Shown here: positions 1 through 64,000 of the stretch, piece after piece
Numbering within the stretch: position 1 is the stretch's first letter
How the letters are laid out: every line of letters begins with the position of its first letter
DNA from: Halobellus limi
GTDB lineage: Archaea > Halobacteriota > Halobacteria > Halobacteriales > Haloferacaceae
Assembly: GCF_004799685.1 (NCBI RefSeq)
Contig: NZ_CP031311.1
Span: 2,411,355-2,475,354, forward strand
Direction of reading: 5' to 3'
DNA: 64,000 nt
Made by a program: the position numbers and the translations under genes
Notes under the pieces: generated by a model
Told to the model about the DNA's origin: nothing
The model's database searches: none
What the model saw: the letters and a program-made list of their open reading frames with translations, nothing else

Positions 1-157
1 TGAAGCGCCGGAACCGACGCGGGAGGCTGATCCGGTTCCGTTCGGCGATCCGGCGCGCGAGGCGCACGTACTCCCGGGCGAGGTCGACGTCAGCTCCGGC
101 CGTCGCCTCCCGCGCGAGGTCGTGCAGTCGCTCGATTCGCTCGGCCGGGATGCCCAT
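1..157 (-). CDS. rnp4: RNase P protein component 4 (Rpr2/Rpp21 family), N-terminal fragment
   Basis: The first 52 residues of a minus-strand gene that runs off the left edge. It begins MGIPAERIERL and contains REYVRLARRIAERNRISLP, the helical N-terminal signature I associate with archaeal Rpr2/Rpp21 proteins. The zinc-ribbon half that would confirm it lies outside the window. In the family this subunit pairs with Rpp29 and supports the catalytic RNA in maturing tRNA 5' ends. The start at 157 is the only ATG in frame before the upstream intergenic region. The divergent neighbour is the stress protein at 280. Confidence 0.72.
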   Translation of the reverse strand, partial: MGIPAERIERLHDLAREATAGADVDLAREYVRLARRIAERNRISLPRRFRRF

Positions 158-248
158 ACGGGCGCACGGACTCGGGCGAACAAAGGCGTTCCGAGTCGTC
201 TCCAATCGGTTCGGCAAGCCGTATTTCATTTTATTGTACTAACCGCAC

Positions 249-257
249 AATATTAAT
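249..257 (+). promoter_or_regulatory. TATA box of the tandem-USP gene
   Basis: An AT-rich element (aatattaat) is centred about 27 nt before the ATG at 280 in otherwise GC-rich DNA. This spacing predicts a leaderless mRNA starting at or beside the start codon. Confidence 0.6.
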
Positions 258-279
258 CCGTGGAGCACGAACTCGAAGT

Positions 280-1125
280 ATGCGCATCGTATTCGCCACG
301 GACCTCTCGGACGCGAACGAGGCGGCGATCCGGTCACGCACGTGCCTGGACTGCCTCGACAACATCGGCGTCACCGAGGTCCACCTCGTGACGGTCGTCC
401 CCGACAACGTCTCCAGCGGCCTCCCGGGGATGGACGCCGCGACGGACACCCGGAAGTCGCTGAAACCCCAGCGCGACGTCTTCGAGTCGGCGGGGTTCGC
501 CGTCGAGACGCACGTCGCCCGCGGGACGCCGCACCGACGGATCAACGGCTTCGCGGACCGCCTGGACGCGGATATGATCGTCGTCGGTTCGCGGGGCGAG
601 AGCCCGCTCGCGAACCGGCTGGTCGGGAGCACCACGCGGAACGTCGCGCGGACGGCCACGCGCCCGCTGCTGGTCGAGCGGATCGCGCCCCCGGAGTCCG
701 AAAAGGCCGTCGTCAAAGAGCACCTCTTCCAGCACGTCCTGTTCGCGACGGACTTCTCCGACAACGCCCGGCAGGCGTTCGACTTCCTCCCGATGCTGAA
801 GGGGGCGACGCAGGCGGTCGACCTCCTGCACGTCCAGAAGGAGAACGCGAGCCCGGCGGTCGAAGACCCCCAACGGCGGCTGGAAGACCTCGCAGACGAG
901 GTCGAACGCGAGATGGGAATCGAGGCGGGGATCAACGTCCGCGAGGGGAGCGCCGTCGACGAGATCCTCGAAGAGGAGACGCGCGTCGGCGCGACGACGA
1001 CGCTGCTCGGGACGCGCGGGCGGAGTCGTCTCCGTCGCCTCCTCCTCGGAAGCGTCTCGGAGTCGATCGTCGCCCGCGGCAACAACAACGTCCTGCTCGT
1101 CCCGCCGTCGGGCGAGAGGCGCTGA
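280..1125 (+). CDS. Tandem universal stress protein (two UspA domains)
   Basis: 281 residues made of two USP domains, roughly 1-139 and 148-281. Each starts with a beta strand ending in ATDxSDxA (VFATDLSDAN and LFATDFSDNA). Each ends with the nucleotide-binding G-x2-G-x9-G-S/T pattern: VVGSRGESPLANRLVGST near 110-127 and LLGTRGRSRLRRLLLGS near 246-262. The second glycine-rich loop suggests ATP binding. Tandem USPs in haloarchaea are soluble and often sit near transporters or stress genes; here the gene is monocistronic. The exact stress or ligand cannot be read from sequence. Confidence 0.9.
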   Translation: MRIVFATDLSDANEAAIRSRTCLDCLDNIGVTEVHLVTVVPDNVSSGLPGMDAATDTRKSLKPQRDVFESAGFAVETHVARGTPHRRINGFADRLDADMIVVGSRGESPLANRLVGSTTRNVARTATRPLLVERIAPPESEKAVVKEHLFQHVLFATDFSDNARQAFDFLPMLKGATQAVDLLHVQKENASPAVEDPQRRLEDLADEVEREMGIEAGINVREGSAVDEILEEETRVGATTTLLGTRGRSRLRRLLLGSVSESIVARGNNNVLLVPPSGERR

Positions 1126-1270
1126 TACTGTCGGCTGCACCTATTTCGAGACATCCGCGACTCCGGGGTCGCGGCGTTCTTCATCGATGTACAGCCGGCA
1201 GTACGACGCGGGCGTCGCGACCGGGCGGCCCCGTGCGTCGCGGCCGCCGCCGCGCCCGTCGAGAGTCGCA

Positions 1271-1280
1271 TATATAAATA
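1271..1280 (+). promoter_or_regulatory. TATA box of the first GT4 gene
   Basis: The perfect box tatataaata ends 25 nt before the GTG at 1306. This supports that GTG as a leaderless start over any downstream ATG. Confidence 0.7.
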
Positions 1281-1305
1281 GGGTCGCGAGGAAATCCACG
1301 ACGAC

Positions 1306-2397
1306 GTGGCTCTCCGCGCGCTCAACTACCTCGAACTCGAATCGCGGCTGGACCGCAGCGGCATCGGGACCGCGGCGGACCAGCAGCGGGCCGCCCTCGA
1401 ACGGACGGACGTCGAGGTCGTGACCTCGCCGTGGCGCGGCGGGGACCTACCGACGGGCCTCCGGTCGGCCCTCTCCGGTCACGGCCTCTTCGGCGAGTAC
1501 GACGTCGCCCACTGCAACCTCGTCGGCCCCGGCTCGCTCGCGGTGGCGCGCCGCGCGAAGCGCGACGGTACTCCCCTGATACTCCACACGCACGTGACGC
1601 GCGAGGACTTCGCGGAGTCGTTCCGGGGGTCGACGACCGTCGCGCCGGCGCTGGGGCGGTATCTGAAGTGGTTCTACTCGCAGGCGGACCTGGTGCTCTG
1701 TCCTTCGGAGTACACGAAGCGCGTCCTCGAATCGTACCCCGTCGACGCGCCGATCCGCCCGATGACGAACGGCGTCGACGTCGAGGCCTTAGAGGGGTTC
1801 GAGGACCTCCGCGGGGAGTACCGCGAACGCTACGACCTCGAGGGGACGGTCGTCTTCCTCGTCGGCAACGTCTTCGAGCGGAAGGGCCTCTCGACGTTCT
1901 GCCGGGTCGCGGAGGCGACGCCCTACGACTTCGCGTGGTTCGGACCCTACGACACCGGCCCGCACGCCTCGACGGCGGTCCGGCGGTGGACGTCGAACCC
2001 GCCCGAGAACGTCACGTTCACCGGCTGGATCGACGACATCCGGGGGGCGTACGGCGCGGGCGACGTCTACCTCTTCCCGACGAAGAACGAGAACCAGGGC
2101 ATCGCCGTCCTCGAGGCGATGGCCTGCGGGAAGGCGGTCGTCCTCCGCGACATCCCGGTGTTCGAGGAGTTCTACACCGACGGCCACGACTGTCTCAAGT
2201 GCGAGACCGAAGCGGAGTTCGTCGACGCCGTCGAGCGTCTCGCGGAGGACGAGGACCTCCGCGAGCGACTCGGCGCAAACGCCCGGGAGACCGCGACGGA
2301 ACACAGTCTGGATCGGGTCGGCGAGCGACTGGCGGCGACTTATCGGGAGGTCCGCGAGGCCAAGCGGGCGGGGCGGCCGGTCGACGTCGAGGAGTAG
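1306..2397 (+). CDS. GT4-family glycosyltransferase
   Basis: 363 residues with the two-Rossmann GT-B plan. The acceptor-side half is residues 1 to about 170, including HTHVTREDF. The donor-side half carries the GT4 E-x7-E signature in NQGIAVLEAMACGKAVV (near 262-278). It probably transfers a sugar from a nucleotide donor onto a lipid or glycan acceptor at the inner membrane face; the substrate is not evident. The GTG start follows a strong TATA box. A second, unrelated-looking GT4 gene follows at 2508 with its own TATA-like element, so the pair may be co-regulated but not necessarily one transcript. Confidence 0.85.
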   Translation: MALRALNYLELESRLDRSGIGTAADQQRAALERTDVEVVTSPWRGGDLPTGLRSALSGHGLFGEYDVAHCNLVGPGSLAVARRAKRDGTPLILHTHVTREDFAESFRGSTTVAPALGRYLKWFYSQADLVLCPSEYTKRVLESYPVDAPIRPMTNGVDVEALEGFEDLRGEYRERYDLEGTVVFLVGNVFERKGLSTFCRVAEATPYDFAWFGPYDTGPHASTAVRRWTSNPPENVTFTGWIDDIRGAYGAGDVYLFPTKNENQGIAVLEAMACGKAVVLRDIPVFEEFYTDGHDCLKCETEAEFVDAVERLAEDEDLRERLGANARETATEHSLDRVGERLAATYREVREAKRAGRPVDVEE

Positions 2398-2507
2398 CGG
2401 CCCGACGACCGCGAGGTCGCCCGATCACGCGAGCGCGCGGACGGGCCACGCCGAACCAGTCCGATCGATTCGCAACGATTTAACCCTCCGTCCGTGAATC
2501 GTCGCCG

Positions 2508-3626
2508 ATGGCTCCCGCCTCGGTCGCCGCCTTCACCGACACCTACCTGCCGACAGTCAACGGCGTCTCCTACACGATTCAGACGTGGCGGGACCGCTGG
2601 CGCGAGCGCGGCGGCACGATGCGGATCGTCTACCCCGGCAGCGCCGAGTACGACCCCGACCCCGAGGAGTATCCGGTTCGGAGCCTGCCGTTCCCGATGT
2701 ACGAGGGCTTTCGCATCGGCACGCCGCGGGTCCCCGAGGCCGTCGAGGACGTCGACGTCGTCCACGCGCACACCCCGTTCGCCGTCGGCATCGGCGGGGC
2801 GCGACTCGCCCGCAGCGAGGACCTGCCGCTCGTGACCTCCTATCACACGCCGACCGCGGAGTACGCGGACTACCTCACGTCCCGACCGCGCGTCGAGCAT
2901 AGCATCGAGCGACTGGCCGAGCGGTACGAGCGGTGGTTCCTCTCCCGCTCGGACGCGATCGTCTGTCCCAGCGCGGACGCCAGAGACCGCGTCCGCGAGA
3001 CTGTGGACGTCGACACGCCGACGGTCGTGCTCTCGAACGGGGTCGACGTCGACTTCTTCGCGCCGACGGACCCCGACGCGTTCCGGGAACGCCACGGCCT
3101 TCCCGAAGGCCCGCTGATCGGCTACACCGGCCGCCACGGGTACGAGAAGAACCTCTCGGAGTTCGTCCGCGCGGCCGACGGCGTCGACGCGACGGTCGTC
3201 ATCGGCGGCGACGGTCCCGCGCGCGGGGACCTCGAATCGCTGGCGGACAGCCTCGACGTCGACGCGCGGTTCCTCGGTTTTCTCCCCCGCGAGGAGCTGC
3301 CGGCCTTCTACTCCGCGCTCGACGCGTTCGTCTTCCCGAGTCCGGTCGAGACGCAGGGCCTCGTCGCGCTCGAGGCCAACGCCTGCGGGACGCCCGTCGT
3401 CGCGGTCGACGCGGGCGCGCTCTCGAACACGGTCGAGGACGGCGTCACGGGGTATCACTACGAGCACGGCGACGTGGCGGACTGCCGCGACGCGATCGGT
3501 CGGGTGCTCGACGAACGCGAGTCGCTCGCCGAATCCTGTCTGTCACACCGCGAGGAGTTGAGCGTCGAGCGCGTGGTCGATCAGCTCTCCGCGCTCTACG
3601 ACCGGGTCATCGGCGAAAAGGGGTAG
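2508..3626 (+). CDS. GT4-family glycosyltransferase (diacylglycerol-glucosyltransferase-like)
   Basis: 372 residues. The N-terminus FTDTYLPTVNGVSY is the acceptor-domain signature of GT4 lipid mono-glucosyltransferases, including the N-terminal Gly-Val loop and HAHTPF. The C-terminal donor domain has GYTGRHGYEKN, then the retaining-GT E-x7-E motif in ETQGLVALEANACGTPVV (about 283-300). By family it may glycosylate a membrane lipid or an exopolysaccharide precursor; glycolipid synthesis is an inference only. A TATA-like atttaa sits at 2478-2483, about 27 nt before the ATG, implying its own leaderless promoter despite the upstream GT4 gene. Confidence 0.85.
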   Translation: MAPASVAAFTDTYLPTVNGVSYTIQTWRDRWRERGGTMRIVYPGSAEYDPDPEEYPVRSLPFPMYEGFRIGTPRVPEAVEDVDVVHAHTPFAVGIGGARLARSEDLPLVTSYHTPTAEYADYLTSRPRVEHSIERLAERYERWFLSRSDAIVCPSADARDRVRETVDVDTPTVVLSNGVDVDFFAPTDPDAFRERHGLPEGPLIGYTGRHGYEKNLSEFVRAADGVDATVVIGGDGPARGDLESLADSLDVDARFLGFLPREELPAFYSALDAFVFPSPVETQGLVALEANACGTPVVAVDAGALSNTVEDGVTGYHYEHGDVADCRDAIGRVLDERESLAESCLSHREELSVERVVDQLSALYDRVIGEKG

Positions 3627-3700
3627 CCGCGGTTCGGTCGGGTCGCTCTTCCGCCCCACGTCCGGGGGCGGTCTGTGACCGTCGGTCCTCGGGGCGGTCG

Positions 3701-4156
3701 TCAGTCGTCGATATCTTCGACGGCCTGGGCGATGCGCTGGAGCTGTCGCGTCGCGTCGCGGACCTCGTCGCGGAGCTGTCGGACCTCCCGGACGAGTTCC
3801 TCGTTGCCCGCGGATTCGCTCTCCTCGGGACCGCCGCGGCCGCCGGGGCCGCCACCCATTCCGGGCGGGCCGCCGCCACCGCCCATTCCGCCGGGGCCGC
3901 CGCCGCCCATCATCCCGCTCATCATCTGTGCGAAGGGGTTGCCGCCGGCGCCGCCCGGACCGCCCCCGCCCATCATCTCCTCGGGGTCGGGGCGGTCGCC
4001 CTCCTCTCGCTCCTCGGCGCGTCGCTCGCGGATCTCCTCGACGCGCTCGCGGAACGATTTCTCCTCGGCGTCATCCGACGCCTCCGCGGCGTCGTCCTCG
4101 GATGGCGTCTTTTCGGCGTCGTTCTCGGCGGCGGGATCGTCTGATTCGTCCGACAT
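3701..4156 (-). CDS. Met/Gly-rich haloarchaeal protein with C-terminal coiled coil
   Basis: 151 residues, unknown function, in three segments. An acidic N-terminus covers about 1-58. A low-complexity centre (about 60-110) contains repeats such as MMGGGGPGG and GGMGGGGG. The last 35 residues form a clear heptad helix (VREVRQLRDEVRDATRQLQ). I chose the ATG at 4156 because MSDESDD is a typical halophile start; a start 9 codons upstream is possible. It converges on the GT4 gene. The Met-Gly tract resembles those in the SlyD gene at 17112 and in thermosome tails, which suggests chaperone-type client or oligomer contacts, but that is speculation. Confidence 0.75.
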   Translation of the reverse strand: MSDESDDPAAENDAEKTPSEDDAAEASDDAEEKSFRERVEEIRERRAEEREEGDRPDPEEMMGGGGPGGAGGNPFAQMMSGMMGGGGPGGMGGGGGPPGMGGGPGGRGGPEESESAGNEELVREVRQLRDEVRDATRQLQRIAQAVEDIDD

Positions 4157-4247
4157 ACCTCCGAGTACAGACTCGCCCCGCAAATGACTGACGGTCGGGA
4201 GACGAATTCGGAGAGCGAAGGGAGCGGTGGCCTCGTTCGCGTCGACG

Positions 4248-4565
4248 TTACGCGACCGCGGAATCCTCTTTGTCCTCGCCGTTGGGCTGTGTCATCTGCT
4301 CGATGACGTCGTGGAGCGTGACGTCGTTGACGAGGATGACGTCGCCGACGGCGCGGACCCAGCGGTACGGCAGGATGACGCCCTTCTTGCTGCCGACGAG
4401 GTCAGAGAAGAGTTCGTCGTTGAGTTGCGTGAGCGCGAGTCCGGTCACGGCCTGCCGCTCGGTGAGATCGAGCCGGACGTCGGCGACCTCGCCGACGAAC
4501 ACGCCTTCGTTCGAGTACACCTCGCGGCCGACGAGGGTCGTGATCTTCTGGGGGGTCTCGTCCAT
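4248..4565 (-). CDS. PRC-barrel domain protein
   Basis: 105 residues, nearly all one PRC-barrel: LVGREVYSNEGVFVGEVADVRLDL at about 11-34 and GVILPYRWVRAVGDVILVND near 61-80. Stand-alone PRC-barrels of this size are common in archaea. The fold occurs in RimM and photosynthetic reaction centre H subunit, and recent work links archaeal versions to the CdpB cell-division proteins. This gene could be such a CdpB-like adaptor or an RNA-associated protein; the sequence does not decide. It stands alone, and its stop lies 91 bp from the start of the Met/Gly-rich gene. Confidence 0.85.
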   Translation of the reverse strand: MDETPQKITTLVGREVYSNEGVFVGEVADVRLDLTERQAVTGLALTQLNDELFSDLVGSKKGVILPYRWVRAVGDVILVNDVTLHDVIEQMTQPNGEDKEDSAVA

Positions 4566-4745
4566 ACTCCGATGATCGGGAGGGTCCGTCTTAATTGTTG
4601 GTAGGGCGCGTCCGGGCCTCCGCAGAGCGGCTTCCAGCGGCGATGCGCAGCGAGCCCGTGAACTACCCCACCCTACCGCTCGCCTGATACCTCGCTGACG
4701 TCCGGTCGGTACAGGTCGCCCGATCGGCGGAGACGCCCTCGAATA
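4566..4745. other. Non-coding gap with a possible insertion-sequence end remnant
   Basis: 180 bp with no gene. An inverted pair GCGAGC (4650-4655) and GCTCGC (4678-4683) encloses the text gtgaactaccccaccctacc. I recall this string next to IS200/IS605 (IS1341-type) elements of haloarchaea. No transposase or TnpB remnant is visible on either side. Confidence 0.35.
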
Positions 4746-5204
4746 TCAGGCGGCGTCGAACTCTTCGCCGGTCACGCGGACGGTCACCGTCTCCTCCACC
4801 TCTCGAAGGTCGTATCCGGGGACGGTTCCGTCCGGCCGCCGGGTGACGTACATCGGCTCGACCAGCCGTCCCTCCTCGACGCCGTAGATCGCGAGGCGTT
4901 CGCCGGTCTCCCCGGGCCGTACGTCGCCGTCGCGGACGGCGGCCGCCAGCGAGCGGCTCAACCACTCGTCGGCGGCGATGCTCGGCTCGCGGACGAGCGC
5001 GAGGTCGACGAACCGGACGAGATACCAGTTCAGGTCGTTGCACAGCGAGACGGCCGCGCCGAGGCTCACCGTGTCGACCGCCAGCGAGTTCTCGAACGGG
5101 GCGTACCGCTGGTACGTCGAGAGCGCCTCGCGTGCGGTCTCCCGCGAGAGCAGTTCGTACTGCACGTCGACGTCTTCGGAACCGACGAAGCAGACGCGCG
5201 TCAC
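4746..5204 (-). CDS. Conserved haloarchaeal protein (probably DUF5804)
   Basis: 152 residues, soluble, beginning at a GTG (MTRVCFVGSEDVDVQYELLSR). I recognise this start and the segment VDTVSLGAAVSLCNDLNWYLVRFVD (about 44-68) as a family restricted to haloarchaea, which I believe is DUF5804, without a known role. A 30-residue region near 85-115 (ADEWLSRSLAAAVRDGDVR) is predicted helical. There is no signal peptide, metal motif or membrane segment. The gene is single, with about 190 bp of gene-free DNA separating it from the next upstream gene. Confidence 0.7.
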   Translation of the reverse strand: MTRVCFVGSEDVDVQYELLSRETAREALSTYQRYAPFENSLAVDTVSLGAAVSLCNDLNWYLVRFVDLALVREPSIAADEWLSRSLAAAVRDGDVRPGETGERLAIYGVEEGRLVEPMYVTRRPDGTVPGYDLREVEETVTVRVTGEEFDAA

Positions 5205-5395
5205 GGGCGGGTGACCGAAAGTGGACGAGAGGCTCGCTTACGGAGCGGTGCGCGTACCGTGTACGGAGAGGCGTGAATCATAACTGGCAGCGTCGAGGGC
5301 GTCGAGAGATGTCAGAACGGTCGAGAAGGAGGGATAAATCGATTGCGGTCGGACGCCTTGTCACCGGCGGTTGCCGGACTCAACCGCGCCCGGCG

Positions 5396-5665
5396 TCAGC
5401 GGTTGCCGGTCTCGTCGAGCCAGGCGGCGGCACACCCCTCGTCGCAGAAGGCGAGGAGCCGACGCTCTCGGGTCAGCTTCGACCCCGCTTCGGGCGTCCG
5501 CTCCCGGTCGAGTTCCACCTGGTAGTGCGGGCCCCGGAGGTCGACGCGCTCGCCGCAGGTCGGACACGTCTCGCTCGCGGCGTCCCAGTCGCTGCGCGGG
5601 ACCACCTGCCTCACGGTCCACTCCTCGTCCGACGGCGGCGGGGCGGGACGGCACGTCTTTGACAT
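5396..5665 (-). CDS. Small zinc-binding (treble-clef/HNH-like) protein
   Basis: 89 residues with CPTCG near 31-35 and CDEGC near 72-76, a four-Cys site expected to bind one zinc ion. Between them lies RGPHYQVELDRER, reminiscent of treble-clef domains. I chose the ATG at 5665 (MSKTCRPAPPP) because tttacata at 5690-5697 lies about 27 nt upstream and gives a leaderless start. A longer frame to 5719 would place the TATA box inside the gene. Function unknown; a nucleic-acid or protein adaptor role is only an inference. Confidence 0.72.
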   Translation of the reverse strand: MSKTCRPAPPPSDEEWTVRQVVPRSDWDAASETCPTCGERVDLRGPHYQVELDRERTPEAGSKLTRERRLLAFCDEGCAAAWLDETGNR

Positions 5666-5873
5666 TACCAGTTCGTACGGTCCGAAGGTATGTAAATCCA
5701 TTTTTGCCCAATCTATCACGCAATAAGCAACAATGATTACCTTCTCTTCGGTGTGAGGTGAACATACACATAGAAAGTTGTGCGTCGCGTTCGCACGGGA
5801 CGCACCGGCGGTCTCGCGCGAACCGCCGCGTCGAGAGCGAGGGGGCCCGGCGCCGGGACGCCGGCCACGAAAC

Positions 5874-5937
5874 GGTCCGGCCTCAGAGCGGTCCGACCTC
5901 AGAGCGATCCGATCTCAGAGCGATTCAACGTCAGAGA
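5874..5937. repeat. 16-bp imperfect tandem repeat, four units
   Basis: Units at 5874-5889, 5890-5905, 5906-5921 and 5922-5937 share the core cctcagagc with point differences. The last unit overlaps the stop codon of thiI at 5931, so the array sits on the 3' end of that gene. Confidence 0.85.
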
Positions 5938-7196
5938 GAGCCGAGTTCGGCGCTTCGCCCCGCCTCCCGCGCCGTGTCCAGGAGTCCGTCGGGCTCGGCG
6001 TCCAGCACGTCGTCGAGCGTCGCGTTCGTCTCGGGGTGGGCGGGCGCGATCCTGTCACAGCCGACGGGCAGCGTCGCGTCGGTGTACGTTCCGAGTTCCC
6101 GCGCCATCGCCACGATGTCGGGCTTGTCCTCGGTGAGCAGCGGGCGGTGGACCGGCAGCGACGCCGCGGCGTCGGTGACCGCCAGGTTCCAGCCGGTCTG
6201 ACTCGACTTCTGTCCCAGCGCCTCCCCCGTCGCGACGCTGTGGGCGTCGACCGTCTCGGCGACGCCCTCGGCCGCGGCCAGCATCGCGCGGCGGAGCGAC
6301 AGCATCCGCGTGTGCTCTGCGCTCTCGACGACGCGATCGACGAGTCCGCCGCCGTCGACGATCCGGGGGCGCAGGTCCGCTCGGGGGGCGCGCTCGGCGA
6401 CCGTCCGGACGGCTTCGAGCGCGCGAGCGCGGTGGTCCGCGCCGCCGTACGCGCCGAGATCGACGTAGACGGGGACCGCGACGCACCCGCGTCGGAGGAG
6501 TCGCCACATCGCGACCGGGGAGTCGAGGCCGCCGCTGACGAGGACGGCCACACGCCCCTGCGTCCCGACGGGGAGCCCGCCTGGACCCTCGAACCGAGTC
6601 GCGGAGACGAACGCCTCCCGCTCGCGGACCTCGATCCGGTAGGTCCGGTCGGGGTCGTCGAGGTCCACCGACGCGCCGGTGACCTCGCCGACGACCCGTC
6701 CCGCCTCGACGTCGACGTCTCGGCTCGAAAAGTCGTGTGCGTCCGCGGGGCCGATCCGGTCGCTGTCGACCGCGTACGTCTCAGAGGCGTCGTGCGGGCC
6801 GGCCGTGGCGAGCCGGCGGACCGCCGTTCGGATCGCCGTCATCTCGGGGTCGACCGCGACGGCGGGGCGGGCGAACGCGATCCCGGGCAGCGTCGCGGCG
6901 ACGCGGGCGGCCGCCCTCGGGCGATCGGTCCGGACTACGATCCGCGACCACGGGCGCTCGACGGCGGCCGCGATCCCGTCGGCCTCCAGGGCGGCCTCGA
7001 CGTCGCGGGCGACCCGCTCGGCCATCTGCGCGCGGACGCCGCTGCTCTTGGTCCCGAAGTCGCCGTGACCGATCAGGACCGCGTTCGTCGGGTTCGTCGG
7101 GCCGGCCGGCCCGCCGGTCCCGTCGGCGTCCGCGCTCTCGGCGGCTGGGCGGTCGGCGTCCGTGTCCTCGCGGTCCGCGTCGTTCGTTCCGCTCAC
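5931..7196 (-). CDS. thiI: tRNA 4-thiouridine sulfurtransferase-like protein ThiI
   Basis: 421 residues. A ferredoxin-like/THUMP region spans about 38-200 after an acidic leader (1-35). It is followed by an adenylating PP-loop domain with SGGLDSPVAMW (SGGLDS at 221-226) and downstream SVATGEALGQKSSQT, a typical ThiI signature. In the family it adenylates U8 of tRNA and replaces the oxygen with sulfur. The C-terminal rhodanese domain of E. coli ThiI is absent, and I see no CxxC pair as used by methanogen ThiI. Only isolated Cys residues remain (for example in PVGCDRIAP), so the sulfur relay is unclear. It lies 25 bp downstream of mat and is probably co-transcribed with it. Confidence 0.9.
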   Translation of the reverse strand: MSGTNDADREDTDADRPAAESADADGTGGPAGPTNPTNAVLIGHGDFGTKSSGVRAQMAERVARDVEAALEADGIAAAVERPWSRIVVRTDRPRAAARVAATLPGIAFARPAVAVDPEMTAIRTAVRRLATAGPHDASETYAVDSDRIGPADAHDFSSRDVDVEAGRVVGEVTGASVDLDDPDRTYRIEVREREAFVSATRFEGPGGLPVGTQGRVAVLVSGGLDSPVAMWRLLRRGCVAVPVYVDLGAYGGADHRARALEAVRTVAERAPRADLRPRIVDGGGLVDRVVESAEHTRMLSLRRAMLAAAEGVAETVDAHSVATGEALGQKSSQTGWNLAVTDAAASLPVHRPLLTEDKPDIVAMARELGTYTDATLPVGCDRIAPAHPETNATLDDVLDAEPDGLLDTAREAGRSAELGSL

Positions 7197-7221
7197 ACGT
7201 TCGGTTTCGCGGCGAGCGGCT

Positions 7222-8427
7222 TCAGAACGTCGAAAGCTCGCCGTCGATGACGCGGCGGGTGATGTCGGTGACGTTCGCCAGCCGATCGTCGATCTGCGAG
7301 CGGATCTCCGGTTCGATGTCGGCGAGGTCGACGCCCGCCTCGGTGACGACCTTCGCGTCGGCGACGTGCGGTCGATCGATCGGGCGGCCGATCTGCGAGA
7401 GGAGCCGGATCTGGAGGTCGCGGATGCCGTCGACGTCGGCGACGACGGACTCGGCGATGTCGGTCGACAGCAGGTTGTAGATCTTCCCGATGTGGTTGAC
7501 GGGGTTCTTCCCGGAGGTCGCCTCCATGCTCATCGGGCGGTTCGGCGTGATGAGCCCGTTGGCGCGGTTGCCGCGGCCGACGGAGCCGTCGTCGCCCATC
7601 TCCGCGCTGGTGCCGGTGACCGTCAGGTAGATCGACCCCGCCTCGTAGTCGTCGGCGGTGTTGACCTCGACGCGGACCTCGCGGTCGGTGAGGCCGCGGG
7701 CGACGTCGCCCACGTAGGCGCGGACGCGCTCGACCGCGTCGTCGTACTCGTCGAGGTCCTCTACGTAGGAGTCGACCATCGCGGCGGCGACGGTGATGTC
7801 GATCAGGTCGCCCTCCCGCTTGCCCATCACCTTCACGTCCGGGCCGAGTTCGGGGTGATCGGCGGCGTAGGGGCCGTTGAGTTCCTCTTCGACGGTCAGA
7901 ACGATCTCCTCGGTCTCGGTCAGCGGCGCGTGTCCGACCCCGTAGGAGGTGTCGTTCGACATCGGGACCTCCGCGCCGTCCTCGCCGAAGACGTCTTGGA
8001 GGTCGCCCGATCCCTCGCCGATCCGGGTGTCGACGACGATGTCGGTGCCGACGTCGAGTTCCGGGATGTGTTCGTTGAGGTAGTCGCGGGCGGCCGAGAG
8101 CGCGGTCGCGTCGACCGGAAGCCGCTCGCCGCCGTACTCCCTGGTCGCGCGGCCGACGATGAGGACGTAGATCGGTTCGACGACCTCGCCGCCGCCGTAG
8201 GTCGGCGCGGACTCGCCGGCGACCAGTTGCGTCTCGTCGGTGTTGTAGTGAAGCACGCGTCCCACGCGATCGAGGTAGAGCTGCGAGAGCGCCCGCGAGA
8301 CGGCCTCGGCGATACCGTCACAGATCGAGTCGGGGTGGCCGAGCCCCTTCCGCTCGACGATCTCGACCCCCTGGTCCTCGACGGCGGTCCGGTCTGCGGC
8401 TTCGATGGAGATGTTCCGTTCGGTCAT
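7222..8427 (-). CDS. mat: Archaeal-type S-adenosylmethionine synthetase
   Basis: 401 residues, the full length of the archaeal MAT family, which is unrelated in sequence detail to bacterial MetK. Recognisable blocks are [18 protein letters not shown] (about 26-43), the acidic metal-binding centre, [21 protein letters not shown] (about 281-301) and [13 protein letters not shown] (about 304-316). It makes S-adenosylmethionine from methionine and ATP in the cytoplasm, feeding the methyltransferases in this window. A TATA-like ttata lies about 30 nt before the ATG. thiI follows after 25 bp. No anomalies. Confidence 0.96.
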
Positions 8428-8519
8428 TGCCGGACGCTACTTTCCCGGCCGTTCTATAACTTGCGGAAAACTTCGTCAGTGTTATTATTACCACCGGATA
8501 TCCGAACGGAGCGCCCCGT

Positions 8520-9140
8520 TTACTCCGAATCGTCGAGGAGCAGGCCGAGATACGAGGTTCGGATCTGCTCGTCGGGATCGAGGCCCAACCGACGGAGGAC
8601 GTCGAACGCGCCCTCGCGGACGGAGTCCACGTCCGCACCCTCGCTCGCCTCGGCCTCGACCTCGACGAACTCGCCGAGGCCGTCGACGCGATCCAGCGTG
8701 ACGGTGTAGCCGTCGAGGTCGAAGAACTCTCGCTCCTTCTCGACGACCGCCGCCGGTTCGAACCCGAGGCCGTCGAAGATGGCCGCGGCGGCGTCGCCGT
8801 CGGCGACGGCCGTCTCGTGTTCCTCGCGGGTCTTCGACGCCGCGTCGATCAGCGGCCCCTTGTACGTGATTTTTGTCGTTTCGGCGTCGGCCGGGTCGTG
8901 GTCGTCCGCGCCGCCGGAATCGCGGTCGTCCGCGTCCCCGGAACCGTCGTCGTCCGCGTCGGGGTCTCGCCTCTCCTGCCGGAGACGGAGCGCCTCGTCG
9001 GTCTCGGCGAAGTCGCGGTGGGGCGCGTCGTAGTACGTGTCGACCTGCGTGACCCGTTCGACGCGTTCGGCGTCGGCGTCCCGGAGACGCCTCTCGACCT
9101 CGCCGTGTGACGCGGGCACTTTGACCTCGACTTCGTACAT
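8520..9140 (-). CDS. cyaB: CYTH-domain protein (CyaB class IV adenylate cyclase / triphosphatase-like)
   Basis: 206 residues beginning MYEVEVKVP, the E-x-E-x-K motif that lines the metal-triphosphate tunnel of CYTH enzymes. Basic and acidic tunnel strands follow (ALRLRQERR, KITYKGPLI, VTLDRVDGLGEFVEVEAE). By family it hydrolyses or cyclises a triphosphate substrate: CyaB makes cAMP, while others act on thiamine triphosphate or inorganic triphosphate. Archaeal members are often annotated CyaB without proof of cyclase activity. An odd feature is an Asp/Gly-rich insertion of about 30 residues (near 58-88) between two tunnel strands, probably a solvent loop typical of halophiles. A single gene upstream of mat on the same strand. 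Confidence 0.9.
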   Translation of the reverse strand: MYEVEVKVPASHGEVERRLRDADAERVERVTQVDTYYDAPHRDFAETDEALRLRQERRDPDADDDGSGDADDRDSGGADDHDPADAETTKITYKGPLIDAASKTREEHETAVADGDAAAAIFDGLGFEPAAVVEKEREFFDLDGYTVTLDRVDGLGEFVEVEAEASEGADVDSVREGAFDVLRRLGLDPDEQIRTSYLGLLLDDSE

Positions 9141-9204
9141 ACGCGGCCGGTCGGACGGGACGCAGAAAGTCGATGCGGTCGATCGCGACGGGGGCTAGTG
9201 ATTT

Positions 9205-9216
9205 ATTATTAATAAT
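9205..9216. promoter_or_regulatory. Perfect 12-bp palindrome over the promoter of the oxidase-cluster membrane gene
   Basis: attattaataat is a perfect dyad lying 22-33 nt before the ATG at 9238, exactly where the TATA box should be. It can serve as the TATA element itself. Because it is symmetric it could also be an operator for a dimeric regulator. Confidence 0.5.
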
Positions 9217-9237
9217 GATGTATTTTCAACGAGGACA

Positions 9238-9756
9238 ATGAGCAGCGAGACATCCGAAACACCGGGAAACGTAGTGGAAGAGGAACTGATCGACCCGGCC
9301 GAGATACCGATCACCGCTCGCGTGGTCCTCGCAGCGATGGGCGGGGGGCTGCTCGGAACGGTCGCGATGTTACCCGTACTCGTCGGTCTCCCCGGACTCC
9401 TGGGGCTGTTCCGGACCGAACCGGTGACGCGGTTCGCCGGATTCGCGGAGTTCTTCGGCCTGGAACCGACGGTGACGCTCGGAATCGCGCTGTTCGGATT
9501 CGGCGGCACCGTCGCGTTGCCGCTGACGTTCCTCGTCGTGGGCGCGTTCCTCCCGCCGGAGGCGCCGCGATACCTCCGCGGTGCGACGTTCGCGACGGCG
9601 TTCTGGTTCGGGTTCCTCCCGGGGTTCTGGCCGAGCGCCGGACTCCTCACGACCGCGTCGTACGTGCTGTTCTCCCTCGCGGGACACTGGGTCTACGGAC
9701 TGACGCTCGGATACGTGCTGACGAGGACCACGGGGTTGCCACAGCACGAGGTGTAA
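9238..9756 (+). CDS. Oxidase-associated integral membrane protein
   Basis: 172 residues. After an acidic cytoplasmic leader (1-25) there are about four hydrophobic helices: around 27-50, 78-105, 115-135 and 140-165. I recognise it as a membrane protein found beside cytochrome oxidase genes in haloarchaea (DUF6789-like); no catalytic residues are visible. Its position just upstream of coxB suggests an assembly or stability role, which is an inference from context. A palindromic AT-rich promoter precedes it, and 65 bp with a new TATA box separate it from coxB. Confidence 0.75.
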   Translation: MSSETSETPGNVVEEELIDPAEIPITARVVLAAMGGGLLGTVAMLPVLVGLPGLLGLFRTEPVTRFAGFAEFFGLEPTVTLGIALFGFGGTVALPLTFLVVGAFLPPEAPRYLRGATFATAFWFGFLPGFWPSAGLLTTASYVLFSLAGHWVYGLTLGYVLTRTTGLPQHEV

Positions 9757-9778
9757 ACGCCCACAAACCTGCGCATAA

Positions 9779-9787
9779 TTTATAACT
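9779..9787 (+). promoter_or_regulatory. TATA box of the cox operon
   Basis: The sequence tttataact stands in GC-rich DNA 35-43 nt before the chosen coxB ATG (9822). It predicts a transcript with a leader of about 10-15 nt and argues against the TTG at 9789, which would overlap the box. Confidence 0.6.
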
Positions 9788-9821
9788 ATTGTTCCGCATA
9801 TTCTATGTGGGCGTGGTAGTG

Positions 9822-10520
9822 ATGAACGGACACGCCGCGGGGTCGATTCCGGCGATACCGCTGCAACCGGAGCTGATCCCGCGAGGAACCCGAACGGTCG
9901 TCTTCGAGCGCATCTTCGAGGTGTTTCTGGGGCTCGGAACGCTCGTCGGCGTCGTCGTGGTCGCGTATATGCTTTATAACGCGTACAGGTACCGCGACGG
10001 GGAGCACCGCGAGGACGACTTCGAGCCGCCGACGCTCGGTGAACTGCCGACGGGAGGGGGCGGCGGCCGGAAGCTGTTCACCTCGTTCGCGCTCAGTACG
10101 GTCATCGTCGTCTCGCTCATCGCCTGGACCTACGGGACGCTCCTGTACGTCGAGGACCCGCCGGAACCCGAGATGGAAGTCGGCGTCGAGGGCTACCGGT
10201 TCGGCTGGGAGTTCACGTATCCGAACGGCTACTCCGAGGACGGCGTCCTCCGCGTGCCCGCCGACGAGGTGATCCGACTCCGGGTCACCTCCAGCGACGT
10301 GTTCCACAACTTCGGCGTGCCGGAGTTGCGCGTCAAGACGGACGCCGTCCCCGGACAGACCACGACGACGTGGTTCGAGGCCGACGAGACGGGGAACTAC
10401 ACCGCACAGTGTTACGAACTCTGCGGGAGCGGCCACTCGTACATGACGGCGACCGTCGTGGTGATGGAGCCCGACGAGTACCGCGAGTGGTACGCGAACA
10501 CGACGGCAAACGGCTCATGA
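9822..10520 (+). CDS. coxB: Cytochrome c oxidase subunit II
   Basis: 232 residues. Two transmembrane helices (about 33-55 and 82-106) precede an extracytoplasmic cupredoxin domain. All CuA ligands are present: His in DVFHNFG, then C197-x3-C201-x3-H205-x2-M208 with Glu199 between the cysteines. It accepts electrons from a carrier, probably halocyanin in haloarchaea, and passes them to subunit I. Upstream GTG/TTG codons are in frame, but the ATG at 9822 fits the TATA spacing. Its stop overlaps the next start (ATGA). Confidence 0.95.
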   Translation: MNGHAAGSIPAIPLQPELIPRGTRTVVFERIFEVFLGLGTLVGVVVVAYMLYNAYRYRDGEHREDDFEPPTLGELPTGGGGGRKLFTSFALSTVIVVSLIAWTYGTLLYVEDPPEPEMEVGVEGYRFGWEFTYPNGYSEDGVLRVPADEVIRLRVTSSDVFHNFGVPELRVKTDAVPGQTTTTWFEADETGNYTAQCYELCGSGHSYMTATVVVMEPDEYREWYANTTANGS

Positions 10521-13195
10521 CCGACGAAGAACCCCTCGGATCGAACGGGCCCGCCGACCAGGCGGTCGGGAGCGACGCCGCCGGTGATGCGGTGGCTGGT
10601 AGCGACACGAGCGGTGGGGAAGCGATCGACGGTGACACGGGCGGAGCGGAAGCGCCCGACGACGACATCGGAGGCGGGGAAGCGACCGACGGCGGGACCG
10701 TGACCGGCGAGGAGATCCCGGTCGAGGGCGCCGTGTCCGACGCGTTGGCCGCGGCGACGCACCCCTCCCGGTCCACCGTCCGTCACTGGCTGACGACGAC
10801 GAACCACAAGGACGTCGGGATCCTCTACATCGTCACGTCGCTGTTCTTCCTGCTCCTCGGCGGGCTGCTCGCCTGGCTGATGCGGATCCAGCTGTGGGAG
10901 CCCCGCGCCGTCGGCGAGGGAGTTCTCGGGCCGATGGCGTACAACCAGGCCGTCTCCGCGCACGGGTTGGTGATGGTGTTCTGGTTCCTCTCGCCCTTCG
11001 CGTTCGGCTTCGCGAACTACATTGTCCCGCTGCAGATGGGCGCCGACGACCTCGCGTTCCCCCGGCTCAACGCGCTCAGTTTCTGGCTGTACCTCTCTTC
11101 GGGGCTGCTGTTCGTGGTCTCGTTCTTCCAGGGCGGGACCTTCGCTGGCGGGTGGACGATGTACGCGCCGTTGAATCTCCCGACGTTCACCCCGGACGTC
11201 GGTGCGAACACCGCGATTCTCGCGCTCGTCCTCTTCGTCGCCTCGGTCACCGTCTCCTCGGTGAACTTCCTGACGACGATGCACCGGATGCGCGCGGAGG
11301 GGCTGACGCTCCGGCGACTCCCGATCTTCTCGTGGTCGATTCTCCTCACCGTCTGGATGATGCTCTTCGCCTTCGCGGCGCTTTTGGCGGCGCTTCTGAT
11401 CCTCTCGTCGGACCGCATCCTCGGGACGGCCTACTTCGTCCAGGAGACCGCGGGCGGGACGCTGCTGTGGACGCACCTGTTCTGGTTCTTCGGCCACCCG
11501 GAGGTGTACATCGTCTTCTTCCCGGCGCTGGGGATCATGGCGGAGGTGTTCCAGACGTTCACCGGCCGGCGCATCGTCGGGCGGAAGTGGTTCATCGCCG
11601 CGATGGTGCTCGTCGCGCTCCAGAGCTTCGTCGTCTGGATGCACCACATGTTCCTGACGGGCATCAACCTCGAGATCAAGACGCTGTTCATGGTGACGAC
11701 CATCGGCATCTCCCTGCCCTTCGACCTGATGGTGTTCGCGCTGATCTACACGCTCGTGAAGGGGCGCGTCCGGTTCACGACGCCGTTCCTCTTCGCCTTC
11801 GGCGGGCTGATACTGTTCATCCTCGGCGGCATCACCGGGGTCTTCCTCGGGGCCATCGTCCTCGACTACGAGTTCCGCGGGACCTACTGGGTCGTCGCGC
11901 ACTTCCACTACGTGATGGTCGGTGGGGTGACCGCACTCGTCGGCGGCCTCTACTACTGGTTCCCGAAGATCACCGGGAGGATGTACGACGAGTTCCTCGG
12001 GAAGGCGCACTTCACCGCGTACTTCGCCGGGTTCAACCTGCTTTACTTCCCGATGTTCGTCGCCTGGGAGACGCCGCGGCGCGTCTTCCAGTACGACGCC
12101 TGGATGGCCCCCTGGCACAAACTGGCCACCGTGGGCGCGTTCATTCTGGGGCTCTCCTTCGTCATTATGTTCTACAACCTGACGAAGAGCGCGTTCGACG
12201 GCGAGCGCGTCGGCAACGCGCCCTGGGAGTTCTCTCGGACCGCCGAGTGGGCCGTCCCCTCGCCGCCGCCGACGGGGAACTTCCCCGGCGTCCCCTCCTA
12301 CAGCGACGGCCGCCTCTCCTTCCGGTCGCGGGAGGCCACCGACGGGGGCGCCGCGGCCGCGGCGGGGTCGACGCAGGCCGACGGCGGCGGCGCAGTCGAC
12401 GCCCACGCGGGCGCCCACGACCACGGCGACCACGCCAGCGTCTGGCCGCTCGCGGTCAGCGTCGGGGCCTTCCTGCTGTTCCTCGGGCTCTCCGGCGTCC
12501 GACAGGGATCGCTCGTGGAGGGGATAGCCGGATCGTTCTACCTCTTCGCCGCGGTCGCCGGCGGAATCGTCGTCCTCGGATCGCTCGTCGCGTGGGCGCT
12601 CGAACCGTTCGACGCGCCCGAGGGCGGCTTCGGCGAGGCGTGGCCGTTCGACGGCGTCGAGAACGGGAAGGTCGGGATGTGGATCTTCCTCGCCTCCGAC
12701 GTGGTGCTCTTCGGCGGTTTCATCGGCGCGTACGTGTTCACCCGCGTCGCGGCGGGGTGGGTCGGCTGGCAGCCGGTCCCTGAGGACCCGATCCCCGGCC
12801 TGGTGAACACGTACATCCTGCTCGCGAGCAGTTTCACCGTCGTCCTCGCGCTGGTCGCGGCGCAGAAGGAGCACCGGTGGGGCGTCGTCGCCAGCCTGAC
12901 GGCGACGATCGCGCTCGGCATCGGCTTCCTCGGGAACAAGGCCCTGGAGTGGCGGCACCTGTTCCACACGGGTGTCGAGCCGACCGCGACGATTCAGACC
13001 TCGACGTTCTTCTTGACGACCGGCCTCCACGCCGCACACGTCGTCGCGGGACTGATCGGCGCGCTGTACCTCCTCGGACGGTCGCTCGGCGGGGCGTACC
13101 TGACCGACCACCGACCGGTGGAGTACTTCGGCCTGTACTGGCACTTCGTGGACATCGTCTGGCTGTTCCTCTTCCCGCTGTTCTACATCCTATAA
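10517..13195 (+). CDS. coxAC: Fused cytochrome c oxidase subunits I and III
   Basis: 892 residues: an acidic leader (about 1-80), a 12-helix subunit I (about 90-610), an acidic linker, and a subunit III part (about 640-892) ending in YWHFVDIVWLFLFPLF. Subunit I has the heme ligand His near 148 (SAHGLVMVFW), the CuB His cross-linked to Tyr in GHPEVY (about 327-332), the His pair near 375-376 and AHFHYV near 461-466. Two usual A-type features are replaced: the K-channel motif position reads SLPFDLMVF (no Lys), and the His-Asp before TYxVVAHFHY reads Arg-Gly. It reduces oxygen and pumps protons in the membrane. Translationally coupled to coxB. Confidence 0.94.
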   Translation: MTDEEPLGSNGPADQAVGSDAAGDAVAGSDTSGGEAIDGDTGGAEAPDDDIGGGEATDGGTVTGEEIPVEGAVSDALAAATHPSRSTVRHWLTTTNHKDVGILYIVTSLFFLLLGGLLAWLMRIQLWEPRAVGEGVLGPMAYNQAVSAHGLVMVFWFLSPFAFGFANYIVPLQMGADDLAFPRLNALSFWLYLSSGLLFVVSFFQGGTFAGGWTMYAPLNLPTFTPDVGANTAILALVLFVASVTVSSVNFLTTMHRMRAEGLTLRRLPIFSWSILLTVWMMLFAFAALLAALLILSSDRILGTAYFVQETAGGTLLWTHLFWFFGHPEVYIVFFPALGIMAEVFQTFTGRRIVGRKWFIAAMVLVALQSFVVWMHHMFLTGINLEIKTLFMVTTIGISLPFDLMVFALIYTLVKGRVRFTTPFLFAFGGLILFILGGITGVFLGAIVLDYEFRGTYWVVAHFHYVMVGGVTALVGGLYYWFPKITGRMYDEFLGKAHFTAYFAGFNLLYFPMFVAWETPRRVFQYDAWMAPWHKLATVGAFILGLSFVIMFYNLTKSAFDGERVGNAPWEFSRTAEWAVPSPPPTGNFPGVPSYSDGRLSFRSREATDGGAAAAAGSTQADGGGAVDAHAGAHDHGDHASVWPLAVSVGAFLLFLGLSGVRQGSLVEGIAGSFYLFAAVAGGIVVLGSLVAWALEPFDAPEGGFGEAWPFDGVENGKVGMWIFLASDVVLFGGFIGAYVFTRVAAGWVGWQPVPEDPIPGLVNTYILLASSFTVVLALVAAQKEHRWGVVASLTATIALGIGFLGNKALEWRHLFHTGVEPTATIQTSTFFLTTGLHAAHVVAGLIGALYLLGRSLGGAYLTDHRPVEYFGLYWHFVDIVWLFLFPLFYIL

Positions 13196-13200
13196 GGACA

Positions 13201-13461
13201 ATGACACACACCAAACTGTACACGGCGATATTCGCGGTCCTGTTCGTCTCGGCGACGGTGCAGGTGCTCGTCGAGTTCGCGGGACTGGCGTACTGGACGG
13301 CGTTCGGCATCATCGTCGCGCTCTCGGCCTTCAAGGCCGTGCTCGTCGCGGCGTACTTCCAGCACCTCCGGTTCGAACCGCGCTCGCTGACGTACGTCGT
13401 CTTCATCGGCCTCGCGGCGGCGCTGGCGCTGACGCTCGCGGCGTCGTACTCCATCCTGTGA
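13201..13461 (+). CDS. coxD: Cytochrome oxidase subunit IV-type protein
   Basis: 86 residues with three hydrophobic helices (about 8-27, 31-52, 62-84) and the characteristic KAVLVAAYFQHLRFEP between helices 2 and 3. This matches prokaryotic COX4-type subunits (CoxD/CyoD-like). It begins 5 bp after the coxAC stop, so it is in the same operon. Its expected role is stabilising the CuB site and assembly of the oxidase; it has no redox ligands of its own. Confidence 0.88.
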   Translation: MTHTKLYTAIFAVLFVSATVQVLVEFAGLAYWTAFGIIVALSAFKAVLVAAYFQHLRFEPRSLTYVVFIGLAAALALTLAASYSIL

Positions 13462-13511
13462 GCTATCAGAACGCTCGGAATCGACACCCGACCCGATCGA
13501 CATCCGACCCG

Positions 13512-13883
13512 ATGATCCACTCGACGACCGACTTCGAGGATACTCGCGAGGCGACCGGCGTCGACGCAGGCGACGACGGCAGCGACGACGCCGAGCGGGG
13601 CGCCGACGACGCCGGACAGGCCTCCGACGACGACCCGCCCGGGACCGGGTCGAGCGGGGAGCGAAGCGCCGGGACCGGCGGCACCGAGGAATCCCGCCGC
13701 GCCGTCCTCGGCTACGCGCTCCTCTTTTCGCTCCCCGTCGGCGTCGGCGTCGCGGTGATGTTGCTCCAGGTGACACGAGGGCGCCCGACTGACGCGCTGG
13801 TCTTCGGTCCGAGTCTCGCGCTCGCCGCCGCGGTGTTCCTCCTCCTCCTCGCCGTCGGTGCGGGCGGGTCGCCGGAGCCGTGA
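13512..13883 (+). CDS. Small two-helix membrane protein of the cox cluster
   Basis: 123 residues from the ATG at 13512. An acidic region of about 55 residues is followed by two membrane helices: VLGYALLFSLPVGVGVAVMLL and ALVFGPSLALAAAVFLLLLAV. A GTG at 13458 overlapping the coxD stop would add 18 residues and couple translation, so the start is uncertain. It has no motif I know. Position suggests an accessory role for the oxidase; that is an inference from gene order. Confidence 0.65.
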   Translation: MIHSTTDFEDTREATGVDAGDDGSDDAERGADDAGQASDDDPPGTGSSGERSAGTGGTEESRRAVLGYALLFSLPVGVGVAVMLLQVTRGRPTDALVFGPSLALAAAVFLLLLAVGAGGSPEP

Positions 13884-13938
13884 ATCCGAGGACGGGTACT
13901 GGCAACATTTACCACGATTGCGATCGAATCCGAAGGCG

Positions 13939-14142
13939 ATGAACGGAACGACACTCGCGCTGGCGGCGGCGCTCGTGCTCGTCGGCGTCGGCGTCGTCGC
14001 GCTCCTCTGGGCGGAGGCCGCGGGGCTGTCGACGGCGGTCGTCGCCGCCTGCGGACTCGTCGCGCTCGCCGGCGTCGGCCTGCTCACCGCCGCCGTCGCT
14101 CGGGTCCCCGAGCCGACCGGGGGCGGGGAACACGGAGCGTAA
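13939..14142 (+). CDS. Small two-helix membrane protein
   Basis: 67 residues: two hydrophobic helices (about 4-25 and 30-52) with a short polar tail ending PEPTGGGEHGA. It starts at an ATG 55 bp after the preceding membrane protein and is the last gene of the plus-strand oxidase cluster. It converges on the zinc-finger membrane protein at 14165 with only 22 bp between stops. No function can be assigned. Confidence 0.6.
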   Translation: MNGTTLALAAALVLVGVGVVALLWAEAAGLSTAVVAACGLVALAGVGLLTAAVARVPEPTGGGEHGA

Positions 14143-14164
14143 CGCGCACGGCCCGCGGCCCGGC

Positions 14165-14449
14165 TCACCCGGGGAGGCTGAACGCCACGACGCCGGCGAC
14201 GACGGACGCCGCGTAGAGCAGCCCCACGGCGAAGACGACCTTCAGGTGCAGGCGGAACAGCTCGTCGCTCTCGTCCTCGCGGGCGTCCTCGTAGGCGCGC
14301 CGCTCGGCCGGCGTCGCGTCGTGCCGTTCGCCGACGTGGAGCGCGCGCTGCCGCTCGGTGACAAACGGGCGACCGCAGTGCGGACAGACCGCCGCCTCGC
14401 GCTCCCCGTCGGGCACCGCCGTCTCGGGAGCGGATGGAACGTCGGACAT
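14165..14449 (-). CDS. C2H2-type zinc-finger protein with C-terminal membrane helix
   Basis: 94 residues. CPHCGRPF and then HVGERH (about 22-43) make a Cys2-His2 finger. A charged segment follows (AYEDAREDESDE), then one hydrophobic helix (about 70-92, KVVFAVGLLYAASVVAGVVAF). The arrangement points to a finger on one membrane face with the protein anchored by its tail. I recall similar proteins beside haloarchaeal oxidase genes, without an assigned role. It is the last gene of a minus-strand cluster and starts 1 bp from the stop of the membrane protein at 14451, so it is co-transcribed. Confidence 0.8.
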   Translation of the reverse strand: MSDVPSAPETAVPDGEREAAVCPHCGRPFVTERQRALHVGERHDATPAERRAYEDAREDESDELFRLHLKVVFAVGLLYAASVVAGVVAFSLPG

Positions 14450-14450
14450 C

Positions 14451-15824
14451 TCAGGCGATCCCCGCGGCGATCGGTTGGGCGACGATCCAGAGGCTGACGG
14501 TCGTGTACAGGACGGCGACGGCCGCGAACGGGTACTGGCTCCTGATCGGCTGTACCCGGCCCGCGAACAGCTCGAACGCCCGGGCGTGGGCGACCCAGAC
14601 GGCGAGGACGTGGCCGGCGACGATCGCCGACAGCTGAACCGTTCCGAACCACCCCGGCGGCGACAGGACGACCAGCGACCCGGGCGGGGCGAGCGGGGCG
14701 GCGGCGACGGCGGCGACCGTGGGCGCGAATCCGACCAGGTATCCGACGAAGTGCGCGAAGTGGTAGCCGGCGGCGATCGGGATCAGCGCCGGCGCGAACC
14801 AGCCCGCGAGGAACCGGGGGGAAACGTACGTCGGGGCGGTCCGCCTGACGCCGCGGGCCGCGAGCCAGTAGCAGCCGAGGAAGCCGCCGAACCCGCCGAG
14901 GAGTCCCGCGAGCGTGACCGTCCAGGCGGGGGGGCCCACCGTCGTCACCGCGGCCGTGGCGCGTCCCCACGCGGCCGTCGAGACGAGGCCGTCGAAGGTC
15001 GTCACCCAGACGAGCGCGACGACGAAGGCCACGTCGTCGAAGTCGTAGACGGTCGACTCGCGCGCGAGGCCCGCGCCCGGCAGACCGACGTCCAGTCCCG
15101 ACTCCGTTCGACGGATCAGGGCGGAGCGGCCGTAGAGCGCGAACGTCCGCGCCACGGGGTCGACGCGCTCGAACCAGGCGTCGCCGAAGGCCGCCGCGCC
15201 GGCGACGGTGACGGCGGAGTAGCCGACCACCGCGGCGGCGAGGAGTCGCGGGTCGGCGGCCACCGGGCTGAGGACCTCGACGGCGACGAGCGCGAGGAGG
15301 CCGGCGAGGCTCGGCCAGGAACCCACTCGATCGGGAAGCGACCGCGGCTCGACGGGGAAGAGAGAGGCGACGGTCCGCCAGGGGTTCAGCGCGGGCCAGG
15401 AGTCGCCGACGGCGTACGTCGTCATCGTGTACCCCGCCCACCACACGACCCAGACGGCGAGCGTGAGGAGGTTCGCCGCGGGCGCGTCGGGGCCGATCAG
15501 TCCCACGGCGACGACGAGCGGCACCGCCGCGACCGCAGCCCAGCGGGCGATCACGCGCAGGATCGGACCGACGTTCGGAAGCGAACGGCCGCGACGCGGG
15601 ACCGACTCGACGACGCGTCGGTCCGTCAGGAGGCTCGTGAACAGGAAGGACGCGCCGACGGCGCCCGCGCCCGACGCGATCACCAACCACGAGGGGACCG
15701 GCGCGCTGCGGGTGACCGCGCCCAGGGATCCGGCGTGCGCCAGAGCGGGGTCGACGAGCACCGTCGTCGCCAGGAGCGTCACCAGAAGTGTCGCGAGCGG
15801 CGGGAGGAGACGCGGGCGGGACAC
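14451..15824 (-). CDS. Large polytopic membrane protein of the oxidase neighbourhood
   Basis: 457 residues with an N-terminal signal-like helix (LLPPLATLLVTLLATTVLVDPALAHA is the hydrophobic start) and about ten further membrane segments. The early AHAGSLGA...VPSWL layout and internal VWVVWWAGYTM and FHFAHFVGYL-like helices resemble bacterial membrane proteins labelled fenitrothion hydrolase in actinobacteria; I recall this family but cannot run the comparison. Several His residues face predicted helices (YHFAHFVGYL, VAGHVLAVWVAHARAFEL), so metal or heme handling is possible. It is co-directional with the genes at 15831 and 16506, with spacing of a few bases. Confidence 0.7.
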   Translation of the reverse strand: MSRPRLLPPLATLLVTLLATTVLVDPALAHAGSLGAVTRSAPVPSWLVIASGAGAVGASFLFTSLLTDRRVVESVPRRGRSLPNVGPILRVIARWAAVAAVPLVVAVGLIGPDAPAANLLTLAVWVVWWAGYTMTTYAVGDSWPALNPWRTVASLFPVEPRSLPDRVGSWPSLAGLLALVAVEVLSPVAADPRLLAAAVVGYSAVTVAGAAAFGDAWFERVDPVARTFALYGRSALIRRTESGLDVGLPGAGLARESTVYDFDDVAFVVALVWVTTFDGLVSTAAWGRATAAVTTVGPPAWTVTLAGLLGGFGGFLGCYWLAARGVRRTAPTYVSPRFLAGWFAPALIPIAAGYHFAHFVGYLVGFAPTVAAVAAAPLAPPGSLVVLSPPGWFGTVQLSAIVAGHVLAVWVAHARAFELFAGRVQPIRSQYPFAAVAVLYTTVSLWIVAQPIAAGIA

Positions 15825-15830
15825 CGTTTC

Positions 15831-16502
15831 TCACCCCCGGCGGCCCGAGGCCGAGAGCAGTCCCACGGCGACCACGAAGCCGAGCGTCGAGAGGTCGACG
15901 CTGAACGGTTCGACCGTCGCGAGCGCGGCGGTCCCGCCGACGACGCCCACCGCGACGGATTCGACGAGCGGCAGGCTGCAACCGACGCAGGAGGCGACGC
16001 CGACCAGCCCGGAGAGCGCCCGGCGGCCGGCGTCGAGGAGGGCGGCGTACACGAGAACGGTCAGCGAGAGGTAGCCGACCACTCGGTAGGGGACGAAGTT
16101 CAGCGTGAGGAGCGACCCGCCGTAGGCGACTCGCGGTCCCCAGCCGGGCGCGGCCAGCGTGACCTGCAGTCCGGAGACGTGCGCGTGGGAGTGGCCGAGT
16201 TCCAGCCCGACGAGCCCCGAAAGCGACGCGAGCGCGAGGAAGTAACCCGCCGAGAGGACCCCCGCGACGATCCTGAGCCGCCGATCCGCGGGAGGGACCC
16301 GAACCCGGGCCGCCGCCGCGAGACCGACGTTCATCCAGACGAACGGGTACAGCAGGTAGCGGACGGCTCCGACCTCCGGGTTCGCGACCGCGAGGTACGT
16401 CCCGAGGGCGGCGACCTCCGCGAGCAGGACGGCGGCGGCCACGCGGATACCGCGAGTCCCGACGGGTCTCGATCGGTCGGGGACGGCCGGTGCGTTTCTC
16501 AT
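15831..16502 (-). CDS. Membrane protein with CVGCS motif
   Basis: 223 residues with about six membrane helices. Two features stand out: LELGHSHAHVSGLQV (about 100-114) with three closely spaced His, and VASCVGCSLPLVESV (about 168-182) with Cys-x2-Cys at a helix end. Together they look like metal-binding positions, perhaps copper, given the oxidase genes nearby. No catalytic family is recognised. It begins 3 bp after the stop of the upstream 146-residue gene and ends 6 bp before the next start, indicating an operon. Confidence 0.7.
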   Translation of the reverse strand: MRNAPAVPDRSRPVGTRGIRVAAAVLLAEVAALGTYLAVANPEVGAVRYLLYPFVWMNVGLAAAARVRVPPADRRLRIVAGVLSAGYFLALASLSGLVGLELGHSHAHVSGLQVTLAAPGWGPRVAYGGSLLTLNFVPYRVVGYLSLTVLVYAALLDAGRRALSGLVGVASCVGCSLPLVESVAVGVVGGTAALATVEPFSVDLSTLGFVVAVGLLSASGRRG

Positions 16503-16505
16503 CTC

Positions 16506-16946
16506 TCAGACGATTCCGAGGAGGCTCGCTGCGACCGCGAGGAGCAGTACCAATCCGAGTGCCCACGACCCGAAGGCGGCGGCCTGCGCGGAGTGGAGCC
16601 CGCGGGACCGCGCGGCCGCGAACGTCCCGTAGAAGAGGTAGCCCGCGAGGACGGCGACGCCGACCGCCGCGAGCAGCGCGGCGGCCCCACCGGAGACGCC
16701 GGCCGCGACGCCGAACCCGCCGACTGCGAGCACCGTCGCTGCCCCCGCCACGAGCGTCAGTGCGAGGAAGCCGACCATCCACGCCACGGGAGTCCGCGCG
16801 ACCTCGGCGAGTCGATCCGCGAGGTCGCCGCCGTCGGCCCCGTACGCCGGCGTGTAGCGGAACCGCCCGCGCGAGAGCAGCAGGACCGCACCGCCCACGA
16901 TGAACACCCCGAGCAGGAAGCTCACGACGAGCGTCGTCTGTGCCAT
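16506..16946 (-). CDS. Four-helix membrane protein, first gene of the cluster
   Basis: 146 residues with helices near 5-25, 54-76, 83-104 and 122-145, plus an amphipathic stretch ADRLAEVARTP (about 43-53). No conserved catalytic motif. It is the promoter-proximal gene of the minus-strand cluster 16946-14165, divergent from the prolyl isomerase at 17112. Function unknown; the operon as a whole is discussed as a finding. Confidence 0.7.
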   Translation of the reverse strand: MAQTTLVVSFLLGVFIVGGAVLLLSRGRFRYTPAYGADGGDLADRLAEVARTPVAWMVGFLALTLVAGAATVLAVGGFGVAAGVSGGAAALLAAVGVAVLAGYLFYGTFAAARSRGLHSAQAAAFGSWALGLVLLLAVAASLLGIV

Positions 16947-17111
16947 TGGAACAGTTGTATATCACGTTCGTCCGTGATAAACATTCGCCGCGGCACGGAG
17001 GCGGAACCGGGAGAATCCGCGGCGGGGACGGCTGTGTCCCGGTCGCGCCTCTCGGACGCGTCCGCGAGTCGAAACGTGATTCTTAAGGGTCGCACGGGAG
17101 ATGATCAGCGT

Positions 17112-18098
17112 ATGAGTGACGAACAGCAGGCGGACGCCGCCGAATCGCAGGCAGACGCCGACGCGGAAGACGTCGAAGAGGACGTCTCCGGCATCCAGGA
17201 CGGCGACTTCGTCCGTCTGGCCTACACGCTCCGGACCACCGACGACGGCACCGTCGTCGACACCACCGACGAGGAGACGGCCGAAGAGGCCGAGATCGAC
17301 ACCGACGAGTACGACTTCGAACCGCGCGTCATCGTCGTCGGCGCCGGCCACGTCTTCGAGAGCGTCGACGAGGCGCTCATCGGCTCGGAGGTCGGCGACT
17401 CCGGCACGGTCGAGATCGACGCCGAAGAGGCCTTCGGCGAGTACGAGGACGAGCAGGTCCGGACGGTCAGCGCCAACAAGATCGACGAGGACGAGCGCTA
17501 CCCCGGCGCGCAGGTCCAGATCGACGGCGAACAGGGTCGGATCGTGACGATCGTCAGCGGGCGCGCACGCGTCGACTTCAACCACCCGCTCGCGGGCGAG
17601 GATCTCGAGTACGAGTACGAGGTGCTCGAACTGGTCGACGACCGCGAGGAGCAGGCCGCCAGCATGCTGGAGATGTACCTCCAGGAGGCCCCCGAGGTCT
17701 GGATCGAGACGGACACGGTCGAAGAAGAGCAGCTCGTCGAGGACGGAGACGACGAGGAAGAGGGCGACGCGGAAGACGAGGACGAAGAGCCCGAGTTCGA
17801 GACCGTCGAAGTCGAGAAGGAGACGCTGTACATCGAGGCCACCCCGCAGATGACGATGAACCAGCAGTGGATGTTCTCGAAGCAGCAGATCGCCCAGGAC
17901 GTGATGGACCGACTCGACCTCGATCGGGTCATCGTCCAAGAGACCATCGAGGGGATGGGCGGTATGATGGGCGGTATGGGCGGTATGATGGGCGGCGCCG
18001 GCGGAATGGGCGCCGAGGACATCGAAGAGGCCATCGAGGACGTCGACGTCGACGCCGACGAACTCGCCGAGGAACTCGACGCCGACCTCGAAGAGTAA
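17112..18098 (+). CDS. slyD: SlyD-type FKBP peptidyl-prolyl cis-trans isomerase
   Basis: 328 residues. After an acidic leader, an FKBP domain with an inserted flap (IF) domain covers about 28-185: GDFVRLAYTLRT, VDTTDEE, IVVGAGHVFESVDEALIG, then the metal- and client-binding region ending FNHPLAGEDLEYEYEVLEL. The C-terminal half is an acidic linker, an extra folded part (LYIEATPQMTMNQQWMF) and a Met-Gly tract (GMGGMMGGMGG) near 282-300. It assists folding of cytosolic proteins by isomerising prolyl bonds. ATG at 17112 is preceded by a TATA-like cttaag about 27 nt upstream. Confidence 0.92.
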   Translation: MSDEQQADAAESQADADAEDVEEDVSGIQDGDFVRLAYTLRTTDDGTVVDTTDEETAEEAEIDTDEYDFEPRVIVVGAGHVFESVDEALIGSEVGDSGTVEIDAEEAFGEYEDEQVRTVSANKIDEDERYPGAQVQIDGEQGRIVTIVSGRARVDFNHPLAGEDLEYEYEVLELVDDREEQAASMLEMYLQEAPEVWIETDTVEEEQLVEDGDDEEEGDAEDEDEEPEFETVEVEKETLYIEATPQMTMNQQWMFSKQQIAQDVMDRLDLDRVIVQETIEGMGGMMGGMGGMMGGAGGMGAEDIEEAIEDVDVDADELAEELDADLEE

Positions 18099-18226
18099 CG
18101 CCTCCGACGGGTGGCGCGCCCGACGTGATCCCGGTTTCGAGCGCCGTTTCGAGTGCCGTTCGAGCGCCGTGCCCACCGCGGGCGCCCTCGCGTCGCTAAA
18201 CGCGCTTCAGTCTCTCACGACCCCTC

Positions 18227-18535
18227 ATGACCGAGGAACCCGCCGACACGCAGACAGAGGACGGAACGGGGACCGCGGAGGCCGACCTCCCGACCGACGA
18301 CCTGCGGGTCGCGGTCGTCGCCGCCGCTTGCACCGTCGGGTTGACGCTGCTCCTCCAGTACGGCCTCGGTCGGGAGGTCGCGCTCGCCTGGCGGCTGCTG
18401 CCGCTGGCCCCGTACTTCCTCTCGCTCTTCACGAAACGGCTCGAACTCGGCGGCCTCGACACGCCGCGGAACTGGTCGCTGCTGACGGTCGCCGTCACGC
18501 TGGCGACGTTCGGGTACGTCGGGTTCGTCGCCTGA
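18227..18535 (+). CDS. Small three-helix membrane protein
   Basis: 102 residues: an acidic leader (1-27), then helices near 28-48, 54-74 (AWRLLPLAPYFLSLF) and 84-102 (LLTVAVTLATFGYVGFVA), ending at the membrane. Unknown family. Its final seven codons and stop are duplicated twice more immediately downstream (18514-18582), so slippage at the stop would change the C-terminus. Single gene; the next gene lies on the opposite strand. Confidence 0.65.
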   Translation: MTEEPADTQTEDGTGTAEADLPTDDLRVAVVAAACTVGLTLLLQYGLGREVALAWRLLPLAPYFLSLFTKRLELGGLDTPRNWSLLTVAVTLATFGYVGFVA

Positions 18536-18582
18536 AGTACGTCGGATTCATCACCTGAAGTACGTGGGATTCGCCGCCTGGA
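18514..18582. repeat. 23-bp tandem triplication spanning a stop codon
   Basis: Units at 18514-18536, 18537-18559 and 18560-18582 differ by only a few bases. The first unit encodes the final residues YVGFVA and the stop of the preceding membrane protein; the other two are non-coding copies. Confidence 0.9.
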
Positions 18583-18631
18583 ATCGGCTCGTCCCGCACG
18601 TTGCGTCGGACCGCGTCGCGACGGCGGCGCG

Positions 18632-19258
18632 CTAGGCGATGTCGCGGCTGGTGTCGACGGTGACGCGCTCGCCCAGCCGGAGCTTGATCGTCTCCTCCGG
18701 CGGCTGGACGCCGCGGAACTTCGGCACCGCCAGGCGGTTCTCGATCTCCGAGCCCTTGATCTTCGTGTGGAGGTCGAAGACGACGTCGGCCATGTGCTTC
18801 GTGTACCCGCGGTTGCGGGGTTCGCCGTCGCTTTTCATCCCGTGGAGGACGGCCAGCCCGCCGGTGTTGACCATGTGGGTCTGGAGTTCGTTGAGGAACT
18901 GCCGGAAGCGGGCGGGTTCGGTCTCCTCTAAGACGTCGACGACGTCGACGATCAGGTTCGCGCCCTCCGGGAGGTCCCGAACGAACCGGTGGGCGGTGTC
19001 CAGCGGGGCGTTGCCGCCGACGTCCCTGACCGTGGGGTCGCCGACGTGACCGGGCGCGCGGTCGATGGCGTCCTTGACGGCCTGGTCCGAACGGATCGTC
19101 GTGAGATACAGCGACGCGCGGACCGCGGTCAGTTCGTAGAGAAACAGCTCCGACTGGCTGGCGGGGTCGGCCGCGAGGAGCACGATGCTCCCCGGGGGGA
19201 TCCCGCCGTCGAGTTGGCGGTCGAGGACGCTGACGCCGGTCGAGAGCCTGTCTGCCAC
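18632..19258 (-). CDS. KaiC/RecA-like protein with degenerate Walker A (HTR-like)
   Basis: 208 residues from a GTG at 19258. The order STGVSVLDRQLDGGIPPGSIVLLAADPASQSELFLYEL (about 5-42) matches the KaiC/RAD55 start, but the P-loop position reads DPASQSEL instead of GxxGxGK(T/S), so ATP hydrolysis is unlikely. NLIVDVVDVLEE (near 112-123) replaces Walker B, and LAVLHGMKSDGEPRNRGYTKHMADVVFDL follows. Haloarchaea have many such RecA-like HTR-associated proteins of unknown role. It lies 25 bp downstream of the MinD-like ATPase and is probably in one operon with it. Confidence 0.82.
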   Translation of the reverse strand: MADRLSTGVSVLDRQLDGGIPPGSIVLLAADPASQSELFLYELTAVRASLYLTTIRSDQAVKDAIDRAPGHVGDPTVRDVGGNAPLDTAHRFVRDLPEGANLIVDVVDVLEETEPARFRQFLNELQTHMVNTGGLAVLHGMKSDGEPRNRGYTKHMADVVFDLHTKIKGSEIENRLAVPKFRGVQPPEETIKLRLGERVTVDTSRDIA

Positions 19259-19283
19259 GAGGGGGCGTACGGAGTCTACCGGC

Positions 19284-19967
19284 TTAGGTGTTCGGCCGAT
19301 CGGACAGCGTCTCGGCGAGTTCGTCGTACGCGCGGCTGACGATCGGATCTGAGAGCGGTTCGTCGGCTCGGGAGTCCGATGCGGGGGGAACGACCCCGAG
19401 AACCCGACACCCGAGGAGGTCCTCGACGCCCGGCGGGGCCAGTCGCGCGCGGGTGAGCACGGCCCCCACCACCGGCGTGCCGACCGCGCGCGCCATCGCG
19501 GCCGTCTTCGCCGCGTCGCGGAGGGCGGCGACGCACGGCGTCGCGACGACCAGGACGCCGTCGGCGACGCGCAGCGGGACCGTCGCGTCCGGTCCCGCAC
19601 CCGCGGGACAGTCGACGAGGACGGTCGTCGGCTCGCCGTTGCTGTCGACTCCGTATCCGTCGCCGTCGCCGACAGAAATGGGGGACGTGACGGCCTCGCG
19701 CTCCCGGAGCCGACGCAGGCGACTCCCGAGGCCGTCGGGGGCGTCGCGGGGGGCCGGGACGATCCGCGTGTCGCCGCCGCTCGACGCCGGGTCGGGGTGA
19801 CCGCGACCGCCCGGCGCGGCCGCCCGCGGAACGCCGGCCAGCGCGTGGAGGTTCGGGAGGTCGCAGTCGGCGTCGACCGCGAGCGTCGGGCCGTCGATCG
19901 CTCTGGCCAGCCCGAGCGTCGTGGTCGTCTTGCCGCTGCCTCCCTTACCGCCGGCGATCGCGAACAT
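19284..19967 (-). CDS. MinD/ParA-like P-loop ATPase
   Basis: 227 residues starting with MFAIAGGKGGSGKTTTT, the deviant Walker A of MinD/ParA proteins, with both signature lysines. Also visible are LAVDADCDLPNLHALAG (about 29-45), VLVDCPAGAGPDATVPLRVADGVLVVATP (Walker B region) and the segment GTPVVGAVLTRARL. No membrane-targeting amphipathic helix is obvious at the C-terminus. Archaeal MinD homologues position chemosensory arrays, motors or other complexes. The co-encoded degenerate RecA-like protein suggests a dedicated partner here. TATA-like tatatgaa lies upstream near 19990. Confidence 0.88.
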   Translation of the reverse strand: MFAIAGGKGGSGKTTTTLGLARAIDGPTLAVDADCDLPNLHALAGVPRAAAPGGRGHPDPASSGGDTRIVPAPRDAPDGLGSRLRRLREREAVTSPISVGDGDGYGVDSNGEPTTVLVDCPAGAGPDATVPLRVADGVLVVATPCVAALRDAAKTAAMARAVGTPVVGAVLTRARLAPPGVEDLLGCRVLGVVPPASDSRADEPLSDPIVSRAYDELAETLSDRPNT

Positions 19968-20075
19968 ACCGCCCGTGGTCCCGGCCTCGTATATGAACGC
20001 TCGGGCGGCTCTCGGCAGTCGTGGACGACGTCACGAAAACAGAAAACGCCACACAGAACGCTCTGTCGGGGACAG

Positions 20076-20450
20076 CTAGTCGTGGCAGCAGCCGCCGGCC
20101 TCGCCGCCGAAGTCGACCGCCAGCGGCTCGGAGATCGCCTCGTTGACCGCCTCGAGCCGCTCCTGGAGGTCCTCCTGTGCGTCGAGGTAGGCGGCCATCT
20201 TCGGCATCGAGTGCAGTTCCTCCTGGGCCTCCTGTACCTTCCGGAGGTTCTCCTCGGTGGCGTTGCCCATCTGTCGGGCGTGCATATAGTGATCCCGCCG
20301 TTCCTGGAACGTCGAGATCTGTTCTTGCACCTCGTCGTCGGCCTCGACGGCCGCCTTCGCCTCCTCGAAGGCCTCGTATTCCGGCGTCTCGGCGATCGCG
20401 TCGCCGAGTTCGCGGCCGAGTTCTTCGAGCCGATCTTTCTGGACGCTCAT
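20076..20450 (-). CDS. YlbF/YmcA family protein
   Basis: 124 residues, almost entirely helical (DRLEELGRELGDAIAETPEYEAFEEAKAAVEAD at the start), matching the Com_YlbF/YmcA family. In Bacillus these proteins form a complex with YaaT that modulates RNase Y and carries iron-sulfur clusters. The haloarchaeal version ends GEAGGCCHD, a C-terminal Cys-Cys-His that could bind metal or an Fe-S cluster. No membrane segment. Single gene, divergent from dph2, sharing a 154-bp promoter region. Confidence 0.85.
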   Translation of the reverse strand: MSVQKDRLEELGRELGDAIAETPEYEAFEEAKAAVEADDEVQEQISTFQERRDHYMHARQMGNATEENLRKVQEAQEELHSMPKMAAYLDAQEDLQERLEAVNEAISEPLAVDFGGEAGGCCHD

Positions 20451-20604
20451 CGTCTCCCGTTCGGACGCGAGGCGTTTGAAGGTGCCGGAGCGCGCGACGG
20501 CGGAACGGACGGCCGGCTGTCTGTCACGAAAGACACTCTCACGGTCGTTTTCGGGCGTCTCGGAACCGCCGGCGTTATGGGCGTCGGCCGGCTACTCCGT
20601 TCCA

Positions 20605-21639
20605 ATGAGCCAGGACGCCGCCACGGAGGGAGACCTCCGCAACACCGGGATGTCGCTGCGACACGACCGCGAGTGGGACTACGAACTGGACCGGATCGTC
20701 GAGGAGATCGAAGACCGCGACGCGACGCGCGTCGGCCTGCAGTTCCCCGAGGGGCTGAAGCGCCGCGGCCCGGCCGTCGCCGACGACCTCCGGGAACTGT
20801 GCGACGACGACGTGACGTTCATGCTCTCGGGACAGCCCTGCTACGGCGCCTGCGACCTCGACACCTACCTGATGCGCCGCACGGACGTGTTCGTCCACTT
20901 CGGGCACTCCCCGATGAAGGAATCGGAGAAGATCATCTACGTGCCGCTGTTCTCGAACGTCGATCCGTTCCCGATCCTCGAAGAGGCCGTCGACGAACTG
21001 CCCGAAGAGGAGGTCGGCCTCGTCACTACCGCCCAGCACATGAACCGCTTCGGGGAGATGGTCGAGTGGCTCGAAGAGCGCGGCTACGACGTCCACACCC
21101 GCCGCGGCGACGACCGCCTGACCTACGAGGGGCAGGTGCTCGGCTGCAACTACGCCTCCGCCGACATCGACGCCGACCAGGTGCTGTACGTCGGCGGCGG
21201 GAAGTTCCACCCGCTCGGTCTCGCGATGGAGCACCCCGAGAAGAAGGTGCTCATCGCCGACCCCGTCAACAACGTCGTGACCGTCGCCGACACGGAGAAG
21301 TTCCTGAAGCAGCGCTACGGCGCCGTCCACCGCGCGATGGACGCCGAGAAGTGGGGCGTCATCTTCTGTACGAAGATCGGTCAGGGCCGGATGGAGATCG
21401 CAGAAGAGATCATCGAGGACAACGACGACGCCTACCTCATCACGATGGACGAGGTGACGCCCGACCGCCTGCGGAACTTCGACATGGACGCGTTCGTCAA
21501 CACCGGCTGTCCCCGGATCACGACCGACGACGGCCCGCAGTTCCACAAGCCGATGCTCACGCCCGGCGAGTACCGGATCGCCGTCGGCGACGAACCGCTG
21601 GACTCGCTGTCGTTCGACACGTTCCACGGCACCTGGTAG
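20605..21639 (+). CDS. dph2: Diphthamide biosynthesis radical enzyme Dph2
   Basis: 344 residues. Family blocks include VGLQFPEGLKRRGP (about 43-56), SGQPCYGACDLDT, VFVHFGHSP (about 95-103), GCNYA and NTGCPRI. The three cysteines expected to hold the [4Fe-4S] cluster, one from each of three repeated domains, are about 83, 181 and 302. The enzyme cleaves S-adenosylmethionine to a 3-amino-3-carboxypropyl radical and attaches that group to a histidine of elongation factor 2. The last-step ligase of the same pathway is at 55018. The ATG at 20605 is chosen because the upstream extension is out of character. Confidence 0.95.
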   Translation: MSQDAATEGDLRNTGMSLRHDREWDYELDRIVEEIEDRDATRVGLQFPEGLKRRGPAVADDLRELCDDDVTFMLSGQPCYGACDLDTYLMRRTDVFVHFGHSPMKESEKIIYVPLFSNVDPFPILEEAVDELPEEEVGLVTTAQHMNRFGEMVEWLEERGYDVHTRRGDDRLTYEGQVLGCNYASADIDADQVLYVGGGKFHPLGLAMEHPEKKVLIADPVNNVVTVADTEKFLKQRYGAVHRAMDAEKWGVIFCTKIGQGRMEIAEEIIEDNDDAYLITMDEVTPDRLRNFDMDAFVNTGCPRITTDDGPQFHKPMLTPGEYRIAVGDEPLDSLSFDTFHGTW

Positions 21640-21665
21640 TCGGAAACCGCGGCCGGTCTCTTCCG

Positions 21666-22118
21666 TTACTTTTCCCCTCCGACTGCCGATTCGACGTACT
21701 CGACCGCCTCCTCGGCCGTCTCGACGGCCTCGACGTGTGCCGCGTCGTGCGTGCCGATGCCGGCAGTCGGCCGGTCGTACACGGACGCGTAGCCGAGTTC
21801 CGAGAGCGTCCCGCCGCCGCCGTCGACCGCGATCACGGCGTCCCCGTTCATCACGACCAGCGCGTTGCGCGCGTGACCCAGTCCGGTAGCGATCGCCTCG
21901 TCGACGTACTCGTTGGCGTCCGCGGGGCGGTCGCTCGGGAGAATCCCGATCGCGTGTCCGTCCGCCTCCGACGCGCCGCGACAGACGGCCTCCATCACGC
22001 CGCCGAGACCGCCGCAGACGACGGTGTGGCCGCGCTGTCCGAGCAGTCGTCCCAGCGCCGTCGCCGTCTCCGCTTCCTCGTCGTCGATCACGCTCCCGCC
22101 GATGACGCTGACTCGCAT
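21666..22118 (-). CDS. SLOG-fold protein, TIGR00725 type
   Basis: 150 residues, Rossmann-like. MRVSVIGGSVIDDEE, HTVVCGGLGGVMEAVCRGA (about 31-49), NALVVMNGDAVIAVDGGGGTLSELGYA (about 85-111) follow the LOG/TIGR00725 order, in which GGGGTLSE replaces the usual PGGxGTxxE. Relatives bind nucleotides or molybdenum cofactor, and true LOG enzymes release cytokinin-like bases. The exact activity of this branch is not established. It converges on dph2 with 26 bp between stops. Confidence 0.83.
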   Translation of the reverse strand: MRVSVIGGSVIDDEEAETATALGRLLGQRGHTVVCGGLGGVMEAVCRGASEADGHAIGILPSDRPADANEYVDEAIATGLGHARNALVVMNGDAVIAVDGGGGTLSELGYASVYDRPTAGIGTHDAAHVEAVETAEEAVEYVESAVGGEK

Positions 22119-22188
22119 AGCGGACGCTCGCCCGGTGAGGATGAAGTGGTTTCGCCTTCGGACGGACCCGCACCGAATGCTGCGCGGT

Positions 22189-22578
22189 CTACGAGCGGAC
22201 CTCGACCGTTTCGACCTCGCCGACGTCGGGAAGCGTCCCGACGTCGTCGGCGGGGCCGCACCCCGAACGGGGACGCGCCCGGAGCGGACAGACCGTCTCC
22301 TCGCCGACGACCGGGCTGCGGGTTTCGAGCACGTACGCCTCGTGGCGGTCGTCGCCCGAGACGGGCGCGAGACGGAGAATCCGCCGGTCGACGATCCCGT
22401 CGATGTCGACGTCCTTCTGTCGCGCGTCCACCGTCTCCTCGCTGATTGCGGCCACCCGGGTGACGATCGGCGAGTCGAGTTCGACGCCGCCGACGGTGGC
22501 CGAGTCCGCCGCCAGGGTGACCCGCACCTCGTCGCCCTCGGTCGCGGCCGCGATCTGCTCGAAGGGGGCAGTTGTCAT
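22189..22578 (-). CDS. Conserved haloarchaeal protein of unknown function
   Basis: 129 residues, soluble, mostly short beta strands (GDEVRVTLAADSATVGGVELDSPIVTRVAAI). Two Cys occur in ETVCPLRARPRSGCGPA (about 93-109). I do not recognise the family. No signal peptide or membrane segment. It starts 51 bp downstream of the YkgJ-type gene on the same strand, so the two may share a transcript. Confidence 0.6.
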   Translation of the reverse strand: MTTAPFEQIAAATEGDEVRVTLAADSATVGGVELDSPIVTRVAAISEETVDARQKDVDIDGIVDRRILRLAPVSGDDRHEAYVLETRSPVVGEETVCPLRARPRSGCGPADDVGTLPDVGEVETVEVRS

Positions 22579-22629
22579 CGCCGCTCGCTAGGGAGAGAAG
22601 CGTCAAGAAGCCTCGCACCCGACGGGCCG

Positions 22630-23496
22630 TCAGGTATCCCCGTCCGAATCCGCGTGCGCGTCCGCACCGGCACCCTCGGCGCTGACCGGCGTCCCGTCGG
22701 GGCGCTTCGGTCCCTCGGAGTCGTAGACGACCACGCCGCCGACGTCGACCGGTTCGTAGTTGTCGCGGACGCCGATGGCCTCCTCGAGCTCCCGGACCGC
22801 ACGTTCCTTGAGCGCGCTCGCCAGCTCCTCGGCGTGTTCGCGGGAGATGTCGCGACCGAGCCCCTCGCACTCGTGGGCGCGGACCATCCCCGCCTCGTCG
22901 ACGGCCTCGCCCATCGGCTGGCTGGTGCCGCCGAGGGCGACGCTGAAGGGGTACGTCCGGCAGATGAGCGGCCGGTCCTCGTGCACGCGACAGCCGCCTT
23001 TCGGGGTCCCGTCCGCGCGCTCGCCGACCTCCTCGTAGAAGGCGCAGTCGCCGCAGGCGTCGGTCTGGAGCGCCCACTCGAACGTCTCGCCCTGGGGTCC
23101 GTCCTCGCCGTCGACGACCCCGTAGGGCATCGGCCGGGCGACGTCCCGCCAGTCGTAGGATGCGCCGCTCTCGTCGTCGGCGTCGGAGTCGCTGCTCCCG
23201 TCGTCGGCGTCGGAGTCGCTGCTCCCGTCGTCGGCGGCCTCGTATTCGACGGCGTCACCGTCGCCGTCCCGTCCTCTTTCCCCGCTCGCCGCCGACTGCA
23301 ACCGCCGCACCTCGTCCGGAAAGACCGTCGCCGTGTGGGGCTCCGTCCCCGTTCCGTCCTCGCGCTCGTGGCCCTTGCAGCACGCGCCGCAGCGCGTGCA
23401 CTCGAAGCCGATCGACTCGATGGCGTCGGCCAGTTCCGACACCGATAGGTCGCGGGCGCGTTCGAGTTCGGCTTCGAGGGAGGGGGCGTCGGTCAC
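22630..23496 (-). CDS. YkgJ-family cysteine-cluster protein
   Basis: 288 residues from the GTG at 23496. The motif FECTRCGACCKGHE (C-x2-C-x2-CC, about 31-44) with later CGDCAFYEE, GCRVHEDRPLICRTYPF and HECEG defines the putative zinc- or iron-chelating YkgJ/CxxCxxCC family. Its biochemical role is not known. An Asp/Ser-rich insertion (about 85-115) separates the Cys sets and contains a perfect 27-bp duplication (23174-23227). A TTG nine codons upstream is possible but weak. It lies upstream of the unknown gene at 22189. Confidence 0.85.
   Translation of the reverse strand: MTDAPSLEAELERARDLSVSELADAIESIGFECTRCGACCKGHEREDGTGTEPHTATVFPDEVRRLQSAASGERGRDGDGDAVEYEAADDGSSDSDADDGSSDSDADDESGASYDWRDVARPMPYGVVDGEDGPQGETFEWALQTDACGDCAFYEEVGERADGTPKGGCRVHEDRPLICRTYPFSVALGGTSQPMGEAVDEAGMVRAHECEGLGRDISREHAEELASALKERAVRELEEAIGVRDNYEPVDVGGVVVYDSEGPKRPDGTPVSAEGAGADAHADSDGDT
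23174..23227. repeat. Perfect in-frame 27-bp tandem duplication
   Basis: Two identical 27-bp units (23174-23200 and 23201-23227) inside the YkgJ-type gene encode nine residues twice in the acidic loop. Part of a third unit follows. Confidence 0.9.
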
Positions 23497-23589
23497 GGGT
23501 CGTCGTCGGGCGGGCGCGGACAAAGGCCTCTCGGTCGCGCCGGTCGGAGACCGTCCGTCGAGAAGGGTGTCGAGCCGATCATCAGGAAG

Positions 23590-23673
23590 TGCCGAGCCGG
23601 GCCTCAGGACGAACCGAGCCGGCCCTCGGACGAACCGAACCAGCCCTCGGACGAACCGAGCGACTCCGCTCAG
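23590..23673. repeat. 21-bp imperfect tandem repeat at the 3' end of the MBL gene
   Basis: Units begin at 23590, 23611, 23632 and 23653. The central two differ at two positions, the outer two more. The last unit contains the stop codon of the hydrolase gene (23670-23672). Confidence 0.85.
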
Positions 23674-24473
23674 TACGGTTCGACGGTCTCCGCCTCGCGG
23701 TCGAAGCGCACGCGACGCTCGGCGGCGAGTTTCTCCAGGTGCGCGACGACTGTCGCCCTCGCGAACCCGCGGATGCCGGAGAGGTCCCGGTCGTAGACGG
23801 CCTCAACGACGGCATCGACGTCGCGAGCGCCGGTTTCGACGGCCGCGAGCGCGTCTCTCTCGCGGTCGAGTCGGCGTCGAAGCAGGCGTTCACAGGCCGC
23901 CCGCGAGTCCGCGATGACCCGCCCGTGCCCCGGGAAGAGGCGGGGCGGGTTCCGGGCGTAGAGGCGTCGGAGCGCGACGAGGTACGCGCGGACGTCGCCC
24001 TCGGGCGCGGCGACGGCGACGCTGCCCTCGGCGATCGCGACGTCGCCGCAGAGCGTCCCGGCGGTCGTCTCGAAGGCGACGTGGTCCGGGGCGTGGCCGG
24101 GGACGTCGATGACGCCGACGCCGTCGCCGACGGGGAGTTCGGTGCCCTCGACGAACGTCCGGTCCGGATCGACGCCCGCCGCGTCGGCGAAGCGCCTCTC
24201 TCGCCCGCGGCGACACCAGACGGTCGCACCCGTCTCTTCCGCGTACGTCTCGACGGCGCCCACGTGGTCCGGGTGGGCGTGGGTCACGGCGACGTGTTCG
24301 ACGGACGCGGCGTCGACGGCGTCGTCCAGGTCGTCCGTCCTGGCCGGCGGGTCGACGAGCAGTGCGGCGTCCTCGCCGACGAGGTAGGCGTTGGTCGATC
24401 CCGTCGGGACGGGGGCGTCGACGGAAACCGGGACGCGTCGGATCGGCGGCGCGTTCGGCGGCGTAACGGTCAC
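23670..24473 (-). CDS. Metallo-beta-lactamase-fold hydrolase
   Basis: 267 residues with the zinc-binding THAHPDH motif (about 65-71), VPGHAPDH (about 120-127), a metal Asp in LCGDVAI (about 138-144) and the final His in LFPGHGRVI (about 178-186). The C-terminal 65 residues form a winged-helix-like tail (GFARATVVAHLEKLAAERRVRFD), as in LACTB2-type enzymes. Substrate unknown: members include glyoxalase II-type and RNA-acting enzymes. GTG start. The upstream promoter lies inside a tandem-repeat array (24500-24617). Confidence 0.88.
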   Translation of the reverse strand: MTVTPPNAPPIRRVPVSVDAPVPTGSTNAYLVGEDAALLVDPPARTDDLDDAVDAASVEHVAVTHAHPDHVGAVETYAEETGATVWCRRGRERRFADAAGVDPDRTFVEGTELPVGDGVGVIDVPGHAPDHVAFETTAGTLCGDVAIAEGSVAVAAPEGDVRAYLVALRRLYARNPPRLFPGHGRVIADSRAACERLLRRRLDRERDALAAVETGARDVDAVVEAVYDRDLSGIRGFARATVVAHLEKLAAERRVRFDREAETVEPY

Positions 24474-24499
24474 AGTCGTATCGCTCTTCGAGAGCAGAA

Positions 24500-24617
24500 A
24501 ACGTTGGCGTCAGGGAGCGAACGGTGGCGTCGAGGGAAAACGGTGGCGTCGGGGAAAAACGGTGGCATCAGGGAGCGAACGGTGGCGTCGGGGGAGAAAA
24601 CGGTGGCGTCGGAGACG
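24500..24617. repeat. Six-copy ~20-bp tandem repeat (aacggtggcgtc core)
   Basis: Copies start at 24500, 24520, 24539, 24558, 24578 and 24599 with lengths 19-21 bp. Copies 1 and 4 both end cagggagcg, which suggests that a three-copy block was itself duplicated. It lies between the MBL gene start (24473) and the HTH gene stop (24656) and is not a CRISPR array because there are no distinct spacers. Confidence 0.9.
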
Positions 24618-24655
24618 TCTCTCCGAGCGGCGGCCGTCGAGGGCGTCGGTGAGAC

Positions 24656-24928
24656 TTAGGTGTTGAGGTAGTAAACCTGCTTGCGGGCGTCCTTGAAGCT
24701 GTAACGCGACCCCACGAGGTCGGCGTCCTCGAGGCGGTTGAGGGCGTAGCGAACGGTCCGGTCCGGCAGCAGCGACTCCTCGGCGAGTTGGCCCTGCGAG
24801 AGCGGAGCGTCGCCCTCGAGTACTTTCGCGACGAGTTTCGCGCTCGGCGGGAGTTCGCGGAGGCGGTCCCGGTACTCCGACTGTGAGAGGAGTTCGTCGC
24901 CGTCGAGTTCTGCGGTACTGGTGCTCAT
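24656..24928 (-). CDS. Winged-helix transcriptional regulator (MarR/Lrs14-like)
   Basis: 90 residues dominated by one winged helix: SAKLVAKVLEGDAPLSQGQLAEESLLPDRTVRYALNRLEDADLVGSRYSFKDARKQVYYL (about 29-88), with recognition helix DRTVRYALNRL. It lacks an effector domain, so it probably acts as a small dimeric repressor or activator. A TATA-like ctttacca about 27 nt before the ATG predicts leaderless transcription. Two inverted repeats just upstream (24961-24993) could be its own operators. Its target genes cannot be named; the divergent methyltransferase is the nearest candidate. Confidence 0.87.
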   Translation of the reverse strand: MSTSTAELDGDELLSQSEYRDRLRELPPSAKLVAKVLEGDAPLSQGQLAEESLLPDRTVRYALNRLEDADLVGSRYSFKDARKQVYYLNT

Positions 24929-24960
24929 ACCGAGAGCAAATGTTGCACTCTTGGTAAAGG

Positions 24961-24993
24961 TTGTCTACAAGTGTGACAATACAATCCGTAGAC
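24961..24993. promoter_or_regulatory. Paired dyads between the HTH regulator and the methyltransferase
   Basis: TTGTC (24961-24965) with GACAA (24975-24979), and GTCTAC (24963-24968) with GTAGAC (24988-24993), form overlapping inverted repeats just upstream of the regulator promoter. They are plausible operators for autoregulation; this is inference from position and symmetry. Confidence 0.4.
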
Positions 24994-25120
24994 CTTATAC
25001 ACATACAAGGACGGCCCGGATTCCGGGGCGACGACGCCGACGCCCGAACGGTGCACCGGTCCGTCGCTCCGGCGCGCTTCCAGTACGGTTTTAGTCCACG
25101 AGCGAGGACGGGATGGTAGC

Positions 25121-25834
25121 GTGAAAGGAAAGGAGTGGTACCAGGCCGACGACGTCGCCGAGGAGTACGACTCGAAGCGGTTCTCGCGGGGCGGGAGACT
25201 CATCGACGACCGCGAGAAGCGGGCCGTCGTCGAGGCGATCGGCCCGGTGGAGGGGAAAGACGTCCTCGAAATCGCCTGCGGGACGGGGCGGTTCACGGCG
25301 ATGCTGGCCGAGCGGGGCGCGAACATCGTCGGTCTCGACATCTCCAATGCGATGTTGGCCCAGGGGCGCGAGAAGGCCCGACGGGCGGGCGTCGCAGACC
25401 ACATAGAGTTCCTCCGCGGCGACGCCGCCCGCCTTCCTTTCCCCGACGACCACTTCGACGCCGTGTTCGCGATGCGCTTTTTCCACCTCGCGGACACGCC
25501 GGCGAAGTTCATAGCGGAGATGGCCCGCGTCTCGAAGAACCTCGTCTTCTTCGACACGTTCAACGGACGCAGCGCCCGCGTCGTCTACAACTGGCTCCTC
25601 CCGATGGGGTCGCATCTGTACTCCGCCCCGCAGGTGAAGCGACTCCTCGACGGCGCCGGCCTGCGGCTTGTGAACGGCGAACACGACTTCCTGCTTCCGT
25701 ACGGCTTCTACCGGAAGATCCCCAACGGGATCGCCCAGGAGTTCCGCGACGTCGACACCTCTCTCGGAGCGACCGCCGTCGGGGACGCGCTCGCGTCGGT
25801 ATCCTACTGGACGGCGGAAGTCGAGGACGCGTAG
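25121..25834 (+). CDS. Class I SAM-dependent methyltransferase
   Basis: 237 residues. Motif I is VLEIACGTGRFTAMLAERG (about 48-66), motif II VGLDISNAMLAQGREKA (about 70-86), then GDAARLPFPDDHFDAVFAM (about 100-118). This is the UbiE/Methyltransf_11 layout. It uses S-adenosylmethionine; the acceptor may be a quinone, lipid or small molecule, which the sequence does not show. GTG start at 25121 with a TATA-like gttttag about 30 nt upstream. Monocistronic, divergent from the HTH regulator with 192 bp between starts. Confidence 0.88.
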   Translation: MKGKEWYQADDVAEEYDSKRFSRGGRLIDDREKRAVVEAIGPVEGKDVLEIACGTGRFTAMLAERGANIVGLDISNAMLAQGREKARRAGVADHIEFLRGDAARLPFPDDHFDAVFAMRFFHLADTPAKFIAEMARVSKNLVFFDTFNGRSARVVYNWLLPMGSHLYSAPQVKRLLDGAGLRLVNGEHDFLLPYGFYRKIPNGIAQEFRDVDTSLGATAVGDALASVSYWTAEVEDA

Positions 25835-25950
25835 GGACGCCGCACCCACGGAGCGGTCCGTGGGTGGTATCGGAACGCGACCGGGCGTCGCCGTGGGACG
25901 CCCCCGTCCCGAGGTGCGACATTTAAGTTCTCGTGCCGCGACCCATGGGT

Positions 25951-26853
25951 ATGGAGCTCTCGGTAGTGATCCCGACCCTGAACGGGCGGGATCACCTCGC
26001 GGCCACGCTGGACGAGCTGGCCGCGAACGCGCCCGACGCCGAGGTCGTCGTCGTCAACGGCCCCTCGGCGGACGGGACGACCGGAATGGTCCGCGACCGA
26101 GACGACGTCGACGTGCTCGTGGAGGTGTCGGACCGGACGCTGAACGTCTCCCGAAACGCGGGGATCCGCGCCGCCGCGGGCGACGTGGTCGCGTTTCTGC
26201 GCCACGACCTCGCGGTCGAGGAGACCTGGACGGACGCCATCGAGGCGGGCATCGAGCGCGCGCCGGTCGTGACGGGGCCGGTCCACGAGACGCTGCCGGC
26301 GGGAATGACGACCACGGAGCCGGAGCGGCGGCAGATCCGAAACCGCGAGGTGACGTACTTCAACGGCGGCAACGTGGCGTTTCGGGCCGGGGTTCTCGAC
26401 GACCTCGACGGGTTCGACGAGTACCTCGAAACCGGCGGCGCTCGCGACGCCGCACACCGAATCGCGGGGCTCGGCCACGAGGTCGCCTGGGAGTCCGAAC
26501 AGTGCGTCCGAACGGAGTACGAGGCCGACGGCGGGGTCGACGAACGGGACCACGAGTGGAAGTACCGCGCGCTCGCCTACCGGCTCGTGAAGAACTACGG
26601 GGTTCGACCCACGGTCTTCCGCCGCATCGCCTCCCACGCGGGAGCCGACGCCGTCTCCGCGGCCCGGGAGGTCGTCGGCGGCGACGCGTCACCGACGGGG
26701 TGGTTCGGGAGCGGGCGGGACGTCGTCGTCGGGATCGCGACGGGGTGGTCGGACGGCCTCGTCGCCCGAGCGCGAGATCGGACGCCCGCGCGCAACCCCC
26801 ACGGCTGTTCGAAGCGGGCCGATCGGGCCGTCGCGAAGTACGATCGGCGATGA
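25951..26853 (+). CDS. GT2-family glycosyltransferase
   Basis: 300 residues from the second of two nearby ATGs (25945 and 25951). The start MELSVVIPTLNGRDHL is the canonical GT-A opening. A conserved turn NVSRNAGIRAAAGDVVAFLRHD follows (about 64-85), with RHD in place of the usual DxD. FNGGNVAFRAGVLDDLDGFDE (about 134-154) supports the family. The C-terminal 70 residues are variable and basic. TATA-like tttaag at 25922-25927 is 24-29 nt upstream. It probably adds a sugar to a lipid-linked or cell-surface glycan; acceptor unknown. Confidence 0.83.
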   Translation: MELSVVIPTLNGRDHLAATLDELAANAPDAEVVVVNGPSADGTTGMVRDRDDVDVLVEVSDRTLNVSRNAGIRAAAGDVVAFLRHDLAVEETWTDAIEAGIERAPVVTGPVHETLPAGMTTTEPERRQIRNREVTYFNGGNVAFRAGVLDDLDGFDEYLETGGARDAAHRIAGLGHEVAWESEQCVRTEYEADGGVDERDHEWKYRALAYRLVKNYGVRPTVFRRIASHAGADAVSAAREVVGGDASPTGWFGSGRDVVVGIATGWSDGLVARARDRTPARNPHGCSKRADRAVAKYDRR

Positions 26854-26934
26854 GCGGGCGGACGACGCGTCGGTGAGCGGCCGAGCGACGCCGGAGTGAG
26901 CGGAAGGAAGCGACGGAACGACGCCGAGTGTCGA

Positions 26935-27765
26935 CTACGTCTCGCCCGGCGAGAGGCCGGGGACGATCCGCGAAGCGTTCGAGGAGAACGCCCGCCGCAT
27001 CGCGTCCTCGGAGACGTCGAGGGTCAGGATCTCCATCACGCCGACGTTGGGGTGCGTCTCCGGCGCGCCGCTCCCGAACAGGACCCGGTCCGGGTGCTCC
27101 AAGAGCGCCCGTTCCAGGACGCTCCGGAAGCGGACGTAGCGGGTGTCGAGATACAGGTGATCGTGGTCGTCGAGGAGGTCGATGGCGGTCGACATCAACT
27201 CCCGGTCGAGCGGGTACCCCCCGAACCCGGCGAGCACCACGGGGAAGCCGCGGTCGAGAAGCGTCTCTTCGACCGCCGAGGGGGGAAACGCGCGGCCGGC
27301 GCGGACGACGAGCGGCAGTTCGACGTCGCCCAGTTCCGAAAGCGTCTCCTCGTCCGGGAGGCCGTCCCGGTCGGGCGCGAGCGTGAACCCGTGGAACCGG
27401 TCGTCGTAGGCGTACTGCTCGACGTCCTCGGGACTGACGTGGTGGTCCTTCCGCGAGGCGGTGAGGTTTCGAAGCCGGGCGGACGCACGGGACCCCGGAT
27501 CGCGCGGCCCGTCGATGCGCGCGAACGCGAGGAAGGGCCGGTCGACGCTCAGCCGGGCGACCGCGTTGTTGGCGCGGAGGTACCCCTCCCCTTCGGGTCG
27601 CTCCCCCGGAGAGACGACCGCCCGCACGACCCCCGCCTGATGGAGTTCGCGTTCGAGGGCCTCCGGCGTCGTCTCGCGGCCCCGGCTGGCGACCTCCGCC
27701 TCGTCGCTCGGATCGAGTCGCGCGTGGAGGTCGACGACCCTGAACCCGTGGTTCAACTCGAGCAT
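26935..27765 (-). CDS. Amidohydrolase-like TIM-barrel protein
   Basis: 276 residues from the ATG at 27765, chosen because tatatt at 27791-27797 lies about 28 nt upstream. The order VVDLHARLD, FARIDG, FHGFTLAPD, PLVVRAG, PVVLAGFGG, LYLDTRYV, VLFGSGAPETHPNV tracks a metal-dependent amidohydrolase barrel (COG2159-like). The first metal motif reads D-x-H-x-R rather than H-x-H, so one usual ligand is missing and activity may differ. The terminal ETHPNVGVME loop resembles the catalytic-Asp region. Substrate unknown; single gene, divergent from the thermosome. Confidence 0.75.
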   Translation of the reverse strand: MLELNHGFRVVDLHARLDPSDEAEVASRGRETTPEALERELHQAGVVRAVVSPGERPEGEGYLRANNAVARLSVDRPFLAFARIDGPRDPGSRASARLRNLTASRKDHHVSPEDVEQYAYDDRFHGFTLAPDRDGLPDEETLSELGDVELPLVVRAGRAFPPSAVEETLLDRGFPVVLAGFGGYPLDRELMSTAIDLLDDHDHLYLDTRYVRFRSVLERALLEHPDRVLFGSGAPETHPNVGVMEILTLDVSEDAMRRAFSSNASRIVPGLSPGET

Positions 27766-28055
27766 CGTCGAACAGTGTCGCGGCGACGCAAATATACCTT
27801 GGCGATGGCGGCGGCCGCGTTCGGCGACGTCAGTGACCGCGCTCCGAGCCGAGGATGCCGGCGCGACTCCGGAGGAGTCCGCCCCGGGCGAGGGAAACAT
27901 ACGAAATCAAGTAGGAGACAGAGACTAAGCCGCGGCCGATTTTTCGCTCACCTTACCGAGGCGGTATCAAAAGCGCTAAACAGGCATTTAGAGCTCTCAG
28001 AAGCGATATCTATATATAGAACTGCTATCGTATTTTCCGTCGAGGATTCATAGAT
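27766..28055. other. Divergent promoter region of amidohydrolase and thermosome
   Basis: 290 bp without a gene. It becomes AT-rich toward the thermosome, with a palindromic gagctc at 27991-27996. tatatata at 28011-28018 lies 38-45 nt before the thermosome ATG, predicting a leader of about 15 nt containing gagga. It is a candidate heat-shock-responsive promoter because thermosome genes are heat-induced in haloarchaea; the sequence itself does not prove this. Confidence 0.6.
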
Positions 28056-29624
28056 ATGTCGACACGTATGCAGCCACTGTACGTTCTTTCGAGTGACAGC
28101 CAGCGGACCAGCGGCGGCGACGCCCAGAGTTCGAACATCCGAGCGGGCAAGGCCGTCGCGAGCGCGGTCCGGACGACGCTCGGCCCCCGCGGGATGGACA
28201 AGATGCTCGTCGACTCCCAGGGGAACGTCGTCGTCACCAACGACGGGGCGACTATCTTAGAAGAGATGGACATCGAGCACCCCGCCGCCCAGATGATCGT
28301 CGAGGTCGCCCAGACCCAGGAGGAGAGCGTCGGCGACGGGACCACGACGGCGTCGGTGCTGACGGGCGAACTGCTCACGCACGCCGAGGACCTGCTCGAC
28401 GACGACCTCCACCCGACGGTGATCGTCGAGGGCTACAACGAGGCCGCGCGGCTGGCCCAGGAGGCGATCGACGAGCAGGTGCTCGACGTCGGACTCGACG
28501 ACGCCCTCCTGGCGTCGGTCGCGGAGTCGTCGATGACCGGAAAGGGGACGGGCGACGTCACCGCCGACGCGCTCGCGCGACACGTCGTCGACGCCGTCCG
28601 CGCGGTACACGACGGGGACGAACCGTTCGATCCCGACGACGTCCGCGTGCTCACCCGAACCGGCGCGTCGTCCTCGGCGACGGAGCTGGTGGAGGGCGTC
28701 GTCGTCGACGAAGAGCGCGTCCGCGAGGGGATGCCCCGGGCCGTCGAGGACGCGACCGTCGCCGTCCTCACGGCGAAGCTCGACATCCGAGAGGGGGAGT
28801 CCGACGCCGAGTACACCATCTCCTCGGTTGACCAGCTCGAAGCCGCCATCGAGGCCGAGGACGCCGAACTCAGAGGCTACGCCGACGCGCTCGCCGACGC
28901 GGGGGTCGACGTCCTGTTCTGTACGAAGTCGATCGCCGACCGCGTCGCGGACCGTCTGGCGAGCCACGGTGTCCTCGCGTTCGACAGCGTCAGTTCTTCG
29001 GACGCGCGCGCTATCGCTCGGGCGACGGGCGCGAAGCAGCTCGGGGACGTGAAGGACCTCGGGGACGCGGACTTCGGCCGCGCCGCGGCGATATCGATCC
29101 GACGCTTCGGCGGGGACGAACTCACCTTCGTCGAGGGCGGTGACGCCGCGAAGACCGTCACCCTCCTGCTGCGCGGCGGGACCGAACACGTGGTCGACGA
29201 ACTCGAACGGGCGATCAACGACGCGGTGGACGTGACCGTCGCCGCCATCGATTCCGGCGGCGTCGTCCCCGGCGCGGGCGCGACCGAGGTCGCCGTCGCC
29301 GAGTACGTCCGCTCGCACGCCGGAGGGATCCGGGGACGCAAGCAACTCGCCGTCGAGGCCTTCGCCGACGCCGTCGAGGCGATCCCGCGCACGCTCGCGA
29401 CGAACACCGGGATGGACCCCATCGACGCCGTCGTCGAACTCCGCTCGACGTTCGACCGCGAGGGCGTCGCCGGTATCATCTCGGAGGGCCGCACCGGCGC
29501 GATCGGTGACCCCGTCGAGGCGGGCGTGCTCGATCCCGCGGCCGTGAAACGCGAGGCGATCACCGCCGCGACCGAGGCGGCGACGATGATCGTCCGCATC
29601 GACGACGTCATCGCGGCGAACTGA
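28056..29624 (+). CDS. cct3: Thermosome (group II chaperonin) subunit, tail-less paralogue
   Basis: 522 residues covering the whole chaperonin fold: [17 protein letters not shown] and [19 protein letters not shown] (about 37-78), ATPase motif [15 protein letters not shown] (about 93-107), apical domain about 205-370, and [15 protein letters not shown] (about 400-414). It assists ATP-driven folding in a double ring. Unlike the main haloarchaeal CCT1/CCT2 subunits it has no C-terminal Gly-Gly-Met repeats and ends [10 protein letters not shown], which fits the divergent third paralogue; the symbol is by analogy. An oligo-T tract follows the stop. Confidence 0.9.
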
Positions 29625-29648
29625 CGGAGGGAACGAACGGCTGCGGAT

Positions 29649-29662
29649 CGGTTTTCGTTTTC
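29649..29662 (+). terminator. Oligo-T terminator after the thermosome gene
   Basis: ggttttcgttttca, with two T4 runs, lies 25-38 bp after the thermosome stop and abuts the convergent stop of the SAM hydrolase. T-rich tracts terminate archaeal RNA polymerase, so this probably ends the thermosome transcript. Confidence 0.45.
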
Positions 29663-30470
29663 ACCCGACGAGGACGACCTCGTCACCGGGCGCGAGCCCG
29701 AACGCCTCGTCGCCGCGCCCCCGGTTGACGTCGCACTCGACGAAGCCGTGGCTGCCGACGGTCACCAGCCGCTCGCCCGCCTCGACGTCCGCGAAGGCGG
29801 TCGCGACCGGCGCGGGGACGCCGTTCACCTCGACGGTGTCGCCCTCGCGGCCCGCGACGAACGATCCCGGGACGTTCGTGATCGCGTTCCCGAAGTCGTC
29901 GACGACGAGCACTTCGCCGCGGGCCTCCCCGACCTCGCCGTCGACCGTCGGCTCGGGGAATCGACAGTCCACGACCGAACCCGGAGACTCCGTCGGGGCG
30001 AACGATTCGATCGGGGAGACGAGATCGAGCGTTTCGAGCGCGTCGACGCCGGTCTCGTGGATCTCGGCGGCGGCGGGGGCGAAGACGTCGCGGCCGTGGA
30101 ACGTCGCGGACGCGGGGTCGTCGTAGTCGTATCCGAAGCACTCGACGTCGGGGACGGTCCCGGCCGCTTCCGAGGCGAGCCGTCGAGCGGCCGGCAGCGC
30201 CACGCCGTTGTCGGGAGCGACGAGGGCGTGCTCGCCGACGCGGACGACGAGCGCGTCGCGGTCGGTGCCGACGCCGGGGTCGACGACGACGAGGTGGACG
30301 GCGGGCGGGAAGTACGGGAGCGTCTCGCGGCACCAGAACGCGGCCGCGCGGACGTCCTGCCGGGGGAGGTCGTGGGCGACGTCGACGAGTCGGGCGTCAG
30401 ACCGCCGGAGGACGACGCCCTTCATCGCGGCCGGATACGGCGAGCCGAAGTCGGAGGCGAGAGTGATCAT
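29661..30470 (-). CDS. S-adenosyl-L-methionine hydrolase (DUF62 family)
   Basis: 269 residues. MITLASDFGSPYPAAMKG opens with the conserved Asp8; VVVDPGVGT and LVAPDNGVA (about 62-92) and VLVVDDFGNAITN (about 188-200) are hallmark blocks of the SAM hydroxide adenosyltransferase/chlorinase-fluorinase superfamily. Non-halogenating members use water or hydroxide to split SAM into adenosine and methionine. It may therefore adjust SAM or supply adenosine. Nine bp separate it from nadM upstream on the same strand, so the pair is an operon. Confidence 0.9.
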   Translation of the reverse strand: MITLASDFGSPYPAAMKGVVLRRSDARLVDVAHDLPRQDVRAAAFWCRETLPYFPPAVHLVVVDPGVGTDRDALVVRVGEHALVAPDNGVALPAARRLASEAAGTVPDVECFGYDYDDPASATFHGRDVFAPAAAEIHETGVDALETLDLVSPIESFAPTESPGSVVDCRFPEPTVDGEVGEARGEVLVVDDFGNAITNVPGSFVAGREGDTVEVNGVPAPVATAFADVEAGERLVTVGSHGFVECDVNRGRGDEAFGLAPGDEVVLVG

Positions 30471-30479
30471 CGCTCTTCC

Positions 30480-31013
30480 TCACTCGGGATCGTCGGTGTC
30501 GTCGCCGTTGGCGTCGGTGTCGCTGACGCGCTGGATCCGCTCGATACCGTCGATCTCCTCGACGACGTCGACGACGGGGTCGGGCACCAAGTGTCGCCAG
30601 TCGGCGTCGCGGATCATCCGCGCGCGCAGTTCCGCGCCCTCGAGGACGTCCCGGTTGAACATCGGCGACTGTCGGACCTCGACGCCCGCCTCCGAGAACA
30701 GCTGGATGACGAGCGGGTTGTTCGAGTACGCGACGTCGAACGCCGGCGACATGCTCTGGACGTGACTCACCCACACGGAGTTCCGGTCGAGGTCCTCGAT
30801 GGGGACGACGTACGTGGTGACGTCGAGGTCGGCGACGGACTTGGTCACCATCATCACGCGCTCGCCGGCGGTGAACGGGTTCCGCGGGCTGTGGGAGTCG
30901 CCCGCGGATCCGATCCCGAGGACGAGTTCGTCGACCTCGGTCGCGATCTCCTCGACCATCCGGTGGTGCCCGTCGTGGTAGGGCTGAAACCGGCCGATGT
31001 AGAACCCCCGCAT
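30480..31013 (-). CDS. nadM: Archaeal nicotinamide-nucleotide adenylyltransferase
   Basis: 177 residues. MRGFYIGRFQPYHDGHHRMV carries the nucleotidyltransferase HxGH motif (HDGH), and RNPFTAGERVMMV with later MFNRDVLEGAELRARMI are NadM signatures. It joins NMN and ATP to make NAD+. The C-terminal 25 residues are acidic tail. A TATA box lies at 31037-31046 on the minus strand (ggtatttata), close enough for a very short leader. It is the first gene of an operon with the SAM hydrolase, divergent from lonB. Confidence 0.94.
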   Translation of the reverse strand: MRGFYIGRFQPYHDGHHRMVEEIATEVDELVLGIGSAGDSHSPRNPFTAGERVMMVTKSVADLDVTTYVVPIEDLDRNSVWVSHVQSMSPAFDVAYSNNPLVIQLFSEAGVEVRQSPMFNRDVLEGAELRARMIRDADWRHLVPDPVVDVVEEIDGIERIQRVSDTDANGDDTDDPE

Positions 31014-31084
31014 ACCACCTCAGTCGGTCGCGCCGTTTATAAATACCCCGAGATCCGTCAAGCCACTCGTTCACGCGGTATAGG

Positions 31085-31097
31085 GGCTGTAACAGCC
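31085..31097. promoter_or_regulatory. 13-bp dyad between nadM and lonB promoters
   Basis: GGCTGT-A-ACAGCC is a perfect inverted repeat lying between the nadM TATA box (31037-31046) and the lonB TATA box (31134-31142). Its symmetry and place suggest an operator acting on either promoter. Confidence 0.4.
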
Positions 31098-31133
31098 GGT
31101 CTCGTGGATGCGGCACCGACACACGCGAGGAGA

Positions 31134-31142
31134 AAGTATATC
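31134..31142 (+). promoter_or_regulatory. TATA box of lonB
   Basis: aagtatatc lies 38-46 nt before the lonB ATG at 31180, predicting a leader of about 15 nt. Confidence 0.55.
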
Positions 31143-31179
31143 AGTCGCCCGACCTACCGTTGAAGTAGCGAAGTATTCT

Positions 31180-33339
31180 ATGAGTAACGACACGGAAGCC
31201 GACGAGAACGCCCCCGAAGAGGGGGGCGGCGTCACCGACGAGGAGCCCGAGTCGCCGCCGTCAGACGGCGGTGACGGGTTCACGGAGGGCGTCGCCGACG
31301 AACCGTCCGACGGTCCCGTCGGGCCCGGCGAGCGCGGCGACGTGCCCGGGAGCCAGAACGGCCACTCGGAGGACGCCGGCGAGGGGACCATCGACGACCT
31401 CGGTAGCGACGTGGAGGTCGACGCCGAGGTCGCAGAGGACGTCGACGAGGACGACCTCCTCGGCGGACTCAAGATCGACTCCACCAGCGAGATCGACGTC
31501 CCGGACCGACTCGTCGATCAGGTCATCGGCCAGGAACACGCCCGCGACGTGGTGATGAAAGCCGCCAAGCAGCGCCGCCACGTGATGATGATCGGCTCGC
31601 CCGGGACGGGCAAGTCGATGCTCGCGAAGGCGATGTCAGAACTCCTGCCGCCGGAGGAACTCCAGGACGTCCTCGTCTATCACAACCCCGACGACGGGAA
31701 CAACCCCAAGGTTCGGACCGTCCCCGCCGGGAAGGGCGAACAGATCGTCGAGGCCCACAAGGAGGAGGCGCGAAAGCGCAACCAGATGCGCTCGTTCCTC
31801 ATGTGGATCATCATCGCCATCGTCATCGGCTACTCGTTCATCATCGCCGGGCAGATCCTGCTCGGCATCCTCGCGGCCGGTGTCATCTACCTCGCCTTCC
31901 GCTACGGCTCCCGCGGCGGCGACGCGATGGTGCCGAACCTCATCGTCAACAACGCCGAGACGACGACCGCGCCGTTCGAGGACGCGACCGGCGCCCACGC
32001 CGGTGCGCTGCTCGGCGACGTCCGCCACGACCCGTTCCAATCGGGCGGAATGGAGACGCCGAGCCACGACCGCGTCGAACCCGGCGCGATCCACAAGGCG
32101 AACAAGGGCGTGCTGTTCATCGACGAGATCAACACGCTCGACATCCGCTCACAGCAGCACCTGATGACGGCGATCCAGGAGGGCGAGTTCCACATCACGG
32201 GCCAGTCCGAGCGCTCCTCGGGCGCGATGGTCCAGACCGAACCCGTCCCGACGGACTTCATCATGATCGCCGCGGGGAACCTCGACGCGATGGAGAACAT
32301 GCACCCCGCCCTGCGCTCGCGGATCAAGGGGTACGGGTACGAGGTGTACATGGACGACACCATCGAGGACACCCCCGAGATGCGCCGGAAGTACGCCCGC
32401 TTCGTGGCCCAGGAGGTCGCGAAGGACGGTCGGCTGCCGGAGTACTCCGCGGAGGCCATCGAGGAGGTCATCCTCGAGGCGCGGCGCCGCGCCGGCCGCA
32501 AGGGTCACCTCACGCTCAAACTGCGGAACCTGGGTGGCCTGGTCCGCGTCGCGGGCGACATCGCCCGCTCGGAGGACGCCGACTTCGTCACGCGGGATCA
32601 CGTCCTGCAGGCGAAGGGGCGCAGCCGCTCGATCGAGCAGCAGCTCGCCGACGACTACATCGAACGCCGGAAGGACTACGAACTCCAGGTCTCGGAGGGC
32701 TACGAGGTCGGCCGGGTCAACGGCCTCGCCGTGATGGGCGAGGACTCGGGGATTATGCTCCCCGTGATGGCCGAGGTCACCCCCTCGCAGGGGCCCGGTG
32801 AGGTCATCGCCACCGGTCAGCTGAAGGAGATGGCCCAGGAGTCCGTCTCGAACGTCTCGGCGATCATCAAGAAGTTCTCCGACGAGAACATCTCGGAGAT
32901 GGACATCCACATCCAGTTCGTCCAGGCCGGTCAGCAGGGCGTCGACGGCGACTCCGCCTCGATCACGGTCGCGACCGCGGTCATCTCCGCGCTCGAAGAC
33001 ATGGGCGTGGACCAGTCGCTCGCGATGACCGGCTCGCTGTCGGTCCGCGGCGACGTGCTCCCGGTCGGCGGGGTCACCCACAAGATCGAGGCCGCCGCGA
33101 AGTCCGGGTGCGACCGGGTCATCATCCCCGCGGCGAACCTCCAGGACGTGATGATCGAAGAGGAGTACGAGGAGATGGTCGAGATCATTCCGGTCTCACA
33201 CATCAGCGAGGTCCTCGACATCGCCCTCGAGGGCGAACCCGAGAAGGACTCGCTCGTCGACCGCCTCAAGAGCATCACCGGCTCGGCGCTCTCGCAGGGC
33301 GAGAGCGTCTCCGGACCGTCCAGTCCGAGTCCGCAGTAG
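31180..33339 (+). CDS. lonB: Membrane-anchored ATP-dependent protease LonB
   Basis: 719 residues. An acidic N-terminus (1-100), then the AAA+ module with Walker A GSPGTGKS (about 139-146) and Walker B LFIDEIN. Two membrane helices are inserted between them (about 206-241, MWIIIAIVIGYSFIIAGQILLGILAAG), the hallmark of archaeal LonB. The protease domain has Ser in DGDSAS (about 592) and Lys in AAAKSGC (about 641), a Ser-Lys dyad. It degrades misfolded and regulatory proteins at the inner membrane; in Haloferax it is essential and affects carotenoid levels. ATG at 31180. The CPBP gene starts 8 bp after it. Confidence 0.96.
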   Translation: MSNDTEADENAPEEGGGVTDEEPESPPSDGGDGFTEGVADEPSDGPVGPGERGDVPGSQNGHSEDAGEGTIDDLGSDVEVDAEVAEDVDEDDLLGGLKIDSTSEIDVPDRLVDQVIGQEHARDVVMKAAKQRRHVMMIGSPGTGKSMLAKAMSELLPPEELQDVLVYHNPDDGNNPKVRTVPAGKGEQIVEAHKEEARKRNQMRSFLMWIIIAIVIGYSFIIAGQILLGILAAGVIYLAFRYGSRGGDAMVPNLIVNNAETTTAPFEDATGAHAGALLGDVRHDPFQSGGMETPSHDRVEPGAIHKANKGVLFIDEINTLDIRSQQHLMTAIQEGEFHITGQSERSSGAMVQTEPVPTDFIMIAAGNLDAMENMHPALRSRIKGYGYEVYMDDTIEDTPEMRRKYARFVAQEVAKDGRLPEYSAEAIEEVILEARRRAGRKGHLTLKLRNLGGLVRVAGDIARSEDADFVTRDHVLQAKGRSRSIEQQLADDYIERRKDYELQVSEGYEVGRVNGLAVMGEDSGIMLPVMAEVTPSQGPGEVIATGQLKEMAQESVSNVSAIIKKFSDENISEMDIHIQFVQAGQQGVDGDSASITVATAVISALEDMGVDQSLAMTGSLSVRGDVLPVGGVTHKIEAAAKSGCDRVIIPAANLQDVMIEEEYEEMVEIIPVSHISEVLDIALEGEPEKDSLVDRLKSITGSALSQGESVSGPSSPSPQ

Positions 33340-33347
33340 CCGCGAAA

Positions 33348-34379
33348 ATGCCCCAGTGGGCGACGTTCGCCGGGTTCGCGATCGTCGTCACCGCGGGGCT
33401 GCTCTTACTTTCCCACGCGTCGCGAGCGGTCCTCGACGGCGCCCCGACGGACGAACGCGTCGAGAGTGCGAACCACGAACCCGACGGCCCGAGCGGAAAC
33501 GTCGTCTTCGACGACGGCGACGCCCGGGGCGACGGCACCGTGGTCGACCCAGACGATCGAGGCCGCGTCGCCGACGACGCCGACAGAGCGGACCGAACCA
33601 CCGACGGCGCCGACAGGCCGGACCGCCTCGCCGACGGGACCGACGAAGCGGCGTCCGATCGCGACGAGGACGGAGAGACGATCGTCCTGCCGAAGTCCGG
33701 CGTCGAACTCCAGGTGACAGACAGCCACGACCGCGGCGACGGTTCCCGCTCGATCGAGGGCCGTCCCGCGGCGTCGGACCTCTCGGCGGCGTCGCTCCTG
33801 GCGAACGTCGCCCTCTCTCAGGGCCTGTTCGGCGCGCTGTTGCTCGCTGGCGCGTGGTACGCGGAGATCCCCGCGCGGGCGTTCGGCGTCGCGAGCGAGA
33901 CGACCACCGCCGGTTCGCTCGCGATCGGCGTGGGGCTCGGCCTCGCGCTCTACGCCGCCAACGAGGCCGGCGCGGCCGCGGGAGCGCGGTTCGGACTCGG
34001 AGAGGGCGACCGACTGCGGAGCGCGCTCGCGCCCGACTCCGCTGTCGGGTGGGCCGCGCTGCTTTTCGTCGTCCTGCCAGTCATCGCCGGGTTCGAGGAA
34101 CTGCTCTTCCGCGGCGCGCTCGTCGGCGTGCTCGCCGCCGGGTACGACGTCTCGCCGTGGGCGTTGGCCCTCCTGTCTTCGGTCGCCTTCGGCTTCGGCC
34201 ACGGCGCGCAGGGTCGGATCGGGGTCCTCGTGACCGGCGCGCTCGGCTTCGTTCTCGCGGCGGCGTTCGTCGCGACCGGGAGCCTCCTCGTCGTCGTGGT
34301 CGCCCACTACCTCGTGAACGCTCTGGAGTTCGTCGTCCACGAGGGGCTGGGCGTCGAGTGGCCGCGCGACGCGGCGTGA
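33348..34379 (+). CDS. CPBP-family (Abi/Rce1-like) intramembrane metalloprotease
   Basis: 343 residues. The active-site triad of motifs is complete: EELLFRG (about 248-254), FGFGHG (about 281-286) and HYLVNALEF (about 321-329), all in C-terminal helices. The N-terminal helix (about 7-25) is followed by about 110 very acidic, Asp/Arg-rich residues (30-140) before the membrane core, an unusual spacer for the family. Relatives cleave prenylated or signal-type peptides; the substrate here is unknown. It starts 8 bp after lonB, pointing to a joint membrane protein quality-control operon. Confidence 0.87.
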   Translation: MPQWATFAGFAIVVTAGLLLLSHASRAVLDGAPTDERVESANHEPDGPSGNVVFDDGDARGDGTVVDPDDRGRVADDADRADRTTDGADRPDRLADGTDEAASDRDEDGETIVLPKSGVELQVTDSHDRGDGSRSIEGRPAASDLSAASLLANVALSQGLFGALLLAGAWYAEIPARAFGVASETTTAGSLAIGVGLGLALYAANEAGAAAGARFGLGEGDRLRSALAPDSAVGWAALLFVVLPVIAGFEELLFRGALVGVLAAGYDVSPWALALLSSVAFGFGHGAQGRIGVLVTGALGFVLAAAFVATGSLLVVVVAHYLVNALEFVVHEGLGVEWPRDAA

Positions 34380-34505
34380 GCCGACGACGCGGGCCAGCGA
34401 TTGCGGGTCGGTGAGCGATCCGGCGGGTCGGTCGGTGAACGGTCCGACGACGCGGTCCGGCGAACGCCCCGACCGTTTTTGTCCCTCGGGCCCGCTCGTG
34501 AGGGT

Positions 34506-34835
34506 ATGGAACGCCGCTCGCGGACGATACTGCAGTCGGTGCTCGTCGGCTATCTCGTGTTGCTGCTGGCGTCGATCGTCACCGGGGACCCCGTGGTGAC
34601 GACGGCCGCAGACCTCGGGTTCGCCGCCGTCGCCGGCTACTTCGGGTACACGGTGTACGCGAACCGCTCGCCGTCGGAGGACGAGCGGGTCGTCTACGTC
34701 ACCGCCGCGGCGCTAGTGCTTGCGGGCCTCGCCCAGTTGCTCGCGCTCGTCCCGGGGTTCGGCGCCGCCGCGCTCGCGTCGACGGCGTTCTTCGTCGTCG
34801 GGTTCGTCGGGTACTTTTATTTGCGATGGCGGTAG
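34506..34835 (+). CDS. Small four-helix membrane protein
   Basis: 109 residues, helices near 8-27, 30-50 (AADLGFAAVAGYFGYTVYA), 62-80 and 86-105 (LASTAFFVVGFVGYFYLRW). No motif recognised. A T-rich stretch near 34472-34480 may be its promoter. It converges on the alkyltransferase-like gene at 34882. Confidence 0.65.
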   Translation: MERRSRTILQSVLVGYLVLLLASIVTGDPVVTTAADLGFAAVAGYFGYTVYANRSPSEDERVVYVTAAALVLAGLAQLLALVPGFGAAALASTAFFVVGFVGYFYLRWR

Positions 34836-34881
34836 TCCCGGCGGATCCGTCTCAGCGCGCGCCCCGTCGCGCCCTCACGAC

Positions 34882-35346
34882 TCAGGCGGATTCGATCTCG
34901 CGAAGCCGCGCGGCGACCTCCTCCGGTGCACCGCCGGGCGCGTCGCGGACGCGGTGGTCGGGAACTAAGAGCGGGATCGGGTTCTCCGAGAGCGCGGTTC
35001 GAGCGGTCTCGACGTCCGCCGAGTCGTCGGGGTCGAGGCCGGCCATTCGGACCACGCGGTCGAGCGACACCGTCTCGCCGTAGGGGACGTTCCGCGCCGC
35101 CTCCAGCACGCGCCGGTTTTCGGTCGGTACCGTGAGCCCGACCTCGACGTCGGCGAGGTGGTCCGCCTCGCCGTCGAGATAGGCGAAGATCCGATCGAGC
35201 ACCGGGTGGTCGGGGTCGGCGTCGGCCGGGACGGTCTCCGGGAACGACACGCCGACGACGCGGCCGCTCGCGACGCCGATCTCGACGGCGCGGTCCAGTC
35301 GGTCCGACTCGCGGGCGAAGATCCCGTCGTCCGTGCCGAGGTCCAT
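34882..35346 (-). CDS. Alkyltransferase-like protein (MGMT fold, Asp replaces acceptor Cys)
   Basis: 154 residues. The C-terminal half matches the DNA-binding/active-site domain of O6-alkylguanine-DNA alkyltransferase: ARNVPYGETVSLDRVVRMAGL (about 84-104) and ARTALSENPIPLLVPDHRV (about 115-133). Where the family has PCHR, this protein has P-D130-H-R, so it cannot accept an alkyl group on Cys. Known alkyltransferase-like (ATL) proteins use Trp or Ala there and flag lesions for nucleotide excision repair, so a lesion-sensing role is inferred. The gene is single. Confidence 0.85.
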   Translation of the reverse strand: MDLGTDDGIFARESDRLDRAVEIGVASGRVVGVSFPETVPADADPDHPVLDRIFAYLDGEADHLADVEVGLTVPTENRRVLEAARNVPYGETVSLDRVVRMAGLDPDDSADVETARTALSENPIPLLVPDHRVRDAPGGAPEEVAARLREIESA

Positions 35347-35439
35347 ACCGGGGGTTGCTCGTCGTCGGCCTTGAACGTTCGCGACCGGCCCGAATCAGTT
35401 CCCGTCGCCTCGTCGGTCCCGTCACATCGTCGCTCCCCT

Positions 35440-35480
35440 CGCGTCTTCGACCTCCTCGCATCTTCGGCCTCCTCGCTTCG
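35440..35480. repeat. 17-bp tandem repeat upstream of trpC
   Basis: Units at 35440-35456 and 35457-35473 differ at two positions, and a partial third follows. Direct copies of cacatcg recur in 35420-35515. It lies between the alkyltransferase-like gene and the trp promoter. Confidence 0.7.
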
Positions 35481-35568
35481 GACAGCCCAATCACATCGTC
35501 GGGCCCGTCACATCGGACAGCCCCGACGACCGAGTCGGCGACGCGAACGGCCGCCCGCGACGCGCAAG

Positions 35569-35575
35569 CCTTATG
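35569..35575 (+). promoter_or_regulatory. TATA-like element of the trp operon
   Basis: ccttatg stands 28-34 nt before the trpC ATG at 35603. Transcription should start near 35595-35600, beside a second ATG at 35593. Confidence 0.45.
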
Positions 35576-35592
35576 TGCAAAAGAGTCCGTCA

Positions 35593-35613
35593 ATGAACAT
35601 AGATGAACGCTAG
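35593..35613 (+). other. Six-codon leader ORF overlapping the trpC start
   Basis: ATG at 35593 encodes MNIDER and stops at TAG 35611-35613, overlapping the trpC ATG (35603) in another frame. Depending on the true transcription start it may be absent from the mRNA, so coding potential is low-confidence. Confidence 0.25.
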
Positions 35614-36514
35614 TGAGGACAAACTCGCCCCGGCGGTGCGCTCGATACTCGCGACGGCGCGCGAACGCTCCGGCGGGGCGGAGCGACTCGACGTCGACGC
35701 CCGGTCGTTTCCCGCGGCGGTCGAGGCGACGGAGGCGGCGGGACGCGTCCCCGTCGTCGCCGAGGTCAAGCCGACGAGTCCGACGACCGAGGGCGAACGG
35801 ACCGACGACCCCGTCGACCTCGCGAGGGAGATGGTCGCCGGCGGCGCGACGGCGCTGTCGGTGCTGACCGAGCCCGAGCACTTCGGCGGGTCGGCGGAGA
35901 ACCTGCGTCGTATCCGCGGGGCCGTCGACGTCCCCGTCCTGCGGAAGGACTTCGTCGTCCGCGAGGCGCAACTCGACGCCGTCGAATCGGACCTGATCCT
36001 GCTCATCGCGCGCTTCCTCGACGAGCAGGGGACGGACTCGCTCGCGACGCTGTACGAGGCGGCCCGCGAGCGGGGCTTTCAGCCGCTCGTCGAGGTTCAT
36101 ACCCGCGAGGAACTGGATCGCGCCCTCGAGGTCGGCGCGGAGATAATCGGCGTGAACAACCGCGACCTGGGGAAGTTGGAGGTCGACCTCGACACCTTCG
36201 AGCGGCTCGCTCCGCACGTCCCCGAGGACGTGACGCTCCTGGCCGAGAGCGGCGTCACGAGCGTCGCGGACGTCCGTCGGATGCGCGCGGCGGGGGCGGA
36301 CGCGCTCCTGATCGGGACGGCCATCATGGACGGCGACGTCGAGGCCAACACCGAGCGGCTGACGACGGCGGACGCCGAGCGGGCGAGCAGAGCGGCGGAG
36401 ACGAGCGACGCGGAAACGGACGCGGGGCCGACGAGTTCGGAGTCGACGGACGCGAAGCGAGGACGCGCGGAGTCGACAGATACGACACCGAGGAACACGG
36501 ACACAAACCAATGA
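35603..36514 (+). CDS. trpC: Indole-3-glycerol-phosphate synthase
   Basis: 303 residues. The TIM-barrel signature [15 protein letters not shown] (about 51-65) holds the catalytic Lys, and [25 protein letters not shown] (about 112-136), [24 protein letters not shown] and [13 protein letters not shown] complete the family set. It closes the indole ring in tryptophan synthesis. The last 45 residues are a low-complexity Ser/Thr/Asp tail not needed for the barrel. Its stop overlaps the trpB ATG (ATGA), showing translational coupling. Upstream trp genes (trpD, E, G) are not in this window. Confidence 0.95.
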
Positions 36515-37809
36515 CACAACAGTACGCGGACGGGAAGTTCGGCGAGTACGGCGGACAGTACGTACCGGAGGCGCTGATGCCGGCGATCGAGGAGTTGACC
36601 GACGCCTACGAGCGGTACGTCTTGGAGAACGAAGACGGCTTTATGGACGAGTTCCGGGACCGACTCCGGGACTTCGGCGGACGACCGACGCCGACGCAAC
36701 ACGCCGAACGGCTCTCCGAGCGGTACGGCCGGGAGGTCTACCTGAAGCGCGAGGACCTCCTGCACGGCGGCGCGCACAAACTCAACAACGCGCTCGGGCA
36801 GGTCTTGCTCGCGAAGTACATGGGCAAAGAGCGCATCGTCGCCGAGACCGGCGCGGGCCAGCACGGCACCGCGACGGCGATGGCGGCGGCGCACCTGGAT
36901 ATGCCGTGTGAGATCTACATGGGTGAGCGCGACATCAACCGCCAGCGCCCCAACGTCTTCCGGATGCGGCTCAACGGCTCGGCGGTCAACCCCGTCACGA
37001 CCGGCCGCGGCACGCTGAAGGAGGCCATCTCCGAGACGATGCGCGACTGGGCGACGAACGTCGAGGACACCCACTACGTCATCGGCTCGGTCGTCGGCCC
37101 GCACCCCTTCCCCGCGATGGTCAGAGACTTCCAGGCCGTGATCTCCGAGGAGGCCCGCCGCCAACTGCGGGAGAAGACCGGCGGGCTCCCCGACTCGGTG
37201 CTCGCCTGCGCCGGCGGCGGGTCGAACACGATGGGCGCGTTCGCGCACTTCGTCGACGACGCGGAACCTCGTTCCGCAGACGAGGCGAGCGGCGGGGAGC
37301 CGCGAGACGACGAGTCGGTAGATCTCTACGCCGTCGAGGCCGGCGGCTCCACGCTCGAAGTCGACGAGGAGGCCGGCGTCGCCCCCAACTCGGCGTCGCT
37401 GTCGACGGGCGAGGAGGGCGTCCTCCACGGCGCGCGGACGAAGCTCCTGCAGGACTCCGACGGCCAGATCATGGAGAGCCACAGCGTCTCCGCCGGCCTC
37501 GACTACGCGGGCGTCGGACCGGAACTCGCCCGCCTCGTCGACGACGGAAGGGTACACGCCGTCAACGTCGACGACGACGGCGCGCTGGAGGCGTTCCACC
37601 GGCTCTCCCAGCTGGAGGGGATCATCCCCGCGCTGGAGACGGCGCACGCGTTCGGCTACCTCGAAGAGCACCACGAGGACCTCGGCGAGGTCGTCCTCGT
37701 GAACGTCTCCGGCCGCGGCGACAAGGACCTCGAGACCGTCATCGAGGAGACCGAAAAGCGCGACATCGAGGCCGCGCCGTCGATGGCCGAGTTCTCGGGG
37801 GGGATCTGA
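36511..37809 (+). CDS. trpB: Tryptophan synthase beta chain
   Basis: 432 residues. [16 protein letters not shown] at the N-terminus, PLP lysine in [19 protein letters not shown] (about Lys90), [13 protein letters not shown], the phosphate-binding [10 protein letters not shown] (about 231-240) and C-terminal GRGDKDL all match. It condenses indole with serine. A halophilic acidic insertion ([19 protein letters not shown], about 251-269) explains the extra length over about 400. Overlaps trpC and is followed by trpA after 1 bp. Confidence 0.96.
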
Positions 37810-37810
37810 G

Positions 37811-38698
37811 ATGGGCGACGGATCTTCGGTGGACGACGGGTCCGGTTCCGATCCCGTCCGCAACCCCGACCTCGAAGCGGCCTTCGCCGACGGCCCCGCG
37901 TTCGTCCCGTACCTCGCCGCGGGCGACCCCGACTACGAGTCCTCCCTCGAATACGTCGAGGCGCTCGAACGCGGCGGCGCGGACGTCATCGAACTCGGGC
38001 TCCCCTTCTCGGAGCCGATCGCGGAGGGCCCGACGATCCAGGGCGCGGTCGTGCGGGCGCTGGAGGGCGGAATGACGCCAGATCGGTTCTTCGAGTTCGT
38101 CGAGGACCTGGACGTCGACGTACCGCTCGTGTGTATGACCTATTACAACCTCATCTACCAATACGGCTCCGAGCAGGGTCCCCGGCCGTTCGTCGAGCGC
38201 GCCGCGGAGGTCGGGCTCTCGGGCTTCGTCGTCCCCGACCTCCCCGCCGAGGAGGCCGACCCGCTCAGAGAGGCCTGCGACGAGTTCGGCCTCGACCTCG
38301 TGTTCATCGTCGCGCCGACGACCCGCGGGGACCGGCTGGAGCGGATTATGTCGCAGGTCTCCGGCTACGTGTACGTGCAGGCGCGACTGGGCGTCACCGG
38401 CGCGCAGGAGGACGTCTCCGGGCAGACCGAAGAGAGCCTCGACCGCCTCGCCGACTACGACGTCCCGAAGGCGGTCGGGTTCGGGATCAAGACCGGCGAG
38501 CACGCCGAGCGGATCGTCGCCGGGGGCGCGGACGGCATCATCGTCGGGAGCGCGCTCGTCGACATCGTGGCGGAGGGCGCCGAGGCGGGCGAATCGGCGG
38601 AGACGGTCGCCGGGCGGCTCGAAGAGAAGGCCCGAGAACTGAAGCAGGGCGCCCTGCGCGGATACGAACAACGCGTGCCCCAAGCGGAAGGCAAATAA
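37811..38698 (+). CDS. trpA: Tryptophan synthase alpha chain
   Basis: 295 residues, TIM barrel. [19 protein letters not shown] (about 31-49), [19 protein letters not shown] (about 59-77), YNLIYQYG and [13 protein letters not shown] with IIVGSALVD identify it. It cleaves indole-glycerol phosphate to indole for TrpB. In E. coli the sequence is PFSDPLADG with catalytic Asp60; here both Asp are Glu (PFSEPIAEG), a conservative change I believe is common in haloarchaea. An N-terminal 15-residue acidic leader precedes the barrel. The aldolase gene follows after 27 bp. Confidence 0.95.
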
Positions 38699-38725
38699 CC
38701 GACGGTTGCCACAGTCTCTCACACG

Positions 38726-39520
38726 ATGAACGCAGGACTCTCGGCGCGGCTCGACCGCGTCTCGACAGGGGGGCGATACCTCGTCGTCCCGATGGACCAC
38801 GGAATCACACTGGGGGCCGTGAAGGGCCTCGTCGACCTCGAATCGACGGTCGACTCGATCACGCGCGGCGGCGCCGACGCCGTCCTCACGCAGAAGGGCG
38901 TCGCCCCGCGCGTCCACCCGAACAAGAACGGCAAGGGCTACATCGTCCACCTCAACGGATCGAGCGTGATCGGCCCCGACGAGGAGGACAAGCGACGCAC
39001 CGGCTCGGTGGAGGCGGCGCTGCGCGCCGGCGCGGACGCGGTCTCGTTCCACATCAACGTCGGCAGCGACCACGAACCGGATCAGCTGACCGAACTGGGC
39101 GACCTGACCGAAGAGGCCCACCGACTCGGCGTGCCGGTGCTCGCGATGAGCTACGCGCGCGGCCCCGGCGTCGACGAACACGACGCCGAGAGCCTCTCGC
39201 ACGCCGTCCGGATCGCCGAAGAGCTGGGCGCGGACGTCGTCAAGACCGCCTACTCCGGCGACGCCGACTCCTTCGAGCGCGTCTGTGCGGCGACCAGCCT
39301 GCCGGTCGTCATCGCCGGCGGGAGCCGCGGGACCGACTTAGAGACCGCGCGGATGGTCCGCGGCGCGATGGACGCCGGCGCGGCCGGCGTGTCGATGGGA
39401 CGGTCGATCTTCCAGCACGACGAGCCGGAGGCGATCACCCGCGCGGTGAGCGCGATCATCCACGACGACGCCGACGTCGACGACGCCGTCGAGGCCGCGG
39501 GGCTGGGTCTCGAAGCCTGA
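38726..39520 (+). CDS. 2-amino-3,7-dideoxy-D-threo-hept-6-ulosonate synthase (class I aldolase, aroA')
   Basis: 264 residues of the DhnA-type class I aldolase family: RYLVVPMDHGITLG (about 17-30), Schiff-base Lys in ADVVKTAYSGD (about 167-177), VVIAGGSRGTD and AGVSMGRSIFQHDEP. Haloarchaeal members beside trp genes are thought to start the archaeal alternative shikimate route (ADTH synthase) rather than act as glycolytic fructose-bisphosphate aldolase; both names are in use. Position after trpCBA supports aromatic amino acid synthesis. The partner 3-dehydroquinate synthase II is not seen in this window. Confidence 0.85.
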   Translation: MNAGLSARLDRVSTGGRYLVVPMDHGITLGAVKGLVDLESTVDSITRGGADAVLTQKGVAPRVHPNKNGKGYIVHLNGSSVIGPDEEDKRRTGSVEAALRAGADAVSFHINVGSDHEPDQLTELGDLTEEAHRLGVPVLAMSYARGPGVDEHDAESLSHAVRIAEELGADVVKTAYSGDADSFERVCAATSLPVVIAGGSRGTDLETARMVRGAMDAGAAGVSMGRSIFQHDEPEAITRAVSAIIHDDADVDDAVEAAGLGLEA

Positions 39521-39594
39521 ACGAAAACGACCACGCAGCGGTCGGAGACTTCCGAGCCCACGTGCTTATCACCGTGGCGGGCCAACCCGGAGGT

Positions 39595-39753
39595 ATGCCC
39601 GCGACGCTCGAAGTTCGATGCACCAACGACGAGTGCGAACTCGATATGTTCGAGCTTCACTACACGTACGATATGCCCGACAGCGTCGGCGTCGACGACT
39701 TCGTCTGCCCGTACTGTCGCGAGGGCGACTCGCTGGAGGCGATCGAGCTATGA
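39595..39753 (+). CDS. Small zinc-ribbon protein
   Basis: 52 residues, with Cys at C-T-N-D-E-C (about 9-14) and CPYC (about 38-41): a four-Cys single zinc site. I recognise the pattern LEVRCTNDECELDMFELHYTYDMP as a small haloarchaeal family without a known function. It stops inside the start of the Hsp20 gene (ATGA overlap at 39750-39753), so the two are co-translated. Confidence 0.8.
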   Translation: MPATLEVRCTNDECELDMFELHYTYDMPDSVGVDDFVCPYCREGDSLEAIEL

Positions 39754-40181
39754 GCGGCTTCGAGCGGTTCGACGGGGGCGACGCTCCCGAGCGCCTGAAG
39801 GAACTCGGCGAGTCGATCGCCGAGAACGCCCTAGAACGCGTCGGGCGCGGCGTCGCTCGGGTGCAGGAACGGACGCCGCTGCCGTACGACCTCCTCGAAA
39901 GCGACGAGGCGTACCTCGTCGTCTTCGACGCGCCCGGCGTCCGTCGAAAGGACGTGCAGGTGCGCTTCGTCGACCGCGAGGTGCGCGTCACGGTCGATCG
40001 GTTCCGCACCTTCCACGAGGGCTTCGAGATGCGCTTTCCCGGACGCGGACTCTCTCTGGACGGCGCGGCGCCGCTTCCGGAGGGCGTCGCCGTCGATCCG
40101 GAGAGCGCCTCCGCGACTGTCACCGAGTCGGGAACGCTGCAGGTAGAGGTCCCCAAGCGCGGCGGCGACGCCGAGGCGTGA
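39750..40181 (+). CDS. Small heat-shock protein (Hsp20/alpha-crystallin type)
   Basis: 143 residues. The alpha-crystallin domain covers about 48-137: YLVVFDAPGVRRKDVQVRFVDREVRVTVDRF, then FPGRGLSLDGAAPLPEGVAVDPESASATVTESGTLQVEVPKR, with the beta7-type LxLxVxP-like end. The N-terminus is short and helical. It prevents aggregation without ATP. Translational overlap with the zinc-ribbon gene is unusual for an Hsp20 and hints at a functional pair. Confidence 0.87.
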   Translation: MSGFERFDGGDAPERLKELGESIAENALERVGRGVARVQERTPLPYDLLESDEAYLVVFDAPGVRRKDVQVRFVDREVRVTVDRFRTFHEGFEMRFPGRGLSLDGAAPLPEGVAVDPESASATVTESGTLQVEVPKRGGDAEA

Positions 40182-40246
40182 GGGACGCGACCGGCGTCGG
40201 ACCCGCCGCCGTCGGCCTCTCGAACCGGAACCACCGCCGATTTCCT

Positions 40247-40305
40247 GGATCGGTCCCTACCGTAGCCCCCTCGGATCGGTCCCTACCGTAGCCCCCTCGG
40301 ATCGG
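40247..40305. repeat. Perfect 26-bp tandem duplication plus partial third copy
   Basis: Two identical units at 40247-40272 and 40273-40298, then the first seven bases of a third. It lies between the convergent Hsp20 and Nudix genes. The absence of any difference indicates a recent duplication. Confidence 0.95.
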
Positions 40306-40325
40306 CGACCGCCGACCTCCCATAA

Positions 40326-40925
40326 TCAGACCGGCAGTTCCGCGTCGGGGCCGACGACGCGGTCCGGCTCTTCGGGCACCGTCCAGTCGGTCGTCAGTTC
40401 GAGCAGTTGCAGCAGCATCACGCCGGTCGCGCCCCAGACGGTGTAGTCGCCGACGTGGAAGAAGTGGATGCGACGCGAGCCGTAGGTGGGGTGTTCGCGC
40501 CGTTCGGACTCGTAGTTCCCCAAGTCGGTCAGCTCCGCGACCGAGAGCGCGACGACCTCGGCGACCTCGCGCTCGTCGGGGTCGTACGAGCGGTCCGGCA
40601 CCTCGGCGACGAACGGTCGAACGGAGTAGTCGGTGACTGTCCGGATGTCGTCGAGCCGTCCGACGACGCTCGTTTCGGAGGCTCGGAGACCGATCTCCTC
40701 GTCGGCTTCACGGAGTGCCGTGGCGCGCAGACCCGAGTCCTCCGGCTCGCGCGACCCGCCGGGGAAGCTCATCTGGCCGGGGTGCTCGCCGAGGTGGTCC
40801 GCGCGCCTGGTAAACAGGACGTGCTCCTCACCGTCCCGATAGAGGATCGGCGCGAGGACCGCGGCCTGCTGGCCCGCCCCTTCGACCGCGTCCGGCGCGT
40901 GTCCCGACACCCGCGAGAGATCCAT
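40326..40925 (-). CDS. NudL-type Nudix hydrolase (CoA pyrophosphatase-like)
   Basis: 199 residues from the ATG at 40925 (TATA tcttatac at 40953-40960 on the opposite reading, 28 nt upstream). VLFTRRADHLGEHPGQMSFPGGSREPEDSGLRATALREADEEIGL (about 37-81) combines the Nudix box READEEIGL with the LFTxRxxxLxxHPGQxxFPGG motif of NudL/YeaB CoA pyrophosphatases. It would cleave CoA derivatives to phosphopantetheine and adenosine bisphosphate. In-frame upstream ATGs exist but lie beyond the promoter. Single gene. Confidence 0.88.
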   Translation of the reverse strand: MDLSRVSGHAPDAVEGAGQQAAVLAPILYRDGEEHVLFTRRADHLGEHPGQMSFPGGSREPEDSGLRATALREADEEIGLRASETSVVGRLDDIRTVTDYSVRPFVAEVPDRSYDPDEREVAEVVALSVAELTDLGNYESERREHPTYGSRRIHFFHVGDYTVWGATGVMLLQLLELTTDWTVPEEPDRVVGPDAELPV

Positions 40926-41031
40926 ACTCGGAGGGACGTAGGAGCCCGGGCGTCTTATACTGTCTGCTGAGGATTCGTGAAGGATTCGGGGCGGCCGGCG
41001 CTCCGGAGGGTACGCGTCCGCCCCGCGTGGG

Positions 41032-41508
41032 TTACGCGTCCAGTTCGTCGTCGAGGCGCGCCCGGATGTCGTCGACATCGACCGCGTCGGACCAGACGGC
41101 GACGTCGTACGTGACGTCCAACAGTCGCCGCATCGATTCCTCGTCCCCGTCGGTGACGGCGCGTGCCGCCTCGGTCCGAAGCCGTTCGGCGACCGCCCGT
41201 GCGGCGGCCTCGCGGTCGACGTCCCGCTCCCGGACGTCGAGGATGTGCGGCAGGTCCTCCGCGTTCTCCGGGAGCGTCGGGAACGCCGCCGGCCCCGGGA
41301 TCAGGAGCGTCTCGCCGCCCTGCTCGTAGCGAACCAGCGCGTACGAGGCCACCGCGTCGTCGACGGCGCCCGAGAGCGCGGCGGCCTCGACGTCGGAGCC
41401 CTGTTTGAACGCCAGTTCGCCCAGCGCGCGTTCGAGTTCCGCGGGCGTGAGCGCGCCGAAGAGGTCGACGACGCCGGCCAGTTCGTCGGACTGGAGTTCC
41501 GAGGTCAC
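41032..41508 (-). CDS. Conserved haloarchaeal protein
   Basis: 158 residues, helical and acidic, beginning MTSELQSDELAGVVDLFGALTPAELERALGELAFKQG. I recall it as a haloarchaea-only family without assigned function. A degenerate regular pattern DVEAAALSGAVDDAVASYALV suggests a helical bundle. Its GTG start overlaps the stop of the glucosyl-phosphoglycerate synthase gene (GTGA at 41505-41508), so it is translationally coupled to compatible-solute synthesis; any role in that process is only an inference. Confidence 0.72.
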   Translation of the reverse strand: MTSELQSDELAGVVDLFGALTPAELERALGELAFKQGSDVEAAALSGAVDDAVASYALVRYEQGGETLLIPGPAAFPTLPENAEDLPHILDVRERDVDREAAARAVAERLRTEAARAVTDGDEESMRRLLDVTYDVAVWSDAVDVDDIRARLDDELDA

Positions 41509-42650
41509 TCTCCGAACCCCGTCGCGTCGGCGGCCGCGACGCCGGCGTTTCCTCCGGCGACCGCGTCTTCGACGTCCGCTTCGGCCGCCTCACTCACCGC
41601 CTCCGCGGAGAGCGGGGCGTCCGCCCAGGCCGGGAGGCGGTCGTCGGCGCCCGTCGGCTCCTCGACGGCGGCGGCGTACTGTGACACCTGGGCCCGCTCG
41701 TGGGCGCGGTCGAAGCGGAAGTCGTTGAACGCCGCGTCGAGCGCGTACTGGTCGACGAGTGTGCTCGCCGCCTCGCGGTAGCGCCTCGGGAGCGTCGAGA
41801 AGTCCGGGTCGATGCCGCGTTCGACGACGCTCCGCAGGAGCGTCTCGCCGACCGACCGGCTCATGTCGGAGAGCCCCGCGGACCCCTCGACGGTTCGGTG
41901 GTCGTGTTCGTACGTGCCGAGGTCGACCTGAGCCGTCCCCTCGAACCCGGCCACGTCGAACGCGTCGCCGAGCGTCCCGACTTCGAGCCCCCACTTCCGC
42001 GGCGTCCGGATCCGACGCGCCATCTCGGCGGTCGCGGCGAACTCGCCGGCGAGCGCGTACCGGAACGAGTCGAGGTACCGGAGGTACGGTTCGGGGTGTT
42101 CGTCGACGAGGGCGCGGACGAGCGGGGCGTAGAAGAGTCGGAAGAGCCGACCGTAGAGGTGGTCGTCCTCGACGCGGGCGTAGTACCCCTTCGCGAAGTC
42201 GTACCCGCGAGTCAGCGGGAACAACAGCCGGCGGACGAACGACTCGTCGTACGTGGTCGTGTCGGCGTCGTGGACGACGACGAACTCCTCGGCGGTCGCG
42301 CGGCCGAGTCCGAGCCACACGTCCCGTCCCTTGCCGCGACCGCCGCCGAGGCCGGCCTCCGCGAGCAGCGAAGCGACCCGCGGCCCGTCACACCACAGGA
42401 GGTCCAAGGAGAGATCGAACCCCGAGAGCCACTCGCGAACGGGGCCGACCCGATCCGTCGCGGCGCGCAGGGGGACGACGACGCGCGCGGGGTCGAGCCC
42501 TTCGAGGACGCGCAACATCCGGTTCGCGGCGTCGGTCTCGTACTCGCGCTCCGTCATCGGGACGACGACCGCCGCGCGATCCGTCGGCGCGGCCGGGAGG
42601 GGATCGGCGAGGTCGTGGAGCGTCGTTACCCGCGTTTGCACGTACTCCAT
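41505..42650 (-). CDS. Glucosyl-3-phosphoglycerate synthase-like glycosyltransferase
   Basis: 381 residues, GT-A fold. VVVPMTEREYETDAANRMLRVLEGL opens the nucleotide-sugar half; the metal-binding FVVVHDADTTTYDESFVRRLLFPL (about 124-147) and YDFAKGYYARVEDDHLYGR are hallmarks of the GpgS/MpgS (GT81) family. It joins a hexose from a nucleotide donor to 3-phosphoglycerate, the committed step to glucosylglycerate or mannosylglycerate, an osmolyte. No matching phosphatase is visible in the window. ATG at 42650; a strong TATA box at 42752-42761 would give a leader of about 70-75 nt. Confidence 0.85.
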   Translation of the reverse strand: MEYVQTRVTTLHDLADPLPAAPTDRAAVVVPMTEREYETDAANRMLRVLEGLDPARVVVPLRAATDRVGPVREWLSGFDLSLDLLWCDGPRVASLLAEAGLGGGRGKGRDVWLGLGRATAEEFVVVHDADTTTYDESFVRRLLFPLTRGYDFAKGYYARVEDDHLYGRLFRLFYAPLVRALVDEHPEPYLRYLDSFRYALAGEFAATAEMARRIRTPRKWGLEVGTLGDAFDVAGFEGTAQVDLGTYEHDHRTVEGSAGLSDMSRSVGETLLRSVVERGIDPDFSTLPRRYREAASTLVDQYALDAAFNDFRFDRAHERAQVSQYAAAVEEPTGADDRLPAWADAPLSAEAVSEAAEADVEDAVAGGNAGVAAADATGFGE

Positions 42651-42751
42651 CGAACTGCCCTCAGGACGGGACGAGCAAAAGCGCGGGGGTTCCGGCGGTC
42701 GGGACGACGGGGAGGCGTCGTGGAGCGATCGCGTCCGGTTCGGCCACGCAC

Positions 42752-42761
42752 TTTTATATAC
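42752..42761 (-). promoter_or_regulatory. TATA box upstream of the GpgS-like gene
   Basis: The plus-strand text ttttatatac (reverse gtatataaaa) lies about 100 bp before the ATG at 42650. The remaining intergenic stretch to 42922 shows no gene. A longer leader than usual for the window follows from this position. Confidence 0.5.
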
Positions 42762-42922
42762 GATGGAGCGGCCAGCGTCCCCGTGACGTAGGAGCCATCC
42801 CGCGTCGGGCCGCGGTTGCTCGGCACGCCGACGCGGGGAAACGCCGACGGCGGTTCGGGGAGGTCGTCGCCGGCGCTGTGCCGACTGTTCGCCACACGTG
42901 ACGGCCGACAGTCGAATCGCGG

Positions 42923-44101
42923 TCACTCGCGCGTCGCCGACTGCGGCAGGCGCCCGCTCCGCTGGAGGGCGAGGAGCCCCACGACGACGACCGCCAGTCC
43001 GAGTGCCAACTGCGTGAAGATGAGGTCGTAGGCGAGGCCGGCCTCCCGCAGCGCGCCGACGGCCGAGGAGCCGCTGGCCTGGAGGACCATCATCCCGCCG
43101 GAGTACCACGCGTAGGCGCTCGCTCTGGTTCCGTCGGGGAGCGTATCCAGCAGGTACGTGTCGATCGCCGGGAACAGGCTGTGGAGGACGTACCCGATCA
43201 GAGCCGTCAGCACGATCAGCGCGACGAGACCGGAAGTCACCGTCACCGCGAGGACGCAGACCGTGAACGACCCGATGATCGTCAGGATGTACGGCACGCG
43301 GGGGAGGGTGTCCGCCAGCCGGCCCGATACGAAGAACGCCGGCACCCCGGCGGCGAAGATCACGGTGAGGAGGTTCTTCGAGGCCGTATCGGAGAGCCCC
43401 TTCGTGCGCATATACAGCTCGTAGAAGTTGAACAGCCCCTGCCAGACGAACCCCGTCGCGCCCACGACGACGACGGCCAGTAACACGACCCGCCACTCGG
43501 TGCGGATCGCCCCGATCAGGTCCCGGTCGGCGGAACCGGCGTCGGGGAGGTCCGTAGAGCGGGCGGTGAAGAACAGCGTGACCGTGACGAGCGCGGTCGC
43601 GACGGCGATGCAGACGAACACGATCCGCCAGTCGACGAACAGGGTGAGGACGAGCGTGACGAGCGGCGCGGCCGCGACGGCCGCGAGCTGGCTCGTCATC
43701 CCGTGGATCCCCAGCGCCCAGCCGACGCGATCGGGGTAGAGTTCGCTGACGAAGGGGTTGGCCGCGACGAAGTAGCTCCCGGAGGCGAGTCCCATACACA
43801 GCGCGCCGACGGCGACCATCGCGACGGACGTCGCGCTCGCGATGAACGCCGCCGCGCCCGTGAGGAGCGCGCCGGTCACCAGGATCACGCGGTGGCGCGC
43901 GACCCGGGTGAGAAGCCAGCCGGTCGGGACGCGGAGCAGCGCGCTCCCCAGCCACGCGAGCGTCGCGATGAGTCCCGCGGTCCCCTCACCGATCTGAAAC
44001 ACCGCGATGAACTCCTGGAGCAGCGGCGCGAAGACGACTCTCCCGAGGTTCACCAAGAAGATCATCGAACAGAGCGTACCGAAGAGCCGTCCCCGAGACA
44101 C
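42923..44101 (-). CDS. MFS transporter
   Basis: 392 residues with 12 predicted helices in two six-helix halves. The inter-helix 2-3 loop has GWLLTRVARHRVI, the MFS signature position, and the central loop near 185-200 is acidic (ARSTDLPDAGSADRD). No substrate signature can be read; the family moves sugars, drugs, osmolytes or nitrate. GTG start at 44101. Neighbours (GpgS-like gene, zinc finger) do not point to a substrate. Confidence 0.85.
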   Translation of the reverse strand: MSRGRLFGTLCSMIFLVNLGRVVFAPLLQEFIAVFQIGEGTAGLIATLAWLGSALLRVPTGWLLTRVARHRVILVTGALLTGAAAFIASATSVAMVAVGALCMGLASGSYFVAANPFVSELYPDRVGWALGIHGMTSQLAAVAAAPLVTLVLTLFVDWRIVFVCIAVATALVTVTLFFTARSTDLPDAGSADRDLIGAIRTEWRVVLLAVVVVGATGFVWQGLFNFYELYMRTKGLSDTASKNLLTVIFAAGVPAFFVSGRLADTLPRVPYILTIIGSFTVCVLAVTVTSGLVALIVLTALIGYVLHSLFPAIDTYLLDTLPDGTRASAYAWYSGGMMVLQASGSSAVGALREAGLAYDLIFTQLALGLAVVVVGLLALQRSGRLPQSATRE

Positions 44102-44194
44102 GGGCGGAGTTGACCGCCGGCGGCTTCAACTGTTGCGATCCGGGCCGGACCTACAACAGTCCTTATACCCTGCAGGTCCAAGGGCGACGTGATT

Positions 44195-44365
44195 ATGAAG
44201 TCGACGCGGAAGGGGCTACGGGACGGGGAGTTGGAGAAGGACACGTACGGACGACTGAACTGCGCCGAGTGCGGAGAGACGCTGAACACCGAAAACGATC
44301 CGGACGAGGTGTACACGGTTCGGCGGTGCGCCGACTGCGAGCGCGAGTGGAAGGAGCTCCGGTAG
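44195..44365 (+). CDS. Zinc-finger micro-protein (HVO_0758-like)
   Basis: 56 residues, too short for common ORF cut-offs: MKSTRKGLRDGELEKDTYGRL is the conserved start, with CAECG (about 23-27) and CADC (about 45-48) giving a four-Cys zinc site. I recognise it as the micro-protein family that includes HVO_0758 of Haloferax, reported to bind zinc and affect biofilm or swarming traits. A TATA box cttatacc at 44161-44168 lies about 27-34 nt upstream. It lies between two minus-strand genes. Confidence 0.85.
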   Translation: MKSTRKGLRDGELEKDTYGRLNCAECGETLNTENDPDEVYTVRRCADCEREWKELR

Positions 44366-44398
44366 TCGCGGGCGGCCCTCCCGTGAGGAGGCCGCTCG

Positions 44399-45493
44399 TC
44401 ACTGGAACACGGCGTCGAAGGCCCGCGCGCCCAGCGGTTCGAACGTCCCGGCGGCGACGTTTTCCGGAACGTGTGCGGGCGAACTTGTGCCGACGAGCGC
44501 GGTCGTGACGCCCGGCGCGCTGCGCGCGAAGTTGATCGCCCGCTGTGCGGGGGTCTCGCCCGCCAACTCCGCGTCGACCCCCGCGGGAATCGACGTCGCG
44601 AGGTCGCCCTGTGCGAGCGTCGCGCTCGCGACGACGTCGAGTCCGACCGCCTGCGCGTATTCGAGGGCGCTGACGTCGCGATCGGCTTCGGGGTGTCGGT
44701 GCGCCGCGACGGTGAACGCGTCCGCCATCGCGACGTTGAACGGCAACTGGACGGCCGAGAGTCCGGCGTCGTCGACGCCGACCGACTCGGCGGCTGAGTC
44801 GGCGCGAGCGACGACTTCGGGCAGCGAGAGGTACGCGTCGTGGGATCGGGGGACGCGGAACGCCTCCCAGGTCGCGACGCCGTAGCCGCCGATGTCACCG
44901 GCCGCGCGCCGACGTTCGAGCCGCTCGAAGGCCGATTCGAGCGCGTCGTAGACGGACTCGCGGTCGCGGACCTGCAGTTGCGTCTCGGGGTTGTGGACGT
45001 AGTAGCAGTCGACCGTGTCGACCCCCAGGTTCGACAACGATCGGTCGAGCATCGCCTCCAGGAAGTCGGGAGCGATGGCGTGGCTCCCGCGGGCGAGGTC
45101 GCTCGGGTCGACGAGCCCGGGGTCGACGAACTCCGCGCGGACGTACGCGGCCGGATCGTCGGGGCGCGAGCCGTCGAACGGGACGAACCCTCCCTTCGTG
45201 GCTACGACGACCTCCTCGCGGGCGACGTCCGCGGCGTCGAGCGCCTCGCCGACGACGCGCTCGCTCCGCTGGTGACGGTAGTTGATCGCCGTGTCGACGA
45301 CGTTGACGCCCGCCGAGAGCGCCTCAGCGATCGACTCGCGGTAGCGCGCGTCGACCGCGTCGGTCGGCTCACCCAAGTACGTCCCGAGACCGACGCTCGA
45401 TGCGACCCCCGGACCGAACCGGCGGAAGTAGGTGCGCGCGAACGCGTCGCCGAATCGGTCCCGGTACCCCCAGGTCCCCTCGCTCGTCGCCAT
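44399..45493 (-). CDS. Aldo/keto reductase
   Basis: 364 residues. The catalytic tetrad is in place: DTAINY (Asp and Tyr, about 67-72), Lys in VVATKGG (about 97-103) and His in CYYVHNPETQ (about 162-171). Cofactor-binding residues at the end include SAPGVTTALVGTSSP (about 333-347). It reduces carbonyls with NAD(P)H. An N-terminal 30-residue extension is longer than in most AKRs. Substrate unknown. Single gene between the DHH gene and a zinc-finger micro-protein. Confidence 0.9.
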   Translation of the reverse strand: MATSEGTWGYRDRFGDAFARTYFRRFGPGVASSVGLGTYLGEPTDAVDARYRESIAEALSAGVNVVDTAINYRHQRSERVVGEALDAADVAREEVVVATKGGFVPFDGSRPDDPAAYVRAEFVDPGLVDPSDLARGSHAIAPDFLEAMLDRSLSNLGVDTVDCYYVHNPETQLQVRDRESVYDALESAFERLERRRAAGDIGGYGVATWEAFRVPRSHDAYLSLPEVVARADSAAESVGVDDAGLSAVQLPFNVAMADAFTVAAHRHPEADRDVSALEYAQAVGLDVVASATLAQGDLATSIPAGVDAELAGETPAQRAINFARSAPGVTTALVGTSSPAHVPENVAAGTFEPLGARAFDAVFQ

Positions 45494-45601
45494 ATCGGAG
45501 GTACGCCCCGAGCGGATAAACGGGCGTCGGATCGGGGAACGGCGGGTCGAGGTGACGGCGGGTCGAGAGGGCGGCGAGTCGGGGGTCCTCTCCCCGTCGG
45601 T

Positions 45602-46795
45602 TCACACCTCGCCGGACATCGACTCGAAGAGGCGATCGGAGAGGTCCTCGCGGGAGATCGACTCCCCGAACTCGGTCCGGATCGCCCCGTCGTGCAGGGA
45701 GAGTTGGCCGCCGCCCATCCGCGCGTGTCCGCCCGCTGAGCCGTCCTGAACGTCTGAGACGGCCGAATCGAGGGTCCGGCCCATATGCACCCGATCGTCA
45801 CGGGACCGGCCCGAGAGGTGGACGACGCCGTTGCGCTCGCCGAGGACGACGACCGCGGTGACGCCCTCGAGTTGGACGAGTTCGTCCGCCGCCTGGGGGA
45901 TGGCGTCGACGTTCGAGACGCGGCCGACGTCGCTGACGGCGAAGGGGCCGCGGACGTCGCGGCCGGCGATCGCCCGCGCCTTCAGTTCGAGGACCTCTCT
46001 GGACACCGCGGGGTTCGCGATCCGGTCCAGCTGGTCCTCGTCGACGCCGGGATACAGGAAGCCCGCCGCGTCGAAGTCGGCTGCCGAACAGCCCGCGGTC
46101 AGGCGCTTCGTGTCGGTCAGGATGCCGTACAGGAGCCCCGTCGCGACCGTCGACGGGACGGTGTAGGGCGCGTCGACCTCGCTGGCGTGTTTGGCCGACG
46201 GGACGGGCTTTGCGCCCACGTTCTCGAAGTACTCGGCGACGATGCTCGAGGCCGCGCCGTAGTCCGTCCGGACGTCGGTGAACGTCTCGCCCGTGCCGTC
46301 CCCCGGGTGGTGGTCGACGACCGCGAAGGGGAGCACGCTGTCGGAGCCCGCGAACCCCCGTGGACGGTTGTGATCGACGAGGACGACGTGCTCGGCGGCG
46401 ACGTCGCTGACGTGATCGATCTGCTCGATGTCGAGTTCCAGCACCGTCTGGAAGGCGCGGTTCTCCTGGTGGCGGACCTGACCGGCGTACTGGACCGTCG
46501 CGTCGGTGCCGACCTGCCGGGCGAGGCTCGCGACCCCGATTCCGGTCGCCATCGCGTCCGGATCGGGGTTCGGATGAAGCAGCACCGCGACCTCGTCGAG
46601 TTCCTTCAGGTTCTCCAGAAACCGGGTCCCCATCGGCCGCTCGAACCGACGGAGGACGTACAGCCCGATCGCCGTCGCGAGGAGCGCGACGACGATCGTG
46701 GCCGCGACGGCAGGATACGCCATCACGAGCGATCGGAGGCGGTCGAGTAGCTCCGGGGGGAGGCTCTGTGCCACTCCGGAGCGCGCGCTGCCCAT
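45602..46795 (-). CDS. DHH-family phosphoesterase with N-terminal membrane helix
   Basis: 397 residues. A hydrophobic helix (about 24-45, AYPAVAATIVVALLATAIGLYVL) precedes the DHH domain: LLHPNPDPDAMATG (motif I), VVLVDHNRP (motif II) and AVVDHHPGD (motif III), then DHHA1-type GGHARMGGGQLSLHDGAI. Members cleave cyclic dinucleotides, nano-RNA or pyrophosphate; the membrane anchor recalls GdpP-like architecture, though no GGDEF or PAS part is present. ATG at 46795 gives a short basic/polar start before the helix. Confidence 0.85.
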   Translation of the reverse strand: MGSARSGVAQSLPPELLDRLRSLVMAYPAVAATIVVALLATAIGLYVLRRFERPMGTRFLENLKELDEVAVLLHPNPDPDAMATGIGVASLARQVGTDATVQYAGQVRHQENRAFQTVLELDIEQIDHVSDVAAEHVVLVDHNRPRGFAGSDSVLPFAVVDHHPGDGTGETFTDVRTDYGAASSIVAEYFENVGAKPVPSAKHASEVDAPYTVPSTVATGLLYGILTDTKRLTAGCSAADFDAAGFLYPGVDEDQLDRIANPAVSREVLELKARAIAGRDVRGPFAVSDVGRVSNVDAIPQAADELVQLEGVTAVVVLGERNGVVHLSGRSRDDRVHMGRTLDSAVSDVQDGSAGGHARMGGGQLSLHDGAIRTEFGESISREDLSDRLFESMSGEV

Positions 46796-46866
46796 ACGTT
46801 CCGCCTCAGGATGCACACCCAAGAAGATTCCCTCGTCGTTTCGGCCGAGTGACAACAATGCCTCCG

Positions 46867-47778
46867 TCAGAGCGACGCCGCGTCCGCGCCCGAGCGGTAC
46901 GCGTCGATCGCCGCCCGGTATCCCTCGCGGTACGTCGGATACGCGAACTCGTAGCCGAGCGACCGCAGGCGGTCGTTCGAACAGCGCTTGCTCGTCTCGA
47001 TCCGACGGCGCGCCGCCGCCGAGAGGTCCGGGTCCGACAGCCGCTCCTCGATCGTCCGTTTCGGCGGGGACGGGACCCCGCACTCGTCCGCCAGCCAGTC
47101 GGCGAACGCCCACTTGTCGACCGGTTCGTCGTCGACGACGAGCACGACATCGTCGCGCGCGTGGTCCGCTTCGAGGAGGAAGGCGACCGCGCCGGCGGCG
47201 TCGTCGCGGTGGACCATATTCAGATAGCCTCCGGTCACGGGTCCCTCCAGGTAGCGGTCGAGCCGGTAGCGGTCGGGGCCGTACAGCCCCGCGAAGCGCG
47301 CGACCGTGCCGTCGATGCCGACGGCTGCGGCCTCCTCGCGAGCGACTCGCTCGGCCTCGGCGAGCACGCGGGTCTTCTCGGTCGCGGGATCGACCGGGGT
47401 CTCCTCGTCGACGAAGTCGCCGTCGTGGTCGCCGTAGACGCCCGTCGAGGAGGTGTAGACGAGCCGATCCGGCGGCGACGAGCGTCCCCCGTACGCCTCG
47501 ATGACGTTCCGGAGGCCCTCGACGTAGACCCGGCGGGCGGCGTCGGCGCCGCGCCCACCCGAACTGGCCGCGAAGACGACCCAGTCGGCGTCCGGGAGCG
47601 CGGAGAGGGTCCCCGGATCGGTGGCGTCGGCGCGCTGAGCGTCGAGCCCGGCCGCCGCGACGGCGTCCAGTCCCTCGTCGGAGCGGCGGACGCCCGTCAC
47701 GTCGTGGCCGGCCTCACGGAGCCGTCGGCCGAGTTCGAGGCCGACGTAGCCGCAGCCGACGATGACGACCCGGGACAT
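46867..47778 (-). CDS. NAD-dependent epimerase/dehydratase (SDR, YeeZ-like)
   Basis: 303 residues. MSRVVIVGCGYVGLELGRRLREAGHDVTGVRRS opens an NAD(P)-binding Rossmann fold with GxGxxG variation. LVYTSSTGVYGDHDGDFVDEETPV holds the catalytic Ser-Tyr region, and ARFAGLYGPDR follows. The family member YeeZ has unknown substrate, and sugar-nucleotide activity is only likely. Its ATG overlaps the stop of the upstream gene by one base (TGATG at 47776-47780), so they form an operon. Confidence 0.87.
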   Translation of the reverse strand: MSRVVIVGCGYVGLELGRRLREAGHDVTGVRRSDEGLDAVAAAGLDAQRADATDPGTLSALPDADWVVFAASSGGRGADAARRVYVEGLRNVIEAYGGRSSPPDRLVYTSSTGVYGDHDGDFVDEETPVDPATEKTRVLAEAERVAREEAAAVGIDGTVARFAGLYGPDRYRLDRYLEGPVTGGYLNMVHRDDAAGAVAFLLEADHARDDVVLVVDDEPVDKWAFADWLADECGVPSPPKRTIEERLSDPDLSAAARRRIETSKRCSNDRLRSLGYEFAYPTYREGYRAAIDAYRSGADAASL

Positions 47779-48209
47779 CAGCGGTCGTTCCGTTCGGCGA
47801 GATACCGCTGGATCGCCGCGAGCTGTCCGAGCGTCATCGCCGTCCGGCCCTCCAGCGCCTGCTGGATCTCCTGACCGGAGAGGTCCAGGTCGACGTTCGA
47901 GGCGATCGTGTCGACGTCGACGACGCCGGTGGTCATCGCCATCAGGAGGTGATCGCGCAGTTCCAGGACGATCGACTCCGCGTCGGGCCGGCTCCCGTCG
48001 AGGGCGAGAATCGACGCCGCGTCCGCGACGCGCAACTGTGGTACCGCTCCCTCGACGAGCGCTTCGAGGACATCGGCGTCGACGCCGGTATCGTCGGCCA
48101 CCTCCTCGACGCCGCGATCGGTCACGACGGCTCTGAGCTGTGCTTCGTACGCCTCGCGGAGTTCCGTCGGCGTCAGGCCTGCGGGGTCGTCGGCCGCGTC
48201 GTACAGCAT
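47778..48209 (-). CDS. Conserved haloarchaeal protein (probably DUF5791)
   Basis: 143 residues starting MLYDAADDPAGLTPTELREAYEAQLRAVV; ending IQQALEGRTAMTLGQLAAIQRYLAER. Entirely helical with no metal or membrane features; I believe it is DUF5791, a haloarchaeal family. The C-terminal part has a helix-turn-helix-like spacing (GQEIQQALEGRTAMTLGQLAAI), suggesting possible DNA contact, but I do not assign it. It is the promoter-proximal gene upstream of the epimerase. Confidence 0.72.
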   Translation of the reverse strand: MLYDAADDPAGLTPTELREAYEAQLRAVVTDRGVEEVADDTGVDADVLEALVEGAVPQLRVADAASILALDGSRPDAESIVLELRDHLLMAMTTGVVDVDTIASNVDLDLSGQEIQQALEGRTAMTLGQLAAIQRYLAERNDR

Positions 48210-48271
48210 ACCACAACTCGCCGCCGGGGCGGCAAAACGGTTTCCGAAGGCGTCGGTCCTGCCGGGCATCG

Positions 48272-48375
48272 AACTCTCGTCGCTCGGGATCGGCCAGTAA
48301 ACCCACCTCGCTCGGGATCGGCCGGCACACTCGTCGCTCGGCGTCGGCTGGCACACTCGTCGCTCGCGGGCAGCC
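48272..48375. repeat. 26-29-bp imperfect tandem repeat, about four units
   Basis: Successive copies built on ctcgctcggg(atcggcc) and actcgtcgctcggcgtcgg lie in a 316-bp gap (48210-48526) between divergent genes. Units differ in length and several bases. The rest of the gap holds the promoter of the ferritin-like operon (taagtcc near 48461) and no gene. Confidence 0.75.
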
Positions 48376-48488
48376 CTCACACCCACGTCGGCGACATCGG
48401 TCGCCTCACCCGGGGCGACGAGCCCTCGGATTCTCGTTTCGTCCCGCGAGGGGAACCGCTTAAGTCCGTCACTATCCACCGCTACTGT

Positions 48489-48530
48489 ATGAACCGCGTA
48501 TCGCTCGTGAACCGGGAGGGACGCCCGTGA
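48489..48530 (+). other. 13-codon leader ORF overlapping the ferritin-like gene
   Basis: ATG at 48489 encodes MNRVSLVNREGRP and its TGA (48528-48530) overlaps the downstream GTG (48527) in a GTGA junction. A TATA-like cgcttaag (48457-48464) lies 25-32 nt upstream, exactly the leaderless spacing for this ATG. Translation of the short ORF could feed ribosomes to the downstream start. Confidence 0.45.
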
Positions 48531-49021
48531 GCGTGGGTCACCAGGTCACCTCCGATCACCAGCTCGCGCGCCTCCTCCAGATCGGGATCGTCCTCGAGGA
48601 GGTGGTCGAGGCCCGATCGTACCACCACTACCAGTCCCTCGACGACGCGCCGAAGCTCGACCCCGAGATCGAGTCGCTCTTAGAGCACGCCGCGTCCGAG
48701 TCGGCCGAGCACCGGGAGCGACTCGAGGCGCTCGTCGACGAACTCGACGCCGAGAGCATCCCGTTCGACGAGATCGAAGCGCTCGTCCAGGCGCAGTACG
48801 GCGGAACCGAACCGGAGGACTTCGACGACATCCTCTACGATCAACTGTGCAACGAGGAGACGGCGTACAAGTTCTACGACGATCTCATCGGTGCGCTCCG
48901 GGCCTCGGAGGCCACGTTCGGCATCGATCGCGACCGCCTCATCGACACCCTAGTCGACATCCGCGAGGAGGAAGCCGAGGGCGTCGAGGAGGTCACGAAA
49001 ATTATGAACGACCGCCAATGA
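48527..49021 (+). CDS. Ferritin-like domain protein of the SirR locus
   Basis: 164 residues, four-helix bundle. Putative metal ligands are the Glu/His set in GIVLEEVVEARSYHHYQSL (about 20-38), ASESAEHRERLEALVDEL (about 56-73) and NEETAYKFYDDLIG (about 109-122). I recall it as a ferritin-like protein encoded just before SirR/DtxR regulators in haloarchaea. It may store or handle iron or manganese. GTG start with an overlapping 13-codon leader ORF. The regulator starts 31 bp after its stop. Confidence 0.82.
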   Translation: MSVGHQVTSDHQLARLLQIGIVLEEVVEARSYHHYQSLDDAPKLDPEIESLLEHAASESAEHRERLEALVDELDAESIPFDEIEALVQAQYGGTEPEDFDDILYDQLCNEETAYKFYDDLIGALRASEATFGIDRDRLIDTLVDIREEEAEGVEEVTKIMNDRQ

Positions 49022-49052
49022 GACGACACACGACGCACCACGGAGGACGGAA

Positions 49053-49505
49053 ATGAACACCGCCGACCAGTACGTGAAAGCGATCTACCTCCTCCAGCAG
49101 ATGGAGAACGGGCCCGCCTCGACCGGGGCGCTCGCGGATCGTCTGGAAGTGAGTCCCGCGAGCGCGAACGAGATGATCGGAAAGCTCGAATCGCGGGGGC
49201 TCGCAGAGCACGAGAAGTACAAGGGCGTCACTCTCACCGACGAGGGTATCGTCCGCGCCCGCGACGCCCTGCAGACGTACTGCATCATCGAACGGTTCCT
49301 CTCGAACGTGCTGTCGGTCGCGGAGTTCCGCGCGGAGGCGCGCGAACTCGAACCGGTCATCGACGACCTGGTCGCCGAGCGGCTCGACACGATCATCGAT
49401 CGGAGCTCGGAGTGCCCGGACTGTTTCGACCCAGAGACCGACGCGTGCTGTCACCTCGACGTCCCCACCGAGAGCGTCGAGACCGAAGAGCAGCACGCCG
49501 ACTGA
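49053..49505 (+). CDS. DtxR/MntR-family metal-dependent regulator (SirR-like)
   Basis: 150 residues. The winged helix is TADQYVKAIYLLQQMENGPASTGALADRLEVSPASANEMIGKLESRGLAEH (about 3-53), followed by the metal-binding dimerisation region (IIERFLSNVLSVAEFRAEARELEPVI). The C-terminal end has Cys-rich CPDCFDPETDACCH (about 126-139), a possible extra metal site not present in classical DtxR. It should repress iron or manganese genes when metal-loaded. GGAGG at 49042-49046 gives a strong ribosome-binding site, in keeping with its non-leaderless position in the operon. Confidence 0.9.
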   Translation: MNTADQYVKAIYLLQQMENGPASTGALADRLEVSPASANEMIGKLESRGLAEHEKYKGVTLTDEGIVRARDALQTYCIIERFLSNVLSVAEFRAEARELEPVIDDLVAERLDTIIDRSSECPDCFDPETDACCHLDVPTESVETEEQHAD

Positions 49506-49562
49506 TGCCGCTCGCGGAGCCGAAGCCCACATCTTCAAGTCGTTCCCCCAGTAGGTGCGCGT

Positions 49563-49799
49563 ATGGATGGGACAGCGGCGATCGATCGCCTCCTCGCGCT
49601 CGCGGGATTGGGACCCCGAGAGCCGGCGGAGGCCACGGAACGATCGAGGCCGTACGTGTGCCTGGGCTGTGAGTCCACGTACGACGTTCAGTACCACGTC
49701 TGCCCGAACTGTGGCGGGTTCTCCGTCGAATCCCGGGTCGCGACGGAGCGTCACGGGGACCGTAGCGAGACGGTTCTCGACGATTCGACCGCCGAATAG
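49563..49799 (+). CDS. Small zinc-ribbon protein
   Basis: 78 residues. CLGCESTYDVQYHVCPNCGG (about 33-52) is a four-Cys zinc ribbon, preceded by a helix (AAIDRLLALAG). It resembles haloarchaeal zinc-ribbon proteins of unknown role. A TATA-like cttcaag (49532-49538) lies 25-31 nt before the ATG. The tRNA-Gln gene follows 69 bp downstream. Confidence 0.8.
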   Translation: MDGTAAIDRLLALAGLGPREPAEATERSRPYVCLGCESTYDVQYHVCPNCGGFSVESRVATERHGDRSETVLDDSTAE

Positions 49800-49868
49800 C
49801 GGACCGGCGTCGATTCAGCCGTCGTAACCCGATGGGTTTTCAAAGACTGCGCTGCGAGTAGCGTGTGC

Positions 49869-49941
49869 AGTCCCGTGGTGTAGTGGCCAATCATATGGGC
49901 CTTTGGAGCCCATGACGGCGGTTCGAATCCGCCCGGGACTA
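49869..49941 (+). tRNA. tRNA-Gln (anticodon UUG)
   Basis: The full cloverleaf folds by hand. Acceptor stem AGTCCCG pairs with CGGGACT (49934-49940). A short D stem and an anticodon stem TGGGC/GCCCA enclose the loop CTTTGGA, whose anticodon is TTG. The T stem GGCGG/CCGCC carries the TTCGAAT loop. The discriminator is A at 49941, with no encoded CCA. No intron is present. A box A-like gttttcaaag lies upstream near 49836-49845. Confidence 0.95.
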
Positions 49942-50401
49942 TCCACTTTCCGTTTGTAGTCCCCGAGTCGAATCTCCAGCCGCGCGCACCCGGCTCGCAT
50001 CGTCTGGTGCTGAACGGACGTCGCGCAAGCAGCGACACGCGGAGAGAACTCTCTCGCCCAGCCCCCCGATTCGCCGGCCCCGACCGCTGGCCCCTCCGCG
50101 AGGACACCGACCGGAGAGCGGGGGCGTGGACTACGATGAGACACGAATATCATATGTGAGAATATAAGACGAGGATACTTATACGAAATTTCACTCGGTT
50201 GATTTGGTTGAAAATCAACAGACGAAGGCGGATTCGATGTCACGTATGTCGACGACCGAGCTACCGGACAGTTATCATACACTGTAAACTGCGTTACGTC
50301 GATGGGGACGTTCGATCACCGACGCCGCACGGAGCCCGCGGCGATCGGCAGTCGAACACGTGGTGCGGGCTCGCCTGCTGGGGATTTTTGCCGATCAATG
50401 T
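49942..50401. other. 460-bp gap before the surface-protein gene, AT-rich in part
   Basis: No gene is seen. The section 50140-50280 is clearly AT-rich for this genome, with tatcatatg and atacttatac elements. An 8-bp inverted repeat GTTGATTT (50198-50205) / AAATCAAC (50212-50219) surrounds a six-base loop. A TATA-like cttatacg near 50179-50186 is a candidate promoter for the surface protein with a leader of about 190 nt, and a weaker gattttt near 50382-50388 is an alternative. I found no repeat of the tRNA 3' end to mark an integration site. Confidence 0.5.
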
Positions 50402-53400
50402 ATGACAGGAGATACGACCCGTGTTCGTGCGGTTTCTCTCGTAACGATTCTGATTCTCAGCGTTCTCGGTGGAGCAGGCGCGTTTTCCACAGCGGCCACC
50501 GCCGACCAGGGCAGCATTAGCTTCGACGCGGCGAGCTACTCCGACGGTGACACCGTCACGGTCACCGTCGACGACGCCGATCTATCGACGACTGAAGAGT
50601 ACGTCGTCAACATCGAATCAGATACTGAATCACAATCACTAGGACTAGGTCAAAGACCAGGCACTTCAATCAAATATACTACTAAAGCAAGTGTCGCTGA
50701 CCAAAATTCAGATAATAAAGTAACTAAGGAGGACATTGAATATCAAGATTCTGATGGTGGAAATAATGAAATAGAGAAAACCAGTAGGAATGACAATGGT
50801 ACTGTGACAATTTATTTCAAAAACCCACCAGCATCAAACGATGCTATTGACTATACGGTAGGTGAAACAATACTTCTAACACATACAACAGATTCAGACT
50901 TCTCAGGAAATATTGGAATAAGTACTACCGATAGTATAGGAGTTTTACAAATAACTGATGGAGATTCAATCACCTCGGACTATTTTGACACCAGCACCAA
51001 TACCAGATTAGTTACATCTGCGATTGTTGACGAAGACCCGGATCCACTCACACTCGGACCGATAACAGAGTTTTCCATCGACGATCTTTCAGGAACGAGT
51101 CTGTCTCACACCGAGAGCGTCGTCGAGATTCCGTTCAGTGAGGACGTCTCGAAGGCCGGCGGGGAAGCCGGAGCGCTGACGCTCGCGGACAACATCACCG
51201 TGACCGTCGGCGGGGTCGACGTGACCGACCGCTACACGCTCGACGCGGACGGATCGACCGACGGGCAGGTCGTGTTGAGTTCGGAGACGCCGGTCGATCC
51301 GCGATCGAGCGTGACAGTCGGAATCGACGCGGTGAACGACTCGATCGACACCGAGACGATCGAACCCGGTTCGGTGGACGTGACCGTGGCGAGCGCGACC
51401 GTCAGCGAGGACGAGGGGAGTGTGAACGCGTACGAAGGGTCGGTTCTGGCGTTCGTCGCCACGGACGGCTCCGCCGATACCGACCAGGCGTTCGAGGTCG
51501 AAGACGGCGACGGAACGTTCGTCTTCTCCGGACGCACCGGGGCCGGAAGTCAGGTGTTCGCCTTCGACACGGCGGCCCGGAACTGGAGCGGGGAGTACGA
51601 GATCGAGACGCACCTCGAAGACGGGTCGATGGATCGAGAACTCGGCGTCACGCTCCGAGAGCTGGCGGTGAGCGTCGGAGTCGACGATCGAAACGTCACC
51701 ACGGCCGACGCCGTCGAGGGGGAAATCAGCGCGAACGCCGCGGGTCGAGTCGTCGAAGTCGCTCTACATTCGGTCGACGACGGCGACGTGATCGAGCGAA
51801 CGAACCTCACGCTCGGCGGCAACGGGGGCGCGACGTTCGACTTCGCGCCGGCGACCGTCTCGGCGGCGGGGCCGGGGAACTACACGGTCGCCGTGACCGA
51901 CGCCGGAACCGGTTCCACGAACGAATCGGCCCGAATACGCGTGGTCGACGCCGGAGAGCGAACCGCGTCGTTCGGCTCCCCGACCGTCGAGGAGCACGCC
52001 GGCGACGTCGTCGAGTTCGTGGTCGATCTGCGGTACGCTGACACCGCGACTCTGACGATCGGGAGCCCCGAAGACGGCTTCCGAGCCAACGTGACGGTCG
52101 ACGACGGGAACGGCGACGGGACCGTCCGCGTGCGGTTCAACACCGCGGCCGCGGTCGGGGCGACCACGCTCCCGTCCGACGGTGGCGCGGTGTTCGGAGT
52201 CGGTGTCGCCGACGGGGGCGACGACTCCGGCGACGCCGTCGTCTCGGCGGATATCGACGACGAGCACGCCCTGACGGCGTCGATCGACCCGGGAGAGTAC
52301 GACCTCGCCGTCCGCTCCGGTCCGGACCCGAACGGCACTGCGGAGCAGCGTGGGACCCTCCTCGTCGGCGCGGCCGCACCGAGGGGTCTCACCAACTGGG
52401 TCGCGCCGGCCGGGTCCGCGCTCTCGACCCGCGGCGACGTTTCGGAAGCGGTCGAGAGCGGCCGGCTCACGAGGGCCACGACGATCGCGGCCGGGGACGT
52501 CGTGATCCACCGTCTGATCCTCCCGGGACTCGGAGGCGAGTTCGCTCGCCGCTCCGGAACGGCGACCGAGACGTTCTTCGCGCTCGCCGGGACCGACGCC
52601 GACGCGCTGTACGCGCTCAACGTCACCCAGCGGACGGCGTCGTCGAACGACGACGGCGCTCGATACGGACTGGACGAGAGCGACGCCGAGGTCGTCGCCG
52701 ACCCGGCCAACGACACCTACGTGATCGCCTACGAGAGCGGTGACGAGGCCGGCCTCCGCGCCGGCGACTCGCTCTCGGTCTCGTTCGTGGCCGCCGAAAA
52801 CGGAACGTACGACGGTCTCGACGCCGAGGAGCGGACGCTCACGAGCGACTACGAACTCGTCGAGGCCGCGATCGCGACCGCGGACGACCCGGTCGTCGTC
52901 GCGAACGCGACGAACCAGTCGATCGCGGGGACGACGAACGTCGCGCCGGGGACCGAACTCGAACTCCGAATCCGCTCTGTGAACGGCACGGACCCCAGGT
53001 TCCTGAAGACGACGCGGGTCGTCGTCGAGGCGCAGGGACGATGGTCGGCCGAGGTCGACTTCGACGCACAGCGGGTCGGCGACCGGTTCACGGTGGCCTC
53101 CGCCGTCGAGGTCGTCGCCGCCGTGGACGAGTTCCTCGTCGACGGCGTGGTCCGTGCCCTCGTCCCATCGAGGGTCGAACTGACACCCACGACGACAGCG
53201 ACCCCGGGCATCGCCGGTGGTGGAGGACAGAGAGCGGACAGTGCCAGCGGGGGCGGCTCATCGGCGTCGGACGAAGACGAATCGGTGGCGACCAGCCAGA
53301 CCGCAACCCCAGAAGAGAGCGGGGACTCCGCGGAGTCGGTCGTCGATTCGACGCGACGGTTCCTCGGCGGCGTGCTCGGAACGTTCGTCGACGGATCCGA

Positions 53401-53497
53401 GGAGGAGACGCTCCGAAGTCGGCTGCTGGGCTTCGACGTCCTCGTCTCCCTCGGCGCGTTGACGACGGTCGCGCTCTTCGTTTCCCGGCGGGAGTGA
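50402..53497 (+). CDS. Secreted BGTF-type surface protein with C-terminal anchor
   Basis: 1031 residues. A signal peptide (about 1-34) ends at AATADQGSI, followed by beta-rich repeats. ASFGSPTVEEHAGDVVEFVVDLRYADTATLTIGS (about 520-555) matches the haloarchaeal BGTF surface domain. Many N-x-S/T sequons suggest N-glycosylation. A Ser/Thr/Glu-rich stalk (950-995) precedes a final membrane helix and short basic end (LLGFDVLVSLGALTTVALFVSRRE), an archaeosortase-like tripartite tail in atypical form. Residues about 73-212 are encoded by AT-rich DNA (about 36% G+C over 50641-50940) with rare codons, unlike the rest. It is probably part of the cell envelope. Confidence 0.86.
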   Translation: MTGDTTRVRAVSLVTILILSVLGGAGAFSTAATADQGSISFDAASYSDGDTVTVTVDDADLSTTEEYVVNIESDTESQSLGLGQRPGTSIKYTTKASVADQNSDNKVTKEDIEYQDSDGGNNEIEKTSRNDNGTVTIYFKNPPASNDAIDYTVGETILLTHTTDSDFSGNIGISTTDSIGVLQITDGDSITSDYFDTSTNTRLVTSAIVDEDPDPLTLGPITEFSIDDLSGTSLSHTESVVEIPFSEDVSKAGGEAGALTLADNITVTVGGVDVTDRYTLDADGSTDGQVVLSSETPVDPRSSVTVGIDAVNDSIDTETIEPGSVDVTVASATVSEDEGSVNAYEGSVLAFVATDGSADTDQAFEVEDGDGTFVFSGRTGAGSQVFAFDTAARNWSGEYEIETHLEDGSMDRELGVTLRELAVSVGVDDRNVTTADAVEGEISANAAGRVVEVALHSVDDGDVIERTNLTLGGNGGATFDFAPATVSAAGPGNYTVAVTDAGTGSTNESARIRVVDAGERTASFGSPTVEEHAGDVVEFVVDLRYADTATLTIGSPEDGFRANVTVDDGNGDGTVRVRFNTAAAVGATTLPSDGGAVFGVGVADGGDDSGDAVVSADIDDEHALTASIDPGEYDLAVRSGPDPNGTAEQRGTLLVGAAAPRGLTNWVAPAGSALSTRGDVSEAVESGRLTRATTIAAGDVVIHRLILPGLGGEFARRSGTATETFFALAGTDADALYALNVTQRTASSNDDGARYGLDESDAEVVADPANDTYVIAYESGDEAGLRAGDSLSVSFVAAENGTYDGLDAEERTLTSDYELVEAAIATADDPVVVANATNQSIAGTTNVAPGTELELRIRSVNGTDPRFLKTTRVVVEAQGRWSAEVDFDAQRVGDRFTVASAVEVVAAVDEFLVDGVVRALVPSRVELTPTTTATPGIAGGGGQRADSASGGGSSASDEDESVATSQTATPEESGDSAESVVDSTRRFLGGVLGTFVDGSEEETLRSRLLGFDVLVSLGALTTVALFVSRRE

Positions 53498-53707
53498 GGA
53501 GGCCGGGCGGCAGCGACGGCAACTGTCTGGTGACAGAGACGGCCACCGTCCAGGGCGGCCGCGACGGCCGACGGCCGGAGTGACAGCTCCCGGAGACGGT
53601 CACGCGGTCAGCACCGTCCGAACGAGAGTTTCAGGCCCCGATCCGGGGACGGCGGCCCGCTCGCCTCGTCGTAACGCCTAAGAACCGAAGAGCCATTCTA
53701 TCGGGTA

Positions 53708-53782
53708 ATGAACCCGAACGCGAATACGGACGTCGTGGGGCCCCCCACTGTTCCGAAACGGAGGTGGTTCCGTGGGCGTTGA
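53708..53782 (+). other. 24-codon leader ORF overlapping the HD-domain gene
   Basis: ATG at 53708 opens 24 codons (MNPNANTDVVGPPTVPKR... then stop at 53780-53782). The ORF overlaps the HD gene start (GTG 53772) by 11 bases in another frame. A TATA-like gcctaag (53676-53682) has leaderless spacing to this ATG. Inside it, GGAGGTGG (53760-53767) forms a ribosome-binding site 4 bases before the HD start. Confidence 0.45.
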
Positions 53783-54473
53783 AATCAAGGAATCGACGGT
53801 CGACGGCGAGGCCTTCGAGGAGATGAAGCGGTTCGTCCGCGACTACCTCGCCGCGAGCGTCGAGAGCGAAGACCACGGCGGCCGGATGCGGTGGTACCCC
53901 TGGCACAGCGCCGAGTACCGCTTCAACCACATCCTGAACGTCGTCGACATCGCGACCCGGATCGCCGAGCGCGAGGGCGCCGACGTCGACGTCGTCCGCG
54001 TCGCCGCGCTCTTTCACGACATCTCGAAACTGGAGGCCGACCAGGAGGTCCACGCCGAGGAGGGCGCACGCGTCGCGCGCGAGTACCTCGAAGCCCACGG
54101 CGACTTCCCGCAGTCGTTCGTCGAGCAGGTCTGCCAGGTCGTCGCCGACCACTCCTACCAGGGCCCGCTCTCGGACGTCTCACTGGAGACGCAGAGCCTC
54201 ATCGAGGCCGACATCCTCGACAAGGTCGGCGCGAACGGCACGGCGCTGATGCTGCTCCGGATGGGCTATGAGGCCCGGACGCACATGGACGCCGCCGAGA
54301 TGGTCGAACGCGTCCTCGAACGCGGTCACGACGCCACGGAGCGAGTGAACTCCGACGCCGCAGAGAGCATCGCGCACAAGCGGCTCACGCGCGTGAAGTG
54401 GTTCCGCGAGTGGCTCGAATCGGAGGTCCCCGAGATGGACCATACGGCCGACGACGAGGAAGCGGACGAATAG
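53772..54473 (+). CDS. HD-domain phosphohydrolase
   Basis: 233 residues. Metal ligands of the HD superfamily are visible: His53 in FNHILNVVD, His82-Asp83 in ALFHDISK, His near 126 in VVADHSYQG and Asp in EADILDKVG. The pattern H...HD...D defines a metal-dependent phosphohydrolase acting on a nucleotide or similar phosphate ester; substrate unknown. A GTG start is chosen because a strong ribosome-binding site (GGAGGTGG, 53760-53767) precedes it, and it overlaps an upstream short ORF. No clear operon partner follows; the next gene has its own start 145 bp away. Confidence 0.88.
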   Translation: MGVEIKESTVDGEAFEEMKRFVRDYLAASVESEDHGGRMRWYPWHSAEYRFNHILNVVDIATRIAEREGADVDVVRVAALFHDISKLEADQEVHAEEGARVAREYLEAHGDFPQSFVEQVCQVVADHSYQGPLSDVSLETQSLIEADILDKVGANGTALMLLRMGYEARTHMDAAEMVERVLERGHDATERVNSDAAESIAHKRLTRVKWFREWLESEVPEMDHTADDEEADE

Positions 54474-54618
54474 CGGGCGGGTACGGCCGAGGCGATCGCT
54501 CCTACCAGGACGTGGGACGACGTACGGCGAAAAAAGCCTGCGACCGGACGACCGGCGTCGCCGTCGACAGCCGCAGGCACGGAAGCACTTACGTGCGCCG
54601 TGGGCGAAACCGGAAATC

Positions 54619-54978
54619 GTGCCCGCCGAACTCCCTCCATCGCCGTCGAATCGCGTGAAGATCGCCGTTGCCGTCGTGCTGCTCGTGACGCTCGCGTACA
54701 GTCTGGTGATCGCCGGGCAGATCCTCCTGTGGTTCGTCCTCGTCGGTATCGCCGCCGGGGTCTACATCGCCTGGCTGCTCGTCCTCGCGGTGTTCCGGCT
54801 GGTCGACGCCATCGAGCGGATCGCCGCGACGAGAGAAGCGGAAGTCAGCGGCGGAGATCGGACGGACGAGACGGACACCCAGAAGACGGATAGCGAAAGC
54901 CCGAACGCCGAAAGGTCCGCCGGAGACGACGTAGCCGGCGCGGAACCCGGCCGCGACGCGTTCGGGGATGATGCCTGA
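54619..54978 (+). CDS. Two-helix membrane protein with acidic tail
   Basis: 119 residues from a GTG. Helices near 14-34 (IAVAVVLLVTLAYSLVIAGQI) and 37-60 (FVLVGIAAGVYIAWLLVLAVF) are followed by an acidic cytoplasmic tail of about 50 residues. Unknown family. Its tail is rich in Asp, Glu and Ser but has no motif. dph6 starts 39 bp downstream. Confidence 0.65.
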   Translation: MPAELPPSPSNRVKIAVAVVLLVTLAYSLVIAGQILLWFVLVGIAAGVYIAWLLVLAVFRLVDAIERIAATREAEVSGGDRTDETDTQKTDSESPNAERSAGDDVAGAEPGRDAFGDDA

Positions 54979-55017
54979 ACCGGTGGCCGTTTGTACGCCG
55001 GAACCCAAGCGCTGGCA

Positions 55018-55743
55018 ATGACTGACTCCGGTTCCTGGGTGAGCCTCTTCTCCGGCGGCAAGGACTCCTCGTGGGCGCTCTACCGGGCGCTCGAAGAGGG
55101 CCTGAACGTCTCGCACCTCCTGACGGTCCACCCGGGTGAGGACTCGTACATGTACCACGTCCCCGAGACGCGGCTGGCCGGCCTCGCGGCCGAGAGCATC
55201 GGGATCGATCTCGTCGAGGTGGAACCGGGTGACCTCAACGCCGCCGACGTCGACGACGCGGGCGCGCAGGGCGACAGGGAGTTGGAACCGCTCGAAGCCG
55301 CGCTCTCCGAACTCGACGCGGAACTCGACGGCGGCGTCGCCGGCGTCACCGCGGGGGCCGTCGAGAGCGAGTTCCAGACCTCGCGGATCCGCGGGATGTG
55401 CGACCGACTGGGGATCGACCTCTTCGCGCCGCTGTGGCGGCGCGACCCACGGGAGTTGGCCGAGGAGATGCTCGACGCCGGCTTCGAGATCCGGATCGTC
55501 CAGGTGGCCGCGCGCGGCCTCGACGAGTCGTGGCTGGGACGGACGCTCGACGCCCGCGCGCTCGACGAGTTGCTCGCGCTCAACGAGGAGTACGGCGTGC
55601 ACGTACTGGGCGAGGGCGGCGAGTTCGAGACGCTCGTCACCGACGGGCCGCATATGGAACGTCCGATCGAACTGGAGTACGAGGCGGTCTGGGAGGGGTC
55701 CCGCGGGCACATCCGCGTGACGGACGCTCGCCTCGGAGAGTGA
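55018..55743 (+). CDS. dph6: Diphthine-ammonia ligase
   Basis: 241 residues. The adenylating PP-loop VSLFSGGKDSSWALYRALEEG (about 8-28) is followed by SYMYHVPETR, AVESEFQTSRIRGMCDRLGIDLFAPLW (about 118-144) and the family signature LGEGGEFETLVTDGP (about 202-216). It amidates diphthine on elongation factor 2 with ATP and ammonia, the last step of the pathway begun by Dph2 (20605). The ATG at 55018 starts MTDSGSWVSLFSGGKDS; upstream in-frame codons are less likely. Confidence 0.93.
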   Translation: MTDSGSWVSLFSGGKDSSWALYRALEEGLNVSHLLTVHPGEDSYMYHVPETRLAGLAAESIGIDLVEVEPGDLNAADVDDAGAQGDRELEPLEAALSELDAELDGGVAGVTAGAVESEFQTSRIRGMCDRLGIDLFAPLWRRDPRELAEEMLDAGFEIRIVQVAARGLDESWLGRTLDARALDELLALNEEYGVHVLGEGGEFETLVTDGPHMERPIELEYEAVWEGSRGHIRVTDARLGE

Positions 55744-55842
55744 CGGATCCCCTGTCGGGAAGTGACGGGCGGCCGCGTCGAGAAATGAATACGTTAGGTA
55801 CCCAACCCGGCCGACTATACCGGTCTCTGTCGAAGTGGCGGT

Positions 55843-56238
55843 ATGGAAACCGACTTCAGCGTCGTCGACCCCGAGACGATCGAGGCCGAACGGTTCCCCG
55901 AATCCGGGAACCGCCACCGGAAACTCACCGACGCGCTGGGCTGCACCGAGATGCGCGTGAACACGGTGACGCTCGAACCGGGAGAGGCGACGACTCCGCA
56001 CGCCCACGAACGACAGGAGGAGGTGTACGTGGCCCTCGACGGCGGCGTCGTCGAGATCGCCGGGGAGAGCTACGATGTCGCGCCGGGCGGAGTCGTCCGA
56101 ATCAGTCCGGAGCCTGCCCGGAGCGTCCGCAACGAGAGCGACGACGCCGCGCAGACGTGGGTGATGTTCGGTGCGCCCCCGCTGGGAACGGTCGACGACT
56201 TCGGCGAGTACACGGTGCCCGACGGCGAGCGGGAGTAG
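55843..56238 (+). CDS. Cupin-domain protein
   Basis: 131 residues forming one cupin barrel. Cupin motif 1 is TPHAHERQEEVYVALDGGVVEIAG (about 46-69), motif 2 PGGVVRISPEPARSVRNES (about 76-94) but without its usual His. The two His of motif 1 and Glu in QEEVYV would bind a metal. Such small cupins may be dioxygenases, isomerases or sensors; no specific role is readable. Converges with the nucleotidyltransferase at 56296. Confidence 0.85.
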   Translation: METDFSVVDPETIEAERFPESGNRHRKLTDALGCTEMRVNTVTLEPGEATTPHAHERQEEVYVALDGGVVEIAGESYDVAPGGVVRISPEPARSVRNESDDAAQTWVMFGAPPLGTVDDFGEYTVPDGERE

Positions 56239-56295
56239 GGAACCGACGGGAGCGGGAGGGAGCGTTCGGCCGAGTCGCGGCGCGGTACCGCCGCG

Positions 56296-57255
56296 TTATT
56301 CGAGATGGGAGTGCGCGCCGATGAGCGCGTTCGAGAGGTCGAGATTCTCGATGTGGGTGTCCGTATCGACGATGGTGTCGCGGAGGTCCGCATCGCGGAT
56401 CGTGGCGTCGGAGAAGACGATCGATCGCTCGAGGCGGGAGTCCGTCACCGAGGCGCCGGCCATCACGTGGACGTTCGCTCCCAGTTCGGAGTTCTCGACC
56501 GCCGCGTCGTCGTGGACGTACGTCTCCCCGCCGAGGTGCCACGAGACCGCCTCGAGGTAGCTCTCGGGCGTCCCGATGTCGAACCACGCGCCGTCGAAGG
56601 TGAACGCCTTGACCGTGCCGCGGTCCTGGAGCCACTTCATGAACCAGCCGGGCTCGTCGGGGTTGTTTCCGTCTTCGAGATATGTCTCGAAGTCCGGGAG
56701 CGTCTCGGCGGGGAACGCGTAGCAGGCGATCGAGACGAGCGTGCTCTGGGGGTCGTCGGGCTTCTCCTGGAAGTCGACCACGCGGTCGCCCTCCAGCTGG
56801 ACGAGGCCGTAGGACTTCGCGCGCTCTCTCGAACCCACGTCGTAGGCGGCGAGACACGGGGTGCCACTCGACTCGAAGAAGTCGACGAACTCCGAGACGT
56901 CGAAGGAGAGCAGGTTGTCGCCGGCGATGACCACGAGGTCGTCCTCGACGCCCTCGCGCTCGATGAGTTGGGCGAGCGCGCCGACGACACCGAACTTCTC
57001 GTTCTCTTCGACGGTCTCTTCGACCGACACCGTCGGTTTCTCGTAGGGAGCGTCCGCGAGGAACTCCTCGAAGTCGCCGGCGAAGCGCTCGTTGGTGCTC
57101 ACGAACACCTCGTCGATCCGGTCGTCGGCCTCGAGGTCCTCGAAGATGATGTCGATGACCGTGCCGTCGCCGACCGGGAGAAACATCTTCGGCCGGTCTT
57201 TGGTGATTGGCCACATACGCGTCGCGTACCCGCCTGCGAGGACGACAGCCTTCAT
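56296..57255 (-). CDS. Sugar-phosphate nucleotidyltransferase
   Basis: 319 residues. MKAVVLAGGYATRMWPITKDRPKMFLPVGDGTVIDIIF (about 1-38) is the NTP-transferase signature with phosphate-binding GGxxxRM...PK. VVIAGDNLLSFD carries the metal Asp, and EKPDDPQS, FDGAWFDIGTPESYLEA follow. The C-terminal region (about 245-315) forms a left-handed beta-helix (VHDDAAVENSELGANVHVMAGASVTDS). Most likely it activates glucose-1-phosphate as an NDP-sugar, useful for the glycosyltransferases in the window. Divergent from the regulator gene at 57552. Confidence 0.9.
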   Translation of the reverse strand: MKAVVLAGGYATRMWPITKDRPKMFLPVGDGTVIDIIFEDLEADDRIDEVFVSTNERFAGDFEEFLADAPYEKPTVSVEETVEENEKFGVVGALAQLIEREGVEDDLVVIAGDNLLSFDVSEFVDFFESSGTPCLAAYDVGSRERAKSYGLVQLEGDRVVDFQEKPDDPQSTLVSIACYAFPAETLPDFETYLEDGNNPDEPGWFMKWLQDRGTVKAFTFDGAWFDIGTPESYLEAVSWHLGGETYVHDDAAVENSELGANVHVMAGASVTDSRLERSIVFSDATIRDADLRDTIVDTDTHIENLDLSNALIGAHSHLE

Positions 57256-57376
57256 ACCTGTACACTCTGGGCGGAGTGTCAAGTGTGTTTCCCAAGGTGT
57301 GGTCAAAACGTGCCGACGGCGGTGGAGGGTGGGCGGTGCGGTACCGATTCTCACAGGGGACACGGCGGCGGGAGTG

Positions 57377-57456
57377 TAGTAGCGTTTGCAACCGATTGCT
57401 CATTCGATCGCACGAAAGCGTGCGATCGAGTGAGTGAAGACTGGCAAACGCTACTA
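57377..57456. repeat. 80-bp nested palindrome
   Basis: The outer arms TAGTAGCGTTTGC (57377-57389) and GCAAACGCTACTA (57444-57456) are perfectly complementary. They share a centre with an inner 16-bp hairpin (57399-57414 / 57419-57434, one mismatch) closed by the loop AAAG. Nine unpaired bases lie on each side between the arms. The gap 57256-57551 holds no gene; this element dominates it. Confidence 0.9.
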
Positions 57457-57520
57457 TATTCCGGGGAGCACGCCGATCGGAGTGGTTCGGACGTGACCGC
57501 ACGGCGCGGCTGAGCCGACA

Positions 57521-57528
57521 GTATATAC
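57521..57528 (+). promoter_or_regulatory. TATA box of the HTH/zinc-ribbon regulator gene
   Basis: gtatatac lies 24-31 nt before the ATG at 57552 and implies a leaderless transcript. Confidence 0.6.
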
Positions 57529-57551
57529 GTGTCGACCCCGCTGCTACGAGT

Positions 57552-57854
57552 ATGTCCGAACCGGGCGAGGAGGCGACGACCCGACAGCGGATCGCGGACG
57601 CGCTTCGGACGGAGCCGCACGACGCCGCGGAGCTGTCGACGGCGATCGGCGTCCCGAAATCCACGGTCTACAGACACGTCGAGCACGTCTCACAGACGGT
57701 CGAGAGCGACGACTCCGACGAGCGGTTCCTGGTCGCCCCGCCCGAGTGCCGTGCGTGCGGGTTCGACGGGTTCGACGACCCGCTGAACGACCCGTCGCGC
57801 TGTCCGGAGTGCCGCTCCGAGCGGATCGCCGAGCCGCGGTTCCTGATCGAGTGA
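57552..57854 (+). CDS. Predicted transcriptional regulator: winged helix plus zinc ribbon
   Basis: 100 residues. A winged-helix segment (TRQRIADALRTEPHDAAELSTAIGVPKSTVYRHVEHVSQTVE, about 10-51) is followed by a zinc ribbon CRACGFDGFDDPLNDPSRCPECRSERI (about 67-93). This matches the COG3357-type archaeal predicted regulators. Target genes are unknown; the divergent nucleotidyltransferase shares its regulatory gap with the 80-bp palindrome, a plausible but unproven link. Confidence 0.88.
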   Translation: MSEPGEEATTRQRIADALRTEPHDAAELSTAIGVPKSTVYRHVEHVSQTVESDDSDERFLVAPPECRACGFDGFDDPLNDPSRCPECRSERIAEPRFLIE

Positions 57855-57909
57855 GAGCGGCGGGGGTCGGCCGCCGGTCGTCACGGCGCCCTGTCCTCCC
57901 CCACGTCGC

Positions 57910-58746
57910 TCACTCGGTTTCAACGGTCGCCGTCACCCGATCCGAGAGGAAGCGTCGCAGTTCCGCCGTGACGAAGTCCGGTTCGTCGAGGTTGGACACG
58001 TGCGCGCCGCCGGGGACCTCCACGACTGTCGCGGTCGGGACGGCGGCGGCCATCTTCGCCGCGTGTCGCTTGACGAAGCCCATCTCGTGTTCGCCGTAGA
58101 TGATGAGCGTCGGAACCGCGACGCTCGGAAGGTCGAACGTCGTGTGCGGGACGTCGAGGAGCGTCCGAATGACCTTCGCGAACTCGTCGGTCGACATCCG
58201 TGGGCCGCGCTCGCGGAGTTGCTCGATCTTCGCGTAGTCACCGCTGGCTTCCTTCCCGCGGAGGCGTTCCTGAAACCACACCATCGCCCTCTCGACCCGC
58301 TGGTAGCCGACGAGTCGTGTCAGCGGAACCGTGACCCGCAACACGGCCCACTGGAGGCGTTCGGGCCACCGCCAGTCGCCGGACGTGAACGTGTCGGCGA
58401 GCACGAGTCCGGAGATCCGATCGGGGTACGTCGCCGCGTACAACTGCGCGATGCAGCCCCCCAGCGAGAGCCCGCACAGAACGGGCCGATCGAGTTCCAG
58501 AGCCGTGAGGAGCGCGTCGAGGTCCTCGACGAACAGCTCGAGCGAGTACCGACCGACCGCCGAACCGCCGGTGCGACCGTGGCCGCGAACGTCGTAGGCG
58601 ACGGTCGTGTACGCGTCGCTCAGGGCCTCCAGTTGGGGGAGCCACTGCCCGTGGTCGACGATAGCGCCGTGGACGAACACGACCGGCGGCCCCTCGCCCC
58701 GTCGCTCGTAGTACGTCTCGACGCCGTTGGTGTGGACGGTCGGCAT
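57910..58746 (-). CDS. Alpha/beta-hydrolase
   Basis: 278 residues. [14 protein letters not shown] (oxyanion His-Gly, about 22-35), nucleophile Ser in [15 protein letters not shown] (about 90-104) and His in [15 protein letters not shown] (about 254-268) form the usual set; the acidic residue position reads GEHEMGF, with Glu rather than Asp as the probable acid. The cap region (about 125-200) is moderate in size. Substrates vary widely (esters, lactones, epoxides). Single gene with ATG at 58746, downstream of the peptide-transport operon. Confidence 0.88.
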
Positions 58747-58814
58747 ATCGCCGCAGTTACGCTCTCGAAGCTCATCAACCTCTCTGCTACTTCGCTGCTC
58801 GACGTTCGCGCGAG

Positions 58815-60155
58815 TCACGCCGATCCGTGGCCGTCGTCCGATCCGTGGCCGTCGTCGAGGAGGTGACAGGCCGCCTCGTGCTCGGCCGAGATCGACCGCT
58901 TCGTCGGCGTCGAGCGCTCGCAGACGGTCCCGAACTCCGACGCCAGCAACGACGCGGCCGCCTCGCACTCTCCCGACGCGAGCCGAGCGAGCGCGCGGTC
59001 CAGTACCGCGTCCGCCTCGGGGTCGGAGAGGCGGTCCGGAAGCCCGAACTCCCGCCGAAGCGCAGCTCGAACGGCCTCGTCGGGAACGGCGTCCGAACGT
59101 TCCTCGTTCGGGGGGCTGTCCGCATCGTCCCCGACGCCGGCCGCGACGCGCGCTCGAACCGCGTCGACGTCGACGGCCGAGTCGTCGCCGGAGAGCCGCG
59201 TTCGGAGCCGGTGGATCCGCCGCCAGACGTCCTCGTCGAAATCGTACGACGCCGGCTGGACGACCGCGGGACACCGCGTGTGGAACCGACAGCCGGACGG
59301 CGGATCCGCTGCGTCGGGGACGTCGCCGACCAAGTCGACAGACGGCCGCGAGACCGTCGGATCGGGGACCGGAACCGAGGCCAGGAGGGCCCGCGTGTAG
59401 GGATGCTGCGGGTCGTCGAACACCGCGTCGACGGGACCCGATTCGACGACCTCGCCGAGGTACATCACCGCGACGCGGTCGCAGACATCCCGGACCACGC
59501 GCAGGTCGTGGCTGATGAGGAGCACACCGAGACCGAGTTCGGCCCGGAGGCCGTCCAGGAGGTCGAGCACGTCGGCCTGGGTGGGCGTATCCAGCGCGGA
59601 GACCGGTTCGTCGGCGACCAGCAGGTCGGGATCGACGATCAGCGCGCGGGCCAGGGCCGCCCGCTGTTTCTCCCCGCCGGAGAGTTCGTGTGGGTACCGG
59701 TCGGCGGCGTCGGGCGAGAGACCGACGCGTTCGAGCGTCCCCTCGACGAGCCGGCGGCGTCGGTCCCGATCGGTCATCCCGTGGACGTCGAGCGGTTCGG
59801 CGACCGACTGGCCGATCGACCGTCGCGGGTCGAAGCTCGACGCCGGGTCCTGGAGGATCAACTGCGCCCGTCTGCGGAAGCGCTTCAGCCGCTCCCGGTC
59901 GTAGCCCGTGACGTCCTCGCCGTCGAACCGGACCGTCCCCCCGGTCGGCTCCTCGATCCGGAGCATCGTGCGGGCCGCGGTCGACTTCCCGCAGCCCGAC
60001 TCGCCGACGAGGCCCACCGCCTCGCCGCGGCCGACGGTGAGGTCGATCCCGTCGACCGCACGCACGCGGCCGACCTCGCGGTTCCAGACCCCCTCGGTGA
60101 CGGGGTAGTGTTTCGCGAGGTCGCGGACGTCGAGGAGCGGCGTCTCGGCGGTCAT
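58815..60155 (-). CDS. dppF: Peptide ABC transporter ATP-binding protein (DppF type)
   Basis: 446 residues. Walker [10 protein letters not shown] (about 52-60), Q-loop [11 protein letters not shown], signature LSGGEKQR, Walker [13 protein letters not shown] and H-loop ISHDLRVV are complete. The C-terminal oligopeptide extension has [10 protein letters not shown] (about 290-299). The usual terminal His-Ala-Cys segment (EHEAACHLL) comes only after an added 120-residue acidic insertion, making the protein longer than the usual 320-350. It powers uptake with DppD. Its start overlaps the dppD stop (ATGA). Confidence 0.93.
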
Positions 60156-61069
60156 CCGTCCTCGCCCTCCCGGTCGGTCGTCCCGGTGCGGTCCCAGCCG
60201 GGAACCGAATCGAGGAGCCGTCGCGTGTACGGGTGCGAGGGACGCTCGAATATCTTCGAGACGTCGCCGCGTTCGACCGCGTCGCCGTCGCGGAGGACGA
60301 CCACGCGGTCCGCCACCTCGGCGACGACGCCGAGATCGTGGGTCACGAGGAGAACCGCCACCCCGAGTTCGGATCGAATCCCGTCGAGGAGCCCGAGCAC
60401 CTGCGACTGGATCGTGACGTCGAGCGCCGTCGTCGGCTCGTCGGCGATGATGAGGTCGGGATCGCCCGCGAGCGCCATCGCGATCGCGACCCGCTGCTGC
60501 TGACCGCCGGAGAGCTCGTGCGGGTGGTCGTCGAGCCGACCGGCGGGGTTCGGCATCCCGACCCGGTCCAGCAGGTCGACTGCGCGGGCTCTCGCCTCGG
60601 CCTTCGTGAGGTCCGAGTGCAGTCGGACCGCCTCGATCAGTTGCCAGCCGACGGTGTAGACGGGGTTGAGCGACCCCTGCGGATGCTGGAACACGTGGGC
60701 GATCCGCCCGCCGCGGACCTCCCGGAGTTCCGACGTCGACAGCGACAGGAGGTCGATACCGTCGAACCGCACGGTGCCGCCGGCGATCTCTCCGGGCGGT
60801 TCCCGGATCAGCCGCGTGATCGACTCGCTCGCGACGGTCTTTCCGCTCCCGGACTCGCCGACGAGACAGACCGTCTCGCCGCGGGCGACCTCGAAGGAGA
60901 CGCCGTCGACGGCGCGGGTCGTTCCGGCGTCGGTGTGGAACCGCGTCTGGAGGTTCTCGACGCTGAGAAGCGGCTCGGAAGCGTTTTCGGAATCCGGTGG
61001 CCCGTTCGCGTCTTCGGGGGCCGGTGACCCGTCGGGGGTCCCAGCGCCCGGTTCATCGGTGTCTCCCAT
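60152..61069 (-). CDS. dppD: Peptide ABC transporter ATP-binding protein (DppD type)
   Basis: 305 residues from ATG 61069. Walker A GESGSGKT (about 75-82), Q-loop [12 protein letters not shown], signature LSGGQQQR, Walker [13 protein letters not shown] and switch THDLGVV are intact. An acidic 30-residue leader precedes the domain. It pairs with DppF at the cytoplasmic face of the permease. The permease stop lies 3 bp before its ATG. Confidence 0.94.
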
Positions 61070-61072
61070 CAA

Positions 61073-62398
61073 TCACACCTCCTGTCGCGGGTCGAGCGCG
61101 TCTCTGAGTGCGTCGCCGAGGAAGTTGAACGCCAGGATCGTCGCGAAGAGGAACAGCCCGGGGACCGTCGAGACCCACCACGCGGTCCCGAGGTCGCCGC
61201 GACCCGCCGCGATGGTCTGCCCCCAGGAGGGGAGCGTCACGTCGCCGAGGCCGATGAACGACAGCGCCGCCTCCGAGAGGACGAGAAACGGGATGTTCAG
61301 CGTCGCCGCGGTGACGATCGAGTTCGACACGTTCGGGACGACGTGCCGGCGGACGACCGAAAGCGTCGAGGCCCCCGAGATGCGCGCGGCCTCGACGTAG
61401 CCCTCCTGCCGTCGCTGGAGCGCCTCGCTGCGGACGATCCGCGCGATGCCGCCCCAGCCGGTCACCCCGAAGATGACGATCAGCGCGAACAGGCTGCCGC
61501 CGTAGAGGTAGGCCAAGAAGAGAAACAGGAAGAACGTCGGGAACGTCTGCTGGACGTCGACGTAGCGCATCAGGGCCTCGTCGACCCACCCGCCGGCGTA
61601 GGCGGCCGTCGTGCCCACCGCCGTCGCGATCGAGACCGAGATCAGCGTCGCGATCAGCCCGACCTGCATACTGACGCGCATCCCGTAGATCGCGAGCGTC
61701 AGGAGTCCCCGGCCGTTTCCGGTCGTCCCGAGGGGGTACTCCCAGGTGCCCCGACACCGACCGTCGACGACGGGGCCGACGCACTCGGTGGGAACCGAGG
61801 CGTCGACGCTCAGGAAGACCGGCGGCTGGTACGCGGCGGCGACGTCGAGCGTCGGCTGTTCGAGGAACGCCGTGCCCGCCGTGCCGAGGAGGAGGATCGC
61901 GAGCAGGTACCAGAGGCTCAGGACGGCGGGCGTGTGCCGTCGGAAGCGCCGCCAGTAGTGGGCGGTCAGCCGCCGGTTCCGCGCCAGCGGTGTGAGAGAG
62001 AGGCCGAGAGCGAGGAGCGTCGCGACGAACAGCCAGTCGACGGCCGTCACGTCCCAGACGACGGCGGCGTCGGTCGCGCGCCACGGGAGGCCGACGCCGA
62101 ACGCGACCGTCGGGTCGTCGCCGGCGACGACGAGGTCGTACGCGAGCGCGAGCGCGTAGAGGCCGGCTGCGACGACTGCGGCGAGTCGCGTTCGCGTGAG
62201 ACCGCCCTCGGCCTCGTCGATCGCGTCCCAGTCGACGTCCTCGAAGCGTTCCCGTTCCGAATCATCGCCCTCTTCGTCCCGTGCCGGGTCGTCGCCCCCG
62301 AAGCGTACCCGTTCGCCGCCAGAACCGTCGGAGTCGCCGTCTTCGTCGACCTCGACGCCGTCGTCGGGCCCGCCGTCGAGACCGTCGCGCTCCCACAT
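61073..62398 (-). CDS. dppC: Peptide ABC transporter permease (DppC type)
   Basis: 441 residues. After a long acidic N-terminal extension (about 1-65) and two extra hydrophobic helices, the BPD_transp_1 core has helices from about 150. The EAA-type loop YVEAARISGASTLSVVRRHVVPN (about 336-358) contacts the ATPases. The extra N-terminal domain is larger than in bacterial DppC (about 300). The start (62398) overlaps the dppB stop (TGATG). Confidence 0.92.
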   Translation of the reverse strand: MWERDGLDGGPDDGVEVDEDGDSDGSGGERVRFGGDDPARDEEGDDSERERFEDVDWDAIDEAEGGLTRTRLAAVVAAGLYALALAYDLVVAGDDPTVAFGVGLPWRATDAAVVWDVTAVDWLFVATLLALGLSLTPLARNRRLTAHYWRRFRRHTPAVLSLWYLLAILLLGTAGTAFLEQPTLDVAAAYQPPVFLSVDASVPTECVGPVVDGRCRGTWEYPLGTTGNGRGLLTLAIYGMRVSMQVGLIATLISVSIATAVGTTAAYAGGWVDEALMRYVDVQQTFPTFFLFLFLAYLYGGSLFALIVIFGVTGWGGIARIVRSEALQRRQEGYVEAARISGASTLSVVRRHVVPNVSNSIVTAATLNIPFLVLSEAALSFIGLGDVTLPSWGQTIAAGRGDLGTAWWVSTVPGLFLFATILAFNFLGDALRDALDPRQEV

Positions 62399-63381
62399 CA
62401 GCGATCACCGTACTCGATCCGCGGATCGAGGACCGCGTACGCGAGGTCCTGCAGGAGGTTTCCGATCACCGCGACGAACGCCGGAAGGAGCGTCGTTCCG
62501 AGCACGAGGGCGGTGTCCTGGCGGCGGATGGCTTCGAGGCTGAGTCGGCCGAGGCCGGGGATGCCGAAGACGACCTCCACGAGGTAGGACGCCGAGAGGA
62601 TCACGCCGAGGAGGTCGCCGACGAGGATCGTCGACAGCGGGACGAGCGTCGGCCGGAGGACGTGTCGCGTGAGGATCCGCCACTCGCTCGCGCCCTTCGC
62701 CCGCGCGGTCTTGACGAACGCCGCGCGGACGTACTCCAGCGCCTCGGCGCGGGCGTAGCGCATCGTCCCCGCGATCGCGCTCGTCGCGAGGACGAACACC
62801 GGGAGCGCCAGTTGCCGGGCGTTCGCGAGCGAAAACGTTCGCGTCCGGGCCAACTCCGCGTCGAAGAGGACGGGAACCCAGCCGAGATGGACCGCGAAGA
62901 CCAAGAGCAGGACGATCCCGAACCAGAAGTTCGGGACGCTGATCCCGAAGAACGCGACGAACGTGGCCGCGTAGTCGGTCTTGGTGTACTGGTTGAACGC
63001 CGAGTACAGGCCGATCGCGATCCCGAGCGTCGTCGAGGCGAGGACCGCGGGGACGGTGTACATAAGCGAGTACGGGAGCGCCGTCAGGATCGCCTCGGTC
63101 ACGGGCTGAGAGCGGGTGTCCGACCACCCCCAGTCGCCGGTCGCGAGGTTCGCGAGGTAGTCGAGATAGCGCGCCCACAGCGGTCCGTCCAGCCCTCGTC
63201 GTCGGGCGTACGCCTCCGCGGCGGCCTCGGCGCTCCCCCCGCTCGCGGCGGCTCGAAACTGCACGCGCGCCAGTTGCGAGTCGGGTGCGAGATCGAGGAG
63301 GACGAACGTGACCGTCAGGATGAGGCCGGCGACGACGCCGGCCCACGCGATCCGGCGCGCGGTGTATCGTTTCAGTCCCAT
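62398..63381 (-). CDS. dppB: Peptide ABC transporter permease (DppB type)
   Basis: 327 residues with six membrane helices. MGLKRYTARRIAWAGVVAGLILTVTFVLLDLAP opens like DppB. A proline-rich FGISVPNFWFGIVLLLVF helix and the EAA-type loop YVRAAFVKTARAKGASEWRILTRHVLRPTL (about 224-253) complete the family pattern. It starts 38 bp after the binding-protein stop and is overlapped by dppC. Confidence 0.94.
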   Translation of the reverse strand: MGLKRYTARRIAWAGVVAGLILTVTFVLLDLAPDSQLARVQFRAAASGGSAEAAAEAYARRRGLDGPLWARYLDYLANLATGDWGWSDTRSQPVTEAILTALPYSLMYTVPAVLASTTLGIAIGLYSAFNQYTKTDYAATFVAFFGISVPNFWFGIVLLLVFAVHLGWVPVLFDAELARTRTFSLANARQLALPVFVLATSAIAGTMRYARAEALEYVRAAFVKTARAKGASEWRILTRHVLRPTLVPLSTILVGDLLGVILSASYLVEVVFGIPGLGRLSLEAIRRQDTALVLGTTLLPAFVAVIGNLLQDLAYAVLDPRIEYGDR

Positions 63382-63419
63382 CTGTGGTTCGCTCCGATGG
63401 ATCTCCTCCCGGAGTCAGT

Positions 63420-64000
63420 TCACGTCGAATCCAGCCGCCACGTGTTCCGGTCCCACGTGTGGCCGAAGACCTCTTCGGGGCCCTCGACGGCGCTGTCGTA
63501 GCCCACGATCTCGACGCCCATATTGAGGAAGTTGAACGGCTGTTCCGCCGAGAGCGCGCCGAAGATCTCCTCGAACGTCTCCCGGCGCGCGTCCGCCTCG
63601 ACGGTCCCCGTGGCCGTCTCGAACAGCGAGGCGAAGTCCGTCTCGGGGACGTAGCCGTAGAAGTTGATGCCGCCGCGCTCGACGGTGAACCCCCGGATCG
63701 CGGAGGGCGTCCGCGGGTAGGTGTTGAACGTGATCCCGAGCACGAGGTCCCACGGCCGCTGGCTCACCGAGCCGTCGCGTGGACCGCCGTTGTACGGACC
63801 GGCCTCCCACGGCGGTTCGCCGTCGCCCTGCCAGCCGTTGTAGAGGTGCTGTTCGACCAGCGTCCCGTACTGCTTGCCGGACAGTTCGACGTCGAGGCCG
63901 ATCGCGTCGTACTCCCGGGCGACGATCTGGGCGGTCGTCTCCACCGCTTGGGACCCCTGCGCGAAGACCAGGTCCAGCGTGACCTGCTCGCCTTCCTCGT
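63420..64000 (-). CDS. dppA: Peptide ABC transporter solute-binding protein, C-terminal part
   Basis: About 192 residues of the C-terminus visible; the gene continues beyond the right edge. VTLDLVFAQG...TTAQIVAREYDAIGLDVELSGKQYGTLVEQHLYNGWQGD and DLVLGITFNTYPRTP are typical of the SBP_bac_5 family, ending GHTWDRNTWRLDST. It binds peptides or similar substrates outside the cell. As first gene of the minus-strand operon A-B-C-D-F its promoter is outside the window. Substrate specificity cannot be told from this part. Confidence 0.9.
   Translation of the reverse strand, partial: EEGEQVTLDLVFAQGSQAVETTAQIVAREYDAIGLDVELSGKQYGTLVEQHLYNGWQGDGEPPWEAGPYNGGPRDGSVSQRPWDLVLGITFNTYPRTPSAIRGFTVERGGINFYGYVPETDFASLFETATGTVEADARRETFEEIFGALSAEQPFNFLNMGVEIVGYDSAVEGPEEVFGHTWDRNTWRLDST

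Follow-up and report, generated by a model that had tools for sequence, protein, structure and literature searches.

Two divergent versions of an AT-rich segment, probably exchanged at a fixed locus, in a surface glycoprotein gene of Halobellus

Trans-species polymorphisms such as those of MHC and ABO, like dimorphic surface antigens, are cases in which a surface molecule carries two ancient groups of alleles whose distribution disagrees with the species phylogeny. High rates of recombination are well known in haloarchaea (PMC5867893 and works cited therein), and the variation described before now in their surface proteins is mainly that of whole genes and islands. In Haloquadratum walsbyi, surface glycoproteins vary at a fixed locus, GI1, with evidence of recombination, and this variation has been read as evasion of viruses; the exchanged units there are for the most part entire genes or stretches of tens of kb, although a single event of ~250 bp within an S-layer gene has been reported too (PMC3119063, PMC4535781). 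In this study, we analyzed a window (the whole stretch of 64,000 nucleotides of Halobellus limi DNA) that contains a strongly AT-rich block inside a surface glycoprotein gene. The reading that we consider probable is that the block encodes an exchangeable, likely cell-distal part of the protein, that two old versions of it are swapped at one fixed locus in Halobellus, and that its AT-richness is a local equilibrium of base composition.

The block belongs to an S-layer-type surface glycoprotein gene on the forward strand (50360..53497), for which ATG at 50402 is the likelier start and GTG at 50360 an alternative. The product is ~1030-1045 residues long and related to haloarchaeal S-layer glycoproteins. 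It scores 324.4 bits with NF041335, the model of the ArtA-dependent S-layer glycoprotein, under the curated whole-protein cut-off of 1100, and is a relative, not a member, of that family. It is a BGTF surface domain-containing protein, with a match to NF045517 of 74.2 bits (cut-off 40) at residues 842-914 (52883..53101, forward strand), and it carries a DUF7827 domain (PF25162, 80.3 bits) at residues 528-654 (51941..52321, forward strand). Residues 15-49 (50402..50506, forward strand) are a probable signal peptide region, to which point a hydrophobic stretch in the translation and a weak halo_sig_pep match at residues 22-49 (13.0 bits, under the 24.6 cut-off). A C-terminal hydrophobic segment and the known layout of S-layer proteins suggest an outward-facing N-terminus. 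Elsewhere in the same genome, three related surface glycoprotein genes in tandem (L002, L003 and L004; G000:C1:790190-798827) have NF041335 scores above that of the window gene, and one of them may therefore encode the main S-layer protein.

The locus is one fixed chromosomal position in the host genus, marked by a tRNA-Gln upstream of the surface glycoprotein gene (49869..49941, forward strand) that is kept in five of the seven named Halobellus relatives; Halobellus rarus is the nearest of these, and the gene is also present at six other named Halobellus loci. Upstream of the tRNA, at 48527-49505, lie a sub-threshold rubrerythrin-like protein and a DtxR-type iron-dependent repressor. Between the tRNA and the glycoprotein gene, an AT-rich region at 50130-50296 has the second-lowest GC content in the window and is probably a promoter.

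The composition of the block is exceptional for this DNA. The count that had first drawn attention to it, 107 G or C in the 300 bases of 50641-50940 with an open reading frame, is exact (35.7%), and the lowest 300 bases of the entire window, 50672-50971, reach 33.7%, next to a window mean of 69.0% and to 51% for the next-lowest stretch, the promoter region. A log-odds segment scan delimits an AT-rich segment at 50580-51036/51095 with a score of ~91-94 (at most 24 for any other segment), which fuses with the promoter region under a looser model. GC3 in the block of the window gene is ~0.2, whereas none of the 23 other long GC3-rich open reading frames in the window holds a run of 140 codons with GC3 below 0.81, and the 5' drop in GC3 of ordinary window genes is nearly absent (0.90 vs 0.92). 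When GC3 is pooled over 12 Halobellus species, a two-change-point fit places the block at residues 84-229 (50609..51046, forward strand), with a GC3 of 0.33 inside and 0.83 outside. Codons rare elsewhere are frequent in it, as originally proposed: in the pooled orthologs AAA makes up 74% of Lys codons (12% elsewhere), ATA 38% of Ile codons (1%) and TTA 22% of Leu codons (0%), to which AGA can be added at 36% of Arg codons (1%). At fourfold sites A is at 0.40-0.44 and T at 0.26-0.28, and C and G are both low; this depletion of both, with A above T, makes one-strand deamination unlikely. The description of the encoded residues as neutral and rich in Asn, Thr and Ser fared less well. Ser and Asn are indeed enriched, as are Ile, Lys, Tyr and Gln, and Ala is depleted, but the share of Thr is the same inside and outside (11.0% vs 11.0%) and the segment is as acidic as the rest of the protein, with a net charge of -0.12 per residue.

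A full-length ortholog, 52-72% identical to that of the window, is present in each of 11 other Halobellus genomes, one copy per genome, and the AT-rich block is found at the same aligned codons in 12 of 12 orthologs, which excludes a recent gain confined to the window's strain. A recently acquired foreign cassette, which would be absent from close relatives or GC-rich in them, was rejected on the same count. The block tree splits these sequences, with 100/100 support, into two classes. Class A comprises the window species, H. rarus, H. inordinatus, strain Atlit-31R and two more Halobellus; class B comprises H. captivus, H. rufus, H. salinus, H. clavatus and two more. The two are ~40% identical, with block identity between classes flat at 0.39, and certain short insertions in the alignments occur in class B alone. 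The class difference resides in a dimorphic core at residues 91-170 (50630..50869, forward strand), where identity is 0.50-0.66 within classes and 0.23-0.49 between them. The remaining half, residues 171-229 (50870..51046, forward strand), is hypervariable without being class-specific (identity 0.38-0.49 within and between classes) and as AT-rich as the block as a whole, with a GC3 of 0.33. Within the core, both classes have a similar form of a DxNxDxx(I/V)xxxDI motif (DQNSDNKVTKEDI; 50699..50737, forward strand), which may bind calcium. Pfam returned sub-threshold noise only on the N-terminal domain, weak dockerin and EF-hand matches included; a PDB sequence search had no match. AlphaFold models of the class A and class B N-termini have mean pLDDT values of 51 and 58, too poor for a fold assignment, and PDB fold searches with the poor class B model, whose matches fell mainly after the block, were set aside.

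Within a class, the block has diverged about as far as the rest of the gene (mean identity 0.55 vs 0.58 in one class and 0.52 vs 0.54 in the other), and in class A the two diverge in step (rho 0.64, p = 0.007); the corresponding correlation in class B is not significant (rho 0.30, p = 0.20). The original prediction had named as its counter-case an AT-rich block conserved in all relatives at the identity of its flanks. Half of that holds: all relatives carry the block, but only relatives of the same class are about as similar in it as in the rest of the gene. A and B both occur within each of three well-supported close groups, with a between-class divergence that exceeds the divergence of the flanks, and dS is higher in the block than in the flank directly downstream for all three pairs that allowed its calculation, and saturated in a fourth. 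The allele classes thus appear to be older than the species, as in a trans-species balanced polymorphism. With one genome sampled per species, so that the trees compare species representatives and not alleles within a species, this pattern could mean that the allele classes arose before several of the speciation events or that species have exchanged them repeatedly.

Several lines of evidence show that the block has been exchanged. The identity matrix of the block shows no correlation with the one for the remainder of the gene (rho 0.10; at least 0.55 for contiguous 149-aa controls from the gene), a result that stems from the split into classes A and B. The split requires five changes on the rest-of-gene tree and four on the tree of the rpoB region, and a class A clade is rejected on both (AU p = 2.8e-62 and 6.8e-54, respectively). 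The rest of the gene has itself recombined, joining G005 with G004, whereas the rpoB region joins G005 with G000, the window's genome. Three close pairs of opposite class (L015/L017, L009/L013 and L008/L010) locate the exchanged segment: DNA identity falls from ~0.83 in the flank to 0.50 inside residues 93-223. In L015/L017 the DNA is 83-90% identical over residues 45-94, then 36-66%, and recovers near residue 225-245; the other two pairs show a similar pattern with a somewhat lower identity in the entry flank. The sharp drop in identity that the original prediction looked for is therefore present in opposite-class pairs, within the N-terminal region of the glycoprotein. The gene is an intragenic recombinant (mosaic), its segment tree conflicting significantly with the flanks at breakpoints at residues 93 and 223, and these breakpoints nearly coincide with the GC3 change-points at 84 and 229. 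On either side lie conserved GC-rich sequences in which homologous exchange can pair: an entry flank at residues 50-83 (50507..50608, forward strand), in a region without class difference (residues 31-90), and an exit flank at residues 230-346 (51047..51397, forward strand), where opposite-class pairs are mostly back to 73-96% nucleotide identity.

Two readings would do without exchange between cells. The first holds that the N-terminal domain evolves fast and convergently and that the conflict between trees is due to saturation. Many within-class branches of the block tree are weakly supported, as this reading would have it, but the A|B split stands at 100/100, short insertions set class B apart, and the close pairs lose DNA identity abruptly, from about 66-83% down to 33-40% in the space of ten codons; we regard it as very improbable. 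In the second, silent cassettes, inversion or a diversity-generating retroelement would rewrite the block within a cell line. Its sharp, cassette-like borders and its hypervariability are what such a system might produce. Antigenic variation from silent donor copies was nonetheless rejected, since the block is single by DNA in the window's genome, where no second copy was found, and single by profile in every Halobellus genome; a diversity-generating retroelement was rejected on the lack of a second copy and of any RVT_1 (reverse transcriptase) match in the window's genome; and no inverted or direct repeats bracket the block. We find programmed variation barely credible. With a single copy, no RVT_1 match or bracketing repeats and a fixed locus, ordinary homologous replacement between cells is the simplest mechanism, as the breakpoints suggest.

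The source of the AT-rich sequence is a separate matter. Profile scans of viral contigs with whole-domain and class-specific block alignments found no homolog, nor did tblastn searches of phages and plasmids, so the viral matches expected by the original prediction did not appear. Homologous N-terminal domains do exist in relatives of 46-52% GC that share the GTDB genus, and they are AT-rich as well (GC ~0.37). It could be, then, that A and B reside in mobile elements or in low-GC haloarchaea outside the genomes sampled so far, from which Halobellus lineages repeatedly take them up. Exchange itself is demonstrated, and the spread of block GC3 among Halobellus species (~0.2-0.5) is what unequal residence times could give. 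We nevertheless consider repeated import rather unlikely: the low-GC homologs form a separate outgroup, only ~0.25-0.37 identical to class A or B, viruses, phages and plasmids gave nothing, and class A block divergence follows the rest of the gene. A foreign cassette was likewise rejected on donor matches, the only homologs being these outgroup sequences. The original view of a cassette acquired by recombination is thus partly supported: the block recombines as a unit between sharp breakpoints, but the evidence does not favor a cassette that is viral or newly acquired by this strain.

The domain has a wider distribution. The low-GC relatives have two to three surface genes each with the same N-terminal domain (L078 and L083 in G015; L080, L084 and L086 in G016), followed in several of them by PT-rich linkers, and in a gene of another haloarchaeal family (L106) the domain occurs twice in a row at an ordinary GC3 of ~0.86. 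Related surface glycoproteins of 8 other genera have, in every usable pair, lower GC3 and lower identity in their N-terminal 5-22% than in the remainder, by margins that are small for some pairs and with a drop weaker than in Halobellus.

Our preferred reading, exchange of two old versions, can be put as follows. Versions A and B would coexist across Halobellus at a single, fixed chromosomal site, and a lineage would change from one to the other through homologous recombination in the conserved, GC-rich DNA that directly borders residues 93-223. Both versions would be retained by diversifying or frequency-dependent selection, for which viruses, predators or cell-cell and mating recognition are likely agents by analogy with Haloquadratum. 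Escape from phages or predators, as originally suggested, is plausible on that analogy (PMC3119063, PMC4535781).

The AT-richness probably reflects a local equilibrium of base composition. Under the substitution process of the flank, GC3 of the block at the split of L001 and L008 would have been 0.03 (95% -0.19 to 0.16), against 0.23 today, and the value is negative with a wider flank. Ancestral values this low, or negative, suggest that the block has an AT-rich equilibrium of its own and is not an import undergoing amelioration, an argument that rests on one unsaturated species pair. Parsimony polarization of synonymous changes favors whichever state is in the majority and was given no weight as proof. 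An AT-rich equilibrium might be set by selection on codons or RNA, if AT-rich rare codons or unstructured mRNA slowed or eased translation and export and every allele had to keep them. The block lies toward the 5' end of a gene for a secreted protein and is AT-rich in 12 of 12 species and in both classes despite turnover at synonymous sites. However, the edges of composition lie near the edges of allele exchange, well downstream of the start codon; four paralogous surface glycoprotein genes in the window's genome have no AT-rich block; the homolog in another family, L106, is GC-rich at third positions; and Rfam has no element in the block. We therefore hold selection at the nucleotide level to be unlikely.

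The most attractive cause would be that the divergent versions cannot pair, which would spare the segment the drive toward GC that accompanies recombination and shapes the genome elsewhere. We offer this tentatively and with more doubt than confidence. In its favor, GC3 is lower in non-recombining genes of bacteria (Lassalle et al. 2015, PMC4450053). Against it, gene conversion in Haloferax volcanii has no clear dependence on GC (PMC8223754), and residues 601-660 and 751-840 of the same protein are divergent (identity 0.38-0.51) yet have a GC3 of ~0.85, which speaks against divergence alone as the cause. If the escape from GC drive is true, the polymorphism would expose a mutation-only composition inside one gene and would show what sets the high GC of haloarchaea. 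More broadly, the locus offers a compact natural setting in which to ask what maintains surface variants, be it virus attachment or recognition between cells, and whether haloarchaeal genomes owe their high GC to recombination.

Comparison with known systems shows what is new here. The link between GC content and recombination described by Lassalle et al. (PMC4450053) predicts lower GC3 where recombination is reduced, but it was drawn from whole genes in bacterial datasets, whereas here a very large contrast (GC3 0.33 vs 0.83) lies inside one gene. The S-layer glycoprotein of Haloferax likewise has two divergent types in one genus and intragenic recombination, but its types are whole-protein variants (PMC5867893), and the composition drop there is weaker and not that paper's subject. 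In L036 and L037, which are presumably from Haloferax and are S-layer orthologs above the NF041335 cut-off, identity and GC3 are low at residues ~51-155; the correlation of the two is not significant in this pair alone. The layout published for HQ1193A/Hqrw_1236 of Haloquadratum (~220 aa, a PT repeat, ~900 aa; PMC3119063, PMC4535781) fits the gene with the homologous domain in G014 (C3:261095-264742), which, if G014 is strain C23, would lie inside the C23 DV2/GI1 coordinates 260966-269209. Unlike at GI1, the unit of variation in Halobellus is a segment of ~440 bases inside one gene, present in two classes across many species of the genus, with an AT-richness that is nearly co-terminous with the exchange. 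As in MHC and ABO, two old classes persist in a surface molecule, compared here between species representatives.
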